Below, piece after piece: positions 1 to 64,000 of a DNA stretch of 64,000 nucleotides. A program made the translations under genes and the position numbers. Each line of letters opens with the position of its first letter. Position 1 is the first letter of the stretch. Source of the stretch: Bifidobacterium primatium (GTDB taxonomy: Bacteria > Actinomycetota > Actinomycetes > Actinomycetales > Bifidobacteriaceae); NCBI RefSeq assembly GCF_002802875.1, contig NZ_PEBI01000001.1, positions 335,830 through 399,829 of the forward strand, read 5' to 3'. Below the pieces are notes generated by a model. The model worked only from the letters and a program-made list of their open reading frames with translations, ran no database searches and was not told where the DNA came from.

Positions 1-450
1 CGCGGCACCCGAGCCGAACACCTGCGCACGCGGCAATCCGGTGCGCTTCCACGCGAACCAGCTGAGCACGTCGACCGGATTCGACACCATGATGAGGATG
101 CCGTCGAAGCCGGAGTCCCGCACCCGCCGCAGAATCGGGTCGACGATGTCGATGGCCGCGCCAAGCTCCTGCATGCGGGTCTCCCCCGGCTTCGGCTTCG
201 GCCCCGCCGCGATGATCGCCACGTCGGCGTGCCGACAATCCTCCCAACCGCCTGCACGAATCGTCACGAACCGGCCGAGAAATTCCAATCCGTCGGCCAG
301 GTCCATGGCGAGACCCTGCGCCTTGTTCGGATGATGACCGACGATCACCAGCTCATTGCATAATCCCTGTTGCACGATGGCGCTCGCCACGGCCGAGCCG
401 ACGCTGCCGGTGCCGACGATGACGACCCTGCTTCTATTCGAAGTGACCAT
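1..450 (-). CDS. L-lactate/malate dehydrogenase family protein, partial (C-terminus outside window)
   Basis: These are the first 150 residues of an NAD-dependent 2-hydroxyacid dehydrogenase of the LDH/MDH family; the rest lies beyond base 1. The Rossmann nucleotide-binding motif GTGSVGSA is at residues 13-20. The substrate loop reads AAGPKPKPGETR and is followed later by the conserved SNPVDVL segment. The family normally reduces pyruvate or oxaloacetate in the cytoplasm. The specificity position in the loop, Gln in most lactate dehydrogenases and Arg in malate dehydrogenases, appears to be Pro here. That suggests a paralogue with altered substrate preference rather than the main fermentative LDH. 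The ATG at 450 begins the conserved beta strand (RVVIVGTG) after eight residues. The AraC regulator gene at 538-1617 lies upstream on the same strand. Confidence 0.85.
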   Translation of the reverse strand, partial: MVTSNRSRVVIVGTGSVGSAVASAIVQQGLCNELVIVGHHPNKAQGLAMDLADGLEFLGRFVTIRAGGWEDCRHADVAIIAAGPKPKPGETRMQELGAAIDIVDPILRRVRDSGFDGILIMVSNPVDVLSWFAWKRTGLPRAQVFGSGAA

Positions 451-537
451 ACGGCCACGCTAGCCCCAAGCGCCGTCCCTGCCCCGGCCCCGTCCACACT
501 CCGACCGACATCCGTCCGGCACCCCACTCCGCACTCT

Positions 538-1617
538 TCACCCGCGTTCCCGCGCCCGGTATTCGCTCGGCGAGCAGCCCATGCGCCGGCGGAACACGTA
601 GCCGAAATACGCCGACGACGAGAAACCGCATGCCGCGGCGATCTCGCCGACGGTCATGTCGCCGCCGACCAACAGCTCCCGGCTCCTGCCGATACGATAG
701 TCGGTCAGATAGTCGTTCGGCGTACGGCCGGCATGGCGGCGGAACTGCTCGCAGCATGCACGCCTGCCGACCAGACCGGCATGGGCGATGTCGTCGAGCG
801 TGATCTTTGACGCGACATTGGAACGGATGAACGCCACCATGACGAGGAACGCGTGCAGGGAATCGGGGCGGGAAACCGTGCGGCGGCCGCCGGGATTCGA
901 TTTTCCCGTTACGCCGCGCGGGCCGGACAGGCCGCTGGGCCCCGGCATATCGTCCGACCCCGCCCCACCGGATTCCGCCGAATCATCCGACAACGGTTTC
1001 CTTGCCACACGTTCCAATGCCCGGGAGCACAACGCAGCCGCCTGCGATGCGGCATCCAACGCGCGCAATCCGTCACGCGCGCAATCGCCCATCGTCCGGG
1101 CGAACTCGTCGATGCCGAACAGCAGTTCGCGGTCGACCGGCTCGTCGGCGGTCAGCATCACATAATCGACCATGCCGTCGCCCATGCGGTCCAGCATCGC
1201 ATTCGCCAGGTTCGGCCACAATCCGCCGAAGAACACGGGATCGACCATGGCCGTCACGAAACGGCAGTCCTTTCGCTCGTCGGAGAACAAATAATGCAAG
1301 CGCCTCGAATTGATGAACACGCCCTCGCCGGCACGCATCCTCCGCGTCTCGCCGTTGACGACCAGCATCGTCTCACCGGCGACCACGTGAATGAATTCGA
1401 AGTCACGATGCCAATGGCAGACGATGCGGTAGCCGAACCGACGCAGATCGTCGCGACGGCCATACAACGGCAGGCCCGGCAGATTGTATTGCGGCCTTTC
1501 CGACAGGTCGGAGAAAATCGTCAGCGGATTGGTCGGCGGGACGGCGCCGGCGGGAACGCCCCCGCCCCGAACGGCATTGCCCCGAACGGCATCATCGTCA
1601 TGCACACCATCAGTCAC
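538..1617 (-). CDS. AraC family transcriptional regulator with cupin-type sensor domain
   Basis: Probable DNA-binding regulator of about 359 residues. The N-terminal half has a cupin-like effector domain (HWHRDFEFIHVVAGE, then a GEGVFINSRRLHYLFS stretch). The last 100 residues form the double helix-turn-helix typical of AraC proteins, with a first helix pair around ITLDDIAHAGLVG and the signature EIAAACGFSSSAYFGYVFRRR near the end. The reading frame is open well upstream. The GTG at 1617 is chosen because it leaves a normal-length protein, but no strong ribosome binding site is visible and an ATG near 1728 is an alternative. It is divergent from the glycerol dehydrogenase gene at 1783, which makes that gene the natural candidate target. 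This is inference from position only. Confidence 0.8.
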   Translation of the reverse strand: MTDGVHDDDAVRGNAVRGGGVPAGAVPPTNPLTIFSDLSERPQYNLPGLPLYGRRDDLRRFGYRIVCHWHRDFEFIHVVAGETMLVVNGETRRMRAGEGVFINSRRLHYLFSDERKDCRFVTAMVDPVFFGGLWPNLANAMLDRMGDGMVDYVMLTADEPVDRELLFGIDEFARTMGDCARDGLRALDAASQAAALCSRALERVARKPLSDDSAESGGAGSDDMPGPSGLSGPRGVTGKSNPGGRRTVSRPDSLHAFLVMVAFIRSNVASKITLDDIAHAGLVGRRACCEQFRRHAGRTPNDYLTDYRIGRSRELLVGGDMTVGEIAAACGFSSSAYFGYVFRRRMGCSPSEYRARERG

Positions 1618-1782
1618 GATTTCTATAATAATCGAATCAATCTCAATATCATCAGTCCACGTTTGACCTGATTTCACTAGTATCGTTGCCTTCAACACAG
1701 CACACGGACGTTTATGAACCGTCATGATTTCCATATCGCGACGGTCGTATACCGACGCAAGCACCACTACAAGGAAGTATCC

Positions 1783-2871
1783 ATGCGTAAAGTACTCTGC
1801 TCCCCCGGCAGCTACATCCAGGAGGCCGACGCCCTCAAGGCGCTCGCCGACGAATACCGCGAGCTCGGCTCGGCCGGCGCCTACCTGATCGTCGACCCGT
1901 TCATCGATTCGATGTACCGCGACCTCATCGTCTCCGGCTTCGAAAAGACCGAGACCCCGCACCATTACGAGGTGTTCAAGGGCGAATGCTCGATGACCGA
2001 GGTCAACCGCCACAAGGGCCTGCTCGACGGTAACGACGTCGTCATCGGCATCGGCGGAGGCAAGACGCTCGACACATCCAAGGCCGTGGCGCATTTCGCC
2101 GGCACGCCGGTCATCATCTGCCCGACCGCCGCATCATCCGACGCGCCGTGCTCGCGCCTTTCGGTGCTATACACCGACGACGGCCAGTTCGACAAGTACC
2201 TGCCGCTGCCGAAGAACCCGGACAAGGTCATCATGGACACGACCATCATCGCCAAGGCGCCGGCACGTTTCCTCACGGCCGGATTCGGCGACGCCTACGC
2301 CACCTGGTTCGAGGCCGCGGCCTGCATCAGGTCCAGCGCAATCACCATGACCGGCGGCCACGCCACCAACGCGGCCGAGGCGATGGCCCGACTGTGCCAC
2401 GACCTGCTCGTCGCCGACGGCGTCAAGGCGCTCGCCGCCGCGAAGAAGGGGCTGTGCACGCCGGCGCTCGAGCAGGTGATCGAGGCGAACACACTGCTCA
2501 GCGGCATCGGCTTCGAGTCGAGCGGACTGGCCGCCGCGCACGCCATCCACAACGGCCTGACCGTGCTGGAGGGAACGCACAAGTACCTGCACGGCGAGAA
2601 GGTGGCGTACGGCACGCTCGCCCAGTTCGTGCTCGAGGACCGTCCGACCGCCGATTTCGAGGAGGCGTTCGGATTCTTCCGCGCGGTCGGCCTGCCCACC
2701 ACGCTGGCCGGCATCGGCATCGACGACGCCACGGACGACGACCTGCTGAAGGTCGGCGAACTGGCCTGCGACCCGGCCGACACGATGGGCAACATGCCGT
2801 TCGAGGTCACGCCCGCCGACGTGGCCGCGGCATTGCGCGCGGTGAACGAGCTTGATGCCGTGATCGGCTGA
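1783..2871 (+). CDS. gldA: glycerol dehydrogenase (GldA-type, metal-dependent alcohol dehydrogenase)
   Basis: Protein of 362 residues of the iron/zinc-dependent group III alcohol dehydrogenase superfamily, closest in pattern to glycerol dehydrogenase, which oxidises glycerol to dihydroxyacetone with NAD. Visible features are the nucleotide-binding segment VVIGIGGGKTLDTSKAVAH, the conserved PTAASSDAPCS, the metal-ligand region FGDAYATWFEA, and later AAAHAIHNGL and THKYLHGEKVAYG carrying the histidine ligands. The ATG at 1783 has AAGGAAG a few bases upstream; an in-frame ATG at 1714 lacks a ribosome binding site. It is transcribed away from the AraC gene. The family also includes hydroxyacetone reductases, so the substrate is probable rather than proven. 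Confidence 0.88.
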   Translation: MRKVLCSPGSYIQEADALKALADEYRELGSAGAYLIVDPFIDSMYRDLIVSGFEKTETPHHYEVFKGECSMTEVNRHKGLLDGNDVVIGIGGGKTLDTSKAVAHFAGTPVIICPTAASSDAPCSRLSVLYTDDGQFDKYLPLPKNPDKVIMDTTIIAKAPARFLTAGFGDAYATWFEAAACIRSSAITMTGGHATNAAEAMARLCHDLLVADGVKALAAAKKGLCTPALEQVIEANTLLSGIGFESSGLAAAHAIHNGLTVLEGTHKYLHGEKVAYGTLAQFVLEDRPTADFEEAFGFFRAVGLPTTLAGIGIDDATDDDLLKVGELACDPADTMGNMPFEVTPADVAAALRAVNELDAVIG

Positions 2872-3061
2872 GCAGCATCCGTCGAAAGCCTCCCCCGATG
2901 GATGCTACGGGAACCGTTCCGGCATCCATTATGCAGTCGGCCAGCGTTCGGGCGTAACCGGTGGAACCGGGCGTCACCGAACGTCGGCCGATATTTTTTG
3001 AACGCTGTCGTCGATATCGGCACCATCGATATCGACGCCATCAGCACCGCCACGACCGTCA

Positions 3062-3081
3062 TATAATGTACAAACGTACAT
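3062..3081 (+). promoter_or_regulatory. promoter -10 box overlapped by operator-like palindrome ATGTACAAACGTACAT
   Basis: A perfect -10 box (TATAAT, 3062-3067) is immediately followed by a 16-bp palindrome, ATGTACAAACGTACAT (3066-3081). The palindrome would cover the transcription start of the acetyltransferase gene at 3110, a typical place for a repressor. The same half-site, CGTACA, recurs as TGTACGTTCGTACA at 30733-30746. The rest of the 2872-3109 intergenic stretch holds no gene that I can see, only a repeated ATCGATATCGAC-like segment near 3010-3036. Confidence 0.5.
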
Positions 3082-3109
3082 ATTCATGTGAACCAAAGGA
3101 GATGACGGC

Positions 3110-3766
3110 ATGACGACGAACACATACGACGTGACCGCGGACCTTACGCCGGAGGGACGCATCGAATGGGACCGGATGGTGGCGGGCGAGGTCTATCAGG
3201 ACTCGCATCCGGAGATCGAACGCAAGCGCGCCGAGGCGAAACGACTGTTCGTCGCCTACAACCGCACCGACTACGAGGACGTCGCACGACGTCGCGATGT
3301 CATGGAGCAGCTGTTCGCGGCGGTCGGCGACGACGTGTTCATCGAACCGAACTTCCGTTGCGAGATCGGCCGCAACATCACCATCGGCTCGCACGCCTAC
3401 ATCAACTTCGACTGCGTGATGCTCGACAACGCGCCGATCACCCTGGGCGACTACGTGTGGATCGCGCCGATGGTCGGTCTGTTCGCCACGAACCATGCGC
3501 TCGATTTCGAGGAGCGCAAGGCCGGCGCCTGCCAGGCGAAGCCGATCGTGATCGAGGACGGCGTATGGCTGGGCGGGCATGTGACCGTACTCGGCGGCGT
3601 GACCATCGGACGCGGTTCGGTGATCGGTGCCGGCTCGGTCGTCACCAGAGACATCCCCGCCGGCGTGGTCGCGGTGGGCAATCCGGCGCGCGTAGTCCGG
3701 CCGATCACCGAGGCCGACAGGACCGGGTTCTGCGAGCGCATCGCCGCCCGCGACGCCGGCCGGTAG
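3110..3766 (+). CDS. maltose/galactoside O-acetyltransferase family protein
   Basis: A 218-residue member of the hexapeptide-repeat (left-handed beta helix) acyltransferases of the LacA/Maa type, which move acetyl from acetyl-CoA to a sugar hydroxyl in the cytoplasm. The N-terminal maltose-acetyltransferase helix region (MVAGEVYQDSHPEIERKRAEAK) precedes the repeats. The catalytic histidine lies in FATNHALDFEER. Repeats such as GVTIGRGSVIGAGSVVTRDIP and the closing VAVGNPARVVRPI are clear. AAAGGAG lies 7-13 bases before the ATG at 3110. The gene sits alone behind a strong -10 box and a palindromic operator. Which sugar is acetylated cannot be told from sequence. Confidence 0.85.
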   Translation: MTTNTYDVTADLTPEGRIEWDRMVAGEVYQDSHPEIERKRAEAKRLFVAYNRTDYEDVARRRDVMEQLFAAVGDDVFIEPNFRCEIGRNITIGSHAYINFDCVMLDNAPITLGDYVWIAPMVGLFATNHALDFEERKAGACQAKPIVIEDGVWLGGHVTVLGGVTIGRGSVIGAGSVVTRDIPAGVVAVGNPARVVRPITEADRTGFCERIAARDAGR

Positions 3767-3784
3767 ACGGCATGACGTCCGTCA

Positions 3785-4630
3785 CTACCGGCGTACGGCG
3801 GTGAAGAAGAACCTTGGGAACGGGAAGATGATGCTGCCGTCGGATTGCGTCGAATAGGCCTCGCGCACGCGACCGAAGATCTCGCTTTCGAAGACGGCCC
3901 GTTCGGCGTCGCCGGGCAGCGCCTGCAGGTACGGCCGCAGTCCGGTGCCGCGATACCAGTCCATGATGGCCTCGTGCGACGGCAGGTTGTGCATATAGAC
4001 GACCTTCCATATGCGGAAGTCCGCCACGAGTTCGCCGCCATGCAGCAGTTCCCAGTATTCGGGCGGCGTGAGGTTGTAGAACTCGCGTTGCTGCGGGAGC
4101 CGGTCGGCGTATTGCGGCGAATGCACGACGTCGGCGATGATGCGGTGGATGGGCTCCTCGTAGTTCATCGGCGTCTGCACGGCGAGCATGCCGCCTGGCT
4201 GCAGGAGGCCCAGCATGGCGGGGATGAGCCGCGGATGGTCCGGCACCCATTGGATGCACGCGTTGGAGAACACGACGTCGAAATCGTGCGGCAGGGCGTC
4301 GAAATCCGCCGGATTCGAGGCGTCGAACAGGGCGAAGTCGATGTCGGGATGGGCCTTGCGCGCGGCGTCAATCATCTCCGGGGAATTGTCGACGCCGAGG
4401 ATTTCCGCATGCGGGTAGCGTTCGCGCAACACGGCGGTGCTGTTGCCCGGCCCGCAGCCGATGTCGAGCACGCGACGGACCGTGCCGTCGTCCGGCGGCA
4501 GTTGCGCGGCGAGGTCGCGCGACGGTTGCGTACGTTCCTTCTTGAATCGCAGATACTGTTGCGAGTCCCATTGCACAGTGTTGGTTTTGGTCGCCGATGT
4601 CGACGTGTCTGTCGCGTTCGTCGTGGTCAT
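3785..4630 (-). CDS. tam: trans-aconitate 2-methyltransferase-like SAM-dependent methyltransferase
   Basis: A 281-residue class I methyltransferase. The SAM-binding motif I is VLDIGCGPGNST and motif II reads ILGVDNSPEMID. The Tam-type opening WDSQQYLRFKKERTQPSRDL and the central FSNACIQWVPDH and LQPGGMLAVQTPMN stretches are characteristic of trans-aconitate methyltransferases. Those enzymes methylate trans-aconitate formed by leakage from aconitase. The first 20 residues are a low-complexity Thr/Asn/Ser stretch. It converges with the acetyltransferase gene, leaving only 18 bases between the two stops. The family call is good; the exact substrate is inferred. Confidence 0.82.
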   Translation of the reverse strand: MTTTNATDTSTSATKTNTVQWDSQQYLRFKKERTQPSRDLAAQLPPDDGTVRRVLDIGCGPGNSTAVLRERYPHAEILGVDNSPEMIDAARKAHPDIDFALFDASNPADFDALPHDFDVVFSNACIQWVPDHPRLIPAMLGLLQPGGMLAVQTPMNYEEPIHRIIADVVHSPQYADRLPQQREFYNLTPPEYWELLHGGELVADFRIWKVVYMHNLPSHEAIMDWYRGTGLRPYLQALPGDAERAVFESEIFGRVREAYSTQSDGSIIFPFPRFFFTAVRR

Positions 4631-4783
4631 GTGGCCTACGATATGCCAAGAATGTCCGAAATACGGAATCTCGTTCGAATAATGATTACCCTAGCGCGAA
4701 GTCTTTGGCAGGGAACGACAAAAAGGGACATTTTGCCATTCCACGACAACGTCAATTTTTCTTATGAAAAGGAATCGCTGCAA

Positions 4784-4994
4784 TTCCAAGGTTTTTGATT
4801 GGCATGGAATGTATTCTGCCAACAAAAACCGATTCCGTGCCAAATCGGATGGCACGGAATCGCAATATCGGAAAACCAACCGTTCCGCGCCACACAATCA
4901 TGGCACGGAACGATTGATTTCGTCGTTTTCCCACTCCCATGCCAAACCGACCGCCACGGAGCGACATTACGAAGACCGCAAACGTTCCATGCCA
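4784..4994. repeat. intergenic array of 27-bp imperfect palindromes, 50-51 bp period
   Basis: In the 4631-5027 gap, 10-base arms alternate in orientation with striking regularity. Right arms (TGGCAcGGAA type) start at 4800, 4850, 4901 and 4952. Left arms (TTCCgTGCCA type) start at 4833, 4883, 4935 and 4985. A degenerate left arm at 4784 (TTCCAAGG) completes the first unit. Each palindrome is a 10-bp stem with a 6-8 base loop, separated from the next by 23-24 bases of unrelated sequence. A lone arm, TGGCAGGGAA, also lies at 4706-4715. The stretch is poorer in GC than its surroundings. The arms vary between copies and there are no cas genes, so this is not a standard CRISPR. Confidence 0.75.
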
Positions 4995-5027
4995 TGCCAA
5001 CCTCGGTGCGGCCACGGCCGGTGACGC

Positions 5028-6305
5028 CTAGCGGTCACGCCAGCGCAGCAGCTCAAATGCAAGCACGTAGGCGAGCAGGATTGCGGAGGCGAGGAACACG
5101 CTGCGCAGCGCGAGCATGAGGCTCGGCAGGAACGTGGCGATGACGCCGAACACGGCCACGCCGATCGCGCCGCCGACCTGACGGAACGTGTTGAACATGG
5201 CGGACGCGATGCCCGACTGCGACGAATCCACGCTTTTCAATACCACGCCGGCGGCGGCGGGCGTAGTGACGGCCGCGCCGAAACCGACCACGCTCAACCC
5301 CGCAGCGATCACCCAGACGGGAATCGGCGCCGGGGCAAGGAATTCGAACATGAATCCGACGATCATGACGGACAGTCCCAGCGTGATGGAGAACTTCGAC
5401 CCATGGGCGGTGATGATGCGCCCGCCGACGAGATTGCCGACGATGGTCACGAACGCGGACGGCACGAACACGAGACCCGCCGCGAACGCACCCATGTTGA
5501 GTTCGTTCTGCAGGAACATCGTGCAGATGAACACCATGCCATACCAGTTGAAGATCATGATGAAGCCGATCTGCAGCGCCACCTGCATGCCGCGCACGTG
5601 GAACAGGTTCAGCGTCATCATCGGAGCGACGACCTTCTTCTGCGAGAACAGGAACGCACCGAGCGTCACGACGCCGACGGTCAGCAGTGCGAGCGTGGCC
5701 GGATGGGCGAAGCCGAGTGAACCGACCTGGATGATGCCGGCGACAAGCGAGGACAATCCGATGAGTGCAAGTACCTGGCCGAGCCAATCGAATCGTATGG
5801 GACGCGACGGCGAGGCGGCGATCTTCGGCGCGACGGCGAGGATCATCAGGCAGAACGGCACGTTGATGGCGAAGACGAGGCTCCAATGGATCGGCGTGAG
5901 CAGGCCGCCGAGCAGCGGGCCGACCGCCGACGCCGACGCGCCGCCCGCGCCCCACAGCGCCAGCGCCCATGCGCGACGCTTCGGATTCGGATTGGCCTCG
6001 TTGATGAGCGCCATCGAGGCCGGCAGAATCAGCGCGGAGGCCACGCCGAGCACGCATCGACCGGCGACGAGCGCGGCCATGGACCATGCGAACGTGCAGA
6101 ACAGCGAGGCCGCGGCGAACAGCGAGGCTCCGGCGAGGAACGAGGCGACCGCCGCCGCGAACGTGGTGAGGTTGGCGGAGAGTCGACCCGCGCGGTCGAT
6201 GCGGCCGGCACGTTCACCGGCGCCGGAGCGGTCGATGCAGTCGGCGTGGTCGAATCGCCCACGGTCCGATACGACGTTCATTGATGTTTTGGTGAAATCG
6301 GTCAT
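5028..6305 (-). CDS. MFS multidrug-type transporter (DHA2 family), N-terminus shortened
   Basis: A 425-residue membrane protein of the DHA2/EmrB-like major facilitator group. From about residue 60 it matches the family well: the LVAGRCVLGVASALILPASMALI segment, many hydrophobic helices, and a C-terminal MFNTFRQVGGAIGVAVFG motif. The first 50 residues are hydrophilic (MTDFTKTSMNVVSDRGRFDH...) where the family has its first two membrane helices and the motif-A loop. No missing part is found in another frame before the divergent LysR gene at 6459, so the shortening looks real. It may be a degenerate pump. The ATG at 6305 has AGGAG seven bases upstream. LysR is its probable regulator. Confidence 0.75.
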   Translation of the reverse strand: MTDFTKTSMNVVSDRGRFDHADCIDRSGAGERAGRIDRAGRLSANLTTFAAAVASFLAGASLFAAASLFCTFAWSMAALVAGRCVLGVASALILPASMALINEANPNPKRRAWALALWGAGGASASAVGPLLGGLLTPIHWSLVFAINVPFCLMILAVAPKIAASPSRPIRFDWLGQVLALIGLSSLVAGIIQVGSLGFAHPATLALLTVGVVTLGAFLFSQKKVVAPMMTLNLFHVRGMQVALQIGFIMIFNWYGMVFICTMFLQNELNMGAFAAGLVFVPSAFVTIVGNLVGGRIITAHGSKFSITLGLSVMIVGFMFEFLAPAPIPVWVIAAGLSVVGFGAAVTTPAAAGVVLKSVDSSQSGIASAMFNTFRQVGGAIGVAVFGVIATFLPSLMLALRSVFLASAILLAYVLAFELLRWRDR

Positions 6306-6398
6306 AATCTCCTGTATCTGATGGCACATGGTTTCGTTTGATGTTCCGTTTGGTTATTGCATTAGCCATGGTATTCTCGAAAACAGTTAAAAAACGGC

Positions 6399-6434
6399 GG
6401 TTTATGAATGCTTATGGTTGATAATCCATAAACC
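6399..6434. promoter_or_regulatory. inverted repeat in LysR/MFS divergent promoter
   Basis: The arms GGTTTAT (6399-6405) and ATAAACC (6428-6434) form a 36-bp dyad between the divergent MFS and LysR genes. It lies just upstream of the LysR start. It is a candidate LysR-type binding site, assigned by position and symmetry only. Confidence 0.4.
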
Positions 6435-6458
6435 ACAGGTTCATACGGAAGGGCATCG

Positions 6459-7349
6459 ATGTACGACAGGCGGTTGGATGCGATTCTTGCGGCGGCGCAG
6501 CTCGGCAGCTTCAGCCAAGCGGCGGCGCAGCTGCACATCTCCACGCCGGCGCTCATCAAGCAGGTCAACGGCTTCGAGCAGGAGCATCGGCTCACGCTGT
6601 TCCATCGCACCCGCAGCGGCGTCACGCTCACCGACGCGGGCAGGTCGCTGGTCGCCGACGCCGCCGACATCATCGAGGAGTCGGATCGTGCGCTTCGGCG
6701 TGCCCGCCGGCTCGAAGGCGGCGGGGTGAGCATCCGCGTCGGGGTATCGCTGCTGCGTCCGGCCACGGCGCTGCTCGATCTGTGGCCGCGGCTGGCGCCG
6801 GCCATGGCCGCGCATCATCCGCCGATCCGACTGGAACTCGCGCCGCTTTCGGACGCGCCGGACGGTTTTCTTTACGAGCTTGGACGGCTGGGAGACAATG
6901 TGGATGTGGTGGTCACGGGTTTCTCGCGCGATGATTGGACCAATCCCTGCCAGACACTGCAGATGGCGACGTACCAGCTCTGCATGGGCGTGCCGCTGAC
7001 AAATCCGTTGGCCAATCGGGCCAGACTCACCATCGATGACCTTTCTGGGCAGCGTGTGCATCTTCCGCAGTTCGGCGGCGTCATGGAGGAGGCGAGAAAA
7101 TACCTGGCCCGCAACACCGACATCGAGCTCGTCAATCTCGAACGGTACGAGTTCGACGTGTTCAACGAGTGCGCGCAGTCCGGCGACCTGCTGCTGGCCA
7201 AGAGCATCTGGAGCAATTTCCATCCGTCAATCCGGCTGATTCCCATGGATTGGGACATCACGGTGCCGTATGGACTGCTGTATTCGCAACATCCGACGCC
7301 TCTGGTCCGTGATTTCGTAGCCGCCGTCGCCGAACTTACATGCGCATAG
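6459..7349 (+). CDS. LysR family transcriptional regulator
   Basis: A 296-residue protein with the standard LysR N-terminal winged helix-turn-helix (residues 1-60, LDAILAAAQLGSFSQAAAQLHISTPALIKQVNGFE). A linker helix and a periplasmic-binding-protein-like effector domain of about 200 residues follow. The ATG at 6459 comes after GGAAGGG. It is transcribed divergently from the shortened MFS transporter, the classical arrangement for a LysR regulator and its target. The ligand cannot be inferred. Confidence 0.85.
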   Translation: MYDRRLDAILAAAQLGSFSQAAAQLHISTPALIKQVNGFEQEHRLTLFHRTRSGVTLTDAGRSLVADAADIIEESDRALRRARRLEGGGVSIRVGVSLLRPATALLDLWPRLAPAMAAHHPPIRLELAPLSDAPDGFLYELGRLGDNVDVVVTGFSRDDWTNPCQTLQMATYQLCMGVPLTNPLANRARLTIDDLSGQRVHLPQFGGVMEEARKYLARNTDIELVNLERYEFDVFNECAQSGDLLLAKSIWSNFHPSIRLIPMDWDITVPYGLLYSQHPTPLVRDFVAAVAELTCA

Positions 7350-7368
7350 TCCCGAAATCCGTGATTCA

Positions 7369-7416
7369 GGGTGCGTTATGGTCGTTTTCGAGTCAAAAAA
7401 ACGACCAAAAGGCACC
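7369..7416. repeat. dispersed palindromic intergenic element, copy 1
   Basis: A palindromic segment running from GGGTGC to GGCACC, with inner arms GGTCGTTTT and AAAACGACC. It lies between the LysR gene and the end of fetB, where it could act as a terminator for either strand. Four related copies are at 11223, 13552, 29385 and 39416. Confidence 0.65.
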
Positions 7417-7452
7417 ATCAATAGCGGAAATCGACTGTTTCGGGACCGGCTC

Positions 7453-8244
7453 TCACCGTTCGGCGGGCGGCCTGTACTGGTCGTCGGCCGTGAAGCAGGT
7501 GCGATAGACCATCGCCATGATGAGGCTGTCGGCCACGAGCGTGAGCGCAGCGATGGCGGCGAACACGACGAACTGGTATTTCGCCGCGTTGATGGGGTCG
7601 CCGCCGGCTATGACCTGGCCGGCCATCATGCCCGGAATCGTCACGATGCCGCAGGACGCCAGCGTGGCCGTCGTCGGCAGCAGCCCGAGCCGAATCGACG
7701 AGACGATCGACGGGCGGGCCGCCTCCCATGCGCTCGCGCCCAGCGCGAGCATCGTGTCGATCTCATCGCGCCGCTCGTCCATGCTTTCGTAGAAACGACT
7801 CAATCCGACGGCCAATGCGGAGACCGTGTTGCCGAGCAGCATGCCCGTGAGCGGCACCACCAGCTGCGGCGCATACCACGGGTGCGGCCGGACCACCAGC
7901 TCCGTGACCAGCGCGATCATGAGCAGCATGGTGATGGTCAGGCTCAGCAGCACCGGACCGGCCAGGCCCTTCGGCACGCCCTTGGCGCGCGACAGCGTGA
8001 TCTGCACGGCCGCCACCAGCATCACGGCGATCACCGCGAACACGAGCCACATGTTGTTCGCGCGGATCACATACCCCACGACGAAGCCCATCGCACAGAG
8101 TTGGAGCAGTGCACGGCAGGCCGACCACAGCAGCGTCTTGCCGATGTTGATGCGCATGAGTTCGCTGATGCCGGCCGCAACGGCCACCATCGTCAGGGCG
8201 ACGACGAGGCCCCAGATGTCTATATTGTACGAATTGCCGGTCAT
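7453..8244 (-). CDS. fetB: FetB-like ABC transporter permease (UPF0014 family)
   Basis: A 263-residue inner membrane protein with about seven hydrophobic segments, matching the YbbM/FetB permease family described as an iron exporter in E. coli. Family marks are LPTTATLASCGIVTIPGMMAGQVIAGGDP, the LGASAWEA cytoplasmic loop, and MLLGNTVSALAVGLSRFYESM. The ATG at 8244 follows AAGGAG. The partner ATPase gene is upstream on the same strand (8431-9222), but the 186-bp gap between them holds a tandem hairpin duplication, so the two may be expressed at different levels. The transported metal is inferred from the family. Confidence 0.85.
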   Translation of the reverse strand: MTGNSYNIDIWGLVVALTMVAVAAGISELMRINIGKTLLWSACRALLQLCAMGFVVGYVIRANNMWLVFAVIAVMLVAAVQITLSRAKGVPKGLAGPVLLSLTITMLLMIALVTELVVRPHPWYAPQLVVPLTGMLLGNTVSALAVGLSRFYESMDERRDEIDTMLALGASAWEAARPSIVSSIRLGLLPTTATLASCGIVTIPGMMAGQVIAGGDPINAAKYQFVVFAAIAALTLVADSLIMAMVYRTCFTADDQYRPPAER

Positions 8245-8265
8245 TTGGACTCCTTGCTGAGATGG

Positions 8266-8443
8266 ACTCCCCTCAGTCGGCAAAGCCGACAGCTCCCCTC
8301 GGCCACGAGGGGAGCCAGAAAGAGACGATCACCAATCATGCGGCCTCCCTACCAAGACGAACTCCCCTCAGTCGGCAAAGCCGACAGCTCCCCTCAGCCG
8401 CGAGGGGAGCCAGAGAAAGACGATCACCAATCATGCGGCCTCC
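8266..8443. repeat. 95-bp tandem duplication with GC-rich hairpins inside the fetA-fetB operon
   Basis: Two near-identical units start at 8266 and 8361. Each opens with ACTCCCCTCAGTCGGC and contains a strong hairpin (GCTCCCCTC paired with GAGGGGAGC). Each ends in GATCACCAATCATGCGGCCTCC, which is the last few codons and stop of fetA. The copy next to fetB therefore carries a relic of the fetA 3' end. The hairpins could end or stabilise part of the fetA-fetB transcript. Confidence 0.85.
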
Positions 8444-9222
8444 TTGACGGAATCTTCGGCGGAGCCGCCGTCCCCGTGGGCGACGCGCATGGTCAGGCGG
8501 CCATCGGCGAGCGTGGCGATGCGATGCGCCCGGCCGTCCGGCGGCCGATGACGTATGCGCACAATCGCCATGCCGTCGGCCGCGGCGTGCACCATAATCG
8601 ACGCGACCTTCTCCGCGTTGTCGTCGTCAAGGCCGGCGTCCACCTCGTCGGCGAGCAGCACCTTCGGATTCGTCAGCAGCGTCCGCGCCAGCGAGACGCG
8701 CGCCGCCTGCCCGCCCGACAGATCATGCGGCGGCCTCATCAGGTCGATGTCCTCACAGCCCATCGCATCCAACGTCTTGCGGATGCGCGCATCCGGCAAC
8801 GCCTCTCGCGCACGAGCGTCATTGGAACGGAATAGCCTCGACAGTCCCCGCGTCCCGTTCGATGTCCCATCCCCATCGCCGCGCACCGCAAGCGTCCACG
8901 GCAGCCGAATCGCATCGGCGACGGTATAGCCCGGCAGAATCGGCTTCTGCGGCAGATATGCCACCATGCGCCGCCACTGCTGCGGCGTGAACTCACTCGA
9001 ATCACGTCCTGCCAATGCGAGCGTTCCCGATGCATGGGAATTCAATCTGGCGAATGCGGTGAGCAGACTGCTTTTGCCCGAACCGGACGGTCCTATCAAG
9101 TCGACGATCTCACCGCCGTCGACGACGAAATCAATGTCACGAAAGATCTCACGGTCCCCATCCGGGGACGGCACGACGCACGACATCCCGGCCGCGTCGA
9201 ACGTGAACGATTCCACTCCCAT
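8431..9222 (-). CDS. fetA: FetA-like ABC transporter ATP-binding protein
   Basis: A 263-residue ABC ATPase. Walker A is GPSGSGKSS, the signature is LSGGQAARVSLA, and Walker B is VLLADEVDAGLD, with VDAG replacing the usual PTSG/PTSA. The switch region is IVRIRHRPPDG, with a histidine at the expected place but without the common VTHD pattern. The family partner is the permease at 7453-8244. The ATG at 9222 opens directly into the conserved first strand; the open frame further upstream overlaps the response-regulator promoter and looks unrelated. Its 3' end is duplicated downstream. Confidence 0.82.
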   Translation of the reverse strand: MGVESFTFDAAGMSCVVPSPDGDREIFRDIDFVVDGGEIVDLIGPSGSGKSSLLTAFARLNSHASGTLALAGRDSSEFTPQQWRRMVAYLPQKPILPGYTVADAIRLPWTLAVRGDGDGTSNGTRGLSRLFRSNDARAREALPDARIRKTLDAMGCEDIDLMRPPHDLSGGQAARVSLARTLLTNPKVLLADEVDAGLDDDNAEKVASIMVHAAADGMAIVRIRHRPPDGRAHRIATLADGRLTMRVAHGDGGSAEDSVKEAA

Positions 9223-9352
9223 AATTGCGTACGTTACCGTCGGGCCGCAGCCACGACAATACCCAGCGTTTCTTAGCGGTTTCTTAGGCATACGGCGGTC
9301 TGATATAACCGGATGTAAGGCAGTTCCGACGCATGATGACGGAGGAAGCGGA

Positions 9353-10123
9353 ATGATTGAAGAGACGACCCGTACCATGATGCCGGAGAATGACGCGACC
9401 GGCAGCGCACCGGCCACGCGCACGCTCGCCGTTCCCGAACGCATGGACCCGGAACGGCTGCTGCTTCCCGCGCTGCTGCTCATCGAGGACGACCCGAACC
9501 TCGGCTCGATGACCGGCGAAATGCTCGGCGACCATTATCGCGTGGACTGGGCGCAGACCGCATCCGACGCGCGAGACCTATTGAAATCCAACCGTTATGA
9601 TGCGCTCATCGTCGACCGTCGCCTGCCCGACGGCGACGGCCTCGATCTCATCCGAACCTTGCGCGGCGGCGGCATCACCACGCCCGCGCTGGTGCTGACC
9701 GCGCTCGCCGACGTGGACGACATCGTCGAAGGCCTTGACTCTGGCGCCAACGATTATCTGACCAAGCCGTTCCATTTCGTCGAACTCGAAGCTCGGCTTC
9801 GCGCATTGCTGCGTGGATTCCATGCGCAGGCCGCGGCCGTCATGATCGGCGACTGGCTGCTCAAGCCCGACGCCGACGTCATCGAGGACCCGGACGGGCG
9901 GACCATCTCGCTCACCGACGCCGAGGCGAGGCTCCTCGCCGAGCTCGCCTCCTCGCCCGACCACGTCTTCAGCCGCGACGAACTGCTGTGCAGCGTGTTC
10001 TCCGGCGGCAGCGACCCCGGAACCGTGGATGTCTACGTGTCGTATATACGCGGCAAAACCACGAAGACCATCATCGAGACCGTGCGCGGCCGCGGATACC
10101 GCATCGGCGACCCGCAGGACTGA
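9353..10123 (+). CDS. two-component response regulator, OmpR/PhoB family
   Basis: A 256-residue regulator. An unusually long N-terminal tail of about 38 residues precedes the receiver domain, which has the acidic pair in LLIEDDP, the phosphorylated Asp in LIVDRRLPDGDG, and the lysine in YLTKPFH. The C-terminal winged-helix domain ends with the usual TVDVYVSYIRGK and TVRGRGYRIG. The ATG at 9353 follows GGAGGAAG. It is 37 bases upstream of the cognate histidine kinase and divergent from fetA, so the fetAB genes are possible targets by position. Confidence 0.9.
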   Translation: MIEETTRTMMPENDATGSAPATRTLAVPERMDPERLLLPALLLIEDDPNLGSMTGEMLGDHYRVDWAQTASDARDLLKSNRYDALIVDRRLPDGDGLDLIRTLRGGGITTPALVLTALADVDDIVEGLDSGANDYLTKPFHFVELEARLRALLRGFHAQAAAVMIGDWLLKPDADVIEDPDGRTISLTDAEARLLAELASSPDHVFSRDELLCSVFSGGSDPGTVDVYVSYIRGKTTKTIIETVRGRGYRIGDPQD

Positions 10124-10160
10124 TTCGAAGATCCAGGAAGATTCGGAAGGAAGACCGACG

Positions 10161-11198
10161 ATGCACAATGATTCCCATTCCGGCGAATCCCCCGATTCCG
10201 TCATTTCCGCCACGGCGAACAGCGGCGGTTCCGGCAACGTGGCCGGGCTTATCAGCCGGCGCATGACCATTGCCATGGCCATAATCACCGTGGCCGGCGG
10301 ACTCATATTCGTGCTTGGCGTGCTGTTCGGTTCGCGCCACGAATTCGCCGAACGCGGCCTCAACCCCAGCGCCATGTCGGTCGCCAAGGAATTCGGCTCG
10401 GGCATGATGGTCATCGACACGCGCAAGGCCGTTGCGCTCACCGTGCTGTTCGTGGCCTGCGTGGTCGCCGCCGTGGCGATCGTCGGCCACTATTACTCCC
10501 GCAAGGAGGTCGCGCCGCTGGAGCATGCGTTCGAGCTGCAGAAGGACTTCGTGGCCGACGCCAGCCACGAATTGAAGACGCCGCTCGCGGTGATCTCCAC
10601 GCGCATCGACCTCATCGATTTCCGACGTCAGCGAGACCAGTCCATCGACGACGCGCTCGACGACCTGCGCGGCGACGTCGACCGCATGAACGCCATCGTC
10701 ACCGATCTGCTGGTCGCTGCACGCGGCGCCGTGCATACGGAACCGGTGGCATTGGACGGGGTCATCGACCAGTCCGTCGCCGCCGTGCGCCCGCTCGCCG
10801 ACAAACGCGGCGTGCACGTCGAGACCCGCATCGACGGAGATCCCGCACACTTCATCGTGCAGGGCAGCGCAGTCGGTCTCTCGCGCTGCGTGGTCGCCGT
10901 GCTCGACAACGCCATAGCCCATGCGCCGCGTGATTCCGCGGTGACGGTCGCACTCGGATATCGGCATCATCGCGACGTCGCCATCCGCGTGACCGACCGC
11001 GGCCCCGGCATCGGCGACAATCCCGAACGCCTGTTCCGACGGTTCGCGCGCGACGACGACGGCACCGCGCATCAGGGCTACGGTCTGGGACTGGCGCTTG
11101 CCCGCGACGTGGCCTCGCGATACGGCGGCACGCTTGACGTGGAATCCACGTCCGATGACGGCACCACCATGCGGCTTACGCTGCCGCTGACACGCTGA
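10161..11198 (+). CDS. sensor histidine kinase
   Basis: A 345-residue membrane kinase. Two hydrophobic segments (about residues 36-57 and 94-114) flank a short extracytoplasmic loop. The dimerisation/phosphoacceptor box is DASHELKTPLAVI. The ATPase domain carries the N-box (VAVLDNAIAHAP), G1 (VTDRGPGIGD), the F-box region (LFRRFARDDD) and G2 (GYGLGLALARDV). It follows its response regulator by 37 bases with GGAAGGAAG before the ATG. The small sensing loop suggests an envelope or membrane signal; the stimulus is unknown. Confidence 0.9.
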   Translation: MHNDSHSGESPDSVISATANSGGSGNVAGLISRRMTIAMAIITVAGGLIFVLGVLFGSRHEFAERGLNPSAMSVAKEFGSGMMVIDTRKAVALTVLFVACVVAAVAIVGHYYSRKEVAPLEHAFELQKDFVADASHELKTPLAVISTRIDLIDFRRQRDQSIDDALDDLRGDVDRMNAIVTDLLVAARGAVHTEPVALDGVIDQSVAAVRPLADKRGVHVETRIDGDPAHFIVQGSAVGLSRCVVAVLDNAIAHAPRDSAVTVALGYRHHRDVAIRVTDRGPGIGDNPERLFRRFARDDDGTAHQGYGLGLALARDVASRYGGTLDVESTSDDGTTMRLTLPLTR

Positions 11199-11222
11199 AT
11201 CCGGCTTCGTTTCTGTCCTTTT

Positions 11223-11270
11223 AGGGTGCCTTTCGGTCGTTTTTCGACTCGAAAATGACCGAAAAGCACC
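11223..11270. repeat. dispersed palindromic intergenic element, copy 2
   Basis: This copy runs from GGGTGCC to GCACC with the inner pair TTTCGGTC and GACCGAAA. It lies between the converging histidine kinase and HhH-GPD genes, a terminator-like position for both. It belongs to the same family as the elements near 7369, 13552, 29385 and 39416. Confidence 0.65.
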
Positions 11271-11349
11271 GTAATGTCACGGAAATCGTGCTCGGCCTGC
11301 ACTTCCCCACCGACGTGCTCGTCTCAGCGCTGGTCTGCCCGCTGATCTC

Positions 11350-12120
11350 CTACACGCTGTGGCGTATCTTCCACGACGCCAGGAACGATTCGGCCTTGGC
11401 GTCGTCGTCGCGGTAGGCCTTGCCGAATTCGTCGATCAGCCCATGGAACTCCTTGAGTTCGGCGACGTCCAATGACGTGGCGAGCACCGGCGGTTCAATG
11501 GCGGCATGGAACCGGGGATACCCCGCCGGCACGGTGAAACCGAGGAATTCCAACAGTCGTCGCGCATAGGTGTCGGCCACGAACGCACGCCTGTCGAACA
11601 CGTAAAGCCTGAGGTCGTCGGCGGTCTCCCCGCCGATGCCGAACAGCGCCAGCAGCTCCCCGCGAAGCTCGGCGTCGGGGATGCCCGACGCCCCTTCGGG
11701 CGAGCCACCACAACGGTCGATGTACCAGCGGCTGAGCTCCCGCAACGTCCGGGACTTGTTCCGGTAGAATCCCGACGGACGGATGAGTCGCTGCAACATC
11801 GCATCATCCATGCCGGCGACCACGTACGGGTCGAGGGCGTCGGCATCCCGAAGCGCCGCAAGAGACCGGGCTGCGTTGCCCCATGCCGCGTTCTGGGTAA
11901 GCACCGCCCCGGTCATGATCTCGTACGGCCCGTCGGCGGGCCACCAGCCGGTCGGCCCCATCTCGCGCAGCATCACGTGAAACAGTTCCGTCAGATATTC
12001 CGGCGACGGCAATGCATACCGGCGGCGACCATGACGTCCGGGCCCGGCCGACGGTTGCGTCGCATGTCGCGCCGCCCGTCCGGACGTCCATTCCGTCGTA
12101 CGTTCAGGCATCCGTGCCAT
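11350..12120 (-). CDS. HhH-GPD base-excision DNA glycosylase (endonuclease III-related, MagIII-like)
   Basis: A 256-residue DNA repair enzyme of the helix-hairpin-helix superfamily. The start of the fold reads YEIMTGAVLTQNAAWGNA. The hairpin and catalytic region is LFGIGGETADDLRLYVFDRRAFVADTY, with the conserved Asp in VADTY. Where endonuclease III has a catalytic Lys in GVGRKTA, this protein has Glu (GIGGETA). It also lacks the four-cysteine iron-sulphur cluster. That fits a monofunctional glycosylase such as the 3-methyladenine enzyme MagIII rather than a true Nth. The gene overlaps the PadR gene by 17 bases and is probably co-transcribed with it. Confidence 0.8.
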   Translation of the reverse strand: MARMPERTTEWTSGRAARHATQPSAGPGRHGRRRYALPSPEYLTELFHVMLREMGPTGWWPADGPYEIMTGAVLTQNAAWGNAARSLAALRDADALDPYVVAGMDDAMLQRLIRPSGFYRNKSRTLRELSRWYIDRCGGSPEGASGIPDAELRGELLALFGIGGETADDLRLYVFDRRAFVADTYARRLLEFLGFTVPAGYPRFHAAIEPPVLATSLDVAELKEFHGLIDEFGKAYRDDDAKAESFLASWKIRHSV

Positions 12121-12661
12121 GGTCCGACGAATCGTCCGTCATGTCGAGTTCCTCGCGCAGCCATGCGAGTTCGGAGGCGATCTCGGCGTCGTGCACACGG
12201 ATGATGCCGCGTCGGTACGGGTCGTCGATCTGGTCGATCGACAGCGGGTTGCCGGCGTCGCAGTAGAAGAAGTGCACGTCCTGTCGGCTCAGCAGGTCGT
12301 ATCGTCGCCGCAGCACGGCGTCACGGTCGTTTTTGTCGGGGACGACGGAAAGGAACGTCAATACGATCGTCCATTTGGTGATGTCGGTGATATAGAAGCC
12401 GTCGGCGTTCCTTAATTCGTCGATCAGGCGCGCGCGGCCGGCGTCGAGCAGCGTGAATACGCGGCGCTGACGGCCGTCGCGCGGCTCGGACCGTTCGGAA
12501 ATCAGCCCGGCCTTGACCAACCGCGACGTTGCGGGATAGATGGCGCCGTCGCTGAACTTGCGGGCGAAGCCCTGCAGCTGCTCCATTTTCTTGCGCAGCT
12601 CGTAGCCGCACATGCATCGCTCGGACAAAAAGCCGAGAATCATCATCTCTATTACGCTCAT
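12104..12661 (-). CDS. PadR family transcriptional regulator
   Basis: A 185-residue regulator. The PadR winged helix begins at residue 1 (MSVIEMMILGFLSERCMCGYELRKKM), continues through FSDGAIYPATSRLVKAGLI, and has the wing RRVFTLLDAGRARL. A helical C-terminal dimerisation part follows. It is divergent from the NADP-reductase-like gene at 12882. The shared intergenic region contains several ATACCTC half-sites, including a perfect dyad, consistent with autoregulation and control of the divergent gene. Confidence 0.85.
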   Translation of the reverse strand: MSVIEMMILGFLSERCMCGYELRKKMEQLQGFARKFSDGAIYPATSRLVKAGLISERSEPRDGRQRRVFTLLDAGRARLIDELRNADGFYITDITKWTIVLTFLSVVPDKNDRDAVLRRRYDLLSRQDVHFFYCDAGNPLSIDQIDDPYRRGIIRVHDAEIASELAWLREELDMTDDSSDHGTDA

Positions 12662-12742
12662 GACCCCAGTATACCTCGTTTCGACACGCCGCGTTTAGAC
12701 ATATCTCGATTCGATGTATATAGTGATGACCAACGCAACGAA

Positions 12743-12761
12743 ATACCTCGAAAAGAGGTAT
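12743..12761. promoter_or_regulatory. PadR-type operator candidate, ATACCTC-N5-GAGGTAT
   Basis: A perfect inverted repeat, ATACCTCGAAAAGAGGTAT, lies in the PadR/NADP-reductase divergent region. An additional ATACCTC copy is near 12669 and a related ACATATCTCG is near 12699. The multiple half-sites and the neighbouring PadR gene make this the likely operator. The remaining bases between 12662 and 12881 hold no gene. Confidence 0.6.
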
Positions 12762-12881
12762 GTCGATGCGAGATAAAACGTCAGGACGAACGAACAGGAC
12801 GTTGCGACAACGAGCACCGTCGGAACGTCCGGAAAAACAACCGGCGGCGAACGCCGTCGGACCGACCGAAAGGAACCCATC

Positions 12882-13499
12882 ATGACGAACATCACCATCT
12901 TCGGCGCAGGCAACATCGGATCCGCCGTGGCCGGCATCGCCAAGAAGGCCGGCGCCAACGTGCAGGTCATCGACCGCAACCCCGACAAGGCCGCCGCAGC
13001 CGCCGAAGGCGTCGCCGGCGCGAAGTTCGGCGAGGCCATCACCGGCGACATCGTCGTGCTCGCCCTGCCGTTCCCCGCCTACGACGAGGCGATCGCCGCC
13101 TACGCCGACCAGCTGGCCGGCAAGACCGTGGTCGACGTGGCCAACCCCATCGACTTCACCACCTTCGACCTCGCTCTGCCGGAAGGCGCCACGTCCGCCG
13201 CCGAATGGCTGGCCGGCAAGCTGCCGCAGTCCACGGTCGTCAAGGGCTTCAACACCACGTTCGCCGCCACGCTGGCCACCGGCGTCAACGACGGCGAGCC
13301 GACCGTCGTGCAGCTGGCCGCCGACGACGAGGATGCCAAGAAGTCCGTCGCCGCATTCATCGAGGCCGCAGGACTGAAGACCGTGGACGCCGGCCCGCTC
13401 AAGCGCGCCCAGTACCTCGAGGGCTACGGCGCCCTGCAGATCGTCCTCGGCGTGACCGAGCAGACCCCGTGGACCGGCGGCTTCAAGGTCGTGAAGTAA
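12882..13499 (+). CDS. NAD(P)-binding F420-reductase/NADP-oxidoreductase family protein
   Basis: A 205-residue Rossmann protein. The dinucleotide motif is ITIFGAGNIGSAVAG (residues 4-18), followed by VVLALPFPAY and the conserved VVDVANPIDF and VVKGFNTTFA segments of the coenzyme F420-dependent NADP oxidoreductase (NPD) family. Bacterial members without F420 are usually of unknown physiological role, possibly flavin or quinone reductases. The ATG at 12882 follows AAAGGAAC. The divergent PadR regulator at 12104 probably controls it, a pattern common for stress-induced reductases. Confidence 0.8.
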   Translation: MTNITIFGAGNIGSAVAGIAKKAGANVQVIDRNPDKAAAAAEGVAGAKFGEAITGDIVVLALPFPAYDEAIAAYADQLAGKTVVDVANPIDFTTFDLALPEGATSAAEWLAGKLPQSTVVKGFNTTFAATLATGVNDGEPTVVQLAADDEDAKKSVAAFIEAAGLKTVDAGPLKRAQYLEGYGALQIVLGVTEQTPWTGGFKVVK

Positions 13500-13551
13500 G
13501 CGGACGGACTCCAGACGGACCGCCCCCTAATCCCCGGTGCAAACCGCACCC

Positions 13552-13645
13552 AAAACCCCGTTCCCCGCGATTCATGGTGCCTTTCAGTCGTTTTTCGGCT
13601 GATTTTCGACCAAAAAGCACCACGAATCGGCCGGAACGGGGTTTT
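13552..13645. repeat. dispersed palindromic intergenic element, copy 3 (longest), terminator-like
   Basis: This is the best-preserved copy. The outer arms AAAACCCCGTTCC (13552-13564) and GGAACGGGGTTTT (13633-13645) pair perfectly. The inner arms GATTCATGGTGC and GCACCACGAATC carry the family core. The outer arm ends in a T run on both strands, so it may be a bidirectional terminator after the reductase gene. Confidence 0.75.
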
Positions 13646-13691
13646 CCGCCATGAGCGTTGCGCTCCAGCTGGCATATGCTAGTGTTTAAAT

Positions 13692-13707
13692 GTCGAAACG
13701 TTTAGAC
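13692..13707. promoter_or_regulatory. operator-like palindrome GTCGAAACGTTTAGAC
   Basis: A 16-bp near-perfect palindrome (GTCnAAACGTTTnGAC) is followed by another GACGTTTAGA half-site and preceded by GTTTAAAT. All lie within 50 bases of the Old Yellow Enzyme start. It resembles a TetR/MarR-type operator. The ArsR and PadR genes are the nearest regulators, so the binding protein is unknown. Confidence 0.45.
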
Positions 13708-13740
13708 GTTTAGATATATAGCGTATGGAAGGAGAGCACA

Positions 13741-15111
13741 ATGACAGGAAAGATCACCACGGCGAACACCCGCATTCCGGCCAGCACCGGCATCCCGGCC
13801 AACGCTGACGTCACACAACGCCCGCTCGTAGCCGAGCCACTGACGCTGCCGTGCGGAGTGACGGTGAAGAACCGCTTCTACAAGTCGGCCATGAACGAGG
13901 CGCTCGCCGACCGCGACTGCGCGCCGACCGAAAAGCATGTGCGGCTATACCGGCGCTGGGCGGCCGGCGGCGCGGGCGTGCTCGTCACCGGCAACGTAAT
14001 GGTCGACCGCACGCAGCTCGGCGAGCCCGGCAACGTGGCCGTCGAGGACGAACGCGACCTCGCCATGCTGCGCCGTTGGGCTGCGGCCGGCACCGAACAC
14101 GGCGCGCACTGCTGGATGCAGATCAACCATCCCGGACGCCAGTCGCCCATCACCATCAACCGCAGTCCGGTCGCGCCGAGCGCCGGACGACTCGAAGGCG
14201 ACTACGGCCGGTTCTTCGCCAATCCGCGTGAACTGACCAGACCACAGATTCACGACATCATCCGCCGGTTCGCCACCACGGCGGGCATCGCCAAGAAGGC
14301 CGGGTTCACCGGCGTGGAGATCCACGCGGCCCACGGCTATCTCATCAATCAGTTTTTGTCGCCGCTCGACAACCATCGCACCGACGAATACGGCGGCAGC
14401 CTCGAGAACCGGGCCCGCTTCCTGTTCGAGATCGTCGACGCCGTACGCGCCGAAGTCGGCCCCGGCTTCCCCGTCGCCGTGAAAATCAACTCCAGCGACG
14501 TGCCCACAGCCGTCAAGGTGCCGCGTTCCGCCGATGAAGCCGACGAGAAGACTCCCGGCGGCTTCGACGAAAACGAGTCCATCTGGGTCATCAAGCGGCT
14601 TTCGGCCATGGGCGTCGACCTCATCGACATCTCCGGCGGCACGTTGGAAAAGCCCGTCATCCAGACGAATTCCGGTGCCAAGGAGGACGAGGCGCGCGGC
14701 GTCTACTTCACCGACTTCGCCGAACGCATCGCCGGTACGATCGATACGCCGATTGCCCTGACCGGCGGCTTCCGCAACGCAGTCGGCATGGAGAAGGCGT
14801 TGTCAAGCGGTGTAACGCAGATGATCGGCATCGCCCGTCCGCTTGTCGTCAAGCCGAATCTGCCGAATCTCATCATGAACGCGAAATGGCAGGGCACGGT
14901 CCGTCTGCCATGGATCACCACCGGTCTCAAGGCGCTCGACAAAGCATTCGGCGGCATTCTCGTCATCAGCTGGTTCGAGTTGCAGATGAACCGCATCGGC
15001 CGCGGCAAATCGCCGGATCCGCGCATCGGCGGATTACGCGCGCTGCTGTTCGCCATCCGACAGCATGGCATCGGCGCCCTCGCTCCCCGCCGCCGCAAAG
15101 GCCATCAGTGA
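13741..15111 (+). CDS. NADH:flavin oxidoreductase, Old Yellow Enzyme family
   Basis: A 456-residue FMN enzyme of the OYE family with a single TIM-barrel domain and no C-terminal iron-sulphur/FAD extension of the 2,4-dienoyl-CoA reductase kind. Diagnostic stretches are VKNRFYKSAMNEALAD, WMQINHPGRQSP, the catalytic FTGVEIHAAHGYLINQFLSP, and RTDEYGGSLENRARF; the FMN-phosphate site is near ALTGGFRNAVGMEKAL. Such enzymes reduce activated C=C bonds or nitro groups with NAD(P)H. GGAAGGAG lies just before the ATG at 13741. An SDR gene follows after 24 bases and an ArsR gene further down, suggesting one small xenobiotic or redox-stress unit. Confidence 0.88.
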   Translation: MTGKITTANTRIPASTGIPANADVTQRPLVAEPLTLPCGVTVKNRFYKSAMNEALADRDCAPTEKHVRLYRRWAAGGAGVLVTGNVMVDRTQLGEPGNVAVEDERDLAMLRRWAAAGTEHGAHCWMQINHPGRQSPITINRSPVAPSAGRLEGDYGRFFANPRELTRPQIHDIIRRFATTAGIAKKAGFTGVEIHAAHGYLINQFLSPLDNHRTDEYGGSLENRARFLFEIVDAVRAEVGPGFPVAVKINSSDVPTAVKVPRSADEADEKTPGGFDENESIWVIKRLSAMGVDLIDISGGTLEKPVIQTNSGAKEDEARGVYFTDFAERIAGTIDTPIALTGGFRNAVGMEKALSSGVTQMIGIARPLVVKPNLPNLIMNAKWQGTVRLPWITTGLKALDKAFGGILVISWFELQMNRIGRGKSPDPRIGGLRALLFAIRQHGIGALAPRRRKGHQ

Positions 15112-15135
15112 ATACGAGGAACGGAAGGAAATGCC

Positions 15136-15897
15136 ATGTCCATCGCCATCATCACCGGAGCCAGCTCGGGGCTCGGACGTCGATACGTCGATGCGGTAAT
15201 CGCCGAATGCCCGGAGGTCGATGAAATCTGGATCATCGCCCGCAATGCCGGGCGACTCGCCAAGGTCGCCGCCGAATACCGGCATCCGCGCATCGTGTCG
15301 ATGCCGCTTGACCTCGCCGACCCCCGAAGCCATACCCTGCTCGCGAACCGGCTGGAGGAACGACGGCCGGTCGTCCGCATCCTCGTCAACGATGCCGGCA
15401 CCGTGCTCGGCGGCGAATTCGCAGGACAGGATTCGCGACGTATCATGCAGATGCTGAGGCTCAACGTCATCGGCATCACGATGATGACGCGCGTATGCCT
15501 GCCGTACATGCGGCGTGGATCGATGATCCTGCAGGTCGGTTCCGTGTCCGGATTCGCGCCGAGCCCGAACCTCTCCGCCTACAGTGCCAGCAAAGCCTAC
15601 ATACGCACGTTCTCCATCACGCTGCGTCAGGAACTGCGATCGCAGGAAGTCCACGTCACCGCCGTGCAGCCCGGGCGCATGAATACGGCAATGAACAGGG
15701 GGAGGAACGGTTCGGGACTCGATGGCGGCCGGCTCGGCTGGATCCCACAGCTCGACATGGACCGGTTGGCCCGAAATTCGATTCGCGCGGCGAAACGCAA
15801 CCGCGCCACCTATACGATGGGAGCATTCAACAAGGCACTCGCCGTATTGACGAAAACCATGCCGATAAGCCTGTTCGTACGGTTTTCCGCGATGTGA
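15136..15897 (+). CDS. short-chain dehydrogenase/reductase (SDR)
   Basis: A 253-residue classical SDR. The NAD(P) motif is TGASSGLG (residues 8-15) and the structural motif reads NDAG. The active site has Ser in VGSVSGFAPSP and Tyr/Lys in YSASKAY. It follows the Old Yellow Enzyme gene closely and shares its strand, so the two are probably co-transcribed. GGAAGGAAATGCC precedes the ATG. The substrate is not deducible from sequence. Confidence 0.87.
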   Translation: MSIAIITGASSGLGRRYVDAVIAECPEVDEIWIIARNAGRLAKVAAEYRHPRIVSMPLDLADPRSHTLLANRLEERRPVVRILVNDAGTVLGGEFAGQDSRRIMQMLRLNVIGITMMTRVCLPYMRRGSMILQVGSVSGFAPSPNLSAYSASKAYIRTFSITLRQELRSQEVHVTAVQPGRMNTAMNRGRNGSGLDGGRLGWIPQLDMDRLARNSIRAAKRNRATYTMGAFNKALAVLTKTMPISLFVRFSAM

Positions 15898-15948
15898 CCA
15901 TGACGGTTCGCCGGTACAATGACATTCCGAACGGAAACGAGGTGGATG

Positions 15949-16317
15949 ATGGCGGATACAACATGTGACGGACCGATTCGCAGTCTGGAGATTCTCAACG
16001 AATGCATTCCGCTGTTCGAGACGCTCAAGGACCCGAACCGGCAGCGGCTGCTTGTGCAGCTGGTGTGCGACGGCCCGCAGACGGTGGGCGAGTTGTGCGA
16101 ATCCTCGACGCTGTCGCGCACGGCGGTCTCGCATCATATCAAGCTGCTTGAGCAGGCCGGATTCATCGACATTACCAAGGAGGCCACGCGCCGCATCTGC
16201 ACGGCCCGCGCCGACCGTTGGATGCCGTTGCTCGACGAGCTCGCGGCCGCGCTCAAGGCCGACCTCGCCGCCGCCGAAGCGGAGCAGTCAGTGCAGGCCA
16301 AGCAGGCGGCGCAATAA
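15949..16317 (+). CDS. ArsR family winged-helix regulator
   Basis: A regulator of about 122 residues. The ArsR fold is clear: LFETLKDPNRQRLLVQLVCDGPQTVGELCE, the recognition helix STLSRTAVSHHIKLLEQAGFI, and a short wing. The metal-binding ELCVCDL box of metal sensors is replaced by GELCESSTLS, so sensing through that site is uncertain. The C-terminus is a lysine/alanine-rich helix. GAGG at 15939-15942 fits a start at 15949; an ATG at 15919 is open but lacks a ribosome binding site and overlaps a TACAAT -10-like box. It may regulate the preceding OYE-SDR genes. Confidence 0.8.
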   Translation: MADTTCDGPIRSLEILNECIPLFETLKDPNRQRLLVQLVCDGPQTVGELCESSTLSRTAVSHHIKLLEQAGFIDITKEATRRICTARADRWMPLLDELAAALKADLAAAEAEQSVQAKQAAQ

Positions 16318-16374
16318 CGACACGGTCTCGGTCCGCGTTCCCGGCACGCAGCCATCCCGCACACGCCGCCGCAG

Positions 16375-17136
16375 TCACTCCCCCATGGCGGCGGCCATGT
16401 CCTCCCAGTCAAGTCCGGTGTCCTTGGCCCGCCCGTAGAAGAAGCGGATGAGACCGGGGAAATCCGGATGGTAGTCGAGCCGTTTGAATTCACGAATCAG
16501 CCCCCTGCGCACGTCGGGCGTATTGGGGTACCGGGTCTCGTAGACCGGCAGTCCGCATGGCCGCCATGCGCCGTCGACCTTGGCGATGCGGTTGACGATC
16601 ATACCGCCGTGCGCGCCATCATATTTCGCCGCGACCGGCGGACACCACACGCTGTATTCGCCGCCGCGGATGAGGTCCTCCAGCACGATGCGGCCCTTCG
16701 CCGCGTTGGAATCGTGAATCCAGAACATCGTGGCGAAATTCGTTTCGGCGATCTGCCGCATATCGGCCAATTGGTCGTCGTTGATTCGCCCGCAGTCGTG
16801 GAGCCGTTCGCCGGCGACGCGGAACGGCGAGCGCCCGTCTCCGTCGGGACCGACCCGGTATCGCGGGAATCCTTCGTCGTCCTCGTCGTCCTCCGAGCTG
16901 GCGTCGACCGTGCATTCGTAGGAGAACCAGTCGCAGAACGACCATTCGATCAGCCGCAGCAGCTGGTCGGGATGCCGTTTGAACGGATTGAGGTTCACTT
17001 CATGGTAGAACCGGCGTCTCGCGGCCGTATATCCGTCCGGGTCGCATTCGCGGAACAGGTCGGCGATGTCGCCGGTATCGAGCATGGCCGCGCCCCGTGG
17101 TTCGTTCTCATCGTCGAGTATCGCTTGCTTCATCAT
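16375..17136 (-). CDS. conserved hypothetical protein, unrecognised
   Basis: A 253-residue acidic, soluble protein that I do not recognise. It begins with an acidic segment and carries a long acidic patch (DASSEDDEDDEGFPRYR) near residue 80. Aromatic residues are frequent (EWSFCDWFSYECTVDA, TMFWIHDSN, RFFYGRAKDTGLDWEDMAAAMG). No signal peptide or membrane segment is seen. The ATG at 17136 is preferred over 17145 because GGGAG lies just upstream. The upstream region 17146-17401 contains three DnaA-box-like sequences. Confidence 0.6.
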   Translation of the reverse strand: MMKQAILDDENEPRGAAMLDTGDIADLFRECDPDGYTAARRRFYHEVNLNPFKRHPDQLLRLIEWSFCDWFSYECTVDASSEDDEDDEGFPRYRVGPDGDGRSPFRVAGERLHDCGRINDDQLADMRQIAETNFATMFWIHDSNAAKGRIVLEDLIRGGEYSVWCPPVAAKYDGAHGGMIVNRIAKVDGAWRPCGLPVYETRYPNTPDVRRGLIREFKRLDYHPDFPGLIRFFYGRAKDTGLDWEDMAAAMGE

Positions 17137-17260
17137 CGCTCCCATCGTTGGCGGAATGTTGGAACATCAATGATTCCAACGTTTCTGCGGCTCCCTTCGA
17201 CCGCAGGTGGTGACCACTGTAAGACGGCGCGGAACGGCCGGCAAACGCCTTCGACGGGAA

Positions 17261-17337
17261 TGTGGATAAGTCGGATAATTCGATGATTGAAACGGAAAAT
17301 GTGGATGATTCGGCCGCCTATCCGCCGATGTGGATAA
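17261..17337. promoter_or_regulatory. cluster of three DnaA-box-like 9-mers (TGTGGATrA)
   Basis: TGTGGATAA occurs at 17261-17269 and 17329-17337, each the exact complement of the DnaA box TTATCCACA. A one-base variant, TGTGGATGA, is at 17300-17308. All three point the same way, within 77 bases of a 265-bp gene-free gap between the hypothetical gene (starts 17136, minus) and the end of the UvrA-like gene. No AT-rich unwinding region or replication gene is nearby. A DnaA-titration site or a DnaA-regulated promoter is therefore more likely than an origin. Confidence 0.5.
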
Positions 17338-17401
17338 TTTCTGCGGGGGCCGGCGGAATCGCCGCCGGCCCCATGACATCCCGATTGCGACGATGCCGAC
17401 A

Positions 17402-20032
17402 CTACAGATACCGGCCGGTGACGCTTGCAGCGTCGGCGGCGATATCGGCCGGCGAACCGGCGGCGACGATGCGGCCGCCGTTCTCGCCGCCGCCCGGCCC
17501 CATGTCGATGATGTGGTCGGCGTTGGCGATGACGTCCAGGTCGTGTTCGATGACGACGACCGTGGCGCCGGCGGCGACCAGTCGGTCGAAGACGCCGAGC
17601 AGCACGCGCACGTCGAGCGGATGCAGGCCGATGGTCGGCTCGTCGAACACGAACACGGCGTCGGATTGCGCACGCCCCATTTCGCTGGCGAGTTTGAGGC
17701 GCTGCGCCTCGCCGCCCGACAGGGCCGGCGTCGGCTCGCCGAGCGTGAGATACCCGAGTCCCAGATCGTGCAGGGTCTCCAGCCGCGCATGGACCTTGCG
17801 CAAATCGGCGGTGGCATCCAACGCCTCGTCCACGCTCATGGCCATGAGCTGCGGCAACGTCAGCGGATGCAACGCCGCAGCGGCGTCGCCTTTCCTCGGT
17901 TTCGGCACGCGATGGATGCGGCTCGCCTCGGGCGCGTATCTCGTGCCGCGGCAGTCGGGGCATTCGATGTCCACGTCGGGCAGGAACTGCACGTCCAACG
18001 AAATCGATCCGGTGCCGTCGCAGGTCGGGCAGCGCAGCCGGCCGGTATTGTAGGAGAAGTCCCCCGCCTTGTATCCGGCGGCCTTCGCCTCCTCGCCGCG
18101 CGCGAACGCCCGACGCAGCTCGTCATGGATGCCGGCGTACGTGGCGACGGTCGACCGCACGTTCGCGCCGATCGGCGTGGCGTCGATGAGGTTCACGCGG
18201 GCGATGCCGGTGACGTCAGCGGCATCCCCGTCACCGCCGGAGGCAGTGTCATTGACGTCGCCGCTGCCTTCAACGCTCAGCGCACGCACGTGTTCCGGCA
18301 ACGGCTCGCCTGCGGCACGCGCCTTCAACGCCGGAATCAGCGATTCCAGCACCATCGTCGTCTTGCCGGAACCGGAGACGCCGGTCACGACGGTGAGCCG
18401 GCCGCGCGGGATATCCACGTTCAGTGGCCTGACCGTATGCAACGGGCCGGTCTCCATATGGATACGGCCGTTCGCGAACATACCGTCCGGGGCGACGACG
18501 TCGCGCACGCGGGCGGCGCGTTCCTCCGTCAAAAACGGTGCGATTCGGCTTTCCGAAGCCTGCGCGACCTCGCCCACCGTGCCCTGCGCAATCACATGGC
18601 CGCCGTCGGCGCCGGCGACGGGACCCATCTCCACCAGATGATCGGCGGCCTTCAGAACCCGCACGTCGTGATCGACGACGACCACGGAATTGCCGTCTGC
18701 GACGAGGTCACGCATCACGCCGAGCAGACCGTCCACGTTCGCCGGATGCAGGCCGATCGACGGCTCGTCAAGCACATACAGCACGCCGGTCGTGCGGTTG
18801 CGCACGGCGCGGGCGAGCTGCACGCGCTGGCGTTCACCGGTCGATAGCGTGGCACCGGCGCGGTCAAGCGCAAGATATCCGAGACCAAGTTCAAGCAGCC
18901 GTTTCGCAACATCGAGGAACGATTCGCCGATGTTCCGCCCCATCCGCCGCATTTCCGGCGGCAGCATATCCGGCACGCCGCGCACCCATGCAACGGCGTC
19001 GTCAAGTGTCATCGCGGCGGCCTGTGCAAGGTTCATGTCGCCGATCCTCGGCGCTCGGGCGGCTTCAGACAGCCGGCTGCCACCGCAGTCGGTACACGGT
19101 CTCTCCACGAGGAATCGCGCCACGCGCTTCAGACCTTTCTCGTCCTTGGCCTTGGCGAGCGCGTTTTCCACCGTGTAGACGGCGTTGTAGTAGGTGAAGT
19201 CGAGTTCGGCGAAGTCGTCGGATTTCTTCGACCGGTACAGGATGTGCTTCTTGACGGCCGGACCGTTGAAGACGATGTCGCGTTCCTTGACGGTGAGCTG
19301 GTTGAACGGCACGTTCGTGCGTACGCCCATCGCGCCGCACACCTGCTTCATGAGGTCCCACATGAGCGAGCCCCATGGCAGCACGGCTCCGTCGTCGATG
19401 GATTTCGTCTCGTCGGGCACGAGCGCGGCGCGGTTGACCTCGCGCACGATGCCGGTTCCGGAGCAGGTGGGGCAGGCGCCGGCCGAGTTGAAGGCGAGGC
19501 TTTCCGCCCCGGGCCCGTGGAATTCCCTGCCGCAGCCGGCGCAGGTTATGGGCAGTTCGGCGGCCACGTTGAGACTCGGTCGGTTGCGGGCGCCGCAGTA
19601 TGGGCAGACGTGCGAGCCGACGCGGGAGAACAGCAATCGCAGACTGTTGAGCAGCTCGGTCATGGTGCCGAACGTGGAGCGCACGCCGGGCACGCTCGGC
19701 CGCTGGTGCAGGGCGAGGGCGGCGGGTACGTGGCGCACGTCGTCCACCTGCGCGCGACCGGCCTGGGTGAGTCGGCGCCGCGTGTATGTGGAGAGGGCCT
19801 CCAGGTATCGTCGCGAGCCTTCGGCGTAGAGCACGCCCAATGCCAGCGATGATTTCCCCGATCCGGAGACGCCGGCCACGCCGACCAGCTCCCCCAGCGG
19901 AATGTCGATGCTTATGTTCTTGAGATTGTGCACGCGCGCGCCACGGACTTCGATGGCGCCGGGCCCGGATCGCCGCGGTCGCCGTGCGATCCGCCACCCG
20001 TCCCCGTTCCTGCCTTCAGTCATGCCTCCCAT
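17402..20032 (-). CDS. UvrA paralogue (class II excinuclease ABC subunit A-like ATPase)
   Basis: An 876-residue tandem ABC ATPase. The first Walker A is GVSGSGKSS and the second GVSGSGKTT. Walker B motifs read [14 protein letters not shown] and [13 protein letters not shown]. The signatures are [11 protein letters not shown] (STGE instead of SGGE) and [11 protein letters not shown]. Zinc modules carry CPYCGA, CAGCG, CPTC, CTDCG, CPTCDG and CPDCRG. It is shorter than housekeeping UvrA (about 950) and resembles the drug-resistance/UvrA2 class, whose members are linked to DNA-intercalator tolerance. The start is uncertain: ATG 20032, or 20023 with GGGAGG immediately upstream. Confidence 0.85.
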
Positions 20033-20058
20033 TGTAGGAACGGCGGGCGTCACGACAA

Positions 20059-20115
20059 TTTCCTCGCGCAACTTGTCGCTTCGCACCCCGAAAACCGACG
20101 ATTTGCGCGAGGAAA
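20059..20115. repeat. single 57-bp intergenic dyad with 13-bp arms
   Basis: The arms TTTCCTCGCGCAA (20059-20071) and TTGCGCGAGGAAA (20103-20115) pair perfectly across 31 bases. The element lies upstream of the UvrA-like gene and just past the stop of the small XRE-type gene at 20140. Its layout resembles one unit of the palindromic arrays elsewhere in the window, but the arm sequence differs. Confidence 0.55.
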
Positions 20116-20139
20116 CCGCAAAAATCGCCTATTCGCCTA

Positions 20140-20451
20140 TTATACAGTGGCCGCATAGACCTCGTACGAGGCGTATTGCGGCAGGTCGTATCTGGTGATG
20201 GAGAACGGCTTCGACGCGCCTTCGGCGGGCTTGTCGACGTATTCATGATCGCCGTAGATGATACGCCCCTTGGCGTCGCGCAATACGACCGTGACGATGA
20301 CGTCGCGCCGCTGTTTGCACCACAGTTCGCTGACGCCGGCGAGGCGGAGCAGCCGTTGGGTCTCCCGCAGGTCGCAGCCGAGTCCGAAGGCGAGCTTGAT
20401 GGCGTGGTCGCGCCCCGGCCGTCTTTTGCCGGCGAAGACGTCGTACACCAC
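20140..20451 (-). pseudogene. XRE-type regulator fragment, probably N-terminally truncated
   Basis: The open frame encodes VVYDVFAGKRRPGRDHAIKL, AFGLGCDLRETQRLLRLAGV and a conserved-looking RRDVIVT segment. This matches the second half of the helix-turn-helix of small XRE regulators in which a recognition helix (SGKRNPSRD-like) is followed by an ETQ-LL-LAG hinge. A 40-residue C-terminal extension rich in aromatic residues ([16 protein letters not shown]) follows. The frame stays open upstream to about 20530 without an ATG. The nearest start, GTG at 20451, has no obvious ribosome binding site. It is most likely a decayed gene or one with an unusual start. Confidence 0.45.
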
Positions 20452-20537
20452 GGTGGCGATGATGGTCGTGACCGTCGTGTCGATATCGCCGAATGTGAAC
20501 GGAGAACTTGATGTCAGGTATTTAACATAATGCTAAT

Positions 20538-20566
20538 TTGATTACATTTTCACATTGCATTAGATT
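20538..20566 (+). promoter_or_regulatory. candidate sigma-70-type promoter for the small membrane protein gene
   Basis: TTGATT (20538-20543), a 17-base spacer and TAGATT (20561-20566) form a reasonable promoter in a locally AT-rich stretch. It is about 75 bases upstream of the ATG at 20642. Confidence 0.4.
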
Positions 20567-20641
20567 GGATTTGATATTCAGCAGCAACGCCTTTGGCAGC
20601 ACGCCACCGGCGATGACGTCAACGCCAAGAGGGGTATACGC

Positions 20642-20776
20642 ATGAGCGAACGATTGAAGATCGCCATAGCGGTCGGTTCGACGGTCGCCGTCGCCGGACT
20701 CACCGCCTCGTTGATCACGATGCTGCTGTCGCGAAGGATGACGGCTAGCGACCGGATTTGCCGTCGGGGAGCATAA
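20642..20776 (+). CDS. small single-span membrane protein (44 residues)
   Basis: A short open frame beginning MSERLKIAIAVGSTVAVAGL has one hydrophobic segment of about 22 residues, followed by a basic tail (LLSRRMTASDRICRR). AGAGGGG is spaced nine bases before the ATG and a plausible promoter lies at 20538. The end overlaps, on the opposite strand, the last 32 bases of the XRE-membrane gene, which also ends in a hydrophobic segment. The function is unknown. It could be a toxin-like or regulatory small membrane peptide, but nothing in the sequence proves this. Confidence 0.45.
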   Translation: MSERLKIAIAVGSTVAVAGLTASLITMLLSRRMTASDRICRRGA

Positions 20777-21263
20777 GGAACGCAAGTGCGCCGGCGGCGG
20801 CACCACTGGCGAGCGCGCCGGTGATGGCCGCGAGTATCTGCATGGCGGCGCCGGTCATCGGCCGGCCCGATTCGCCTCTGCCGCCATCATCGGCGGCACC
20901 GCGTTTGCCGCCGCGCTTTGCCCCGACAGTCTTCGACGGTGCATCCGCATCCTCGGCGGCGTCATCGTCGGCGATGACGCCATCGGCGGTGTTCTGCATC
21001 GGATCGTCGACCAGCGTCTTGATGACGCGGGCGAGGTCGCGGTTCTCCCGCTTGGCGATCTCCGCGTTGAACACGGTTCGCAGCGCCAGATACTGCAGCT
21101 TGGTCATGGGGCTTCTGCCGGTCTCGAGATTGGAGACGGTCTGTCTGGCCACGCCCAGTTCGTCGGCGAGCTCCTGCGTGGTCCATCCTGCGACCTTGCG
21201 CACGATGGACAGGTTCTCCTGGAACTTGTCTATCCACCGTCGTTCGATTTCCGGCACGGCCAT
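20745..21263 (-). CDS. XRE family regulator with C-terminal membrane segment
   Basis: A 172-residue protein. Helix-turn-helix residues 13-75 include IVRKVAGWTTQELADELGVARQTVSNLETGRSPMT. An acidic, disordered middle region with a lysine/arginine patch follows. The C-terminus has a hydrophobic segment (MQILAAITGALASGAAAGALAFLML). This layout suggests a membrane-tethered DNA-binding protein. AAAGGAGG precedes the ATG at 21263. It is divergent from hsdR (start 21427) and may regulate the restriction-modification operon. That is a positional inference. Confidence 0.75.
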   Translation of the reverse strand: MAVPEIERRWIDKFQENLSIVRKVAGWTTQELADELGVARQTVSNLETGRSPMTKLQYLALRTVFNAEIAKRENRDLARVIKTLVDDPMQNTADGVIADDDAAEDADAPSKTVGAKRGGKRGAADDGGRGESGRPMTGAAMQILAAITGALASGAAAGALAFLMLPDGKSGR

Positions 21264-21426
21264 GACGCCCTCCTTTCGCGCTGCCACCATCATACGCAAC
21301 GCGATGGCTCGCAAGACGCCCGCCATCGTCAAATCCCCCGACCGCGAAGCGTCCTCATTATCATGAATATCAACCGACTCGACGATGATGACACGCGACG
21401 ATGACAGTCTCGGGAAAGAAGGAGTC

Positions 21427-24400
21427 ATGCACGGTCCGGAAGACAAGTACGTGAAGGTTCCGGCATTGGTTCATGCCACACGTCTGGGATGGAAGTACCG
21501 TTCCATCAAGCACGACAGACCGGGCACGGATTACGACCCCGGTACGAACATCTTCTACGACCTGTTCGCAGAATCCATCCGCCGCATCAATCCCGACCGC
21601 GGCATAGATGACGACCGCGTCCGGTTCCTCATCCGCAAGATCGCGGCGATATTGAGCGGCGACGATTTGGGCCGTGCGTTCTTTGAAAATCTCCAGCATG
21701 GTTTGGACGGCTATCGCCTTATCGATTTCGATAATCCCGAACGCAATGATTTCACCGTCGTCACCGAATTGACGTATGCGCATGACGACGATAATTTCCG
21801 ACCCGACATCGTGTTCCTCGTCAATGGCATGCCGTTGTGTTTCATGGAGGTCAAGCGGCCGAACAACCGTGACGGCATTCTCGCTGAGCGCAATCGCATG
21901 TTCAGCAGGTTCCGGCAGCCGTTCTTCAGGCGGTTCGCGAACATCACGCAGATCATGGCGTTCAGCAACAACCAGCCGTATGACGACGCCGACCGCGATC
22001 CGATTCAAGGCTCGTTCTACGCCACGAGTTCATATGAGACGTTGTGGATGAACCGGTTCCGCGAGGAACCGCAGTCCGCGAAGGCCCTCGCCGCCACTCT
22101 TGCTCCGCGAAACCCAGACGAGGAGAAACGCATCCTACAAGACAACAACGTCATTGCCCTGTTTGACACCCCGGCGTGGAATGACTCCCTTGACCCGGCG
22201 ACTCCGGCGAACGGCATCATCACGTCGCTGTTCTCCCGCAATCGTCTGCTGTTCCTGCTGCAATACGGTCTGTGCTACAAAGAGTATGTCAAGGACGCGA
22301 ACACCGAAGACGCCGACGGCGCTGCAACGGGGGAAGGCGTGCATGTCATCGAGAAGCACATCATGCGCTACCCGCAGTTCTTCGCCTCGCAGGCGGTGCG
22401 TCTCACGCTCGACGACGGCGTGAAGCAGGGCGTGATCTGGCATACGCAGGGCAGCGGCAAGACCGAGCTGGCGTTCCTGCTCACCCGGTATCTTCGCGAC
22501 TATTATCAGCGGCGCAACCGTATTCTGCGCGCGTTCTTCATCGTGGACCGTCTCGATCTGGCGGATCAGGCGAGCGATGAGTTCTCGGCCCGTGGCGCGC
22601 AGGTGCTTCGTGCCGACTCACGCGACAGGTTCATTGACCTATTGCGCAATCCGTCGGAGTGGATGCCGAAGAAGGGCGACGGTTCCGGTTCGGCTACGGC
22701 CCAGATCGCCGTGGTGAATATTCAGAAGTTCCGTGACGACGCTTCCGCCATCCGGGCCGAATACGGGCTGGACGAGCAGCGGCTGTTCTTCATCGACGAG
22801 GCGCATCGCGAATACAAGCCGGGGAAGAGTTTCCTCGCCGCACTGGTCAATGCCGACCGCGATGCCGTGCGCATCGCATTGACCGGTACGCCGCTGATTC
22901 GTCAGAAGGGCGGGGCGGACACGAAGCAGGTGTTCGGCGACTACATTCATACGTATTTCTATGACCGGTCCATCATCGACGGCTACACGCTGCGTCTGCT
23001 GCGCGAGGACATCAAACCGCAGTTCCGCGTGAGAATGAAGAAGATCATGGACGCACTGCGGGAGATCGACGGTCTCACCGACCTCAACGCGGTGTTCGAG
23101 CATCCGCATTTCGTGGAGCCGCTGATCGAATACATCGTAGATGACCTCGTCAACTCGCGTATCGCCCTGGGGCGGGAGAACGAGAACATCGGCGCGATGA
23201 TTGTGGCCCGCACCTCGCAGCAGGCGCGCAACATCTACGCGGAGCTGCAACGCTACGACCAGGACATCTCCTCCGCGCTGATATTGTTCGACGAGGGCAG
23301 CAAGGAGGACCGGCGGAAGCTCCAGCGGAAATTCAAACGCGGTGGCATCGATATTCTCGTGGTCTACAACATGCTGCTTACCGGATTCGATGCACCCCGC
23401 CTGAAGAAGATGTATCTGTGCCGCAAGCTCGACGCGCATAATCTGCTGCAGGCGCTCACCCGAGTGAACCGGCCATATAAGCATATGGACCATGGTTTCG
23501 TGGTCGATTTCGTGGACATTTCCAAGGAGTTCGACAAGACGAACCAGGATTATCTGGCCGAACTCAACAACGAGCTGGGCGACGACATGGCGACGTACAG
23601 CAGTCTGTTCGACGATCCGAAGGTCATCGAGGCCGATTTGGACGACATCAAGGACACGCTTTGGGAGTACAGCACGGACGACGACCACGCGTTCGCCAAG
23701 GAACTGGACGCCATCGAGGACGTGAACGTGCTTTACGCGATTCGCAAGGCGCTGAACCGGTACAAGGAGCTGCGCAACCTCGCCACGCTTTACGGCCATA
23801 CCGAGCTTGAGGACCATTTCGACATCGCCCTGTTCGGCAAGCTGCTCAACGAGGTGAACCTGCGCATCGGCCGCATCAACCAGCAGAAGGCGCTGGCGCT
23901 TGGCCGGCTCTCCACCGGAAGCCTCAACATTCTGCTGGAGAACATGGAGTTCAGCTTCGAGAAGGAGGGCACCGAGGAGCTGAGCATGGCAGACCGGCTC
24001 AAGCAGGCCATCCGCACGACCGGCGGCTCGTTCCAAGGCAATGAGGACCCGGACGACCCACAGTATGTGAATCTGCTCGAAGAGCTGCGCAAGAAACTCC
24101 TTAAAGCCAACATGACGGAGATCACCACCGAGGAGACCGCCGACCTCGTCAACGAGATCAACGAGCTCAAACGGCGGTCCGACGAACTGAACCGACGCAA
24201 CGACCTGCTGGAACGCAAGTACGACGGCGATGCGAAGTTCATGCGAATCCACAAGGCGATGATGCGAGACGAGCACCCCGTGACCGACAGCAGGGCCACA
24301 CTGTTCAAAGCGCTTTCTGCCGCCAAGAAGGTCGTGGATGTCATGGTGGAGCATAACGCGGCGTCCCTCGACCAGCCGGCATCGTTCACTCGCAGTCTCG

Positions 24401-24522
24401 GCCCGAAGGTGCTGAACGCGTTCCGTGAAGCCGGCGTGCAATGCTCCATCAGTCAGGTCAAATCCACGGCCGGCAGGATTTACAATGAGTACTCCGACGA
24501 AAGGAAGAGGAACCTCGCATGA
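21427..24522 (+). CDS. hsdR: type I restriction endonuclease subunit R
   Basis: A 1031-residue motor-nuclease subunit. The N-terminal nuclease domain carries a PD-(D/E)xK core (RPDIVF, then CFMEVKRPN). The superfamily 2 helicase follows: Walker A HTQGSGKTELAF, DEAH box RLFFIDEAHREY, motif III ALTGTPL, and motif VI QALTRVNRPYK. Coiled-coil sequence near the end (VNEINELKRRSDELNRRNDLLERK) fits the HsdM-contacting helical domain. GAAGGAG lies before the ATG at 21427. The gene overlaps hsdM by four bases (ATGA). The complex cuts DNA lacking the methyl mark placed by HsdM/HsdS. Confidence 0.95.
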   Translation: MHGPEDKYVKVPALVHATRLGWKYRSIKHDRPGTDYDPGTNIFYDLFAESIRRINPDRGIDDDRVRFLIRKIAAILSGDDLGRAFFENLQHGLDGYRLIDFDNPERNDFTVVTELTYAHDDDNFRPDIVFLVNGMPLCFMEVKRPNNRDGILAERNRMFSRFRQPFFRRFANITQIMAFSNNQPYDDADRDPIQGSFYATSSYETLWMNRFREEPQSAKALAATLAPRNPDEEKRILQDNNVIALFDTPAWNDSLDPATPANGIITSLFSRNRLLFLLQYGLCYKEYVKDANTEDADGAATGEGVHVIEKHIMRYPQFFASQAVRLTLDDGVKQGVIWHTQGSGKTELAFLLTRYLRDYYQRRNRILRAFFIVDRLDLADQASDEFSARGAQVLRADSRDRFIDLLRNPSEWMPKKGDGSGSATAQIAVVNIQKFRDDASAIRAEYGLDEQRLFFIDEAHREYKPGKSFLAALVNADRDAVRIALTGTPLIRQKGGADTKQVFGDYIHTYFYDRSIIDGYTLRLLREDIKPQFRVRMKKIMDALREIDGLTDLNAVFEHPHFVEPLIEYIVDDLVNSRIALGRENENIGAMIVARTSQQARNIYAELQRYDQDISSALILFDEGSKEDRRKLQRKFKRGGIDILVVYNMLLTGFDAPRLKKMYLCRKLDAHNLLQALTRVNRPYKHMDHGFVVDFVDISKEFDKTNQDYLAELNNELGDDMATYSSLFDDPKVIEADLDDIKDTLWEYSTDDDHAFAKELDAIEDVNVLYAIRKALNRYKELRNLATLYGHTELEDHFDIALFGKLLNEVNLRIGRINQQKALALGRLSTGSLNILLENMEFSFEKEGTEELSMADRLKQAIRTTGGSFQGNEDPDDPQYVNLLEELRKKLLKANMTEITTEETADLVNEINELKRRSDELNRRNDLLERKYDGDAKFMRIHKAMMRDEHPVTDSRATLFKALSAAKKVVDVMVEHNAASLDQPASFTRSLGPKVLNAFREAGVQCSISQVKSTAGRIYNEYSDERKRNLA

Positions 24523-26147
24523 ACACCGTGATTCTCAACGACACCCTCGCCATGATCGACAAGCTGAAGACCGTGTGCGCGAATTACGGCCTGGCCAACG
24601 ACAGCAGCGAATACAAGATCATCACCGAGGCGTTCCTGTACAAGTATCTGAACGACCGGATGCTCTACGAGTTCACGAAACTGCCCGAGTTCGCCGACTG
24701 CGACGACACGGCGGCGATCGAGGAGCGCTTTCGCGGCCTCGATGACGCCGACAGGGATATGATCCAGCAGCTGGAACTGGGTACCGTAGCCTATGTACGC
24801 CCCGAATGGATGGTCTCCTCGTTGTTCAACAGGCAGAACACCGACGACTTCGCCCAACGATTCGACGAGGCACTGCTCGGCATAGCACAGGACAACGTCG
24901 AAGTGTATTCGGTGAAGGCCGGCAACGCAGCCATCACCCTGTTCCAAGGCGTCTCACGGTTCATCGTGGAGGAGAACAAGCGCAACGGATTCTGCGCGGC
25001 TCTCATCAACGCGCTTTCGGACTTCAGCTTCGCCGACGCGTTCTCGCAGGGCTACGACTTCTTCTCGCAGGTGTTCGAGTATCTCATCAAGGACTACAAC
25101 AAGGATTCCGGCAGCTACGGCGAGTATTTCACGCCGCACGCCATCGCGAACATCATGGCGCGGATTCTTGCGCCCGATGGCGACAAGAACGTGACGGTGT
25201 ATGATCCGGCGGCAGGTTCGGGCACATTGGTTCTGGCGTTGGCGCACCAGATCGGCGAAAACAACTGCACCACGTATACGCAGGACCGTTCGCAGAAGGC
25301 CAACGAGTTCATGCGATTGAACCTAATCCTGAATGGCTTGGTCGGATCGTTGGAGAACGTGGTGCACGACGATACGCTCGTCTCTCCCAGGCATCTGGCG
25401 GCCGACGGCAGGAGTCTGCAGCGGTTCGACTACATCGTGAGCAATCCGCCGTTCAAATGCGATTTCTCCGATACGCGCGACACATTGGCTTCGGAGAAGT
25501 ATGCACAGCGGTTCTGGGCGGGCGTGCCGAAGGTGCCGGCCAAGACACCGGAGAAGATGGCCATCTATCTGATGTTCATCCAGCATATTCTCTATTCGTT
25601 GAAGCCGGGCGGCAAGGCGGCCATCGTAGTGCCGACCGGGTTTCTGACGGCGAAGAGCAAGATCGAGCTGGCCATTCGCACGAAGATGATCGAAAGCGGC
25701 ATGTTACGTGGCGTGGTCTCCATGCCAAGCAACATCTTCGCCAACACCGGCACGAACGTGTCGATACTCTTTGTGGACTCCTCGAAGCGGTACGACCATG
25801 CGCTGCTTGTGGACGCCTCGAAGCTCGGCACCAAGGAGAAAGTGGGCAAGAACCAGCGCACGGTGCTTTCGGACGACGAGATCGAACGCATCATCTCGGT
25901 GTTCAACGGCATGGAGGAGCAGGATGATTTCTCCGTGCTGGCCGACTATACGGCCATTGCGGAGAAACGGTATTCGTTCAGCGCCGGACAGTATTTTGAG
26001 GTGAAGATCGAATACGAGAACATCACCCCTAAACAGTTCCAAGCCGAGATGGCCGAGCACACGGACAAGCTGCGCGACCTATGGGCCGAAGGCGAGCGCC
26101 TGCAGCACGAGATCGAAGAGCAGATGAAGGCGGTGCGCATTGCGTAA
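24519..26147 (+). CDS. hsdM: type I restriction-modification DNA methyltransferase subunit M
   Basis: A 542-residue N6-adenine methyltransferase. The helical N-terminal HsdM domain leads into the catalytic core with SAM motif I YDPAAGSGTLVLAL and catalytic motif IV IVSNPPFKCDFSD. A conserved YGEYFTPHAIANIMA precedes motif I. Translation is coupled to hsdR by a four-base overlap, and hsdS starts before the hsdM stop. With HsdS it methylates the host recognition sequence; with HsdR added it restricts. Length and motif order are normal for the family. Confidence 0.95.
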   Translation: MNTVILNDTLAMIDKLKTVCANYGLANDSSEYKIITEAFLYKYLNDRMLYEFTKLPEFADCDDTAAIEERFRGLDDADRDMIQQLELGTVAYVRPEWMVSSLFNRQNTDDFAQRFDEALLGIAQDNVEVYSVKAGNAAITLFQGVSRFIVEENKRNGFCAALINALSDFSFADAFSQGYDFFSQVFEYLIKDYNKDSGSYGEYFTPHAIANIMARILAPDGDKNVTVYDPAAGSGTLVLALAHQIGENNCTTYTQDRSQKANEFMRLNLILNGLVGSLENVVHDDTLVSPRHLAADGRSLQRFDYIVSNPPFKCDFSDTRDTLASEKYAQRFWAGVPKVPAKTPEKMAIYLMFIQHILYSLKPGGKAAIVVPTGFLTAKSKIELAIRTKMIESGMLRGVVSMPSNIFANTGTNVSILFVDSSKRYDHALLVDASKLGTKEKVGKNQRTVLSDDEIERIISVFNGMEEQDDFSVLADYTAIAEKRYSFSAGQYFEVKIEYENITPKQFQAEMAEHTDKLRDLWAEGERLQHEIEEQMKAVRIA

Positions 26148-27438
26148 GGTGAAGCTCGGAGATATTGCGGAGCTTTCGACTGGACCTTTCGGCAGTCAGC
26201 TGCATAAAAGCGATTACGTGGATGAAGGTATTCCCGTCGTCATGCCGCAAGATATCGACTCTCATCGCACGTTCAACGCTGCCGCCAATATTGATGAATC
26301 CGATTATTCAAGGCTTGGTCGTCACGCACTTGAAACGAATGACATTGTATTTGCCAGACGAGGCGAGGTCGATAAACATGCTTTCATTCGAGATGATGAT
26401 CTACCGGCACTATGTGGCACAGGATGCCTGCGCGTACGTATTGATGGAAACAAAGCCAATCCGGAATTTATCTCATACTATTTGAGCGGCCCTGAACCAA
26501 GACAGTATCTTCGTGCCCATGCGGTCGGATCCAATATGCCGAATCTTAACACCGGTATTTTGTCGGATGTTGTCATAACTCTTCCTAATATCGACCAACA
26601 GAAGAACATTGTTGCTTTGCTTCATGCCATCGATGAGAAGATCGAGACGAATGGGAAAATCATCGCGGAGCTGGAGGCGATGGCGCGGACGGTGTATGAC
26701 TACTGGTTCATGCAGTTCGACTTCCTCGACGAGCACGGCAACCCCTACCGCTCCTCCGGCGGACGCATGGTTCACAATCCCACCCTCAACCGCGACATCC
26801 CCGAAGGTTGGGAGGTTGCGATCGCCAACGACCTGGTATCCATAGACCGTGGCATTTCCTATTCTGCCGTGGAACTGTCGGACGAAGGTCGCCCGATGAT
26901 CAACCTCGCCACATTCAACACCAATAGCACGTTTAAAGAATCCGGACTGAAGCATTTCGTCGGTGAAACAAAGGGCTCCAAGCTGCTGTCCCCTTTTGAT
27001 CTGGTAATGTGCGTCACCCAACAAACCGCCATTGATCCGACCGGGACCACGGATGTCATAGCTAAGACGTTCCTCGTGCCGAATGTCTTCGATGAAGCCC
27101 CCACCATGTCGATGGATGTGGTGAGACTCATCGAAAAACGCGCTAACGTCCGCTTCCTGCTGAACAGGATGCTGTCACGAACCGACTATCATCGTTATGC
27201 CAGCGGATATGCCAGCGGCACGAAAATCAAACATCTCGACATCGAAGGCGCCCTCTCATTTCCCGTGACATTGCCGACGGACAATGCACTCATTGACAAG
27301 TTCGCCGAAATGTCAACGACATGGGCCAAACAAGTTTCGACAAGGCTGCAGGAATCCACTCGCCTTGCTCAGCTGCGTAACCGCCTGCTTCCTCTTCTCA
27401 TGAACGGTCAGGCCGTCATCGACTCAGCCAACGTGTAA
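26140..27438 (+). CDS. hsdS: type I restriction-modification specificity subunit S
   Basis: A 432-residue protein with two target-recognition halves. TRD1 spans roughly residues 1-150, opening KLGDIAELSTGPFGSQL. A central conserved helix follows (LPNIDQQKNIVALLHAIDEKIETNGKIIAELEAMARTVYDYWF). TRD2 begins near IPEGWEVAIANDLVSIDRG, and the C-terminal helix is LIDKFAEMSTTWAKQVSTRLQESTRLAQLRNRLLPLLMNGQ. It starts with TTG at 26140, overlapping the hsdM stop. TRD1 is clearly poorer in GC than hsdR/hsdM, as expected of a horizontally exchanged specificity region. The target sequence cannot be predicted. Confidence 0.93.
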   Translation: MRKVKLGDIAELSTGPFGSQLHKSDYVDEGIPVVMPQDIDSHRTFNAAANIDESDYSRLGRHALETNDIVFARRGEVDKHAFIRDDDLPALCGTGCLRVRIDGNKANPEFISYYLSGPEPRQYLRAHAVGSNMPNLNTGILSDVVITLPNIDQQKNIVALLHAIDEKIETNGKIIAELEAMARTVYDYWFMQFDFLDEHGNPYRSSGGRMVHNPTLNRDIPEGWEVAIANDLVSIDRGISYSAVELSDEGRPMINLATFNTNSTFKESGLKHFVGETKGSKLLSPFDLVMCVTQQTAIDPTGTTDVIAKTFLVPNVFDEAPTMSMDVVRLIEKRANVRFLLNRMLSRTDYHRYASGYASGTKIKHLDIEGALSFPVTLPTDNALIDKFAEMSTTWAKQVSTRLQESTRLAQLRNRLLPLLMNGQAVIDSANV

Positions 27439-27449
27439 AGGCACGTCCA

Positions 27450-27502
27450 CCCTCTCTTGTATGCTATAACCAGAAAATCTGGTTATAGCATACAAGAGAG
27501 GG
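27450..27502 (+). promoter_or_regulatory. perfect 25-bp hairpin covering the ribosome binding site of the downstream ATPase gene
   Basis: Bases 27450-27474 and 27478-27502 are exact reverse complements separated by three A residues. The hairpin begins 12 bases after the hsdS stop. The right arm ends in AGAGAGGGG, which is the only ribosome binding site for the GTG start at 27510. In RNA the site would be locked in a very stable stem. No T run follows, so it is not a typical terminator. It could also be the remnant of a mobile element or a recombination site. Confidence 0.8.
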
Positions 27503-27509
27503 GCGAGTC

Positions 27510-28766
27510 GTGCATATATTGAAATTCGCAATCAATGGACTCGACCTGTACCGCAACCAGTCCGTTTCCATGGATCTGTACGCCTCCGACCGCGTCTCTA
27601 CGCAGAGCGTTACTGTTCACCGTCTTAACGGCATAGGGGCCGGCATTTGCACTCAAACCATCCTAGGCATCGCCGGACTCAACGCGTCCGGTAAGACCAC
27701 CACGTTGCGTGCTTTGAACTTTGCACTAGATATTGCACGCGGCATTCCTCTGGACGCCGATCATCTCGTCTACGGTCCGCTCGTCGCACTGATGGATGCT
27801 CCGGCGAACACGCGCATCATCTTCACCAACGACGACAACTGGTATCTGCTGGAATCCGGCATCCGCACGGCGCGCGCCAAAACCGGCCAGGGAGACGGAG
27901 CTCCATACGAATCCGGCATCACGCTGCATTTCACCGAGGAACGTCTCTGGCGACATACCGGCAAGCCTGTACAGAAAAAGGAACTAACCGACTTCGCGGT
28001 GTTCAAGGAACACTGCGAGGAAATCCTGACCCGAGGCGTTGGCGGAGACCACGAGCTTGCGCCGGAAGCCAAACGATACATTCCGTCCTCTGCCTCCATC
28101 ACATCCGGACTGTATGCCGATCAGGAGGACATGACGCCGGTGATGAATTATATTGACTCCTTCCGAACACCAGTTTTCGTCCCCTCAGTGGCTCCGGACA
28201 TCGTACACACCTTTGACCGCAGCATCGAGAAACTGACCGTGGACGACGACGGCAAGGTCCACCTCAAATTCGTCGATGACAATCGGGAGCGCATCCTCGG
28301 CCAGTTCGATGCCGTTCAGATGCTGTCCGCAGGCACCATACGAGGCAGTCGCATCGTCAATGCCGCCGTTGGGGCACTTCGCGAAGGCGGCTATTTCCTC
28401 GTCGACGAAATCGAGAACAGTTTGAACAAGAAGCTGGTGGAAACCATCATGGACCTGTTCGCCTCTCCGGTGACCAACCCCAAGGGAGCGACGCTGGTGT
28501 TCACCACGCACTATCCGGAACTGCTTGACCATCTTGAGCGCAAGGACTGCGTCTATTTCGCCGTCAGGGACGAAAATCGACGCATACAGCTCATCAAGTA
28601 CTCCGAAGGACTTGCGCAGGCAGCACCGAAGAAAGCCCGAGTGGAATCCAAGAAGAGCGAGATCTTCTTCTCCAATCTCGTCAAAGGCACCGCCCCCAAG
28701 GCCAAGGACGTGGCTGCGATGCGTCGGTACATCAAATCGATGACGGGAGCCGCCGATGCTCGATGA
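27510..28766 (+). CDS. AAA family ATPase of a two-gene defence-like module (RloA/AbiLi-like)
   Basis: A 418-residue ATPase of the AAA-15/21 type with an SMC-like split. Walker A is GIAGLNASGKTTTL near residue 58. The signature-like region is MLSAGTIRGSRIV. Walker B is GGYFLVDEIENSL, and the switch histidine is in TLVFTTHYPELLDHL. It starts at GTG 27510 directly after a hairpin that contains its ribosome binding site. It overlaps the next gene by 11 bases. ATPases of this kind next to a TOPRIM-like partner and a type I system occur as RloA/RloB or abortive-infection AbiLi/AbiLii pairs; a PARIS-like assignment is also possible. The system type is inference. Confidence 0.75.
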   Translation: MHILKFAINGLDLYRNQSVSMDLYASDRVSTQSVTVHRLNGIGAGICTQTILGIAGLNASGKTTTLRALNFALDIARGIPLDADHLVYGPLVALMDAPANTRIIFTNDDNWYLLESGIRTARAKTGQGDGAPYESGITLHFTEERLWRHTGKPVQKKELTDFAVFKEHCEEILTRGVGGDHELAPEAKRYIPSSASITSGLYADQEDMTPVMNYIDSFRTPVFVPSVAPDIVHTFDRSIEKLTVDDDGKVHLKFVDDNRERILGQFDAVQMLSAGTIRGSRIVNAAVGALREGGYFLVDEIENSLNKKLVETIMDLFASPVTNPKGATLVFTTHYPELLDHLERKDCVYFAVRDENRRIQLIKYSEGLAQAAPKKARVESKKSEIFFSNLVKGTAPKAKDVAAMRRYIKSMTGAADAR

Positions 28767-29325
28767 CGATTCCCGTACGGCATTGCAGAACGCTCGCGTG
28801 CTCTTCGTCTGCGAAGGGTCATGCGAGCGCGTCGTCATCGAAACCTTGCTGGCCGCCGATAAACTTATCATCGACGAGGGCGCTGCTATCCGCGACACCA
28901 TCACCGACAGGCCAACGACAAACTGCCGAGCCGCGAAAACCATCCAAGACGTATTTCTAGGGCTCGATTACGAGCAACCCGTAGCCATCGTCCGCATTCT
29001 CGATTCACGCAAGGAACAGTTCCACCTCTCATACCCGTATAACGAAACGGTTCCCGTGTTCAATTGCTACACGAGGCCGGAAATCGAAATGCTGGCCATC
29101 ATCAAGGAAGATGAACTCGGCAAATACAACAGACGGGCCAAGAACAAGGCCAAGCCCAGTGAATTCTGCAAGAAGACCCTAGGCATGGGCCGCATCAAAA
29201 ACGAAGCCTTCCTGCAAAACTACTGGTCAGACGCCGACGAGCTATGCCGCTGCTTGCTGGAATACCGAAGAATCCACAAGCCCGAGCAGAAAGACGAACT
29301 CACCATCGCCGACCTGCTGAAGTAG
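28756..29325 (+). CDS. TOPRIM-like partner protein of the AAA ATPase (RloB/AbiLii-like candidate)
   Basis: A 189-residue protein. The opening strand reads ARVLFVCEGSCERVVIETLL, the usual shape of a TOPRIM or RloB glutamate strand. A middle segment VAIVRILDSRKEQF carries only one acidic residue where a DxD pair would be expected. YTRPEIEMLAIIKEDEL resembles the conserved mid-part of RloB-like proteins. The rest is basic and helical. It starts inside the end of the ATPase gene, so translation is coupled. It is shorter than DUF4435 proteins of PARIS systems. Its role as the effector of an anti-phage module is a hypothesis. Confidence 0.55.
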   Translation: MLDDDSRTALQNARVLFVCEGSCERVVIETLLAADKLIIDEGAAIRDTITDRPTTNCRAAKTIQDVFLGLDYEQPVAIVRILDSRKEQFHLSYPYNETVPVFNCYTRPEIEMLAIIKEDELGKYNRRAKNKAKPSEFCKKTLGMGRIKNEAFLQNYWSDADELCRCLLEYRRIHKPEQKDELTIADLLK

Positions 29326-29384
29326 TGAATACGGCCACGGTCGATGTAAATCACGGTCCGAAACACCCGATACCGGCGATTTGG

Positions 29385-29429
29385 GGTGCCTTAGGGTTAT
29401 TTTTCGCGGGAAAACGGCGGAAAGGCACC
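29385..29429. repeat. dispersed palindromic intergenic element, copy 4
   Basis: The core GGTGCC (29385-29390) pairs with GGCACC (29424-29429), and further arms CCCGA/TCGGG extend outward to about 29366-29447. It lies between the converging TOPRIM-like and alcohol dehydrogenase genes, as in the other copies. The interior has diverged (TTAGGGTTATTTTTCGCGGG) more than in copies 2 and 3. Confidence 0.6.
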
Positions 29430-29512
29430 ATGAATCGCGGGATTCGGGAATTTCGGCCCGTGTGTTGGCGGCACGACCATGCGAGGGCGGCGACACCGGC
29501 ACACGTGGCGAG

Positions 29513-30556
29513 TCAGAAGCGAATCAGCGACTTGATGACCTTGCGCCGGTCCATGGCCTCGTAGGCGTCCTGGATGTGGTCGAGGTCGTATTCCGCGGTG
29601 AACACGCGGCCGGGGTTGATCTCGCCCTTGAGCACGGCGTCGAGCAGACCGGAGTCGAGGTCGTAGTGGCGCACGGGGGCGGGGCCGCCCTTGATGCCGA
29701 TGTTGCCGTAAAACGTGCCTTCGGCGCTGATCTCCACATCGTGCGGCAGGCCCACGCGGCCGATGACGCCGCCGCGGCGGATGAGGCCAAGCGCGGTCTC
29801 GAACGACTGCCTGGAGCCGACGCATTCGAGCACGGCATCGGCGCCGTAGCCGCCGGTCATCTCCAGCACCCTGTCGATGGCGGCCTGGTCGCGTTCGGGC
29901 ACGATGTCGGTGGCGCCGAACTCGCGGGCCACGGCGGCGCGGTCCTCATGGCGGCTCATGGCGATGATGCGGGACGCGCCGAGCATCCTCGCGGACAGCA
30001 CGCCGCACAGGCCGACGGCGCCGTCGCCCATGACGACGGCCGTGTCGCCGGGCCTGACCTCGGCGGAGACGGCGGCATGGTAGCCGGTGGACATCACGTC
30101 GGCGATGGTGAGCAGCGAGGCGAGCGTGGCGTCGTCGTAGTCCTCGGGCGAGCCGGGAACCTTGACCACGGTGCCGTCGGCCTCGGGAACGCGCACGTAT
30201 TCGGCTTGGCTGGCACCGAAGTAGCCGCCGTGGGGGCACACGGACTCGAAGCCGGCCTCGCACACCGGGCACTTGCCGCAGCTATAAGGGAACGGCAGCA
30301 CCACGAAATCGCCGGGCCTGACGGATTTCACCGCCGGGCCGACCTCCTCGACCACGCCGATGGACTCGTGGCCGATCTGGCTGTGCTCGGGGTGCGGCGA
30401 GAGCCCGCGGAAGTACCACAGGTCGGAACCGCAGACGCAGGCGCGCACCACGCGCACCACGGCGTCGCCGTCGGATTCGAGGCGGGCCTTCGGCACCTCG
30501 CGTACGGCCATCTTCCCCGGGCCTTCGAAGATCGCGGCCTTCATTGTTGCTGCCAT
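29513..30556 (-). CDS. zinc-dependent alcohol dehydrogenase (MDR family)
   Basis: A 347-residue medium-chain dehydrogenase. The catalytic zinc ligands are in CVCGSDLW (Cys) and GHESIGVVEEVG (His/Glu). The structural zinc loop is CGKCPVCEAGFESVC. The NAD(P) site is VVMGDGAVGLCGV. It oxidises or reduces small alcohols or aldehydes; close relatives are annotated as IMP-dehydrogenase-like or threonine-type dehydrogenases, so the substrate is open. GAAGGAG lies before the ATG at 30556; a second ATG four codons in is possible. The promoter region holds the TGTACGTTCGTACA palindrome also related to the site before the acetyltransferase gene. Confidence 0.87.
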   Translation of the reverse strand: MAATMKAAIFEGPGKMAVREVPKARLESDGDAVVRVVRACVCGSDLWYFRGLSPHPEHSQIGHESIGVVEEVGPAVKSVRPGDFVVLPFPYSCGKCPVCEAGFESVCPHGGYFGASQAEYVRVPEADGTVVKVPGSPEDYDDATLASLLTIADVMSTGYHAAVSAEVRPGDTAVVMGDGAVGLCGVLSARMLGASRIIAMSRHEDRAAVAREFGATDIVPERDQAAIDRVLEMTGGYGADAVLECVGSRQSFETALGLIRRGGVIGRVGLPHDVEISAEGTFYGNIGIKGGPAPVRHYDLDSGLLDAVLKGEINPGRVFTAEYDLDHIQDAYEAMDRRKVIKSLIRF

Positions 30557-30732
30557 GTCGGTTCTCCTTCGATATCGGCGGACATGCTGCCGGCGTCATC
30601 CACGCCGGCATCCCGCTGTTCACTCTAGGAATCAAGAAGGGGAATAACAAATACGCCATACGCCAAAATCGTCATACGGTTCAGGCATGGCAACGGGAAC
30701 GAGGCATCTTCACATCATTCCGGCATGTTTCA

Positions 30733-30746
30733 TGTACGTTCGTACA
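30733..30746. promoter_or_regulatory. operator-like palindrome TGTACGTTCGTACA
   Basis: Perfect six-base arms (TGTACG/CGTACA) lie about 180 bases upstream of the alcohol dehydrogenase start. It matches, with one arm difference, the palindrome over the acetyltransferase promoter at 3066-3081. This suggests a shared repressor, though no gene for it can be named in this window. Confidence 0.45.
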
Positions 30747-30797
30747 CATCGTGATGTATCATGGCAATACGACGACGCAGAACGTCGTCGTTCATGA

Positions 30798-30841
30798 ATT
30801 CGCGCGGCGGATATTATTCCTTTTCTCCCCGCCGCGCGAAT
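30798..30841 (-). terminator. hairpin downstream of the aldo/keto reductase gene
   Basis: The arms ATTCGCGCGGCG (30798-30809) and CGCCGCGCGAAT (30830-30841) pair perfectly around a 20-base loop. The hairpin begins 30 bases past the reductase stop. There is no clean T tract, so rho-independent termination is only possible. An AATC microsatellite fills 30839-30872. Confidence 0.45.
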
Positions 30842-30870
30842 CAATCAATCAGCAATCGATCATCAATCAA

Positions 30871-31848
<978 letters not shown>

Positions 31849-31919
31849 CGGTTTGCTCCTTGTTTTCGGTTTCCGTCGCCATGCGACGAATAGTCAGACA
31901 CACTTATGCGGCACAGCGA

Positions 31920-31933
31920 TGTGTGCGCTCACA
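31920..31933. promoter_or_regulatory. LacI-family-type operator TGTGTGCGCTCACA
   Basis: A CG-centred palindrome, 14 bases, differing at one position from TGTGAGCGCTCACA. It lies about 75 bases before the aldo/keto reductase start. A related site, CGTGAGCGCTCCCA, lies downstream of a -10 box in front of fucO. Bifidobacterial LacI regulators of central carbon metabolism are known to use such sites; AraQ is the likely candidate, from memory. Confidence 0.5.
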
Positions 31934-31952
31934 TCCATGTTCAATATAACCG

Positions 31953-31970
31953 GTTCAAGTACGGTTGAAC
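31953..31970. promoter_or_regulatory. inverted repeat GTTCAA-N6-TTGAAC
   Basis: An 18-bp dyad sits just upstream of a TATATT -10-like box (complement of 31943-31948) for the aldo/keto reductase. Dyads in this position occur in MerR- or TetR-controlled promoters. No such regulator is adjacent, so the assignment rests on symmetry alone. Confidence 0.35.
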
Positions 31971-31998
31971 GCAAATCCGACACTCCGGCCGGCCATCG

Positions 31999-32964
31999 TC
32001 AGGCGCGGAACGCGGACCAGCGGCCGTCGCGGTGGCGCACCTCTATGGGAAAGCCGAACATGCCGCTCAGATGCTCCGAGGTGAAGCCGTCCTCAAGCCC
32101 GCCGGTGTAGGTGACGGTGCCGGGCATGGGGTTGCCCAGGTCGGGCGCGTAGATGTTCGGATGCGCGGCGAGATATTCGCGGTAACGTTCCTCGGGCATG
32201 TGGCCCATGAGCGCGAGATAGTCGAACCCGGCGGGAATCTCCTCGAGCTGGTGGGTGACGAGGATGACCGTCCGGTCGGAGGCACCCGCGAATTCGCCGT
32301 CGCCCTCCCCCAGCTTGCCCAACTCGCGCACGACGAGCTCGCGGCCGCCGAGGTCCATGCCGGTGGTCGGCTCGTCGAAGATCATGAGGTCGGCGGCGGA
32401 CATGAGATTGCGACAGATCAGCACGCGTGTGCGTTCGCCTTCGGAAAGCCCGGCCATGCGCCTGCCGGCGAGGTATTCGATGCCGAAACGCTCCATCAGC
32501 GTATACGCGCGCTCGTATTCGGCGCCCTCGCGGCGGCGGGCGGCGCCACGCCGCGACGCCGCGAGCTCGACCACGTCGGCCGAGTCGCCCAGATCCTCGG
32601 GTACGGCGCGAATCGGCGCCGCGTCGACAATGACGTCCAACGGGTCGGCGGGAGGTGCGACCTCACGGCCAACGGCCGACGAGGCGAGCGCGATGCGACG
32701 CCCGGACGCGAACTTGTCGATGCCGCCGGGACGGTGTCCAAGCAGGGAGAGCCGGCCGACATTGGGGAACTGCCGCAGGCTCATCATGGCGATCAGCGTG
32801 GATTTGCCGATGCCGTTCGGTCCGAAGAGAATCCACTTCTCCCCGCGACGGATATTGAGGTTCACGTCGGCGAGGATCAGTCGACGGTCGCGCCAGAATC
32901 CCACGGATTCGGCGCGGACGGCGAAGGCGGCAGGGTCGTTGCGGTCGGCGGCGAAATCGGTCAT
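31999..32964 (-). CDS. ABC transporter ATP-binding protein (YlmA/ModF-like)
   Basis: A 321-residue ABC ATPase with Walker A FGPNGIGKST, signature GLSEGERTRVLICR, Walker B LMIFDEPTTGMDL and switch VILVTHQLEEIP. The C-terminal 70 residues go beyond a bare ABC domain. No permease gene is adjacent, so it may be a soluble ABC protein of the YlmA/PhrA-type group of uncertain role. The upstream neighbour, a YczE-like membrane protein, ends 11 bases before this ATG and is probably co-transcribed. The start at 32964 is chosen over a TTG at 33000. Confidence 0.78.
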   Translation of the reverse strand: MTDFAADRNDPAAFAVRAESVGFWRDRRLILADVNLNIRRGEKWILFGPNGIGKSTLIAMMSLRQFPNVGRLSLLGHRPGGIDKFASGRRIALASSAVGREVAPPADPLDVIVDAAPIRAVPEDLGDSADVVELAASRRGAARRREGAEYERAYTLMERFGIEYLAGRRMAGLSEGERTRVLICRNLMSAADLMIFDEPTTGMDLGGRELVVRELGKLGEGDGEFAGASDRTVILVTHQLEEIPAGFDYLALMGHMPEERYREYLAAHPNIYAPDLGNPMPGTVTYTGGLEDGFTSEHLSGMFGFPIEVRHRDGRWSAFRA

Positions 32965-32974
32965 GCGTCCGAAC

Positions 32975-33652
32975 TTACACCGCGCCCTCGCCACGCTCAA
33001 TCGCCCCGACGAATCGGATGTGCCTGTTGAAGAAGTTGACGATCTGGCCGGTGATGACAGCGGCGACGACCGTACCGACGCCCACGCCGTTGAGCCGGCC
33101 GAAGAACAGGAACGACATGATGGTCGACAGGATGATGAGCGACACGTCGAAGCAGACCTTGACGGTGCCGAACCGCACTTTCGTCACGACGGCGATGGCG
33201 CGTACGATGCCTTCGCCCGGCACGGTGACCAGGCCCGGAGAGACCTCCATGCAGATGCCGAACGCCAGGATCGTGCAGCCGAGCAGCAGTCCCAGACCGC
33301 GAAGCCACCACGTTTCGGGATTGAAGAACCACAGGGCGGCCATGCTCACGTCGAGCAATGCGCTGAAGACCACATTGACCACGATCTGCAGCAGCTGCAC
33401 GGCGTGGAAGTCGCGACGCAGCAGGATGGCCTGCACGAGGATGAACACGGCGTTCATGACGAACGTGGTCATGCCGAAGCTGACGGCCGGCCAGTGCAGC
33501 GTGATCACCCACGGCACGCTGGAGATCGGCGAGGTGCCGAGATTGCTTTTCGTGATCAGCGCGATGCCGACCGAGTTGACGGCGACGCCGCCGCAGAAGC
33601 ACAGCATCCGCTTGACGATATGCGGCAATCCCGTACGCTTCGGTTTTGACAT
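32975..33652 (-). CDS. YczE/YitT-like membrane protein
   Basis: A 225-residue integral membrane protein with about five hydrophobic segments. It matches the YczE family (conserved GGVAVNSVGIALITKSNLGTSPISSVPWVITL, and PGEGIVRAIAVVTKVRFGTVKVCFD). The family is widespread and without a settled biochemical function. GGAGAGAGGAAG precedes the ATG. It is followed by the ABC ATPase gene. Confidence 0.8.
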   Translation of the reverse strand: MSKPKRTGLPHIVKRMLCFCGGVAVNSVGIALITKSNLGTSPISSVPWVITLHWPAVSFGMTTFVMNAVFILVQAILLRRDFHAVQLLQIVVNVVFSALLDVSMAALWFFNPETWWLRGLGLLLGCTILAFGICMEVSPGLVTVPGEGIVRAIAVVTKVRFGTVKVCFDVSLIILSTIMSFLFFGRLNGVGVGTVVAAVITGQIVNFFNRHIRFVGAIERGEGAV

Positions 33653-33704
33653 GATCGCTTCCTCTCTCCTCTTCTCACGAAATCAACGTCATAGTATTCT
33701 GCCG

Positions 33705-34787
33705 TCACCCGCCGAACGCCACCTTGAACGCGACGACCGCCGCCAGCATGATGAGCAGCAGCACGGCACGCAGCGTGTAGCGCAGCAGCATCCGGCGCTC
33801 GTACCTGGCGCGGACCCGCCGCATCTGCGGGCTGCCGGGACCGTCCATCGGCACCTGCGGTTCGGCGGCGGCCATGCGCGCGACGTCGGCGTCGATGGCA
33901 CTGCGTCCGGTCGGTATGAAAATGTCGTTCGCGAGAATGACCGGCACGAGATGTCGCAATCCCCTGATGCAGTTCAACGCAAATCCGTACACCGTGATCA
34001 ACACGCCCAATGCATAGCCGTCATGCGTGGCCGTCCATGCGAGACCCAACGATATGAGTCCCGCGATAAGCAGCGCATAATACAGGAGGCCGGCCGCACG
34101 CCCGATGCGTTCGTTGGGTTTTGCGGCGAATGTCACGGCCCATACGCCGACGACGAGCATCGGGATGACGGACAGCGTCACCGTCGCCAGATAGCCGCGC
34201 GATATCGGTGTATTCCATAATGCGACGGTCATGACGCCGCCGATGACGGCGACAACGAGCAACAGCACGCCGACGGCGGTCATGCGTCGCCGTTCCGTAC
34301 TGGACCGGACCGGCGGGGTCGTCCACCACCACGCGACGGAACCGAGTTGCGGACCGTATCGCAGATACGCCGCGGCGATACGGTCGCCGGCGCCGGCTGC
34401 ATGGATGACCGCTGCCGCCCGCCGCCAGCCGATGCCATAGGTGAGCGCGACGGTGCCGACGACCAGCGAACCGATGGCCAGCCACGGGTAGGCGCGCGCT
34501 AGCGGACCGCCGCCATCATAGGCCATAACCGCAGCGACCAGCACTGCGAGGAAGACCACCAACCAGATCAGCGTTTTGGCGCGGATGCGACGGACGGCGG
34601 CGCGGTCCTCGGCGGTCGGCACGTCCGTGAAGGCCGGAGCGCCGTCCATGCTCCCATCGGGAGAGGCGGCACCGTACCCATCATCCGGGCCGATGGTGTC
34701 ACGCCCGCCGTCCTGATCTTGCCCGCCGTCAACATACGGCCAGCCCTGGGGCGCACCTTCCCCTATGCCTCTGCCAGCTTTGCCCAT
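33705..34787 (-). CDS. hypothetical multi-spanning membrane protein
   Basis: A 360-residue protein that I do not recognise. The first 65 residues are Gly/Asp-rich and hydrophilic. About seven hydrophobic segments follow (for example TLIWLVVFLAVLVAAVMAY, WLAIGSLVVGTVALTYGIG, VGVLLLVVAVIGGVMTVAL, LLYYALLIAGLISLGLAW). The last is a C-terminal helix, LRAVLLLIMLAAVVAFKVAF, after a basic RRVRARYERR stretch. GGAG lies near the ATG at 34787. The gene stands between the YczE-like gene and an MFS exporter. No catalytic motif is visible. Confidence 0.65.
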   Translation of the reverse strand: MGKAGRGIGEGAPQGWPYVDGGQDQDGGRDTIGPDDGYGAASPDGSMDGAPAFTDVPTAEDRAAVRRIRAKTLIWLVVFLAVLVAAVMAYDGGGPLARAYPWLAIGSLVVGTVALTYGIGWRRAAAVIHAAGAGDRIAAAYLRYGPQLGSVAWWWTTPPVRSSTERRRMTAVGVLLLVVAVIGGVMTVALWNTPISRGYLATVTLSVIPMLVVGVWAVTFAAKPNERIGRAAGLLYYALLIAGLISLGLAWTATHDGYALGVLITVYGFALNCIRGLRHLVPVILANDIFIPTGRSAIDADVARMAAAEPQVPMDGPGSPQMRRVRARYERRMLLRYTLRAVLLLIMLAAVVAFKVAFGG

Positions 34788-34902
34788 GGCTCCATGCTCC
34801 CACCGAAATCAGCGAAATCCGAATTTTCCCCGCGCAAATCATCGCAAAACACGGTCAGAATCGACAATTCGGTAGGGTAAACCACGGATTTCGACGACTC
34901 GC

Positions 34903-36423
34903 TCACACATCCACGGCCTGCGGCTCCGGTTCGGGCGGCCGCCGCGTGGAGAAGCGGAACATGAGCGCGGCGAGCAGCACGCCGCCCGCCGCCATGCCGC
35001 CGAACACCCACATGCTGTGCGAGAACGCCAGCAGATACGATTCGGCCGCGCCGACCCCGCCCCGTACTGCGGCGGCGGAGAATTCGGCGAGCAGGGTGCT
35101 GGCGACGGCGGTGCCGATGGCGCCGGAGAGCTGCTGCACGGTGTTCATCACCGCGGAGCCGTCGGCATTGAGTCGTGCGGGCAGCTGGTTCAGCGCATGC
35201 GTCTGGTCGGGCACGAGCACGAATCCGGAGAACGCCATGAACAGCGCGTAGGCGATGGCCACGGCCCATACGCTGCCGGAGGCGAGCAGCAACACGGCAT
35301 CCATGGCGGTGACGCCGATGAAACCGAATACGATAAACTTCGGCGGGAAATGCTGTTTCAACGCGCTGCCGATCAACGGCGCGCACAGGGCGCCGACCAC
35401 GGCACCGGGCAGCAGAATCAGCGCCGCGACGAGACTGCCGAATCCGAAGCCACGCTGCAGCAGGATCGGCAGCTGGAAGTTCAGCCCGAGCACGCCGCCG
35501 GAGCTCATGAGCAGAATCAGCATGCCCAGCGAGAATCCGGAATAGCCGAACACGCGCACCTCCACCAGCGGCCGTTCCATACGCAGCTGCACGGCCACGA
35601 ACACGGCGAGCACCGCAACGCTCGCCGCCAGCACCGCCCAGAACCGCCAGTCGCCGTTCCATTCGGCGAAGAAGCTCACCGCCACGATGAGCCCCGCAAG
35701 CCCCGCGGCCACCAGCGCCAGCGACGGCACGCTGATCGTGGCCTTGGCGGCGTCACCCTCATGCCGGATCTCGGGAATCGTAGCCGCGCCGAGCACGAAC
35801 GACAATGCGAGGAACGGCAGCATCGTATAGAAGATCCAATGCCAGTTGAGCCATTCCATCACCACGCCGCCGAACACCGGTCCGATGGCGGGCGCCGCGC
35901 AGGTGACGAGGCTGACGATGCCGAGCATCATGCCGCGCTGTTCGAGCGGCGCCTTCTCGAGGATGATGTTGGTGATGAGCGGCAGCGAGATGCCGGTGCC
36001 GAGCGCCATGACGAGACGCGCGGCCAGCAGCATCGGAAAACTGACGGCGAGCGCGCCGAGCACGGTGCCGGCGGTGAAGATGGCCACGGCGGCGACGAAC
36101 AGCGTCTTGGTGGCGAAGCGCCTCACCATGAACGGCGAGCTGGGGATGGCCACCGACAGCAGCAGCAGATAGCCGGTGGTGAGCCATTGCACGACGGCCG
36201 CGCCTACGGAGAACTCGCCCATCAGCGTGGAGTAGGCGATGTTGAGTGACGTTTCGGAAAGGATGCCGAGGAACGTCAGGATGGCCAGGGACACGACGGC
36301 GATGACGAGCTTCGGCTCGACCCGCGCCTTGCCGCCGTTGGACAGTCGTGTGGCCGGCGCGGCCGCGACCGCAGCCGAATCCGAATCCGAATCCGTTGTT
36401 GTCGGCGTTGGTGTTGACGACAT
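34903..36423 (-). CDS. MFS drug exporter, DHA2 (14-helix) family
   Basis: A 506-residue transporter with about 14 membrane helices. The first helices and family stretches are complete (TFLGILSETSLNIAYSTLMGEF, VVQWLTTGYLLLLSVAIP, the motif-C-like ISLPLITNIILEKAPLEQRGMMLGI and AIGPVFGG). The N-terminal 30 residues are a low-complexity Ser/Thr/Asp run. It probably exports drugs or bile-type compounds with proton coupling. The start at 36423 is chosen because the upstream in-frame ATG at 36531 adds 36 residues without a clear ribosome binding site. It lies downstream of a CynX-type exporter on the same strand. Confidence 0.85.
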   Translation of the reverse strand: MSSTPTPTTTDSDSDSAAVAAAPATRLSNGGKARVEPKLVIAVVSLAILTFLGILSETSLNIAYSTLMGEFSVGAAVVQWLTTGYLLLLSVAIPSSPFMVRRFATKTLFVAAVAIFTAGTVLGALAVSFPMLLAARLVMALGTGISLPLITNIILEKAPLEQRGMMLGIVSLVTCAAPAIGPVFGGVVMEWLNWHWIFYTMLPFLALSFVLGAATIPEIRHEGDAAKATISVPSLALVAAGLAGLIVAVSFFAEWNGDWRFWAVLAASVAVLAVFVAVQLRMERPLVEVRVFGYSGFSLGMLILLMSSGGVLGLNFQLPILLQRGFGFGSLVAALILLPGAVVGALCAPLIGSALKQHFPPKFIVFGFIGVTAMDAVLLLASGSVWAVAIAYALFMAFSGFVLVPDQTHALNQLPARLNADGSAVMNTVQQLSGAIGTAVASTLLAEFSAAAVRGGVGAAESYLLAFSHSMWVFGGMAAGGVLLAALMFRFSTRRPPEPEPQAVDV

Positions 36424-36611
36424 CGTCCGTCCGGTTTCGCGCACGGGATACCTCTTTCGCTTCACTTCGACCGTGTCGATACGCAATCCGCAAGATTGTT
36501 GCATATCAAACAATTTTTCGACATCGACCATATTATCGGCAAATGTTTCGCGAAACTCATCATCGACGAATCACGACGGCGACGCCGCCCCTCTCGGAGC
36601 GCGGCTGCGGA

Positions 36612-37853
36612 TCAGCGACGCCGGGCCGTATCGCGGCCGGCGAGCATGGCGACGACGCATTGCGCGGCGGCGAACGCGGTGAACAGTACGAGCGGCATCG
36701 TCCATCCGCCGGAGAGTTCGGCCATCGTGCCGAAGGCGAGCGGGCCGACCGACGCCAGTAGATATCCGATCGACTGCGCCATGCCGGACAACGCGACCGT
36801 CTCCGCGGACGTGCGGCCACGCAGGGAGATCAACGTAAGCGCCACGACCAACGCCGCGCCCTGCCCCATGCCGCCGATGACGCTCCACAGCAACGACAGT
36901 CCGGGAGCCAGCATCCAGCCGAGGCCGGCGACGACCATGGGCAGACTGGAGACCATGGCCGCGCAGACCTGGTTGCCACGCACCTGCATGAGCGCGGGAA
37001 TCATCAGACCGGAGAGGATGCCCAGCGACTGGAAGACGAAGAGGTGCACGCCGGCGGTCGCGTCGCTGAATCCGGCGGCGGTGACGACCGAAGGCAGCCA
37101 GTTCGACATCGTGTAGAACGCTGCCGACTGCAAGCCCATGAACAAGGTGACCCACCAGGTCATCGACCGGCGCCACAGTGGCGTGGAATCAACGGCAGCT
37201 TCGACAGCGGCGGCGCCGGCAGACGAATCGATGGATACGGGAATATCGTCGGATTCTTGTGCGTCATCCGATGACATCGTCCCCCGCATCACACGAATCG
37301 ACCACAACGCGGCCACGACCAGCGGCGGCACCGCCCATAGGGCGAGCGCCGGCCGCCATCCGCCAAGCATGTCGGCCAATGGGGCGGCGGTCAGGCCGGC
37401 GATGGCCGAACCGGTCGTGATGCAGGCCGAGTACACGCCTGTGGCCATGGAGACGTGGCCGGCATAGTCGCGTTTGGCGATCACCGGCACGAGCACGTTG
37501 CCGGCGGCGATGCCGGCGCCCACGGCCACGGTGCCCAACCAGACGCCGGCCGGCCCGCCGAACGAACGCACCGCATCGCCGGCTGCCAGCACCAGCAGCG
37601 CGGCGAGAATGGTCCGGTCGGCACCGAGTCGCGCCGTGACGAACCGGACCAGCGGGCTTACGGCCGCGAACGCCCACAACGGCATGGCGCCAAGCACGCC
37701 GAGCACGCTTTCGCCCCAGCCGAGGTCCTCGCCGATGCGCGTCAATACCGGTCCGACCGCCGCAATGGCCGGTCGCAGGTTCAACGCCACCAGAAAGATC
37801 AGCGCGGCGAGCAGCGCCGGCGTCGCCGCGGCGCTTCGGGTTTTGCGTTTCAT
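36612..37853 (-). CDS. CynX/NimT family MFS transporter
   Basis: A 413-residue, 12-helix major facilitator of the cyanate/2-nitroimidazole transporter branch. The hallmark start is LIFLVALNLRPAIAAVGPVLTRIGEDLG. Motif-like GAGIAAGNVLVPVIAKRDY and the VYSACITTGSAIAGLTAAPLAD stretch follow. A hydrophilic loop (DDAQESDDIPVSIDSSAG) separates the two halves. GGAAAGG precedes the ATG at 37853; longer open frame upstream is non-conserved. It is divergent from the glycosyltransferase gene at 38082. The substrate is unknown. Confidence 0.83.
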   Translation of the reverse strand: MKRKTRSAAATPALLAALIFLVALNLRPAIAAVGPVLTRIGEDLGWGESVLGVLGAMPLWAFAAVSPLVRFVTARLGADRTILAALLVLAAGDAVRSFGGPAGVWLGTVAVGAGIAAGNVLVPVIAKRDYAGHVSMATGVYSACITTGSAIAGLTAAPLADMLGGWRPALALWAVPPLVVAALWSIRVMRGTMSSDDAQESDDIPVSIDSSAGAAAVEAAVDSTPLWRRSMTWWVTLFMGLQSAAFYTMSNWLPSVVTAAGFSDATAGVHLFVFQSLGILSGLMIPALMQVRGNQVCAAMVSSLPMVVAGLGWMLAPGLSLLWSVIGGMGQGAALVVALTLISLRGRTSAETVALSGMAQSIGYLLASVGPLAFGTMAELSGGWTMPLVLFTAFAAAQCVVAMLAGRDTARRR

Positions 37854-38081
37854 GCCTTTCCTCCGTCTTCTCTCCTCGTTCTCCTGTACGAGGTTCATGT
37901 CTATCACACGGTCTGCCATGCGGTCAGGGGCCGTGCATCCATACATCACGGGACCATGCACGTCGCCGAAGCCTCCCGCAAAGCGTCGTCACGGCAACCG
38001 ATGCGGCAACAATGGCTGAACAACGGCGAAACCGGGCCTTCCGTCGAATCCGTCGTCCATAGACTGGGCGGTATGGGTGGG

Positions 38082-39383
38082 ATGACCGACGATATGGAAC
38101 ACGACGACCAGCGGTCCGCGACGCATGCCGAACACGGAAGGCGCCCGCTGCGCGTGCTCGTGGTGAGCGAATCGTCATTGGAGCAGACCAACGGCGTGAG
38201 CAACAGCGTGAAGCATATATTGCGCCGTTTCACCGACCGCGGTTTTGACGCGCAGGTTATCGCCCCGCAGCCGGCGCCGGAAAGCGGCTCGTTCGCGGGG
38301 TATCGCGTCGATGCGGTCACATCATGGCCGGTGCAGCACTTCAATGTGGCCATCCCGATGAAAAGCACGGTCATCGATATGATCGAGTCCGGCCCGCGCC
38401 CGGACGTCATCCATGTGGCGGCGCCGATCTCCCGGCTCGGCCATGCGGCCCTGATCGCCGGCGACGAGCTGGGCGTGGCCACGGTGGCCGTCTACCAGAC
38501 CGACGTGGCGCAGTACGCGCGCCGCTTCGCCCGTCAGACCATCGACGGACTGGCCGGCAGCATGGCGCCGAAGCACACCGGCTGGCTGCGCAAGGTCGGC
38601 AAATCCGCGGGCGACGCCGCCGAGCAGATCCTCGCCGACCGCATCGCAAGACTGCACAACCAGGCCACGCTCACGTTGGCGCCGACCGATCAGGCCCGGC
38701 AACGTCTCGAGACATTCGGCGTCGAGCCGTCGCTGATCCGGCTGTGGGGACGCGGCGTCGATTCGACGCTGTTCAACCCGCGCCGGGCCGAATCGGAACA
38801 GGTACGGCAACTGCATCGCAAATGGAGCTACGACGGCGCGGTGCCGGTCGTCGGATATGTGGGACGTTTGGCGCCCGAAAAGCAGGTGGACCGTCTGACC
38901 TGTCTTTCGGGACTGGGCATCCGCCTGGTGATCGTGGGCGACGGCCCGTGCGCCGACGACCTGCATCGCCGGTTGCCGACGGCCATATTCACCGGCATGC
39001 TGCACGGCGACGAACTGGCCGACGCCTATGCCGCGCTCGACGTGTTCGTGCACACCGGCAATCAGGAGACGTTCGGCCAGACGATTCAGGAGGCCATGGC
39101 GAGCCGGCTGCCGGTGATCGCGCCGGCCAGCGGCGGCCCGCTCGACCTCGTCGACACCGGACGGACCGGCCTGCTCTACTCCCCGCGGAACGACAAGGCC
39201 CTGCGCGCCTGCGTCCAGCGCGTGATATCGGACGACGCGTTCCGCCGGCGCATCGCCGACAACGGCTTCGAGGCCATCCAAGGACGGACCTGGCCCAACG
39301 TGGTCGACAGGCTCATCGACTACTATCGCCTCGCCATGCAGCTCCGCCTCGCGCGCGACGGCGCGGAACACACGGGCCGATAG
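38082..39383 (+). CDS. GT4 family glycosyltransferase (GDP-mannose-dependent mannosyltransferase-like)
   Basis: A GT-B fold enzyme of about 433 residues. The N-terminal domain opens RVLVVSESSLEQTNGVSNSVKHIL, as in MgtA/PimB-type mannosyltransferases of actinobacteria. The C-terminal domain has VVGYVGRLAPEKQVDRL, GTP-sugar contacts and the E-x7-E region QETFGQTIQEAMASRLPVIAPASGGP. It probably adds a hexose to a lipid or cell-envelope glycan at the inner membrane face. The start is uncertain (38073, 38082 or 38097); 38082 has GGGTGG directly before it. A palindromic repeat follows the gene. Confidence 0.83.
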   Translation: MTDDMEHDDQRSATHAEHGRRPLRVLVVSESSLEQTNGVSNSVKHILRRFTDRGFDAQVIAPQPAPESGSFAGYRVDAVTSWPVQHFNVAIPMKSTVIDMIESGPRPDVIHVAAPISRLGHAALIAGDELGVATVAVYQTDVAQYARRFARQTIDGLAGSMAPKHTGWLRKVGKSAGDAAEQILADRIARLHNQATLTLAPTDQARQRLETFGVEPSLIRLWGRGVDSTLFNPRRAESEQVRQLHRKWSYDGAVPVVGYVGRLAPEKQVDRLTCLSGLGIRLVIVGDGPCADDLHRRLPTAIFTGMLHGDELADAYAALDVFVHTGNQETFGQTIQEAMASRLPVIAPASGGPLDLVDTGRTGLLYSPRNDKALRACVQRVISDDAFRRRIADNGFEAIQGRTWPNVVDRLIDYYRLAMQLRLARDGAEHTGR

Positions 39384-39415
39384 CGGATTAACGGCTCGCA
39401 ACGGTCGGAACCCGC

Positions 39416-39475
39416 GATTCATGGTGCCTTCCGGTCGTTTTCAGGGCGAAAAACGACCTTCTGGCACCGCGAATC
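39416..39475. repeat. dispersed palindromic intergenic element, copy 5
   Basis: The arms GATTCATGGTGCC (39416-39428) and GGCACCGCGAATC (39463-39475) enclose GGTCGTTTT and AAAACGACC. It sits after the glycosyltransferase gene. A flanking AACCCGC/GCGGGTT pair extends the structure to about 39409-39511, again like copy 3. Confidence 0.7.
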
Positions 39476-39521
39476 GGTGACAGCAGGTTTTACAGCGGGT
39501 TTTTCCGCCCGCCAAACGCCG

Positions 39522-39551
39522 TTGCATACGGCTGTAGATGGCCTGTAGAAT
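39522..39551 (+). promoter_or_regulatory. candidate promoter of ettA
   Basis: TTGCAT (39522-39527), an 18-base spacer and TAGAAT (39546-39551) make a good housekeeping promoter, about 135 bases before the TTG start of ettA. Confidence 0.55.
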
Positions 39552-39686
39552 AATGGTTTTGGAACTTTTTGCCACGCCTCGCGGCCATCACGACGATCGC
39601 GGCGACTTCCGACGATCGCGGCGAACGGGGCACGCAAATTTTGGGAATCAACGGAATACAACCAACGACAGAGATAAGGAACTCAC

Positions 39687-41366
<1,680 letters not shown>

Positions 41367-41378
41367 GGCTTCACCGCC

Positions 41379-41432
41379 CATCGCGGTTCCAATCGTCATC
41401 GCGGTTCCGGTCGTCATCGCGGTTCCGATCGA
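41379..41432. repeat. 18-bp tandem repeat, three copies
   Basis: CATCGCGGTTCCAATCGT and two near-copies follow each other exactly at 41379, 41397 and 41415, just past the ettA stop. A partial fourth CATCGCGATTCC lies near 41454. No function is evident. Confidence 0.7.
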
Positions 41433-41489
41433 CCGTCGTGATGCCAGTGGGCCATCGCGATTCCGAATTCAGCAGCGACGACATCAATG

Positions 41490-41517
41490 CAACGGCTCCC
41501 CTCAGCGGGAGCCGTTG
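41490..41517 (+). terminator. hairpin terminator candidate after ettA
   Basis: The arms CAACGGCTCCC (41490-41500) and GGGAGCCGTTG (41507-41517) form an 11-bp stem with a six-base loop. It is followed by TCAT, not a strong T run. Confidence 0.55.
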
Positions 41518-41650
41518 TCATATGCGCGGCACAAGAAACTCCTCGCCCCCCCTACTCATCCCTTTCACATTCACCTTTCCCTTTCACCTTCACCTCCTCT
41601 CTCATCTTTCCGTCTTCACTTCTTCACTGCTCGACGTTCCCCGCTTGCGC

Positions 41651-41930
41651 GATGGACCGCTCCGCACATTCGCGTTTTCGCAGCGCAGTCCATCGAAAAT
41701 CATCGCTTTCCAATGGATTACGATGCAAAACCAGCATATTGCGACGCAATCCATCGCGACCAAACAATCCACCTCGACAAAACCGCATGATTCCAACGAT
41801 CTTAAAAATCAACCAATTTGATTTCGATGGACCGCTCCGCATATTCGCCAAATCGCGGCGTAATCCATCAGCAACCGGGCATTTCCGATGGATTACGCCG
41901 CAAAACCACCAATATGCGGCGCACTCCATC
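41651..41930. repeat. array of 44-bp GATGGA...TCCATC dyads, 61-bp period (copy A)
   Basis: Four dyads of 44 bases start at 41651, 41712, 41826 and 41887. Each opens with (G/A)ATGGA and closes with TCCATC, and neighbours are 61 bases apart. A 114-base step separates the middle pair. The interior carries GCCGCAnATTCGC-like sequence that is itself partly symmetric. The stretch 41695-41758 is almost identical to 44117-44180 in the second array, and the 114-base linker (CGACAAAACCGCATGATTCC) is shared too. The array is more AT-rich than the flanks, and 61 is not a multiple of three. Confidence 0.8.
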
Positions 41931-41957
41931 ACGAACCATAGCAATTCCCCGAATACC

Positions 41958-42068
41958 ATGGATTCCATGACTTCCCAGGACATCATCACCATTATCATCG
42001 TGATAGTCATCGGTGTCGCCGTGGGAGTCGTCATGCTCGCCGCCGGCATCGTCGCTCTTCGAGAATAA
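41958..42068 (+). CDS. possible small membrane peptide (36 residues)
   Basis: The open frame MDSMTSQDIITIIIVIVIGV continues as a single hydrophobic span and ends IVALRE. It starts where array A stops. No ribosome binding site is convincing before either ATG (41958 or 41967). It could equally be chance, so confidence is low. Confidence 0.3.
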   Translation: MDSMTSQDIITIIIVIVIGVAVGVVMLAAGIVALRE

Positions 42069-42074
42069 CGCCTA

Positions 42075-42239
42075 TTGAACAGCGTCCTTGAATGGCGGCG
42101 GTCCTCTCAACACCCCGACACACACTCGGGCATCCGTATCGCCGAAGCACGGTGGATGGGCTGGGCAAGACGCCCCGACGGCAAGACGCCCGTCTATGCA
42201 TGGCGTGATTTCGACGGATACCACGAACGGAAGGATTAA
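42075..42239 (+). CDS. possible 54-residue protein with TTG start
   Basis: An open frame starting TTG at 42075 encodes a Trp/Arg-rich, well-structured-looking sequence (LEWRRSSQHPDTHSG, IAEARWMGWARRPDGKTPVY, AWRDFDGYHERKD). The composition is more protein-like than chance frames here. There is no clear ribosome binding site. It may be a relic of a longer gene. The following stretch 42240-42788 holds only weak open frames, the best being a 57-residue hydrophobic one at 42404-42577, plus a lone DnaA-box match at 42687. Confidence 0.3.
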   Translation: MNSVLEWRRSSQHPDTHSGIRIAEARWMGWARRPDGKTPVYAWRDFDGYHERKD

Positions 42240-42788
42240 CGTTCCGTTGTCCTCGACCGCAGCTCCGGCCAGCGGAATATCAAACCCCTGATGTGTGGCC
42301 GGAACAGTGCCGTGACCACCGTGCGCATTCCAATCCGACCGGGTGCCGTGCACGAATCGACCGATGCCCCATTATCTGTACAATCAACGATGCCTTGCCG
42401 TCGATGCTCCTCCGCCTCCAAACGTATCCCCACGAACGACTGCATGCCACCGAACTCCACGTTTTCCGCTACCGAACCCCGATTGCCCCGATAATCCTCA
42501 TGGCCGTGGGAGGCGCCTCGACCGCACTGGGGCTTGCCGCCGCCGTGCTTGCCATCATGGCGTGCACGATGCCGTAAGCCCCGGCGTCGTGAATTGCATG
42601 GTTGCGAACCACATCGTCGCCAGCCGCATCGTCGGTCGGATGCATTGGCGCTGTCGCCGGCCCTATCGGCACACTTCACATCACAGTTATCCACATTCCT
42701 CGTTTGGCTTCCGTCGGCGATTGGTTTTCCGTTAGCGTGAATATCACGACGTTTTGCACAGCATTCTTCATCAAGGGGGCCGAAGACC

Positions 42789-43766
42789 ATGCGATACCCG
42801 AACCATCCACGACAGACCAACGACTCGGACCGGCACACCGGCCATCGGAATCATTCCCATCCCGTCAACGACAATGCACAAGACATCAGTACCATGAGCA
42901 AAACGCTGGCGACCAAACGGCAGAGCACCCTGCAACGATGCATCGAGGAGACGAGGAACGGCAAGCGGAAAATATTGTTTGGATTGACGACCGCTCTCGA
43001 ATTGCAGATGGTACCAGTTCCCGAACAGTGCCGGCTCGACACCGATCGGCTGCATTCCGTGGCCAGCACGCGTGGACGCCGAATGAGCTCGAAGACCATG
43101 GCCTCACACGTCTGGACCGAATTCGACGGACCGTCGCAAATCCGTCTGTCTCCGTCCATATATGTGCTCGACCTGGTGCATACATGGGCCCAGATGGCAC
43201 GGTTCGTCGACCTAGAACAGTTCATCGCACTCACCGACGCCGTTATATTCCGCATGATGATGGATGGTAAGCGAGATCCCCTGCAACGCATGAGCGAATT
43301 TCTTGAACAATCGTCATCGTTTGCCGGAAAACTGTTCTGCCGCATGGCATTGCGGCTTGCTCAGGAGAACGTATATTCCCCACAGGAGACGATATGCCGT
43401 CTTGCGTTGGTCTGCCACGGCGTCCCCTGCCCCGAAACGAATTACGTCGTGCCGGGGCTGACGTTCCGGTCGGGAGCGGCGATGACCGTGGACATGGCAT
43501 GGCCGGAGGCTCGCGTGGCGGTGGAATACGACGGCGACCATCATCGTACGGACAAGCGGCAATGGCGACGCGACCAGGAAAAACGCGAACTGCTGCGACT
43601 GCACGGATGGATTGTGCTCGTCGTGACCGCGGATGCGTTGAAGGATGCCGAATCCCGAGCGTATTTCGCCTTTCAGGTGTCGAGACTGCTGATTTCGCGA
43701 GACGTCCGCGTGGATTTCCTCATCGAGGCGCGCCCCCTGGAGAAGATGTGCCGCCTGCCGCGGTGA
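42789..43766 (+). CDS. DUF559/Vsr-like endonuclease-domain protein
   Basis: A 325-residue protein. The C-terminal domain has the DUF559 pattern of the very-short-patch-repair endonuclease fold: VDMAWPEARVAVEYDGDHHR, then a basic DKRQWRRDQEKRELLRLHGW and IVLVVTADAL. The acidic pair and the E-Y-D-G-D-H-H core are intact. The N-terminal 200 residues resemble the AbiEi-like helical region often found before this domain in actinobacteria (ATKRQSTLQRCIEETRNG, then SPSIYVLDLV). AAGGGGG precedes the ATG at 42789. It stands alone between two copies of a palindromic array. Whether it acts in defence or repair is open. Confidence 0.7.
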   Translation: MRYPNHPRQTNDSDRHTGHRNHSHPVNDNAQDISTMSKTLATKRQSTLQRCIEETRNGKRKILFGLTTALELQMVPVPEQCRLDTDRLHSVASTRGRRMSSKTMASHVWTEFDGPSQIRLSPSIYVLDLVHTWAQMARFVDLEQFIALTDAVIFRMMMDGKRDPLQRMSEFLEQSSSFAGKLFCRMALRLAQENVYSPQETICRLALVCHGVPCPETNYVVPGLTFRSGAAMTVDMAWPEARVAVEYDGDHHRTDKRQWRRDQEKRELLRLHGWIVLVVTADALKDAESRAYFAFQVSRLLISRDVRVDFLIEARPLEKMCRLPR

Positions 43767-43835
43767 TTCCGCGGATTGCGACACATATAGGCTTGTCGGA
43801 TGATGCCGAATATTGGATGCCGGATGTCAGATGCC

Positions 43836-44200
43836 AATGGTCTCTTATCCATGGCGCTCCTATCCATGGCGTAATCCAGGTTGCACAAGGTCGTCCGATG
43901 GATTGCAGCGCAAAATCGTCAAAATGCGGCATAGTCCATCGAAAATCGACTCTTTCCGATGGACTACACCGCAAAATCGGCGATTATGCAACGCAGTCCA
44001 TCGCAGCCAGACAATCCTCCCCGACAAAACCGCATGATTCCAACGGTCTCGAAAATCGACCGTCTCGATTTCGATGGATTGCATTGCATATTCGCCAAAA
44101 CGCAGCGCAGTCCATCGAAAATCATCGCTTTCCAATGGATTACGATGCAAAACCGGCATATTGCGACGCAATCCATCGCAGGCCATCATGTTTCGATGGG
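43836..44200. repeat. array of 44-bp GATGGA...TCCATC dyads, 61-bp period (copy B)
   Basis: Dyads start at 43897, 43958, 44073 and 44134, with a half unit (GATGGG) at 44195 and a degenerate unit at 43836. Steps are 61, 61, 115, 61 and 61 bases. This is the same pattern as copy A, 2.2 kb away. The long step contains the shared CGACAAAACCGCATGATTCC segment. Two short CTTATCCATGGCG-like direct repeats occur near 43845-43871. The rest of 43767-44449 shows no gene. Confidence 0.8.
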
Positions 44201-44449
44201 CCACACCGCGAATTGCCAATACCCCCGACATGTGAGCGCGCACCCGTCGTTTCATCGTCGACGCATCTGCGTTCCGTTCGGCAACACCGTCATCTTGCGT
44301 TCACCTAGCTCACGAACTTGTTACAAAACGGTCCTCTTTTTCTTTACGAGTCGTGGATAGACTGCATTGCAGAATGCAAAACGACGCCGGCGCTTCGACG
44401 CTGCAGACGCCAACGACCACTGCATGACAACACGACAAGCGAGGAATTC

Positions 44450-45382
44450 ATGACGCAGGAAGAGACTCGGGAAGACCAGTCACCGCTCAATCATCTCATC
44501 AAGGTGCTGCGGCTGGGAGACCCGTCCCCCTACCGCAACCACACCTACATCAGCGGTGAGAGCCTGTACTTCCCCACCGGCCGCGTCTACGGCGGCCAGG
44601 TCATCGCGCAGTCGGTCGTCGCTGCGGCGCGTACCGTCCCCGAGGACCGGCTGCCGCATTCCATCCACGCGTATTTCATCGCCGCCGGCGACATCCGCCA
44701 GGACGTATTGTTCGACGTGGAGAATCTGCGTGACGGCCGTTCGTTCTCGGCCCGCCGTGTGAACGCCACACAGTCGAAGGGCCCGATTCTCACCGCCATC
44801 ACCAGCTTCCAGAAGCATGGGCAGCAGGGCGTGGAGTTCGCCGACCCGATGCCGCAGAACGTCCCCGACCCCGAATCGCTGACCAGCGCCAAGGAGCTGA
44901 TGAAGCCGTACAGCGCCCAGTCGCCGTTCGCCGAATACTATGCCGAGCGTTCGCCGTTCGACATCCGTCACATCAACAGCACCGTGATGCTGGGAACCGA
45001 CGACAAGGCGGCGAGCGCGAACAGCGGCAAACAGATGGTCTGGATGAAGATCGACGGCCAGGTGGACCTGCCGCAGCTGTGCCATCGTGCGATTCTGGCA
45101 TGCGGCTGCGATCAGATCATGATGGAGCCGATCGTCCGCCGCGCCGGATTGAGTTTCATGACGCCGGGCATCTCGTTCGCCACGCTCGACCATTCGATGT
45201 GGTGGTACCGCGACGTCGATATCAACCAGTGGCATCTGTATGTGCAGGATACGCCGACGGCGGCGCATGGCCGTGGCCTGAGCTATGCGAAGGTGTATTC
45301 GCGCGACGGCGAGCTTGTGGCCGCGATGAGCCAGGAGGCGATGATCCGCGTTCCGAATCCTCCGAAGGAAGCCGAGAAATAA
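44450..45382 (+). CDS. tesB: acyl-CoA thioesterase II (TesB family)
   Basis: A 310-residue double-hotdog thioesterase that hydrolyses acyl-CoA to free acid and CoA in the cytoplasm. The N-terminal hotdog has GGQVIAQSVVAAARTV and HSIHAYFIAAGDIRQDVLFDVENLRDGRSFSARRV. The C-terminal half has the family end LDHSMWWYRDVDINQWHLYVQDTPTAAHGRGLSYAKVYSRDGELVAAMSQEAMIR. The catalytic Asp, Thr/Ser and Gln of TesB map to the second domain. GAGGAATTC precedes the ATG at 44450. A strong terminator follows at 45420. It stands as a single transcription unit after array B. Confidence 0.9.
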   Translation: MTQEETREDQSPLNHLIKVLRLGDPSPYRNHTYISGESLYFPTGRVYGGQVIAQSVVAAARTVPEDRLPHSIHAYFIAAGDIRQDVLFDVENLRDGRSFSARRVNATQSKGPILTAITSFQKHGQQGVEFADPMPQNVPDPESLTSAKELMKPYSAQSPFAEYYAERSPFDIRHINSTVMLGTDDKAASANSGKQMVWMKIDGQVDLPQLCHRAILACGCDQIMMEPIVRRAGLSFMTPGISFATLDHSMWWYRDVDINQWHLYVQDTPTAAHGRGLSYAKVYSRDGELVAAMSQEAMIRVPNPPKEAEK

Positions 45383-45419
45383 GCTGAAAAGCGGGAAACC
45401 GAAAAAACAGGCGACGTGT

Positions 45420-45447
45420 CACCTCCCTCATCAGAGGGAGGTGTTTT
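45420..45447 (+). terminator. rho-independent terminator of tesB
   Basis: CACCTCCCT (45420-45428) pairs with AGGGAGGTG (45435-45443) and is followed by TTTTC. This is a typical stem, short loop and T run, 38 bases past the tesB stop. Confidence 0.8.
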
Positions 45448-45536
45448 CGTATCGGCTCCGATACCGACCGATATGCCGGATCACATTCGATGCGGCTGCT
45501 GCCGACGGCCACGACGGCCGCCGGCAGCGCCGATCG

Positions 45537-46415
45537 TCAGTCGCGCGGGGCGAGGACGTTGGCGAGATGCGCCAGCGTCATGGTCGATTCCGCCGGCAGA
45601 TAGCGCGGATCGTCGTCATCGATCGTCGGGTCGGGGATGACGTACACCTGAGCCGGGGTGTCGGGGAAGATGGTCTCCTGCGCACGGGCCTGCTCGCGAA
45701 TCCAATCGGCCAGCGATCGGTCGTTGTGGAAGACCAGCATGTTAGAGTCGCCCAATGCGGCGGCGATGTCCGCATACGTGGGATAGTCGAGGTTTGCGGC
45801 GATGGCGTCGCGGGCCCGAGTAATATCGGGCGCGGCGGTCTCGTCGAGATCGGTCAGCAGCGCGTCGAACACGGCGTCGATGCTGCGGTAGATGATCACC
45901 GGGTTCTTGCGCTGGTTCGAACGCGAGTACACGCTGGAGACGAACCATGCGCCGGGGTCGGCGGGCACGGCGCGCATCGGCTGGTTCTTCTTCCAGTTCT
46001 TCGTGCGTCGCACGTCCACGATCGGCTCGTCGTCGGGACGTTTGACCCGCACGTCCACATGGTTGCTCATCAACGCCCAGAGCGACCGGGCGTCCTTGAA
46101 CCGCCGGGCGTTGCCGGAGCCGTCCGCCGCGGCGTGGGAGGCGCGCTGGGCGAGCGTCTTGAGACTGATGGTGTTGCCGGTCGGGGCGTCCGGTCCGTCG
46201 TCGGCGTCATCGTCGGCGAGCGGCGGATTGCCGTCGAGGACGTCGAGGATGTCAAGGAACAGGTTGCGAAGATTGTGATAGTAGCGGTCCGTCGTCAACG
46301 GATACTGTTCCTGCTCGCCGTAGACGTGCGTCGTACGGAAGCTGCCGTCATCGGCAGCCACCCGCAGGACGATGTCGCGCTCGCCGGGAACCGTGCGCAA
46401 TTCATAACGTGTCAT
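45537..46415 (-). CDS. conserved hypothetical protein, unrecognised
   Basis: A 292-residue soluble acidic protein of unknown function. It is rich in Asp and Arg, with no signal or membrane segment. Distinct stretches are YELRTVPGERDIVLRVAADDG, HVYGEQEQYPLTTDRYYHNLRNLFLDIL, YRSIDAVFDALLTDLDE and LVFHNDRSLADWIREQA. GGAGTGT precedes the ATG at 46415, so this start is preferred over 46424. It is the last gene before the folate operon end and is convergent with tesB. Confidence 0.6.
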   Translation of the reverse strand: MTRYELRTVPGERDIVLRVAADDGSFRTTHVYGEQEQYPLTTDRYYHNLRNLFLDILDVLDGNPPLADDDADDGPDAPTGNTISLKTLAQRASHAAADGSGNARRFKDARSLWALMSNHVDVRVKRPDDEPIVDVRRTKNWKKNQPMRAVPADPGAWFVSSVYSRSNQRKNPVIIYRSIDAVFDALLTDLDETAAPDITRARDAIAANLDYPTYADIAAALGDSNMLVFHNDRSLADWIREQARAQETIFPDTPAQVYVIPDPTIDDDDPRYLPAESTMTLAHLANVLAPRD

Positions 46416-46472
46416 ACACTCCATTGTGGCACAGCGGAGCCGATTGCGGAGCTTCTTGGCTATTGGACGGAA

Positions 46473-47072
46473 TCAACGCGTCTTGCGACGGCCGTTCCGA
46501 TGGTCCGTCCCGTCGGCGGTTCTGCCGGTCTTTTCCGCGCCGCCCGCACCCGCCGCGCCGGCGGTGCCGGCCGCCGGCGCGAGATTGCGGCGCCGTTCCG
46601 CCTCCTTGACCTTCGGATGCTCCGGACCGTCCTTCGGCGGCAGCTGGCACCAGTACTCCCCCACGATGCCGATGACCATGTCGATGAGGCAGATGACCGT
46701 GGCGACGCCGCATTCGAGCGCGGCGTCGCTGTAGAACTCCGCTTCGAGATGGCCGAGGCTCATGATGAGCTGGCCGCCGTACCATCCGGCGAGCGCCGCC
46801 CCCGCTATGCCAAGCGACTTCGCCAGCAGCAGCGTGTTGACGGCGCGGTCCATGCTCATGACCTTGATGTCGCCCTTGACGTATTTATGCACCTGCCATG
46901 ACAGGACGAGCACGAGCGTGCCCAGCATGGCGAGCAGCAGGGACACGAGCCACGGGGCGCCCATGAGCGTGTAGGCGCTGTGCTCGGTGACCTTGACCAA
47001 TGTGGCGCCGCAGAGGGTGCCCAGGACAATGGAGACCACGTACTGCCACCATGGTGTGCGTCGTACCTTCAT
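46473..47072 (-). CDS. DUF3180 family membrane protein
   Basis: A 199-residue protein with four membrane spans (YVVSIVLGTLCGATLVKV, VSLLLAMLGTLVLVLSW, LLLAKSLGIAGAALAGWYGG, ATVICLIDMVIGIVG). A long hydrophilic Ala/Gly/Arg tail follows. DUF3180 proteins are found behind folK in many actinobacteria, which matches this position behind the FolB-FolK gene. The role is unknown. Confidence 0.82.
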   Translation of the reverse strand: MKVRRTPWWQYVVSIVLGTLCGATLVKVTEHSAYTLMGAPWLVSLLLAMLGTLVLVLSWQVHKYVKGDIKVMSMDRAVNTLLLAKSLGIAGAALAGWYGGQLIMSLGHLEAEFYSDAALECGVATVICLIDMVIGIVGEYWCQLPPKDGPEHPKVKEAERRRNLAPAAGTAGAAGAGGAEKTGRTADGTDHRNGRRKTR

Positions 47073-47153
47073 GCCTTGCCTCCTTGGATTGAGGTTCGAT
47101 TGTGGTTCGTTTCCCTGCTATGGATGCCGGAGCCGGAGATGCCGGCGACGCGG

Positions 47154-48134
47154 TCAGATGACCGATCCGCCGAGGATCCAGCTGTCGGAGACCTTCTCAA
47201 TCCGGTCGCGGTCGGGCGTCTGCGCAAGCAGTTCGGCGACCGGTCCGCCGTGGGGTCCGGAGAGCATGGCCTCGGGTTCGAGGTCGGCCCATGGGGCGAG
47301 CACGAACGCCCGCTGCCAGGCGCGCGGATGCGGCAGGGTCAGATGCGGGTCGGCGCTGGTCTCGCCGTCGAAGTCGATGATGTCGAGGTCGAGCGGGCGC
47401 GAGCCCCAATGCACATCGCGGGAGCGGCCGTGCGCCGATTCGATGGTCTGCAGTGCCTGCAGCAGCGTTTCGGCGTCGAGCGTGGTGGTCACCTCGATGA
47501 CGGCGTTGAGGAAGTCCGGCGTGCCGGGTTCCATGCCCCAGGCCGCAGTGCGGTAGAGCGGCGAGATGCCGTTGACCTGGTTGCCGGGCACGCCGTCGAT
47601 GGCGACGACGGCGGCGCGCAGCGTCTGTTCGACGTCGCCGAGGTTGCCGCCCATGGCGATGACCGCGGTGTGGGGTGTATCGGGCCGCCTGCCGTCGGCG
47701 CCTACGACGGCGCCGTCCGCCGCTGGGTTCTGCGCGGCCGCGGCCTGCGATGCGGCCGTAATCGGCGCCGGTTCGGGGTCTCGGGCGCGTTCGATGGTCA
47801 CGCTCACGTCGCCGAACGGCACCTTGATGGGCGCCTTGGGCTTGTGCACGGTCACGATGACGCGCTGGATGCGGTGCGACAGCAGGATGGAGTCGGCGAT
47901 CTTCGTGGCGAGTCGTTCGATGAGGTCGACGTGCTCGCCTTCGATAACGTTGACGATGCGCTTGGCGATCTGCCCGTAGTCGACGGTGGCGGCGAGGTCA
48001 TCGCTGGCGCCTGCCTCGGAAAGGTCGAGGAACATGGTGGCGTCGACGATGAACGGCTGCGGCTCGACGTGTTCGAAGTCGAGGACGCCGTGCGTGGCTT
48101 CGGCGCGTACGCCGGTGAGTCGGATGGAATCCAT
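47154..48134 (-). CDS. folBK: bifunctional dihydroneopterin aldolase / HPPK (FolB-FolK fusion)
   Basis: A 326-residue fusion. Residues 1-120 are FolB (DSIRLTGVRAEATHGVLDFEHVEPQPFIVDATMFLDL, and VTVHKPKAPI). After an Ala/Pro linker, residues 160-320 are FolK (AVIAMGGNLGDVEQTLR, SPLYRTAAWGMEPGTPDFLNAVIEV, GSRPLDLDIIDFDG, LPHPRAWQRAFVLAPWADL). It catalyses two consecutive steps from dihydroneopterin to hydroxymethyl-dihydropterin pyrophosphate. FolP, its direct downstream partner in the pathway, is encoded next to it. AAAGG precedes the ATG at 48134. Confidence 0.92.
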   Translation of the reverse strand: MDSIRLTGVRAEATHGVLDFEHVEPQPFIVDATMFLDLSEAGASDDLAATVDYGQIAKRIVNVIEGEHVDLIERLATKIADSILLSHRIQRVIVTVHKPKAPIKVPFGDVSVTIERARDPEPAPITAASQAAAAQNPAADGAVVGADGRRPDTPHTAVIAMGGNLGDVEQTLRAAVVAIDGVPGNQVNGISPLYRTAAWGMEPGTPDFLNAVIEVTTTLDAETLLQALQTIESAHGRSRDVHWGSRPLDLDIIDFDGETSADPHLTLPHPRAWQRAFVLAPWADLEPEAMLSGPHGGPVAELLAQTPDRDRIEKVSDSWILGGSVI

Positions 48135-48162
48135 GATGGCCTTTCTTGTATGGTTCGGACGA

Positions 48163-49038
48163 CTAGGCGGCGTACTGCTTCCAGATGGTGGCCGCACGGA
48201 CGGCGGCGATGGACCGACGTACGTCGTGCACGCGTACGGCCCATGCGCCGTGTTCGGCGCACAGGGCCGACAGGGCGGCGGTGACGTTGTCCTTGTCGTC
48301 CATGGTCGGCTCCTCGATGCCGGCTTCGGCCAGCATGGCGCCGATGAACCGCTTGCGCGACTGGCCGATGAGCACCGGGTATCCGGTGGCCTTGAACGCG
48401 GCGAGACCGGCGAGCAGCGGCAGGTTGTGTTCGATGCCGGGCTTGGAGAAGCCGAGGCCCGGGTCGATGACGATGCGTTCGGGCCTGACGCCGGCGGCGA
48501 TCACGTCGTCGACCTGCCGCATGAGTTCGTCGCGTACGTCGTTGAGGACGCCATGCTCGTAGTGCGAGGTGTCGGCGTCGGGCGCGGCGCCGCCGTGCGA
48601 GCCGGCGAGCCAGCCGCGCCAGTGCTGCACGATATACAGGCAGTCGTGGTCGGCGACGACGTGCGGCAGCTCCTTGTCGAGGCGGCCGCCGGAGACGTCG
48701 TTGATGATCTGCGCGCCTTCGTCGAGCGCCGCGGCGGCGACGGACGCGCGCGTGGTGTCGATGGAGAGCACGGCGCCGGGGTGGTCGATGAGCGCCGTGA
48801 CGGCGCCGGTGATGCGCGTCAGCTCGTCCTCCTCGCTGACGCGTTTGGCGCCGGGGCGCGTGGATTCGGCGCCGATGTCGATGATGTCGGCACCGTCGGC
48901 CATCATGTCGGCGCCGTGCCGGCGTGCCTTGGCGGGGTCGAGCCACAGGCCGCCGTCGGAGAACGAGTCCTCGGTGATGTTGAGCACGCCCATGACGAGC
49001 GTGCGGGATGAATCATGCAATGCGTTGAGATCGGTCAA
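48163..49038 (-). CDS. folP: dihydropteroate synthase
   Basis: A 291-residue TIM-barrel enzyme that joins hydroxymethyl-dihydropterin pyrophosphate and p-aminobenzoate. Signature segments are LVMGVLNITEDSFSDGG, DIIDIGAESTRPGAKRVS, LSIDTTRASVAAAALDEGAQIINDVSGG and VIDPGLGFSKPGIEHNLPLL. The pterin site ends with LIGQSRKRFIG and AWAVRVHDVRRSIAAVR. The start is set at TTG 49038 because AAGGGG lies upstream and the protein then begins seven residues before the conserved strand. The longer open frame to 49215 crosses a terminator hairpin. It is the target of sulfonamides in other bacteria. Confidence 0.9.
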   Translation of the reverse strand: MTDLNALHDSSRTLVMGVLNITEDSFSDGGLWLDPAKARRHGADMMADGADIIDIGAESTRPGAKRVSEEDELTRITGAVTALIDHPGAVLSIDTTRASVAAAALDEGAQIINDVSGGRLDKELPHVVADHDCLYIVQHWRGWLAGSHGGAAPDADTSHYEHGVLNDVRDELMRQVDDVIAAGVRPERIVIDPGLGFSKPGIEHNLPLLAGLAAFKATGYPVLIGQSRKRFIGAMLAEAGIEEPTMDDKDNVTAALSALCAEHGAWAVRVHDVRRSIAAVRAATIWKQYAA

Positions 49039-49130
49039 TGGTACTGACGCCCCTTCGATGCTTTCTCGTGAATCTTTCTCACGAATCCTTCTTGGGAATC
49101 TTTGCTGGAAACCCGCCTTGTAATGTGCAA

Positions 49131-49164
49131 AAGCTCCCCTTGCCGAACGTGCGAAGGGGAGCTT
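49131..49164 (-). terminator. hairpin between folE and folP
   Basis: AAGCTCCCCTT (49131-49141) pairs exactly with AAGGGGAGCTT (49154-49164). Read on the minus strand it is followed by TTTTGC. It lies 61 bases past the folE stop, inside the folate operon, so it may attenuate expression of folP and folBK. Confidence 0.65.
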
Positions 49165-49224
49165 CGACTCCGTCGTGTCCGTATCGATGTCGGGATATTC
49201 CGGATATCCCGACATTCCGACGGA

Positions 49225-49793
49225 TCAGTGCTGGGAGAAGATGAGGCTCATGGCCTCGGCGCGGGTGGCGGGGTTCTTGAGTACGCCGCGCACCGCGGAG
49301 GTGACCGTGCGGGCCTGCGACTTCTTGATGCCGCGCATCGACATGCACAGGTGCTCGCATTCGGTGACGACGATGACGCCGCGGGCGTCCACGTGCTCCA
49401 TGAGCGCATCGGCGATCTGCTGGGTGAGGCGTTCCTGCACCTGCGGGCGGCGGGCATACACCTCGACCAGTCGGGCGAGCTTGCTCAGACCGGTCACGCC
49501 CTCCTTGGAGGGGATGTAGCCGACGTGGGCCACGCCGTGGAACGGGAGCAGGTGATGCTCACACACCGAATAGAGCTCGATGTCGCGCACGAGCACCATC
49601 TCCTCGGTGTCCACGCGGAACCGTGCGGAGAGCACGTCCTTCGGGTCCTGCTGGAGTCCGGCGAAAATCTCGCGCGAGGCGCGGGCGATGCGGTCCGGGG
49701 TGTCGAGCAGGCCCTCGCGGTCGGGGTCCTCGCCAATGGATTTCAGGTAGAGGCGCACGGCCTGGCGCACGCCTTCCTCGTCGTATGCTGCCA

Positions 49794-49794
<1 letters not shown>
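49225..49794 (-). CDS. folE: GTP cyclohydrolase I
   Basis: A 189-residue type I enzyme that makes dihydroneopterin triphosphate from GTP, the first step of folate synthesis. The zinc and active-site residues are in [22 protein letters not shown] and [17 protein letters not shown] (Cys, His, Cys). It ends with [20 protein letters not shown]. The ATG at 49794 overlaps the ftsH stop by one base, so translation is coupled to ftsH. Confidence 0.95.
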
Positions 49795-51910
<2,116 letters not shown>

Positions 51911-51911
<1 letters not shown>

Positions 51912-52474
51912 TATTGTTGCTCTCCTTGGTAAACCTTGGGTGCCAGCACCGCGATCGAATCGAGGTTCCGGTACCGCTCGTCATAATCCAGACCAAATCC
52001 CACCACGAATTTATCCGGAATCTCGTACCCCTTGTATTTCACATCAATGTGGACCTCGTGTCGCGCGGGTTTCTCCAACAGGGCAAAAACCTCCACCGAG
52101 GCCGCGCCGCGGCGCTTGAGCTCCTTGATGAGCCAGTCGAGCGTGATGCCGGAATCGATGATGTCCTCGACGATCAGCACGTGACGTCCCTTCACGTCCG
52201 TCGAAAGGTCCTGCCTGACGGTGATCTTGCCCGACGAGACCGTGCCCGAACCGTAGCTGGAAAGGCTCATGAAATCCATGGTCACGGGAATGCTCAGGGC
52301 CTGCGAGAACGCCGCCAGCGTGTTGACGGCCCCCTTCAGCACGGCGATCAGCAGCGGATCCTTGCCGGCATAGTCACGATCCACCTGTGCGGCCACTTCT
52401 CGAATCTTGGCATCGATCTGCTCTTTGCTGACGAGCTCCTCAGCGATGTCGTCTTGGATATCAGCGATTTTCAT
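51911..52474 (-). CDS. hpt: hypoxanthine phosphoribosyltransferase
   Basis: A 187-residue purine salvage enzyme. The PRPP-binding motif is HVLIVEDIIDSGITLDWL. The flexible loop includes MDFMSLSSYGSGTVSSGKITV, and the purine end reads FVVGFGLDYDERYRNLDSIAVL. The tilS-hpt-ftsH order is conserved in Gram-positive bacteria and actinobacteria. Its stop overlaps the ftsH start; its start is inside the end of tilS. An ATG at 52486 is an alternative start. Confidence 0.95.
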
Positions 52475-53570
52475 GCACTCTATCATGGCACACGAGAATG
52501 ACGTGACCCTGACGACATGCTGAATATGCGCTGGAAAGACGCACCGCTCCCTGACCATGCCAGTTCGCGACCAATGCATCGACGGCGTCGACGTGCCGCG
52601 AGGACGCCCCGGCGCCCGCATGAGCGAGCGCGCGGGCGATCACGCGGCCCCGGATGGCCGGATGCTCGCCGCCCAGCGCCGCGGCGTCGATGCGCGCGGC
52701 GACCGTCGGAGAATTGGACGACGAATCCTCGGGATGGTTCACGACCCGTTCGTATACCGACCTTGCCCGTTCGTCGATGTAGTCCTTGTCGCGCTGGGCG
52801 AAGCCGGCGCTGCGGCTCAGATGCTCCACGAGGTCGGTGTCGGTCAGATGGGAGAGATACGGCAGCAGGGCATGCCGCACGCGTGAGCGCAGCGGCAGGT
52901 CGGTGGAGAGGCCGCCTTCGTCGGCGGCGTCGCCGTTCGTGGGGTCGTCCCACCATTCGACGCCCCGTGTCTCGCAGATCTCGGTGGTCTGCCGGCGGGT
53001 CAGGTCGAGGAACGGACGGGCGAAGAGCACGCCGTCACGGTCGATGACCCGCGGCATGCCGGCGAGCGCGTCGAGGCCGACGGTGCGCAGCAGTCCGAGC
53101 AGTACGGTTTCGGCCTGGTCGTCGCGGGTGTGGGCGAGCAGCATGGCGACCGCCCGGTATTCGATGGCCGTTTCGATGAGCGCATCGTATCGGGCGGAAC
53201 GGGCGTCGGCCTCGGTGCCGGCGCCGGTGGACGGCACCACCACGCGCCGTACGATCACGGGGTCCATGCCGAAGCCGCGGCATCGGCCGGCGGCTTCGTC
53301 CGCGACGGCGGACGAGCCGGCGACCAGCCCGTGGTCGACGATGACGGCGCCGCATCGTACGCCGAGGGTGCCGCATACGGTGGCGGTGATGGATGCGAGG
53401 GCGAGGGAATCGCGGCCTCCCGAGCACGCCACCAACACCAGGGGCGCGTCCGGTGACGGCTCGTGCCTGCCGTGTTCGCGCAGAACGGATGACTGTCGGG
53501 TGATGCCGATGTCGGCGAGGCATCGCCGTACGTCGCCGACGGCCTGACGGATGGTCGGGGTGTATGCCAT
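52461..53570 (-). CDS. tilS: tRNA(Ile)-lysidine synthase
   Basis: A 369-residue enzyme that converts C34 of the minor tRNA-Ile to lysidine, essential for AUA decoding. The ATP-pyrophosphatase loop SGGRDS is at residues 50-55, with the family variant R for K. GVRCGAVIVDHGL, the LLAHTRDDQAETVLLGLLRTVGLDALAGM substrate region, and LFARPFLDLTRRQT follow. The C-terminal part is degenerate and lacks a clear TilS C-domain. It follows dacB by eight bases and overlaps hpt by 14, so it is the second gene of the operon. Confidence 0.92.
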   Translation of the reverse strand: MAYTPTIRQAVGDVRRCLADIGITRQSSVLREHGRHEPSPDAPLVLVACSGGRDSLALASITATVCGTLGVRCGAVIVDHGLVAGSSAVADEAAGRCRGFGMDPVIVRRVVVPSTGAGTEADARSARYDALIETAIEYRAVAMLLAHTRDDQAETVLLGLLRTVGLDALAGMPRVIDRDGVLFARPFLDLTRRQTTEICETRGVEWWDDPTNGDAADEGGLSTDLPLRSRVRHALLPYLSHLTDTDLVEHLSRSAGFAQRDKDYIDERARSVYERVVNHPEDSSSNSPTVAARIDAAALGGEHPAIRGRVIARALAHAGAGASSRHVDAVDALVANWHGQGAVRLSSAYSACRQGHVILVCHDRVHENR

Positions 53571-53578
53571 GGCGGGGA

Positions 53579-55090
53579 TCAGAGCTCCGGAAGCTTGCCT
53601 ACGAGGGTGTCGACCGCGGTCATCGCCTCCCACATGTTGGCGGGCTTGTTCACGATGATCGAGAAGGTGAGCACGCCGCCCTTGGTGCGCGAGACGTTGC
53701 CGGTCATGGAGGTCACGTCGCCGAGGGTGCCGGTCTTGAGCCGGATGAGACCGTCGGCGGAGCCGGGCAGCTGACGATGCAGCGCCGTGCCGGAGAGGCC
53801 GCTGACGGCGAGGCCCTCGATGGCGGGGGCGTATTCGTCGTCGCCCGACGCATATTTCGCCTGCACCTGCATGAGCGCGGTGACGGTGAGCTTCGAGCCG
53901 GAGGACAGGCCGGAGCAGTCGGCGATGACGATGCCGTCGGTATCGATGCCGGCCTTGTCGAGGGCCTTCCTCACCGCAGTCGCGGCGCCTTCGGGCGAGT
54001 TCTCCTCGCCGGTTTTGAGCGCGGTGAGCCGGCCGAACAGTTCGGCCTCGGTGTTGTCGGAGTTCTTGAGCATGAAGGACATGATCTCGCTCAATGGGGC
54101 GGAGCTCACCGAGGCGATGGGCTTGCCGGAGTCGGGCGCCTCGCCCTGGCTGACGGAGCCGCCGACCTTGATGCCCTGCTTGCCGAGCTGTTTGGCGAAT
54201 TCGGAGGCCACGCGGGCCGCGCCGTCGGCGAAGCGGGTCGGATACGCGGATTCCACGTCGGGGTTGCTCGGCTTGGTCGTGCCGCTCCAGTTGCGGGCCT
54301 CGTCGATGGCCATCGACGACATCGGCGCCGCATAGAGCATGTCGTTGCCGCCGTTGTTGCTGGAGATGGTGTCGGGGAATCGCTTCGTGCCGAAGAGCGA
54401 GTCGTCGTATGCGACCGACACCGCGGTGACGCCCTTGGCCTTGAGCGCGGCGGCAGTGCGCTGCACCAGGGTGGTCACGCCGGCGCGGCCGTTCACATGC
54501 GAGGCGTCGCTTGCCCCGGAGCCGAGCAGCATGTCGCCGTTGCCCTTGAGCACGATGCGTACGCTGCCGTCGCCCTGTTCGGCGCCGCCGTCGGCCAGAT
54601 ACACCTCGGTGTCGAGCGTGGACGACATGTCGAGCGCGTTGGATGCGGCGAACGCCGTCATCGTCTTCATGGTCGAGGCGGGCTCGCGCGGCGTGCCCTG
54701 GTTGCGCTGCACGATGGGATTGCCCTGCGCGTCGGCGATGACCAGCGAGTAGTCGTTGCCCACGCCCTTCGTCTTGGCGAAGGCGTCGACGAGAGACCCG
54801 GCCTTCGCCGCGTCGATCTTCGGACCGTCGTTGAGTTCGGCGACCATCGGCTTCGACGCGACCACGCTCGTCGCCTGCGGGAACTCCACGGTCCGGACGG
54901 GTTCGACTGTCAGCGGGCCTGGGACGATGTCGAACGCATCGGCGGCCACGTAGCCCATGCCGAGCACGAGCGTCACCACGGCGCTTGCCGCCACGACGCG
55001 CTTGCGCTGCGCGATCATGCGCTTGCGGGCGCGCAACGCGCGACGGGACTCCCCCGAAACGTTCCTCTGGTCGGATGCCACTGCGGTCAC
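53579..55090 (-). CDS. dacB: D-alanyl-D-alanine carboxypeptidase/endopeptidase (PBP4, DacB type)
   Basis: A 503-residue penicillin-binding protein. An N-terminal membrane anchor (about residues 31-52) follows a basic cytoplasmic tail. The active-site triad is visible: PASTMK with Ser139/Lys142, the S-D-N motif in MLKNSDNTEAELFG, and LKTGTLGDVTSMTGNV. A large insertion between the first two motifs is typical of the S13 family. It trims peptidoglycan outside the membrane. The start is taken at GTG 55090 with GAGGCAGGATCC upstream; an in-frame GTG at 55144 has no clear ribosome binding site. It leads the tilS operon. Confidence 0.9.
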   Translation of the reverse strand: MTAVASDQRNVSGESRRALRARKRMIAQRKRVVAASAVVTLVLGMGYVAADAFDIVPGPLTVEPVRTVEFPQATSVVASKPMVAELNDGPKIDAAKAGSLVDAFAKTKGVGNDYSLVIADAQGNPIVQRNQGTPREPASTMKTMTAFAASNALDMSSTLDTEVYLADGGAEQGDGSVRIVLKGNGDMLLGSGASDASHVNGRAGVTTLVQRTAAALKAKGVTAVSVAYDDSLFGTKRFPDTISSNNGGNDMLYAAPMSSMAIDEARNWSGTTKPSNPDVESAYPTRFADGAARVASEFAKQLGKQGIKVGGSVSQGEAPDSGKPIASVSSAPLSEIMSFMLKNSDNTEAELFGRLTALKTGEENSPEGAATAVRKALDKAGIDTDGIVIADCSGLSSGSKLTVTALMQVQAKYASGDDEYAPAIEGLAVSGLSGTALHRQLPGSADGLIRLKTGTLGDVTSMTGNVSRTKGGVLTFSIIVNKPANMWEAMTAVDTLVGKLPEL

Positions 55091-55203
55091 GGATCCTGCC
55101 TCATTTCGTCCATTGCGTTCATATGGCCGCGCGTGGAACCTCACGGCCCACGCGCGAATCCTTCAACAGCTTACCGCCATTCCTGCCGCCGTCCTTGTCG
55201 CCG

Positions 55204-56430
55204 TCAGCGTCCGCGGTGCTCGATGGGCTTCCAGCCCGGCTTGGAGAACATGGCCTGGAAGGAGATGGGGATGTAGCTCAGCAGGTAGATGGGGAAGCTC
55301 AGGCAGTAGGCCACGAGCTCCTTGTTCGTGGCGTCGATCTTGTCGCGCTCGGCGATGCAGGTGATGGCGGCGAGCAGCATCATGCCCAATACGGAGGCCA
55401 CGCCGCCGACGATCCAGAAGTTCATGGAGTCGAGCTGGCTTTGCAGCGAGACGAAGCCCAGTGCGATGAACACGCCGGCGAGCACGGTGCGGATCACCGA
55501 CAGCGCGGTGAAGGGGCAGATCAGCAGCGTCAGGTCCACGCAGGAGAAGTCGCGCTCCTTGATGGCGCGCCGCACGAGGGCGGGGCCGTAGTAGCGGAAC
55601 ACCTGCAGGAAGCCGCGCGACCAGCGCAGACGCTGCCTCCAGCTCTGCTTGAACGTCACCGGCTGCTCGTCGTACAGGATGGCGGTGCCACAGTAGCCGA
55701 TGCGGTCGCCGTGCAGAATCGAGTCCATGGTGAATTCGAGGTCCTCGGTGAGCAGATGGAACTTCCATCCGCTGTTGCGCTCCATGATCTCGCGGGAGAA
55801 CATGAATCCGGTGCCGCCCACATGGCAGCTGGAGCCGAAGATCATGCGCGAGCTGTTGAGGAAGCGGGATTCTCGCACGAACCACAGCGCGGAGCCGGAC
55901 GACACCCAGTTGTCGTCGAAGTTCACGGAGTTGCGGAAGCTGGTGAGGATACGGAAGCCCGACTGGAACGCGTTGTTCATCTGCGCGAAGTATTCCTTGT
56001 CGAGCTTGTTGTCGGCGTCGAACACGAAGAACGCATCATACTGCTTGCTGGCGCCGGAGTCGATCATGTGGTTGAGCAGGAACGTAAGCGCATAGCCCTT
56101 GCCGATCTGCGTCTGGTCGAAGCGTTCGATCACATGACAGCCCTTGCTGCGCGCGAGCCCGGCCGTGTCGTCGGTGCAGTTGTCGGCCACCATCCAGATG
56201 TCGATGAGCTCACTCGGATACGACTGGTTGTGGATGCAGTCGATGAGGTTGCCGACGACGTTCTGCTCGTTTCGCGCGGAAATCAGCACGGCGTAGCGCT
56301 TGTTCCGCGGCGCCTCGGGGAACTTCTGCGGCTTGGCCACGAACGACGCCAGCACGCACACCACCTGGTAGATCATGCCGACGGTTCCCAGCACGCCCAG
56401 CAGTACGTCGATGAAGGCAAGCAAGGCCAT
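55204..56430 (-). CDS. processive GT2 glycosyltransferase, membrane-bound
   Basis: A 408-residue BcsA/NodC-like enzyme. One N-terminal span (FIDVLLGVLGTVGMIYQVV) precedes the GT-A domain with YAVLISARNEQ, MVADNCTDDT, the DXD in FVFDADNKLD, the catalytic TEDLE and the product-binding QRLRWSRGF. Three or four C-terminal spans follow. These proteins polymerise or export a polysaccharide or transfer one sugar to a lipid. The AI-2E family gene ends directly before this ATG, so the two are co-transcribed. The linked product is unknown. Confidence 0.88.
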   Translation of the reverse strand: MALLAFIDVLLGVLGTVGMIYQVVCVLASFVAKPQKFPEAPRNKRYAVLISARNEQNVVGNLIDCIHNQSYPSELIDIWMVADNCTDDTAGLARSKGCHVIERFDQTQIGKGYALTFLLNHMIDSGASKQYDAFFVFDADNKLDKEYFAQMNNAFQSGFRILTSFRNSVNFDDNWVSSGSALWFVRESRFLNSSRMIFGSSCHVGGTGFMFSREIMERNSGWKFHLLTEDLEFTMDSILHGDRIGYCGTAILYDEQPVTFKQSWRQRLRWSRGFLQVFRYYGPALVRRAIKERDFSCVDLTLLICPFTALSVIRTVLAGVFIALGFVSLQSQLDSMNFWIVGGVASVLGMMLLAAITCIAERDKIDATNKELVAYCLSFPIYLLSYIPISFQAMFSKPGWKPIEHRGR

Positions 56431-57966
56431 CTAGCGCCACTCCTCCCTGGCGCTGCGGCCGGTGTCGGTGCCGGCGGCGCCATCATTGTCCATATTGTCG
56501 TCTGTATCGTCCCTGTCATCGCGCTCCGCGCCCTCGGCGCCGGAGCCGGCGTCCGGATTGAGGTCCGGCTTGCCGTCGGGGCATTCGTTCGCCCTACCAG
56601 ATGATACGGCATTCTTCGGAATCGCCACGGTGCGCGAATCATCGAGCTCCTCGCTGGTGGCATAGGTCTCGAGCCGGTTGTGCGCGTATTCGAGCTCGCG
56701 GCTCACCGCGGCGTCATGCACGCGCACGCGGGTGCTCGACCCCTTGGCGGCGCGCGGCATATGGTCGCTCACCGGCTTGACCACATGCTCGTTGAACGCC
56801 TCCACGCTCTTGACCATCGGCGACTTCTTCACCGGCGTCGGGTCGGAGAGCAACGGCGAGTCGATGAGCTCGTAGCGCTTGGTGTAGGCCTTGAAGATGG
56901 CCTGGAAGCTGGCCGTCAGCGGCAGGGCGAGGAACGCGCCAAGCGCGCCGAACACGGAGCCGAGCGCCAGTACGGCGAGGAAGGCGATGGCCGGGTTGAG
57001 GTCCATGGTTCGTTGCGAGATCGCCGGCGAGAGGATGAGGTTCTCGATCTGCTGGTACACGACGATGTAGATGAGCACGAACAGCGCGTATTTGATGCCG
57101 TTCGTGCCCCACGCGGAGACGACCGGCAGCGCGCCGCCGATATACGTGCCGACGGTGGGGATGAACTGCGATATGAGGCCGCAGAATATGGAGAGCGGCA
57201 GCCAGTACGGGATATCGAGGCTCATCATGAAGATGGACATGCAAACGCTGGAGATCGCCGCGAGGATGATGCGGCTGTACAGGAAGTTCGAGATCTGGTC
57301 CTGCACGACCGTCCACACCACGAGGAATCGCTCCTGGCTTTTCGGCGCGACCCACTGGCACAGGCTGCGACGCATGGCGGGGAACGCGGCGGAGATGTAG
57401 TACGTCACGAGCATGACGGTCATGATGCCGAGCAGGGCGTTGAGCAGCGAGAACGTGGTGCTCAGCGCACGGTTGGCGAAATCGGTGACGGTGCTCGTCT
57501 GGATGCTCTTGAACACCTCCATGCCCAGCGATTCCAGATCGAGCTTCGTGTGGAACTGCCGTTCGACGACGTCGACGATCTGCGAATACAGTCCCGGCAG
57601 GCTTTTGACCATGCCGACGAGCTGCTGGACGAACATGTTGCCGAACAGCGTGAGCAGCCCCGCGAGAATGACGACCAGCGAGACCAGGGTGACGCCCGAG
57701 GCCACGCCGCGTCGCCAGCCGTGACTGATGAGCCAACGCACCACCGGCTCGACGGCCAGGGCGATGAACATCGATATGACGATATAGAGGACTATCGAGC
57801 TGATCTTGTCCCACGTGTTCCACACGAAAATCGAGGCGAACACGGCGATCGCCGCATACAGCAGGCCCCTGCCGTACCATTCGGGGGGCCGCCGCGGATC
57901 GCCCTTGTCGGGGAACACCGCCGCGAGATCGAAACGTTCATCCTGCCGTTCACTCATAGACGCCAT
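56431..57966 (-). CDS. AI-2E family transporter (PerM-like permease)
   Basis: A 511-residue integral membrane protein. The family pattern is full: LLYAAIAVFASIFVW, a long periplasmic/coiled stretch (LVGMVKSLPGLYSQIVDVVERQF), LILAAISSVCMSIFMM, IFCGLISQFIPTVGTYIGGALPV, and the last helices VLALGSVFGALGAFLALPL. The hydrophilic C-tail of about 150 residues is charged and disordered. Despite the name most members have no proven AI-2 role; some are sodium/proton antiporters or envelope-linked. It is co-directional and contiguous with the GT2 gene. The start could be 57966 or 57957. Confidence 0.85.
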   Translation of the reverse strand: MASMSERQDERFDLAAVFPDKGDPRRPPEWYGRGLLYAAIAVFASIFVWNTWDKISSIVLYIVISMFIALAVEPVVRWLISHGWRRGVASGVTLVSLVVILAGLLTLFGNMFVQQLVGMVKSLPGLYSQIVDVVERQFHTKLDLESLGMEVFKSIQTSTVTDFANRALSTTFSLLNALLGIMTVMLVTYYISAAFPAMRRSLCQWVAPKSQERFLVVWTVVQDQISNFLYSRIILAAISSVCMSIFMMSLDIPYWLPLSIFCGLISQFIPTVGTYIGGALPVVSAWGTNGIKYALFVLIYIVVYQQIENLILSPAISQRTMDLNPAIAFLAVLALGSVFGALGAFLALPLTASFQAIFKAYTKRYELIDSPLLSDPTPVKKSPMVKSVEAFNEHVVKPVSDHMPRAAKGSSTRVRVHDAAVSRELEYAHNRLETYATSEELDDSRTVAIPKNAVSSGRANECPDGKPDLNPDAGSGAEGAERDDRDDTDDNMDNDGAAGTDTGRSAREEWR

Positions 57967-58020
57967 TATTCCCACGAGAGATGACAACGGCATCGCGGCC
58001 GGCGAACAGTCCCGCGCGAC

Positions 58021-58053
58021 CGCATGGGGAACGCATGGGGAACGCATGGGGAA
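58021..58053. repeat. 11-bp tandem repeat, three copies
   Basis: CGCATGGGGAA is repeated exactly at 58021, 58032 and 58043 between the divergent AI-2E and GT2 genes. A degenerate CATGCCGGGAA follows. The copy number could vary between strains and alter promoter spacing. Confidence 0.75.
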
Positions 58054-58112
58054 CATGCCGGGAACCGAACGCCGCCGATGTTCGAATCCTCGGCCCCGCG
58101 TATGGTTGAAGT

Positions 58113-59036
58113 GTGCTTACCGTTTCGATTGTGATTCCGGCATGGAATGAAGAAGAGCGAATCGCCGACTGCCTGCTCAACGCCACGCGGCAGACCGTGC
58201 GACCCCATGAAGTGATCGTGGTCAACAACCGATCCACCGACAACACCGCCGCCATCGTCGAGCAGTTCATCAGGGACCATCCCGACGACAACGTGATCCT
58301 GCTCGACCAGAACGACGAGCAGGGCCTGATTCCGACCCGCAACTACGGACTCAACCATGCGACCGGCGACATCCTCGGCCGGTTCGACGCCGACTGCATG
58401 ATCAAGCCCGACTGGGTGGAAGTCGTCACCGGAATCTTCACCGAGGACCCGTCCGCGATGGGCGCGACCGGACCGGTCATGTACTACGACATGCCGTCGC
58501 GCCGGTTCGGCCTCAAGGGCGACAACTCCATCCGCAAGCGCATCTACCGCGCCGACGGCGGCCAGCCGCTGCTGTTCGGTTCGAACATGGCGGTGCGCGC
58601 CAGCGCATGGCGCCAGATCGCCGACGAGGTGTGCCGGGACAAGGCCGACGTGATGCATGAGGACATCGACGTGTCGCTGCATCTGATCGGCAAGGGCCTC
58701 AAGACCGTGTACTCGCCGCGCATGATCGCCGGCATGAGCGCACGCCGCATGGATACGTCGCTGGGCTCGTTCCGCAACTACATGCGACGCTTCAAGAACA
58801 CGTTCGACGCCCATCCGCAGCATTGGCGCAAGCACAAGCCGGAGATCCTGTTCACGGCCATGTATCCGGTGATGCACATGTTCTACCCCGTGTGGCAGAA
58901 GGTGCTGGACACGGCCGACATCAATCCGGCCGAGGCCGCGTGGATCAACGAGCAGATGGAACTCGCCGAGAAGGAGGGCCGCGAACTCTACGATGAGACC
59001 CCCACCGACGAGGAATACGACGAGAAACACGAGTAG
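58113..59036 (+). CDS. GT2 family glycosyltransferase, soluble
   Basis: A 307-residue GT-A enzyme. VSIVIPAWNEEERIADCLLN opens the nucleotide-binding fold. VNNRSTDNT, the DXD in GRFDADCMIKPDWVE, the acceptor region and VMHEDIDVSLHL follow. No membrane span is seen; the C-terminus is charged. It probably decorates a cell-envelope glycan, as suggested by the divergent envelope genes. The start is GTG at 58113 with no clear Shine-Dalgarno sequence. A TATGGT -10-like box lies seven bases upstream, so a leaderless transcript is possible. A bidirectional terminator follows. Confidence 0.85.
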   Translation: MLTVSIVIPAWNEEERIADCLLNATRQTVRPHEVIVVNNRSTDNTAAIVEQFIRDHPDDNVILLDQNDEQGLIPTRNYGLNHATGDILGRFDADCMIKPDWVEVVTGIFTEDPSAMGATGPVMYYDMPSRRFGLKGDNSIRKRIYRADGGQPLLFGSNMAVRASAWRQIADEVCRDKADVMHEDIDVSLHLIGKGLKTVYSPRMIAGMSARRMDTSLGSFRNYMRRFKNTFDAHPQHWRKHKPEILFTAMYPVMHMFYPVWQKVLDTADINPAEAAWINEQMELAEKEGRELYDETPTDEEYDEKHE

Positions 59037-59064
59037 ACTCGGCGGTTCACCTGCTCATACGGCA

Positions 59065-59105
59065 AAGGCTCCCCGCGGTTTCTTCGCGGGGAGCCTTGTC
59101 TTTTA
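59065..59105. terminator. bidirectional terminator between GT2 and fucO
   Basis: AAGGCTCCCCGCG (59065-59077) pairs with CGCGGGGAGCCTT (59085-59097) and is followed by GTCTTTT. On the opposite strand the stem also serves the fucO gene, which converges here. Confidence 0.8.
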
Positions 59106-59132
59106 ATGGAATCCCTTAATGGAGCGCGGGCA

Positions 59133-60284
59133 TCACATGAGGCTCTTGTAGATGGCGAGGATGTCCTCCTCGGTGGCCTTGCGCGGGTTGCCCGGCGTGC
59201 ACACGTCGTTGAACGCGTCATGGGCCAGCGGCTCGAGGTCGGCCTCGGTGGCGCCCACCTCGCTGATGGTGGTCGGGTTCTTCAGGTCCACGGTCAGCTT
59301 GTGCACGGCCTGCACCGCGGCCTCGCGCACGGACTCGATGTCGGCCGTGTAGGCGTCGGCCACGCCGAACGCGTCGGCGATGTCGCGGAACTTCTCGCCC
59401 GTGTAGTCCTTGTTGTACTCCATGACCGGGGCCAGCAGGATGCCGTTGGCCACACCGTGGGCCACTCCCAGGCGGCCGCCCAGCGGGTGGGCCATGCCGT
59501 GCACCAGGCCGAGGCCGACGTTCGAGTAGGCCATGCCGGTGATGTAGGACGCGTAGGCCATCTGCTCGCCGGCCGGCACGTCGCCGTCGGCGCTCTTGGC
59601 GAGGTTCTTCGCGATCATGCGGATGGTCTGCATGGAAAGGCAGTCGGACAGGCTCCAGGCGCCCGGGGTGATGAAGCCCTCGATGGCGTGCGTCAGGGCG
59701 TCCAGGCCCGTGGCGACCTTGAGGCCGCGCGGCATGGAGTCGGTCAGGTCGGGGTCCACGAACGCGACGATCGGGATGTCGTGCGGGTCGACGGCCACGA
59801 ACTTGCGCTTGTTCTTCGTGTCGGTGATCACGTAGTTGATGGTCGTCTCGGAGGCGGTGCCGGCGGTGGTCGGCACGCCGAAGATCGGCACGCTCGGGTT
59901 CTTCGTGTCGGCCAGGCCCTCGAGCGAAAGCACGTCGCCGAACTCCGGGTTCGCGGTGATGATGCCGATGCCCTTGCAGGTGTCCTGCGGCGAGCCGCCG
60001 CCCAGGCCGATGAGGAAGTCGGCGCCGGAGGCCTTGAAGCGCAGCACGCCGTCCTGGATGCACTCGACCGGCGGGTTCGGCTTGACGTTGTCGAACACCT
60101 CGTACGGCAGGCCGGCGGCATCGAGCACGTCGGTGACCTTCTTCGCGGTGCCGGTCTCCAGCAGCACCGGATCGGTGACGATGAACGCCTTCTTGAAGCC
60201 GTGCTTCCTGGCGACCTCGGGGATCTCCTTGATCGCGCCGCGGCCGAAGTATGCCGTCTGGTTGAAAATCATCCTGTAGACCAT
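59133..60284 (-). CDS. fucO: iron-dependent alcohol dehydrogenase, lactaldehyde reductase (FucO) type
   Basis: A 383-residue group III alcohol dehydrogenase. The NAD motif is GLGGGSPQDTCKGI. The metal ligands lie in DALTHAIEGF, GLVHGMAHPLGGRLGVAHGVANG (His residues) and a preceding Asp. The order and YFGRGAIKEIPE start match FucO, which reduces lactaldehyde to 1,2-propanediol in fucose and rhamnose use by bifidobacteria and others. Codon use is strongly biased, as in a highly expressed gene. AAAGGAG lies before the ATG. A CG-centred palindrome overlaps the presumed start of transcription. Confidence 0.9.
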   Translation of the reverse strand: MVYRMIFNQTAYFGRGAIKEIPEVARKHGFKKAFIVTDPVLLETGTAKKVTDVLDAAGLPYEVFDNVKPNPPVECIQDGVLRFKASGADFLIGLGGGSPQDTCKGIGIITANPEFGDVLSLEGLADTKNPSVPIFGVPTTAGTASETTINYVITDTKNKRKFVAVDPHDIPIVAFVDPDLTDSMPRGLKVATGLDALTHAIEGFITPGAWSLSDCLSMQTIRMIAKNLAKSADGDVPAGEQMAYASYITGMAYSNVGLGLVHGMAHPLGGRLGVAHGVANGILLAPVMEYNKDYTGEKFRDIADAFGVADAYTADIESVREAAVQAVHKLTVDLKNPTTISEVGATEADLEPLAHDAFNDVCTPGNPRKATEEDILAIYKSLM

Positions 60285-60397
60285 GAGACGTTCTCCTTTG
60301 ACTTACCGTCTGTGTATTCAGTCTGTGTATTCGGTCAGGCAACCCCGTCATGGCGTTGCCAACGTTTTTATCGTACCGCCACTTGGAACGAAAACCC

Positions 60398-60420
60398 GTG
60401 AGCGCTCCCAAAATATTATA
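60398..60420 (-). promoter_or_regulatory. fucO promoter with LacI-type operator
   Basis: On the minus strand TATAAT (60420-60415) is followed after a few bases by TGGGAGCGCTCACG, whose core GAGCGCTC is perfect. The site would cover the transcription start. It matches the aldo/keto reductase site at 31920. The remaining gap to 60598 holds AT-rich short palindromes (TCCCTATATATGGGA at 60426) and no gene. Confidence 0.55.
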
Positions 60421-60605
60421 AAGAATCCCTATATATGGGACATATTGCAATCGATGACATTTTTAGGCCGCGATATCCCACATATCGTTCGCCCATAATG
60501 AATTCCATCCCACATCGTGACGACCCCATATCCCTCGCCCCATCGTCGCGACGACGACATCGGGCTTTGTTGTCAGATTTTGCTCCCCCTCCGGCCGAGA
60601 TATGG

Positions 60606-60639
60606 AAAATCCCCGGTCGGGCACTGCCCGCCGGGGATT
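60606..60639 (-). terminator. terminator after tRNA-Phe (left copy)
   Basis: Read on the minus strand, AATCCCCGG pairs with CCGGGGATT and is followed by TT. The hairpin begins five bases past the CCA end of tRNA-Phe. The fucO promoter region lies beyond. Confidence 0.75.
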
Positions 60640-60643
60640 CCGC

Positions 60644-60719
60644 TGGTGGCTCCGAACGGCGTCGATCCGTTGACCTAGCGATTTTCAGTCGCTCGCTCTA
60701 CCAACTGAGCTACAGAGCC
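60644..60719 (-). tRNA. tRNA-Phe (GAA), CCA encoded
   Basis: Acceptor GGCTCTG pairs with CGGAGCC. The anticodon stem AGCGA/TCGCT encloses the loop CTGAAAA with anticodon GAA. The D-arm AGCTCAGTTGGTAGAGC and a TTC-containing T-arm are normal. The gene encodes its own CCA end. Confidence 0.96.
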
Positions 60720-60764
60720 ATGAATAATGTAAAACCCGGCCAAACCGGGTTTCAATCATCCAAG

Positions 60765-60838
60765 CGACTCCGACCGGACTTGAACCGGCGACCTCCGCCG
60801 TGACAGGGCGGCGCTCTAACCAACTGAGCTACGGAGCC
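60765..60838 (-). tRNA. tRNA-Asp (GTC)
   Basis: Acceptor GGCTCCG pairs with CGGAGTC. The anticodon loop CTGTCAC carries GTC, and the T-loop is GTTCAAGTC. CCA is not encoded. It is the first tRNA of the Asp-Phe pair. A short AAACCCGG hairpin separates the two genes. Confidence 0.96.
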
Positions 60839-60868
60839 ATTCGTTGTCTATCAGCCTTGCGGCTGAAG

Positions 60869-60940
60869 TACCCCCGGAGAGAGTCGAACTCTCGTTGTCA
60901 GATTGAAAGTCTGATGTCCTAACCGTTAGACGACGGGGGC
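60869..60940 (-). tRNA. tRNA-Glu (TTC)
   Basis: Acceptor GCCCCCG pairs with CGGGGGT. The anticodon stem CAGAC/GTCTG-like loop holds CTTTCAA with anticodon TTC. The gene precedes the Asp-Phe pair on the same strand and is not part of the inverted duplication. Confidence 0.95.
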
Positions 60941-61066
60941 GAACAACTCGATTGATATTACGGGAGCGACCCACATCGCGCAACTCCCGGCGTGTCGCAG
61001 TTGTCCCATCTCACTAAAACGCTGCAATCCCAACGTTTTCCAAGCGCTCCACCACGCCCACTCAAC

Positions 61067-61335
61067 CAACAGGAACCGAAAACGTCCCGCAATTCCCATC
61101 CGTTCACACGCATATGACGAACAGGAACCAAGCATACCCACGCTTCCCGTCCGCCCACTCCCCCATAACCAACAGGAACCGAGACCAAGGTGCGGTTCCC
61201 TTTCGCCGCATGTCCCGCGACGAACAGGAACCGTACGTCTCGCCCGATTCCGTGTTGTCCGGCCATCGACGACGAAGGGGAACCGTACGTACGCAACGGT
61301 TCCCCTTGGTTGGACCACCCCGACGAACGGGAACG
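61067..61335. repeat. array of AACAGGAACCG units, 51-52 bp period
   Basis: The motif (A/G)GGAACC, usually within AACAGGAACCG, starts at 61071, 61123, 61174, 61226, 61278 and 61329. The steps are 52, 51, 52, 52 and 51 bases. Each unit has a partner TTCC placed 21-22 bases after the motif start, most clearly CGGTTCCC at 61193 and 61297, so the unit is a dyad. Units end in CGACG or similar. It fills the gap between tRNA-Glu and the end of trmB. The arms differ from those of the arrays near 4.8 and 42-44 kb. Confidence 0.7.
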
Positions 61336-61336
61336 G

Positions 61337-62197
61337 TCACACGGCGCGATAGGTGAAGTCGTGAATCACTCGACCAGCGTCGATGCCCTTCCTTTCGAAG
61401 TTGGTGAGCACACGGCCGTCGAACCGCTCCGATTCGACGAAGTCGGCGTGCGGCAGCTGCGCGGCCATGTCGGCGGTGCCCTTGCTCACGTGCTCGGTCG
61501 GCAGGCTCACGGTCACGCCGCCGACGTTCCCGAAGTCGTCGCGACCGTCCATCACCTCGTGCACATGCAGCGCATAGTCCTCGATGTCGGTGGCGATGCG
61601 CCACACGCCGCCCGCACGCAGCGCGCGATGCACCTCGGCGGCGAGCGCCGGCTGCACGATGCGGCGCTTGTGGTGCTTGGTCTTGGGCCACGGGTCGGGG
61701 AAGAACGTCCAGACCTCGGCGAACAGGCCGTCGGCGGCGGCCTTCATGAGGTCGGGCGCGTTGACCTCGCATACGCGCAGATTGCGCAGTTCGTATTTAC
61801 CGGCCTTGAGCAGCGCATGGGCCACTCCGGGCTTGTATACCTCGAGGGCGAGGAAGTTCACGTCGGGACGGGCCTGCGCGGCGGCGACGATGTTCTCGCC
61901 CTGGCCGGTGCCGATCTCGACGATCAGCGGATGGTCGTTGCCCCACGTACGCGCCGCGAAGTCGGCGTCGAACCGGAAGTCGAGTGCGATGGAGAGCTCG
62001 CGATGCTCGTATTCGGGCAGTTCGAGCAGATACTCCCCCGCGTAGGAGTCCCACGCCTTCTGGAGTCGCTTGTCGAGACGGGAGGAGCGGCGCACGAACG
62101 ACATGAGCTCGCGGCGGCGCCCCGGCCCGGCCGTTCCCGGCATCGCGCCTTCGACCGCGCGGTATTCGTCAGGTACGGTGTTCGTCGTCTCGCTCAT
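61337..62197 (-). CDS. trmB: tRNA (guanine-N7-)-methyltransferase
   Basis: A 286-residue SAM-dependent enzyme that makes m7G46 in tRNA. The SAM site is [18 protein letters not shown]. The family signature is [21 protein letters not shown], and the C-terminal TNFERKG is conserved. The N-terminal 60 residues are basic and extend the usual length (about 210-240). It lies between a tRNA cluster and galE on the same strand as the tRNA-Glu/Asp/Phe genes. Confidence 0.93.
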
Positions 62198-62273
62198 CGA
62201 TGCTCCGTTTCGCTTGTCGGGATTGGTATGTCATACGTTGTGTCTGACTACACGATACCGAAGGCATACGAAT

Positions 62274-62305
62274 ACGGGCCGTCCGGTGATATCCGGACGG
62301 CCCGT
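62274..62305. terminator. strong hairpin between galE and trmB
   Basis: ACGGGCCGTCCGG (62274-62286) pairs with CCGGACGGCCCGT (62293-62305). The stem is very GC-rich, with a six-base loop and no T run. It lies 33 bases past the galE stop. Confidence 0.65.
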
Positions 62306-62337
62306 GCATACGGAAGACGAGGACGAGGCGTCGAACG

Positions 62338-63351
62338 TCAGTCGGTCTGCTTCCAGTTCTCGACGTCGATGTGATGCTCGGGGTTGGCCTGCCATGCACG
62401 CCATGCGGATTCGACGATGTCCTCCACGTCGTACTTGGCGTGCCAGCCCATCTCCTCGTTGATGCGCTTCGGCGAACCGATCAGGTGCGGCGGGTCGCCG
62501 GCGCGGCGGCCCTGCACGTGCTCCTCGAACGGCAGGCCGGTGACCTTCTTGAGCTCGTCGACGATCTGGCGCACGGAGGTGCCTTCGCCGGTGCCGACGT
62601 TGAAGGCGTCGTACTTGCGCTCGTCACGGTCGAGGTACTTCAGGGCGGCGAGGTGGGCGTCGGCCAGGTCGGAGACGTGGATGTAGTCGCGCACGCAGGT
62701 GCCATCCGGGGTCGGGTAGTCGTCGCCGAAGATAAGCGGGGCCTTGCCCTTCTTCAGGCGGTCGAGCAGCATAGGGATGAGGTTGAGGATGGCCGGATCC
62801 TCGAGTTCGACGGGGCCGCAGCCGGCGACGTTGAAGTAGCGCAGGGCGCAGAAGCGGATGCCGTAGCGCTCCTCGCAGGCGCGGGCCATCCACTCGCCGA
62901 ACAGCTTGGTCTGACCGTACGGGTTGATGGGCAGCATCGGCACGACGTCCTCGGGCACCACGTCGACCGGCGGCACGCCGTAGGTGGCGGCGGAGGAGGA
63001 GAAGACGAGCTTGCGGGTCTTCTCGGACTTGCTCATGCCGGTGAGCACATTGAGCATGCCGCCGATGTTCTGCTGGTAGTACCACAGCGGCTTCTCCACG
63101 GACTCGCCGACCTGCTTGCGGGCGGCGAAGTGGATGACGGCGTCGACGTCCTCGGCGTCGAGAATCTCGGCGAGACGCTCGCCGGCGCCGGGCGCGGAGA
63201 TATCCATGCCGTACAGACGCGAGCCCTCGATGCGGGTGGGCTTGCCGTAGCTCAGATCGTCGACGACGACGACCTTCTCACCGGCCTGATGCAGGGCGTG
63301 GACCACATGTGCGCCGATATAGCCGCAGCCTCCAGTGACCAGAACAGTCAT
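62338..63351 (-). CDS. galE: UDP-glucose 4-epimerase
   Basis: A 337-residue extended SDR enzyme interconverting UDP-glucose and UDP-galactose, central to the bifidobacterial Leloir and lacto-N-biose pathways. The NAD motif is VTGGCGYIGAHVV. The catalytic Ser/Thr lies in FSSSAATYG and the Tyr-x3-Lys in INPYGQTKLFGE. The conserved ALRYFNVAGC and GTCVRDYIHVSDLADAH are present. GGAAGGAAC precedes the ATG at 63351. A good promoter lies upstream. Codon bias is strong. Confidence 0.95.
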   Translation of the reverse strand: MTVLVTGGCGYIGAHVVHALHQAGEKVVVVDDLSYGKPTRIEGSRLYGMDISAPGAGERLAEILDAEDVDAVIHFAARKQVGESVEKPLWYYQQNIGGMLNVLTGMSKSEKTRKLVFSSSAATYGVPPVDVVPEDVVPMLPINPYGQTKLFGEWMARACEERYGIRFCALRYFNVAGCGPVELEDPAILNLIPMLLDRLKKGKAPLIFGDDYPTPDGTCVRDYIHVSDLADAHLAALKYLDRDERKYDAFNVGTGEGTSVRQIVDELKKVTGLPFEEHVQGRRAGDPPHLIGSPKRINEEMGWHAKYDVEDIVESAWRAWQANPEHHIDVENWKQTD

Positions 63352-63469
63352 GGTGTTCCTTCCTATTACAATGAGCGAAGATCGTCGACATCGGCCCACT
63401 CGGTCATCGAGCGGCCGGATATCGAGATGTTAATTTTTGCTCGTTTTTGTTACTTTTTCTAACATCTTC

Positions 63470-63497
63470 AGTATAACGCAAATCCAGATGACGACAA
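63470..63497 (-). promoter_or_regulatory. galE promoter candidate
   Basis: On the minus strand TTGTCG (63497-63492), a 16-base spacer and TATACT (63475-63470) fit a housekeeping promoter. The leader to the galE start is about 115 bases, AT-rich, with poly-T/A runs. Confidence 0.6.
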
Positions 63498-63688
63498 CCC
63501 CGACATGGCGGGGCCTCGGCCATACAAAAATCGGCTTTGCGGGCCCACCGTTTCGCCAAACCGCCGATTTTGCTCCTCCACATATGCCAAAGACTCGCAA
63601 ATCCGCCAAAATTCACGGAATATCAACGATATTGAGGTCGCATATCCCACCGCAGAACACCTGCGACACGCCGAAGGCCACACCGAAG

Positions 63689-63716
63689 TTGCGTCATTCA
63701 CAGACCTGTGTAATAT
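63689..63716 (+). promoter_or_regulatory. promoter of the right tRNA-Asp/Phe pair
   Basis: TTGCGT (63689-63694), a 16-base spacer and TAATAT (63711-63716) lie 35 bases before tRNA-Asp. This sequence is outside the inverted repeat, so the right tRNA pair has its own promoter. The galE-tRNA gap also contains an AAAATCGGC/GCCGATTTT dyad at about 63526-63574. Confidence 0.6.
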
Positions 63717-63750
63717 ATACATTCGTTGCCTGCACAGCAGACAGCAAGAT

Positions 63751-63824
63751 GGCTCCGTAGCTCAGTTGGTTAGAGCGCCGCCCTGTCACGGCGGAGGTCG
63801 CCGGTTCAAGTCCGGTCGGAGTCG
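63751..63824 (+). tRNA. tRNA-Asp (GTC), second copy
   Basis: The sequence is identical to the copy at 60765-60838, including anticodon GTC and the same 3' flank. CCA is not encoded. Confidence 0.96.
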
Positions 63825-63869
63825 CTTGGATGATTGAAACCCGGTTTGGCCGGGTTTTACATTATTCAT

Positions 63870-63945
63870 GGCTCTGTAGCTCAGTTGGTAGAGCGAGCGA
63901 CTGAAAATCGCTAGGTCAACGGATCGACGCCGTTCGGAGCCACCA
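63870..63945 (+). tRNA. tRNA-Phe (GAA), second copy, CCA encoded
   Basis: Identical to the copy at 60644-60719, with anticodon GAA and encoded CCA. It is separated from tRNA-Asp by 45 bases containing an AAACCCGG/CCGGGTTT hairpin. Confidence 0.96.
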
Positions 63946-63949
63946 GCGG

Positions 63950-63983
63950 AATCCCCGGCGGGCAATGCCCGACCGGGGATTTT
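63950..63983 (+). terminator. terminator after tRNA-Phe (right copy)
   Basis: AATCCCCGG (63950-63958) pairs with CCGGGGATT (63973-63981), and TT follows. It is the same hairpin as in the left copy except for one loop base. Confidence 0.75.
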
Positions 63984-64000
63984 CCATATCGAGCCGGCCA

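Follow-up and report, generated by a model that had tools for sequence, protein, structure and literature searches.

The window analysed here is a 64-kb stretch of the genome of Bifidobacterium primatium (G000; G and L numbers are genome and locus labels), in which two arrays of palindromic dyads, A and B, flank a nuclease gene. The whole locus is bordered by an EttA-like gene and an acyl-CoA thioesterase gene (tesB). Each array consists of four dyads of about 44 bp with 17-bp spacers and one central gap of 70 bp. Array A (41651..41930, no strand assigned) holds dyads at 41651-41694, 41712-41755, 41826-41869 and 41887-41930, with steps of 61, 114 and 61 bp. Array B (43897..44177, likewise unstranded) starts 131 bp downstream of the nuclease stop and holds dyads at 43897-43940, 43958-44002 (45 nt), 44073-44116 and 44134-44177, with steps of 61, 115 and 61 bp. 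The central gap of each array contains a copy of the core AACCGCATGATTCCAACG on the forward strand, at 41781..41798 and 44028..44045, respectively. The half-sites of array A follow the consensus GATGGAYTRCGNYGCR, and successive half-sites are inverted in alternation. The geometry described in an earlier note on this DNA, with 44-base dyads, 61-base steps and one step of 114 or 115 bases in each array, is borne out by these positions. The same holds for the near-identity of a 64-base tract, in which 41695..41758 (forward strand) agrees with 44117-44180 at 62 of 64 positions. This tract suggests a recent exchange between arrays A and B, which fits the recent common origin or exchange proposed in that note. 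Such an exchange would be local, because the arrays are 71% alike over their full length, compared with 73% and 79% between each array and its counterpart in the sister species B. saimiriisciurei (G005). Between array A and the nuclease gene are two short frames (41961-42068 and 42293-42577) whose C-terminal ends are hydrophobic and for which no convincing relatives were found at L001, L072 and L073. The window also carries an 18-bp tandem repeat directly 3′ of the ettA-like gene (41379-41431) and a 95-bp tandem repeat near its start (8266-8443).

The gene between the arrays (42789..43766, forward strand) is an open frame of 325 amino acids with a C-terminal domain similar to Vsr and I-Bth0305I. 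Its conservation starts near an internal ATG at 42894, which may be the true start. The protein falls below the Pfam gathering scores of both MTES_1575 (E 3.2e-5, 24.4 against 38.2 bits) and DUF559 (E 0.0015, 18.8 against 20.6 bits); MTES_1575 is matched at E ≤ 0.1 in 20/20 aligned homologues. Residues D235, E246, D248, D250, H252, D262 and K265 are invariant in these 20 sequences. The nuclease gene noticed earlier between the arrays is therefore a match that is weak by sequence and clear by predicted fold, and its product can be regarded as a putative Vsr-fold nuclease with conserved acidic and basic residues of the catalytic type. The N-terminal half gives middling predicted-fold matches only, to Rv2827c and MenT1, and contains no obvious DNA-binding domain. 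Both of these proteins are, as we take it, related to the AbiEi/MenA-MenT world of toxins and antitoxins. The search of PDB sequences with the family profile returned no matches.

The half-sites recur throughout the genome of B. primatium. The half-site pattern, with at most one mismatch, has 64 forward and 66 reverse matches in G000, compared with 6 and 0 for the reversed control, which exceeds chance. Sixteen regions were taken from among the half-site matches listed, of which 15 contain at least two dyads and one (L021) contains none. The compiled set, including the window, comprises at least 18 arrays and 70 dyads, the 18 arrays being delimited by our own grouping of a scored scan, and the steps measure 60–62 or 113–115 bp in 52/52 cases. 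The arrays consist of 2 to 7 dyads, which are 43–45 bp long and begin with GATGGA or CATGGA in the G000 alignment, and most are centred on a core near AACCGCATGATTCCAACG. Their sites are intergenic or at gene ends, in all gene orientations, as judged by an ORF heuristic that also draws frames over some of the arrays.

The core, with at most two mismatches, occurs 20 times in G000 (reversed control 0), in part outside the arrays. Its exact form, allowing for one degenerate base, is present in 19 of the 189 genomes and 2 of the 16 genera of the family sample. When the central gaps of arrays from other lineages were compared with the core query from B. primatium, the combined P over 10 gaps was 3e-4, with individual values below 0.05 in 4/10; a second query, chosen after looking, gave 2e-5 over 7 gaps, and an earlier 13-nt query fell below 0.05 in 1/12 gaps. 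A universal core was rejected on the 4/10 individually significant gaps and on the arrays of G007, G026, G031 (B. biavatii) and G088, which have no clear core, and the core is claimed here for the window's genus. In G007 the single exact core found lies upstream of dnaA (L052, contig C6, 12564-12581 of the contig), amid TTATCCACA boxes. Among the G000 matches within two mismatches that were inspected, none is at the dnaA-upstream position of an origin element. A polar replication element of the KOPS, Ter or chi kind was weakly rejected, as cores of both orientations occur on the same contigs. Five genomes (L044, L050, L053, L057 and L060) share a conserved core-like sequence, AACCGCTTGATTTCAACG, which is apparently unrelated to the arrays; its site is presumably the start of an apparent cysS-like gene.

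The dyads can be drawn as hairpins, and some arms are near-perfect palindromes, as would be expected if the arrays were transcribed as structured RNA. This explanation is scarcely credible on the following evidence. Among the 70 G000 dyads, the complementarity of the two arms within a dyad is 0.609, compared with 0.589 when the arms are shuffled within arrays, and 430 of 5000 shuffles reach the observed value. When the arms are shuffled globally, 18 of 5000 shuffles reach it, which we read as a greater similarity of arms inside one array than across different arrays. On the core strand of the same dyads, 75 G-U pairs stand against 112 A-C mismatches, so there is no excess of G-U. The degenerate arm positions (Y and R) vary independently in both arms, in the manner of protein half-sites, and independent half-sites describe the arms best. 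The Rfam search of 41400-44400 gave no family above its gathering score, with three chance miRNA matches, all far below. The RNA element was rejected on the lack of covariation beyond the array level, of a G-U excess and of an Rfam family. Hence, the partial covariation of the arms, read in the earlier note as a hint of selection for pairing, did not stand, since pairing within a dyad is no better than pairing between the arms of neighbouring dyads. The structured RNA that the note had offered as an option likewise found no support, there being no compensatory excess. The steps between dyads point to double-stranded DNA. In three arm families (that of B. primatium, that of G007, and that of G026, G031 and G088 together), the step sizes form 12 classes close to multiples of 10.6 bp (R 0.81; P 0.0012 with the choice of period taken into account). 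Such helically quantised steps would be expected of dimers or multimers bound to a single face of the helix, and a DNA-binding array is the best supported of the three options raised in the note.

The relation between nuclease and arrays can be followed across the bifidobacteria. Homologue loci were picked by nuclease score alone, and clade A denotes the nuclease clade of the window protein. Homologues selected in this way adjoin arrays with other arms: TGGCAGRGAA in G007, GGTCACGSGATGG in G026, G031 and G088, GCACGCGATGG in G056, TGCCGCTCAACG in G038, GGGACAACATG in G036, GGTACGCAACG in G093, and further types. A uniform test, requiring at least three similar dyads within 800 bp and a shuffle p ≤ 0.01, was applied to 34 clade-A loci after six duplicates (L093-L098) were dropped. 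The 3′ flank was positive at 16/34 loci (15 without the minisatellite L102) and the 5′ flank at 5/34. Among paralogues of 30–37% identity, the corresponding counts were 3/20 and 0/20, and 3 of 128 control 800-bp segments of the same regions were positive. Fisher's test for the clade-A 3′ flank gives p values of 2.9e-10 against the control, 0.021 against the paralogues and 0.008 against the 5′ side (1.9e-9, 0.038 and 0.015 without L102), all of which are too small, as loci of related species are not independent. At least one side is positive at 19/34 clade-A loci and both are negative at 15/34, the 3′ flank being negative at 18/34. The test is strict, in that visible arrays at L073 were missed, and its false or doubtful passes are L102, the 5′ side of L099 (a coding repeat) and the 5′ side of L088. 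A looser detector of at least three dyads passed 32/40 clade-A loci and 9/20 paralogues and was set aside because it counted six loci twice and let GC-rich noise through.

The association of clade-A nucleases with phased arrays is well supported by sequence comparison. The link suspected in the earlier note holds up, as clade-A nucleases often adjoin arrays of their own arm type. The overall picture is one of phased arrays connected with the nuclease, and not of hundreds of unphased random sites unlinked to it, the pattern that the note had set against its cassette idea. Among the three positive paralogue loci, L123 is GC-rich and doubtful, and L111 and L128 look real. The latter two carry dyad arrays (at about 3476-3940 and 2880-3410, respectively) 3′ of distant DUF559-type paralogues of 34–36% identity, and the association may therefore reach beyond clade A. 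Two further loci show other arrangements. In G004 (L072) a 14-bp minisatellite, CGTCAAATCAGCGA, occupies 1306-1487 between the array and the nuclease gene. At L106 (G058, contig C29) an array of near-perfect dyads of another arm type, with TGTGATATTCCGGCGGA arms at 61–64-bp steps, lies at 437-672, 3.3 kb from a clade-A nuclease gene.

The arm type tends to follow the nuclease lineage. The window's genus has two nuclease lineages, I and II, which are 42–49% identical to each other. Lineage I genes (the window, G005 and G004) have 17–19 half-sites of the GATGGA type within 1.3 kb and none of the TGGCASRGAA type. Lineage II genes (G005, G004, G006 and G007) have 4–11 TGGCASRGAA-type half-sites and 0–4 loose GATGGA-type matches, the four at L090 being scattered and having one mismatch each. 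Both lineages occur together in G004 and G005, each amid its own arm type. The G002 nuclease, 62% identical to that of the window, is accompanied by AAGGACGAA arms with the core retained. Exact dyads of the type neighbouring the nuclease are also dispersed in the respective genomes (32 in G007, 29 in G026, 28 in G031, 6 in G056 and 63 in G088; reversed control 0). Six or more CACGSGATGG dyads are found in 6/189 genomes (G026, G031, G056, G058, G068 and G088), all of which have a clade-A nuclease. Across 25 loci with arms read by eye, arm similarity correlates with nuclease identity (Mantel r 0.51, P 0.0001), and this correlation disappears (r 0.00) among pairs that are less than 50% identical. 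Several genomes depart from a simple pairing. G058 has 47 CACGSGATGG dyads, and next to its two clade-A nucleases there are either arrays of a different type or none; G068 has 8, none of them near its best nuclease, and G097 has a single one and no nuclease match. Orphan arrays occur in G000, which has lineage II arrays and no lineage II nuclease, and in G006, which has GATGGA arrays and no lineage I nuclease. The converse holds for G004, where a nuclease of lineage II is accompanied by 0 exact dyads of that lineage.

The ettA-tesB gap of three other members of the genus (G001, G007 and G008) contains neither nuclease nor array. The extent absent from them is about 41368..44283 (no strand), as the alignment breaks off at 41364-41367 and is taken up again at 44284-44288. 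G006 has an array ahead of tesB, unaccompanied by the nuclease. A second arrangement of paired arrays is found at L014 (1400-5560; contig C1 of G000, 632.9-637.1 kb). The two arrays there are almost identical, share one orientation and have between them the gene for a KAP ATPase of 771 aa that matches a PifA-like profile. The equivalent position in B. saimiriisciurei (L136) has a single array and no KAP ATPase gene. Further G000 regions align with array regions of G005 in 13/19 cases, one of them only in part, in a comparison that covered the regions around known cores, so that misses are uninformative. On this basis, most arrays are long established at their positions. The orphan arrays, the nucleases lacking arrays and the array positions common to sister species argue against recent mobility. 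The mobile cassette proposed in the earlier note therefore stands in part: the absence of nuclease and arrays from the three relatives and of the L014 cargo from the sister species agree with it, and the age of most arrays does not.

Our preferred reading is a two-part system that pairs a Vsr-fold nuclease with cognate palindrome arrays, resembling REP/RAYT with an unrelated enzyme. We consider it somewhat probable as a whole, and its recognition, cutting and spread are steps that we infer. The nuclease, or a complex containing it, would recognise the arms as double-stranded half-sites and assemble on a single helical face along the array, and the core of the central gap may be the binding site of an additional factor. 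It would then nick or cut at or near its own arrays, and the nicks or breaks would be repaired from other arrays by recombination, whereby arrays are copied and arms homogenised within the genome. Such repair might sometimes duplicate an array together with an adjacent gene. Cutting and repair of this kind would explain the concerted arm type, the local exchange of tracts, the varying number of dyads and the cargo bounded by arrays. A broader claim is put forward tentatively, as something that we would sooner doubt than assert: a new partnership, limited to bifidobacteria within the sample, in which the nuclease recognises helically phased arrays of palindromes, acquires a new target sequence in each lineage, and maintains or spreads the arrays over the chromosome by cutting and recombination, cargo such as the PifA-like defence gene being carriable between duplicated arrays.

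The main rival holds that the arrays are bound by a host protein that organises the chromosome or has a regulatory role, with the nuclease gene as a passenger beside them. We judge it unlikely. In its favour, the arrays are intergenic and old and share positions between two species, their phasing and independent half-sites would be expected of any cooperative DNA-binding protein, and the perfect core of G007 stands upstream of dnaA. A host protein would, however, predict neither a lineage-specific arm type, even within one genome, nor the enrichment 3′ of the nuclease gene, and arms that differ wholly between related species would be unusual for a conserved host factor. Another explanation treats the dyads as operators through which the nuclease regulates itself. 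The dispersed arrays would titrate it or mark self DNA and thereby protect the chromosome from a defence nuclease inside the cell. The arrays are mostly 3′ of the gene and away from the promoter, no PADLOC model matches the window nuclease, and both orphan arrays and nucleases with no detected array occur. We therefore regard operators as improbable, even though an array adjoins the nuclease gene, its N-terminal half has the fold matches named above, and the PifA-like KAP ATPase enclosed by the other array pair belongs to a defence family. Miniature transposons spread by an unrelated transposase would account for dispersed intergenic copies and for the cargo at L014. They are very improbable, given arrays of 2 to 7 dyads and a search for the Y1 (RAYT/IS200) transposase family PF01797 that found no member in G000 and 8/9 genomes of the genus. 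The family is present in G003, in which neither the core nor a GATGGA dyad was found.

If the nuclease recognises the arms, as the preferred two-part system requires, families of palindromes driven by an enzyme would have evolved on two or more occasions, with unrelated enzymes. The bifidobacteria would then provide numerous naturally occurring nuclease–target pairs with changed DNA specificity. Small proteins and short DNA molecules would allow direct tests both of the re-specification of Vsr-type targets and of an old problem, the copying and maintenance of interspersed palindromes. In the open-licence literature, no report was found of such arrays or of their link to a DUF559/Vsr-like nuclease.

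Several known systems resemble parts of this arrangement. The homing endonuclease I-Bth0305I differs in its setting, as there is no intron or intein here and the arms are multi-copy and outside the gene. Type I-E CRISPR arrays have a 61-bp period, which the arrays resemble; in contrast to CRISPR, the units here are 60–79% identical (ungapped repeat families), alternate in orientation and have no unique spacers between them. The likeness to the MTES_1575/DUF559/Vsr-like superfamily lies in the predicted fold and the catalytic-type residues. The founder of MTES_1575 is a large HEPN fusion protein (PMC3710099), and the window protein differs from it in scoring below the curated cut-offs and in an N-terminal half unlike the founder's. 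The closest parallel is REP/RAYT, in which, according to two sources, a single-copy, vertically inherited gene has its cognate palindromes on either side; these are also scattered over the genome that carries the gene, vary from lineage to lineage and sometimes form regularly spaced alternating clusters (PMC2817692, PMC8049555). Cognate palindromes that flank an enzyme gene and are dispersed in the genome are found here as well, for another enzyme, a Vsr-fold nuclease instead of a Y1 transposase. The arrays are not filed under REP/RAYT because the Y1 transposase is absent from G000 and the aligned dyads have no GTAG (or CGTC) tag at either end. They are further distinguished by 43–45 bp double-stranded sites, helically quantised steps, a core shared within the genus and a lower copy number. 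With these differences, the arrays would stand to the nuclease as REPs stand to RAYT transposases.
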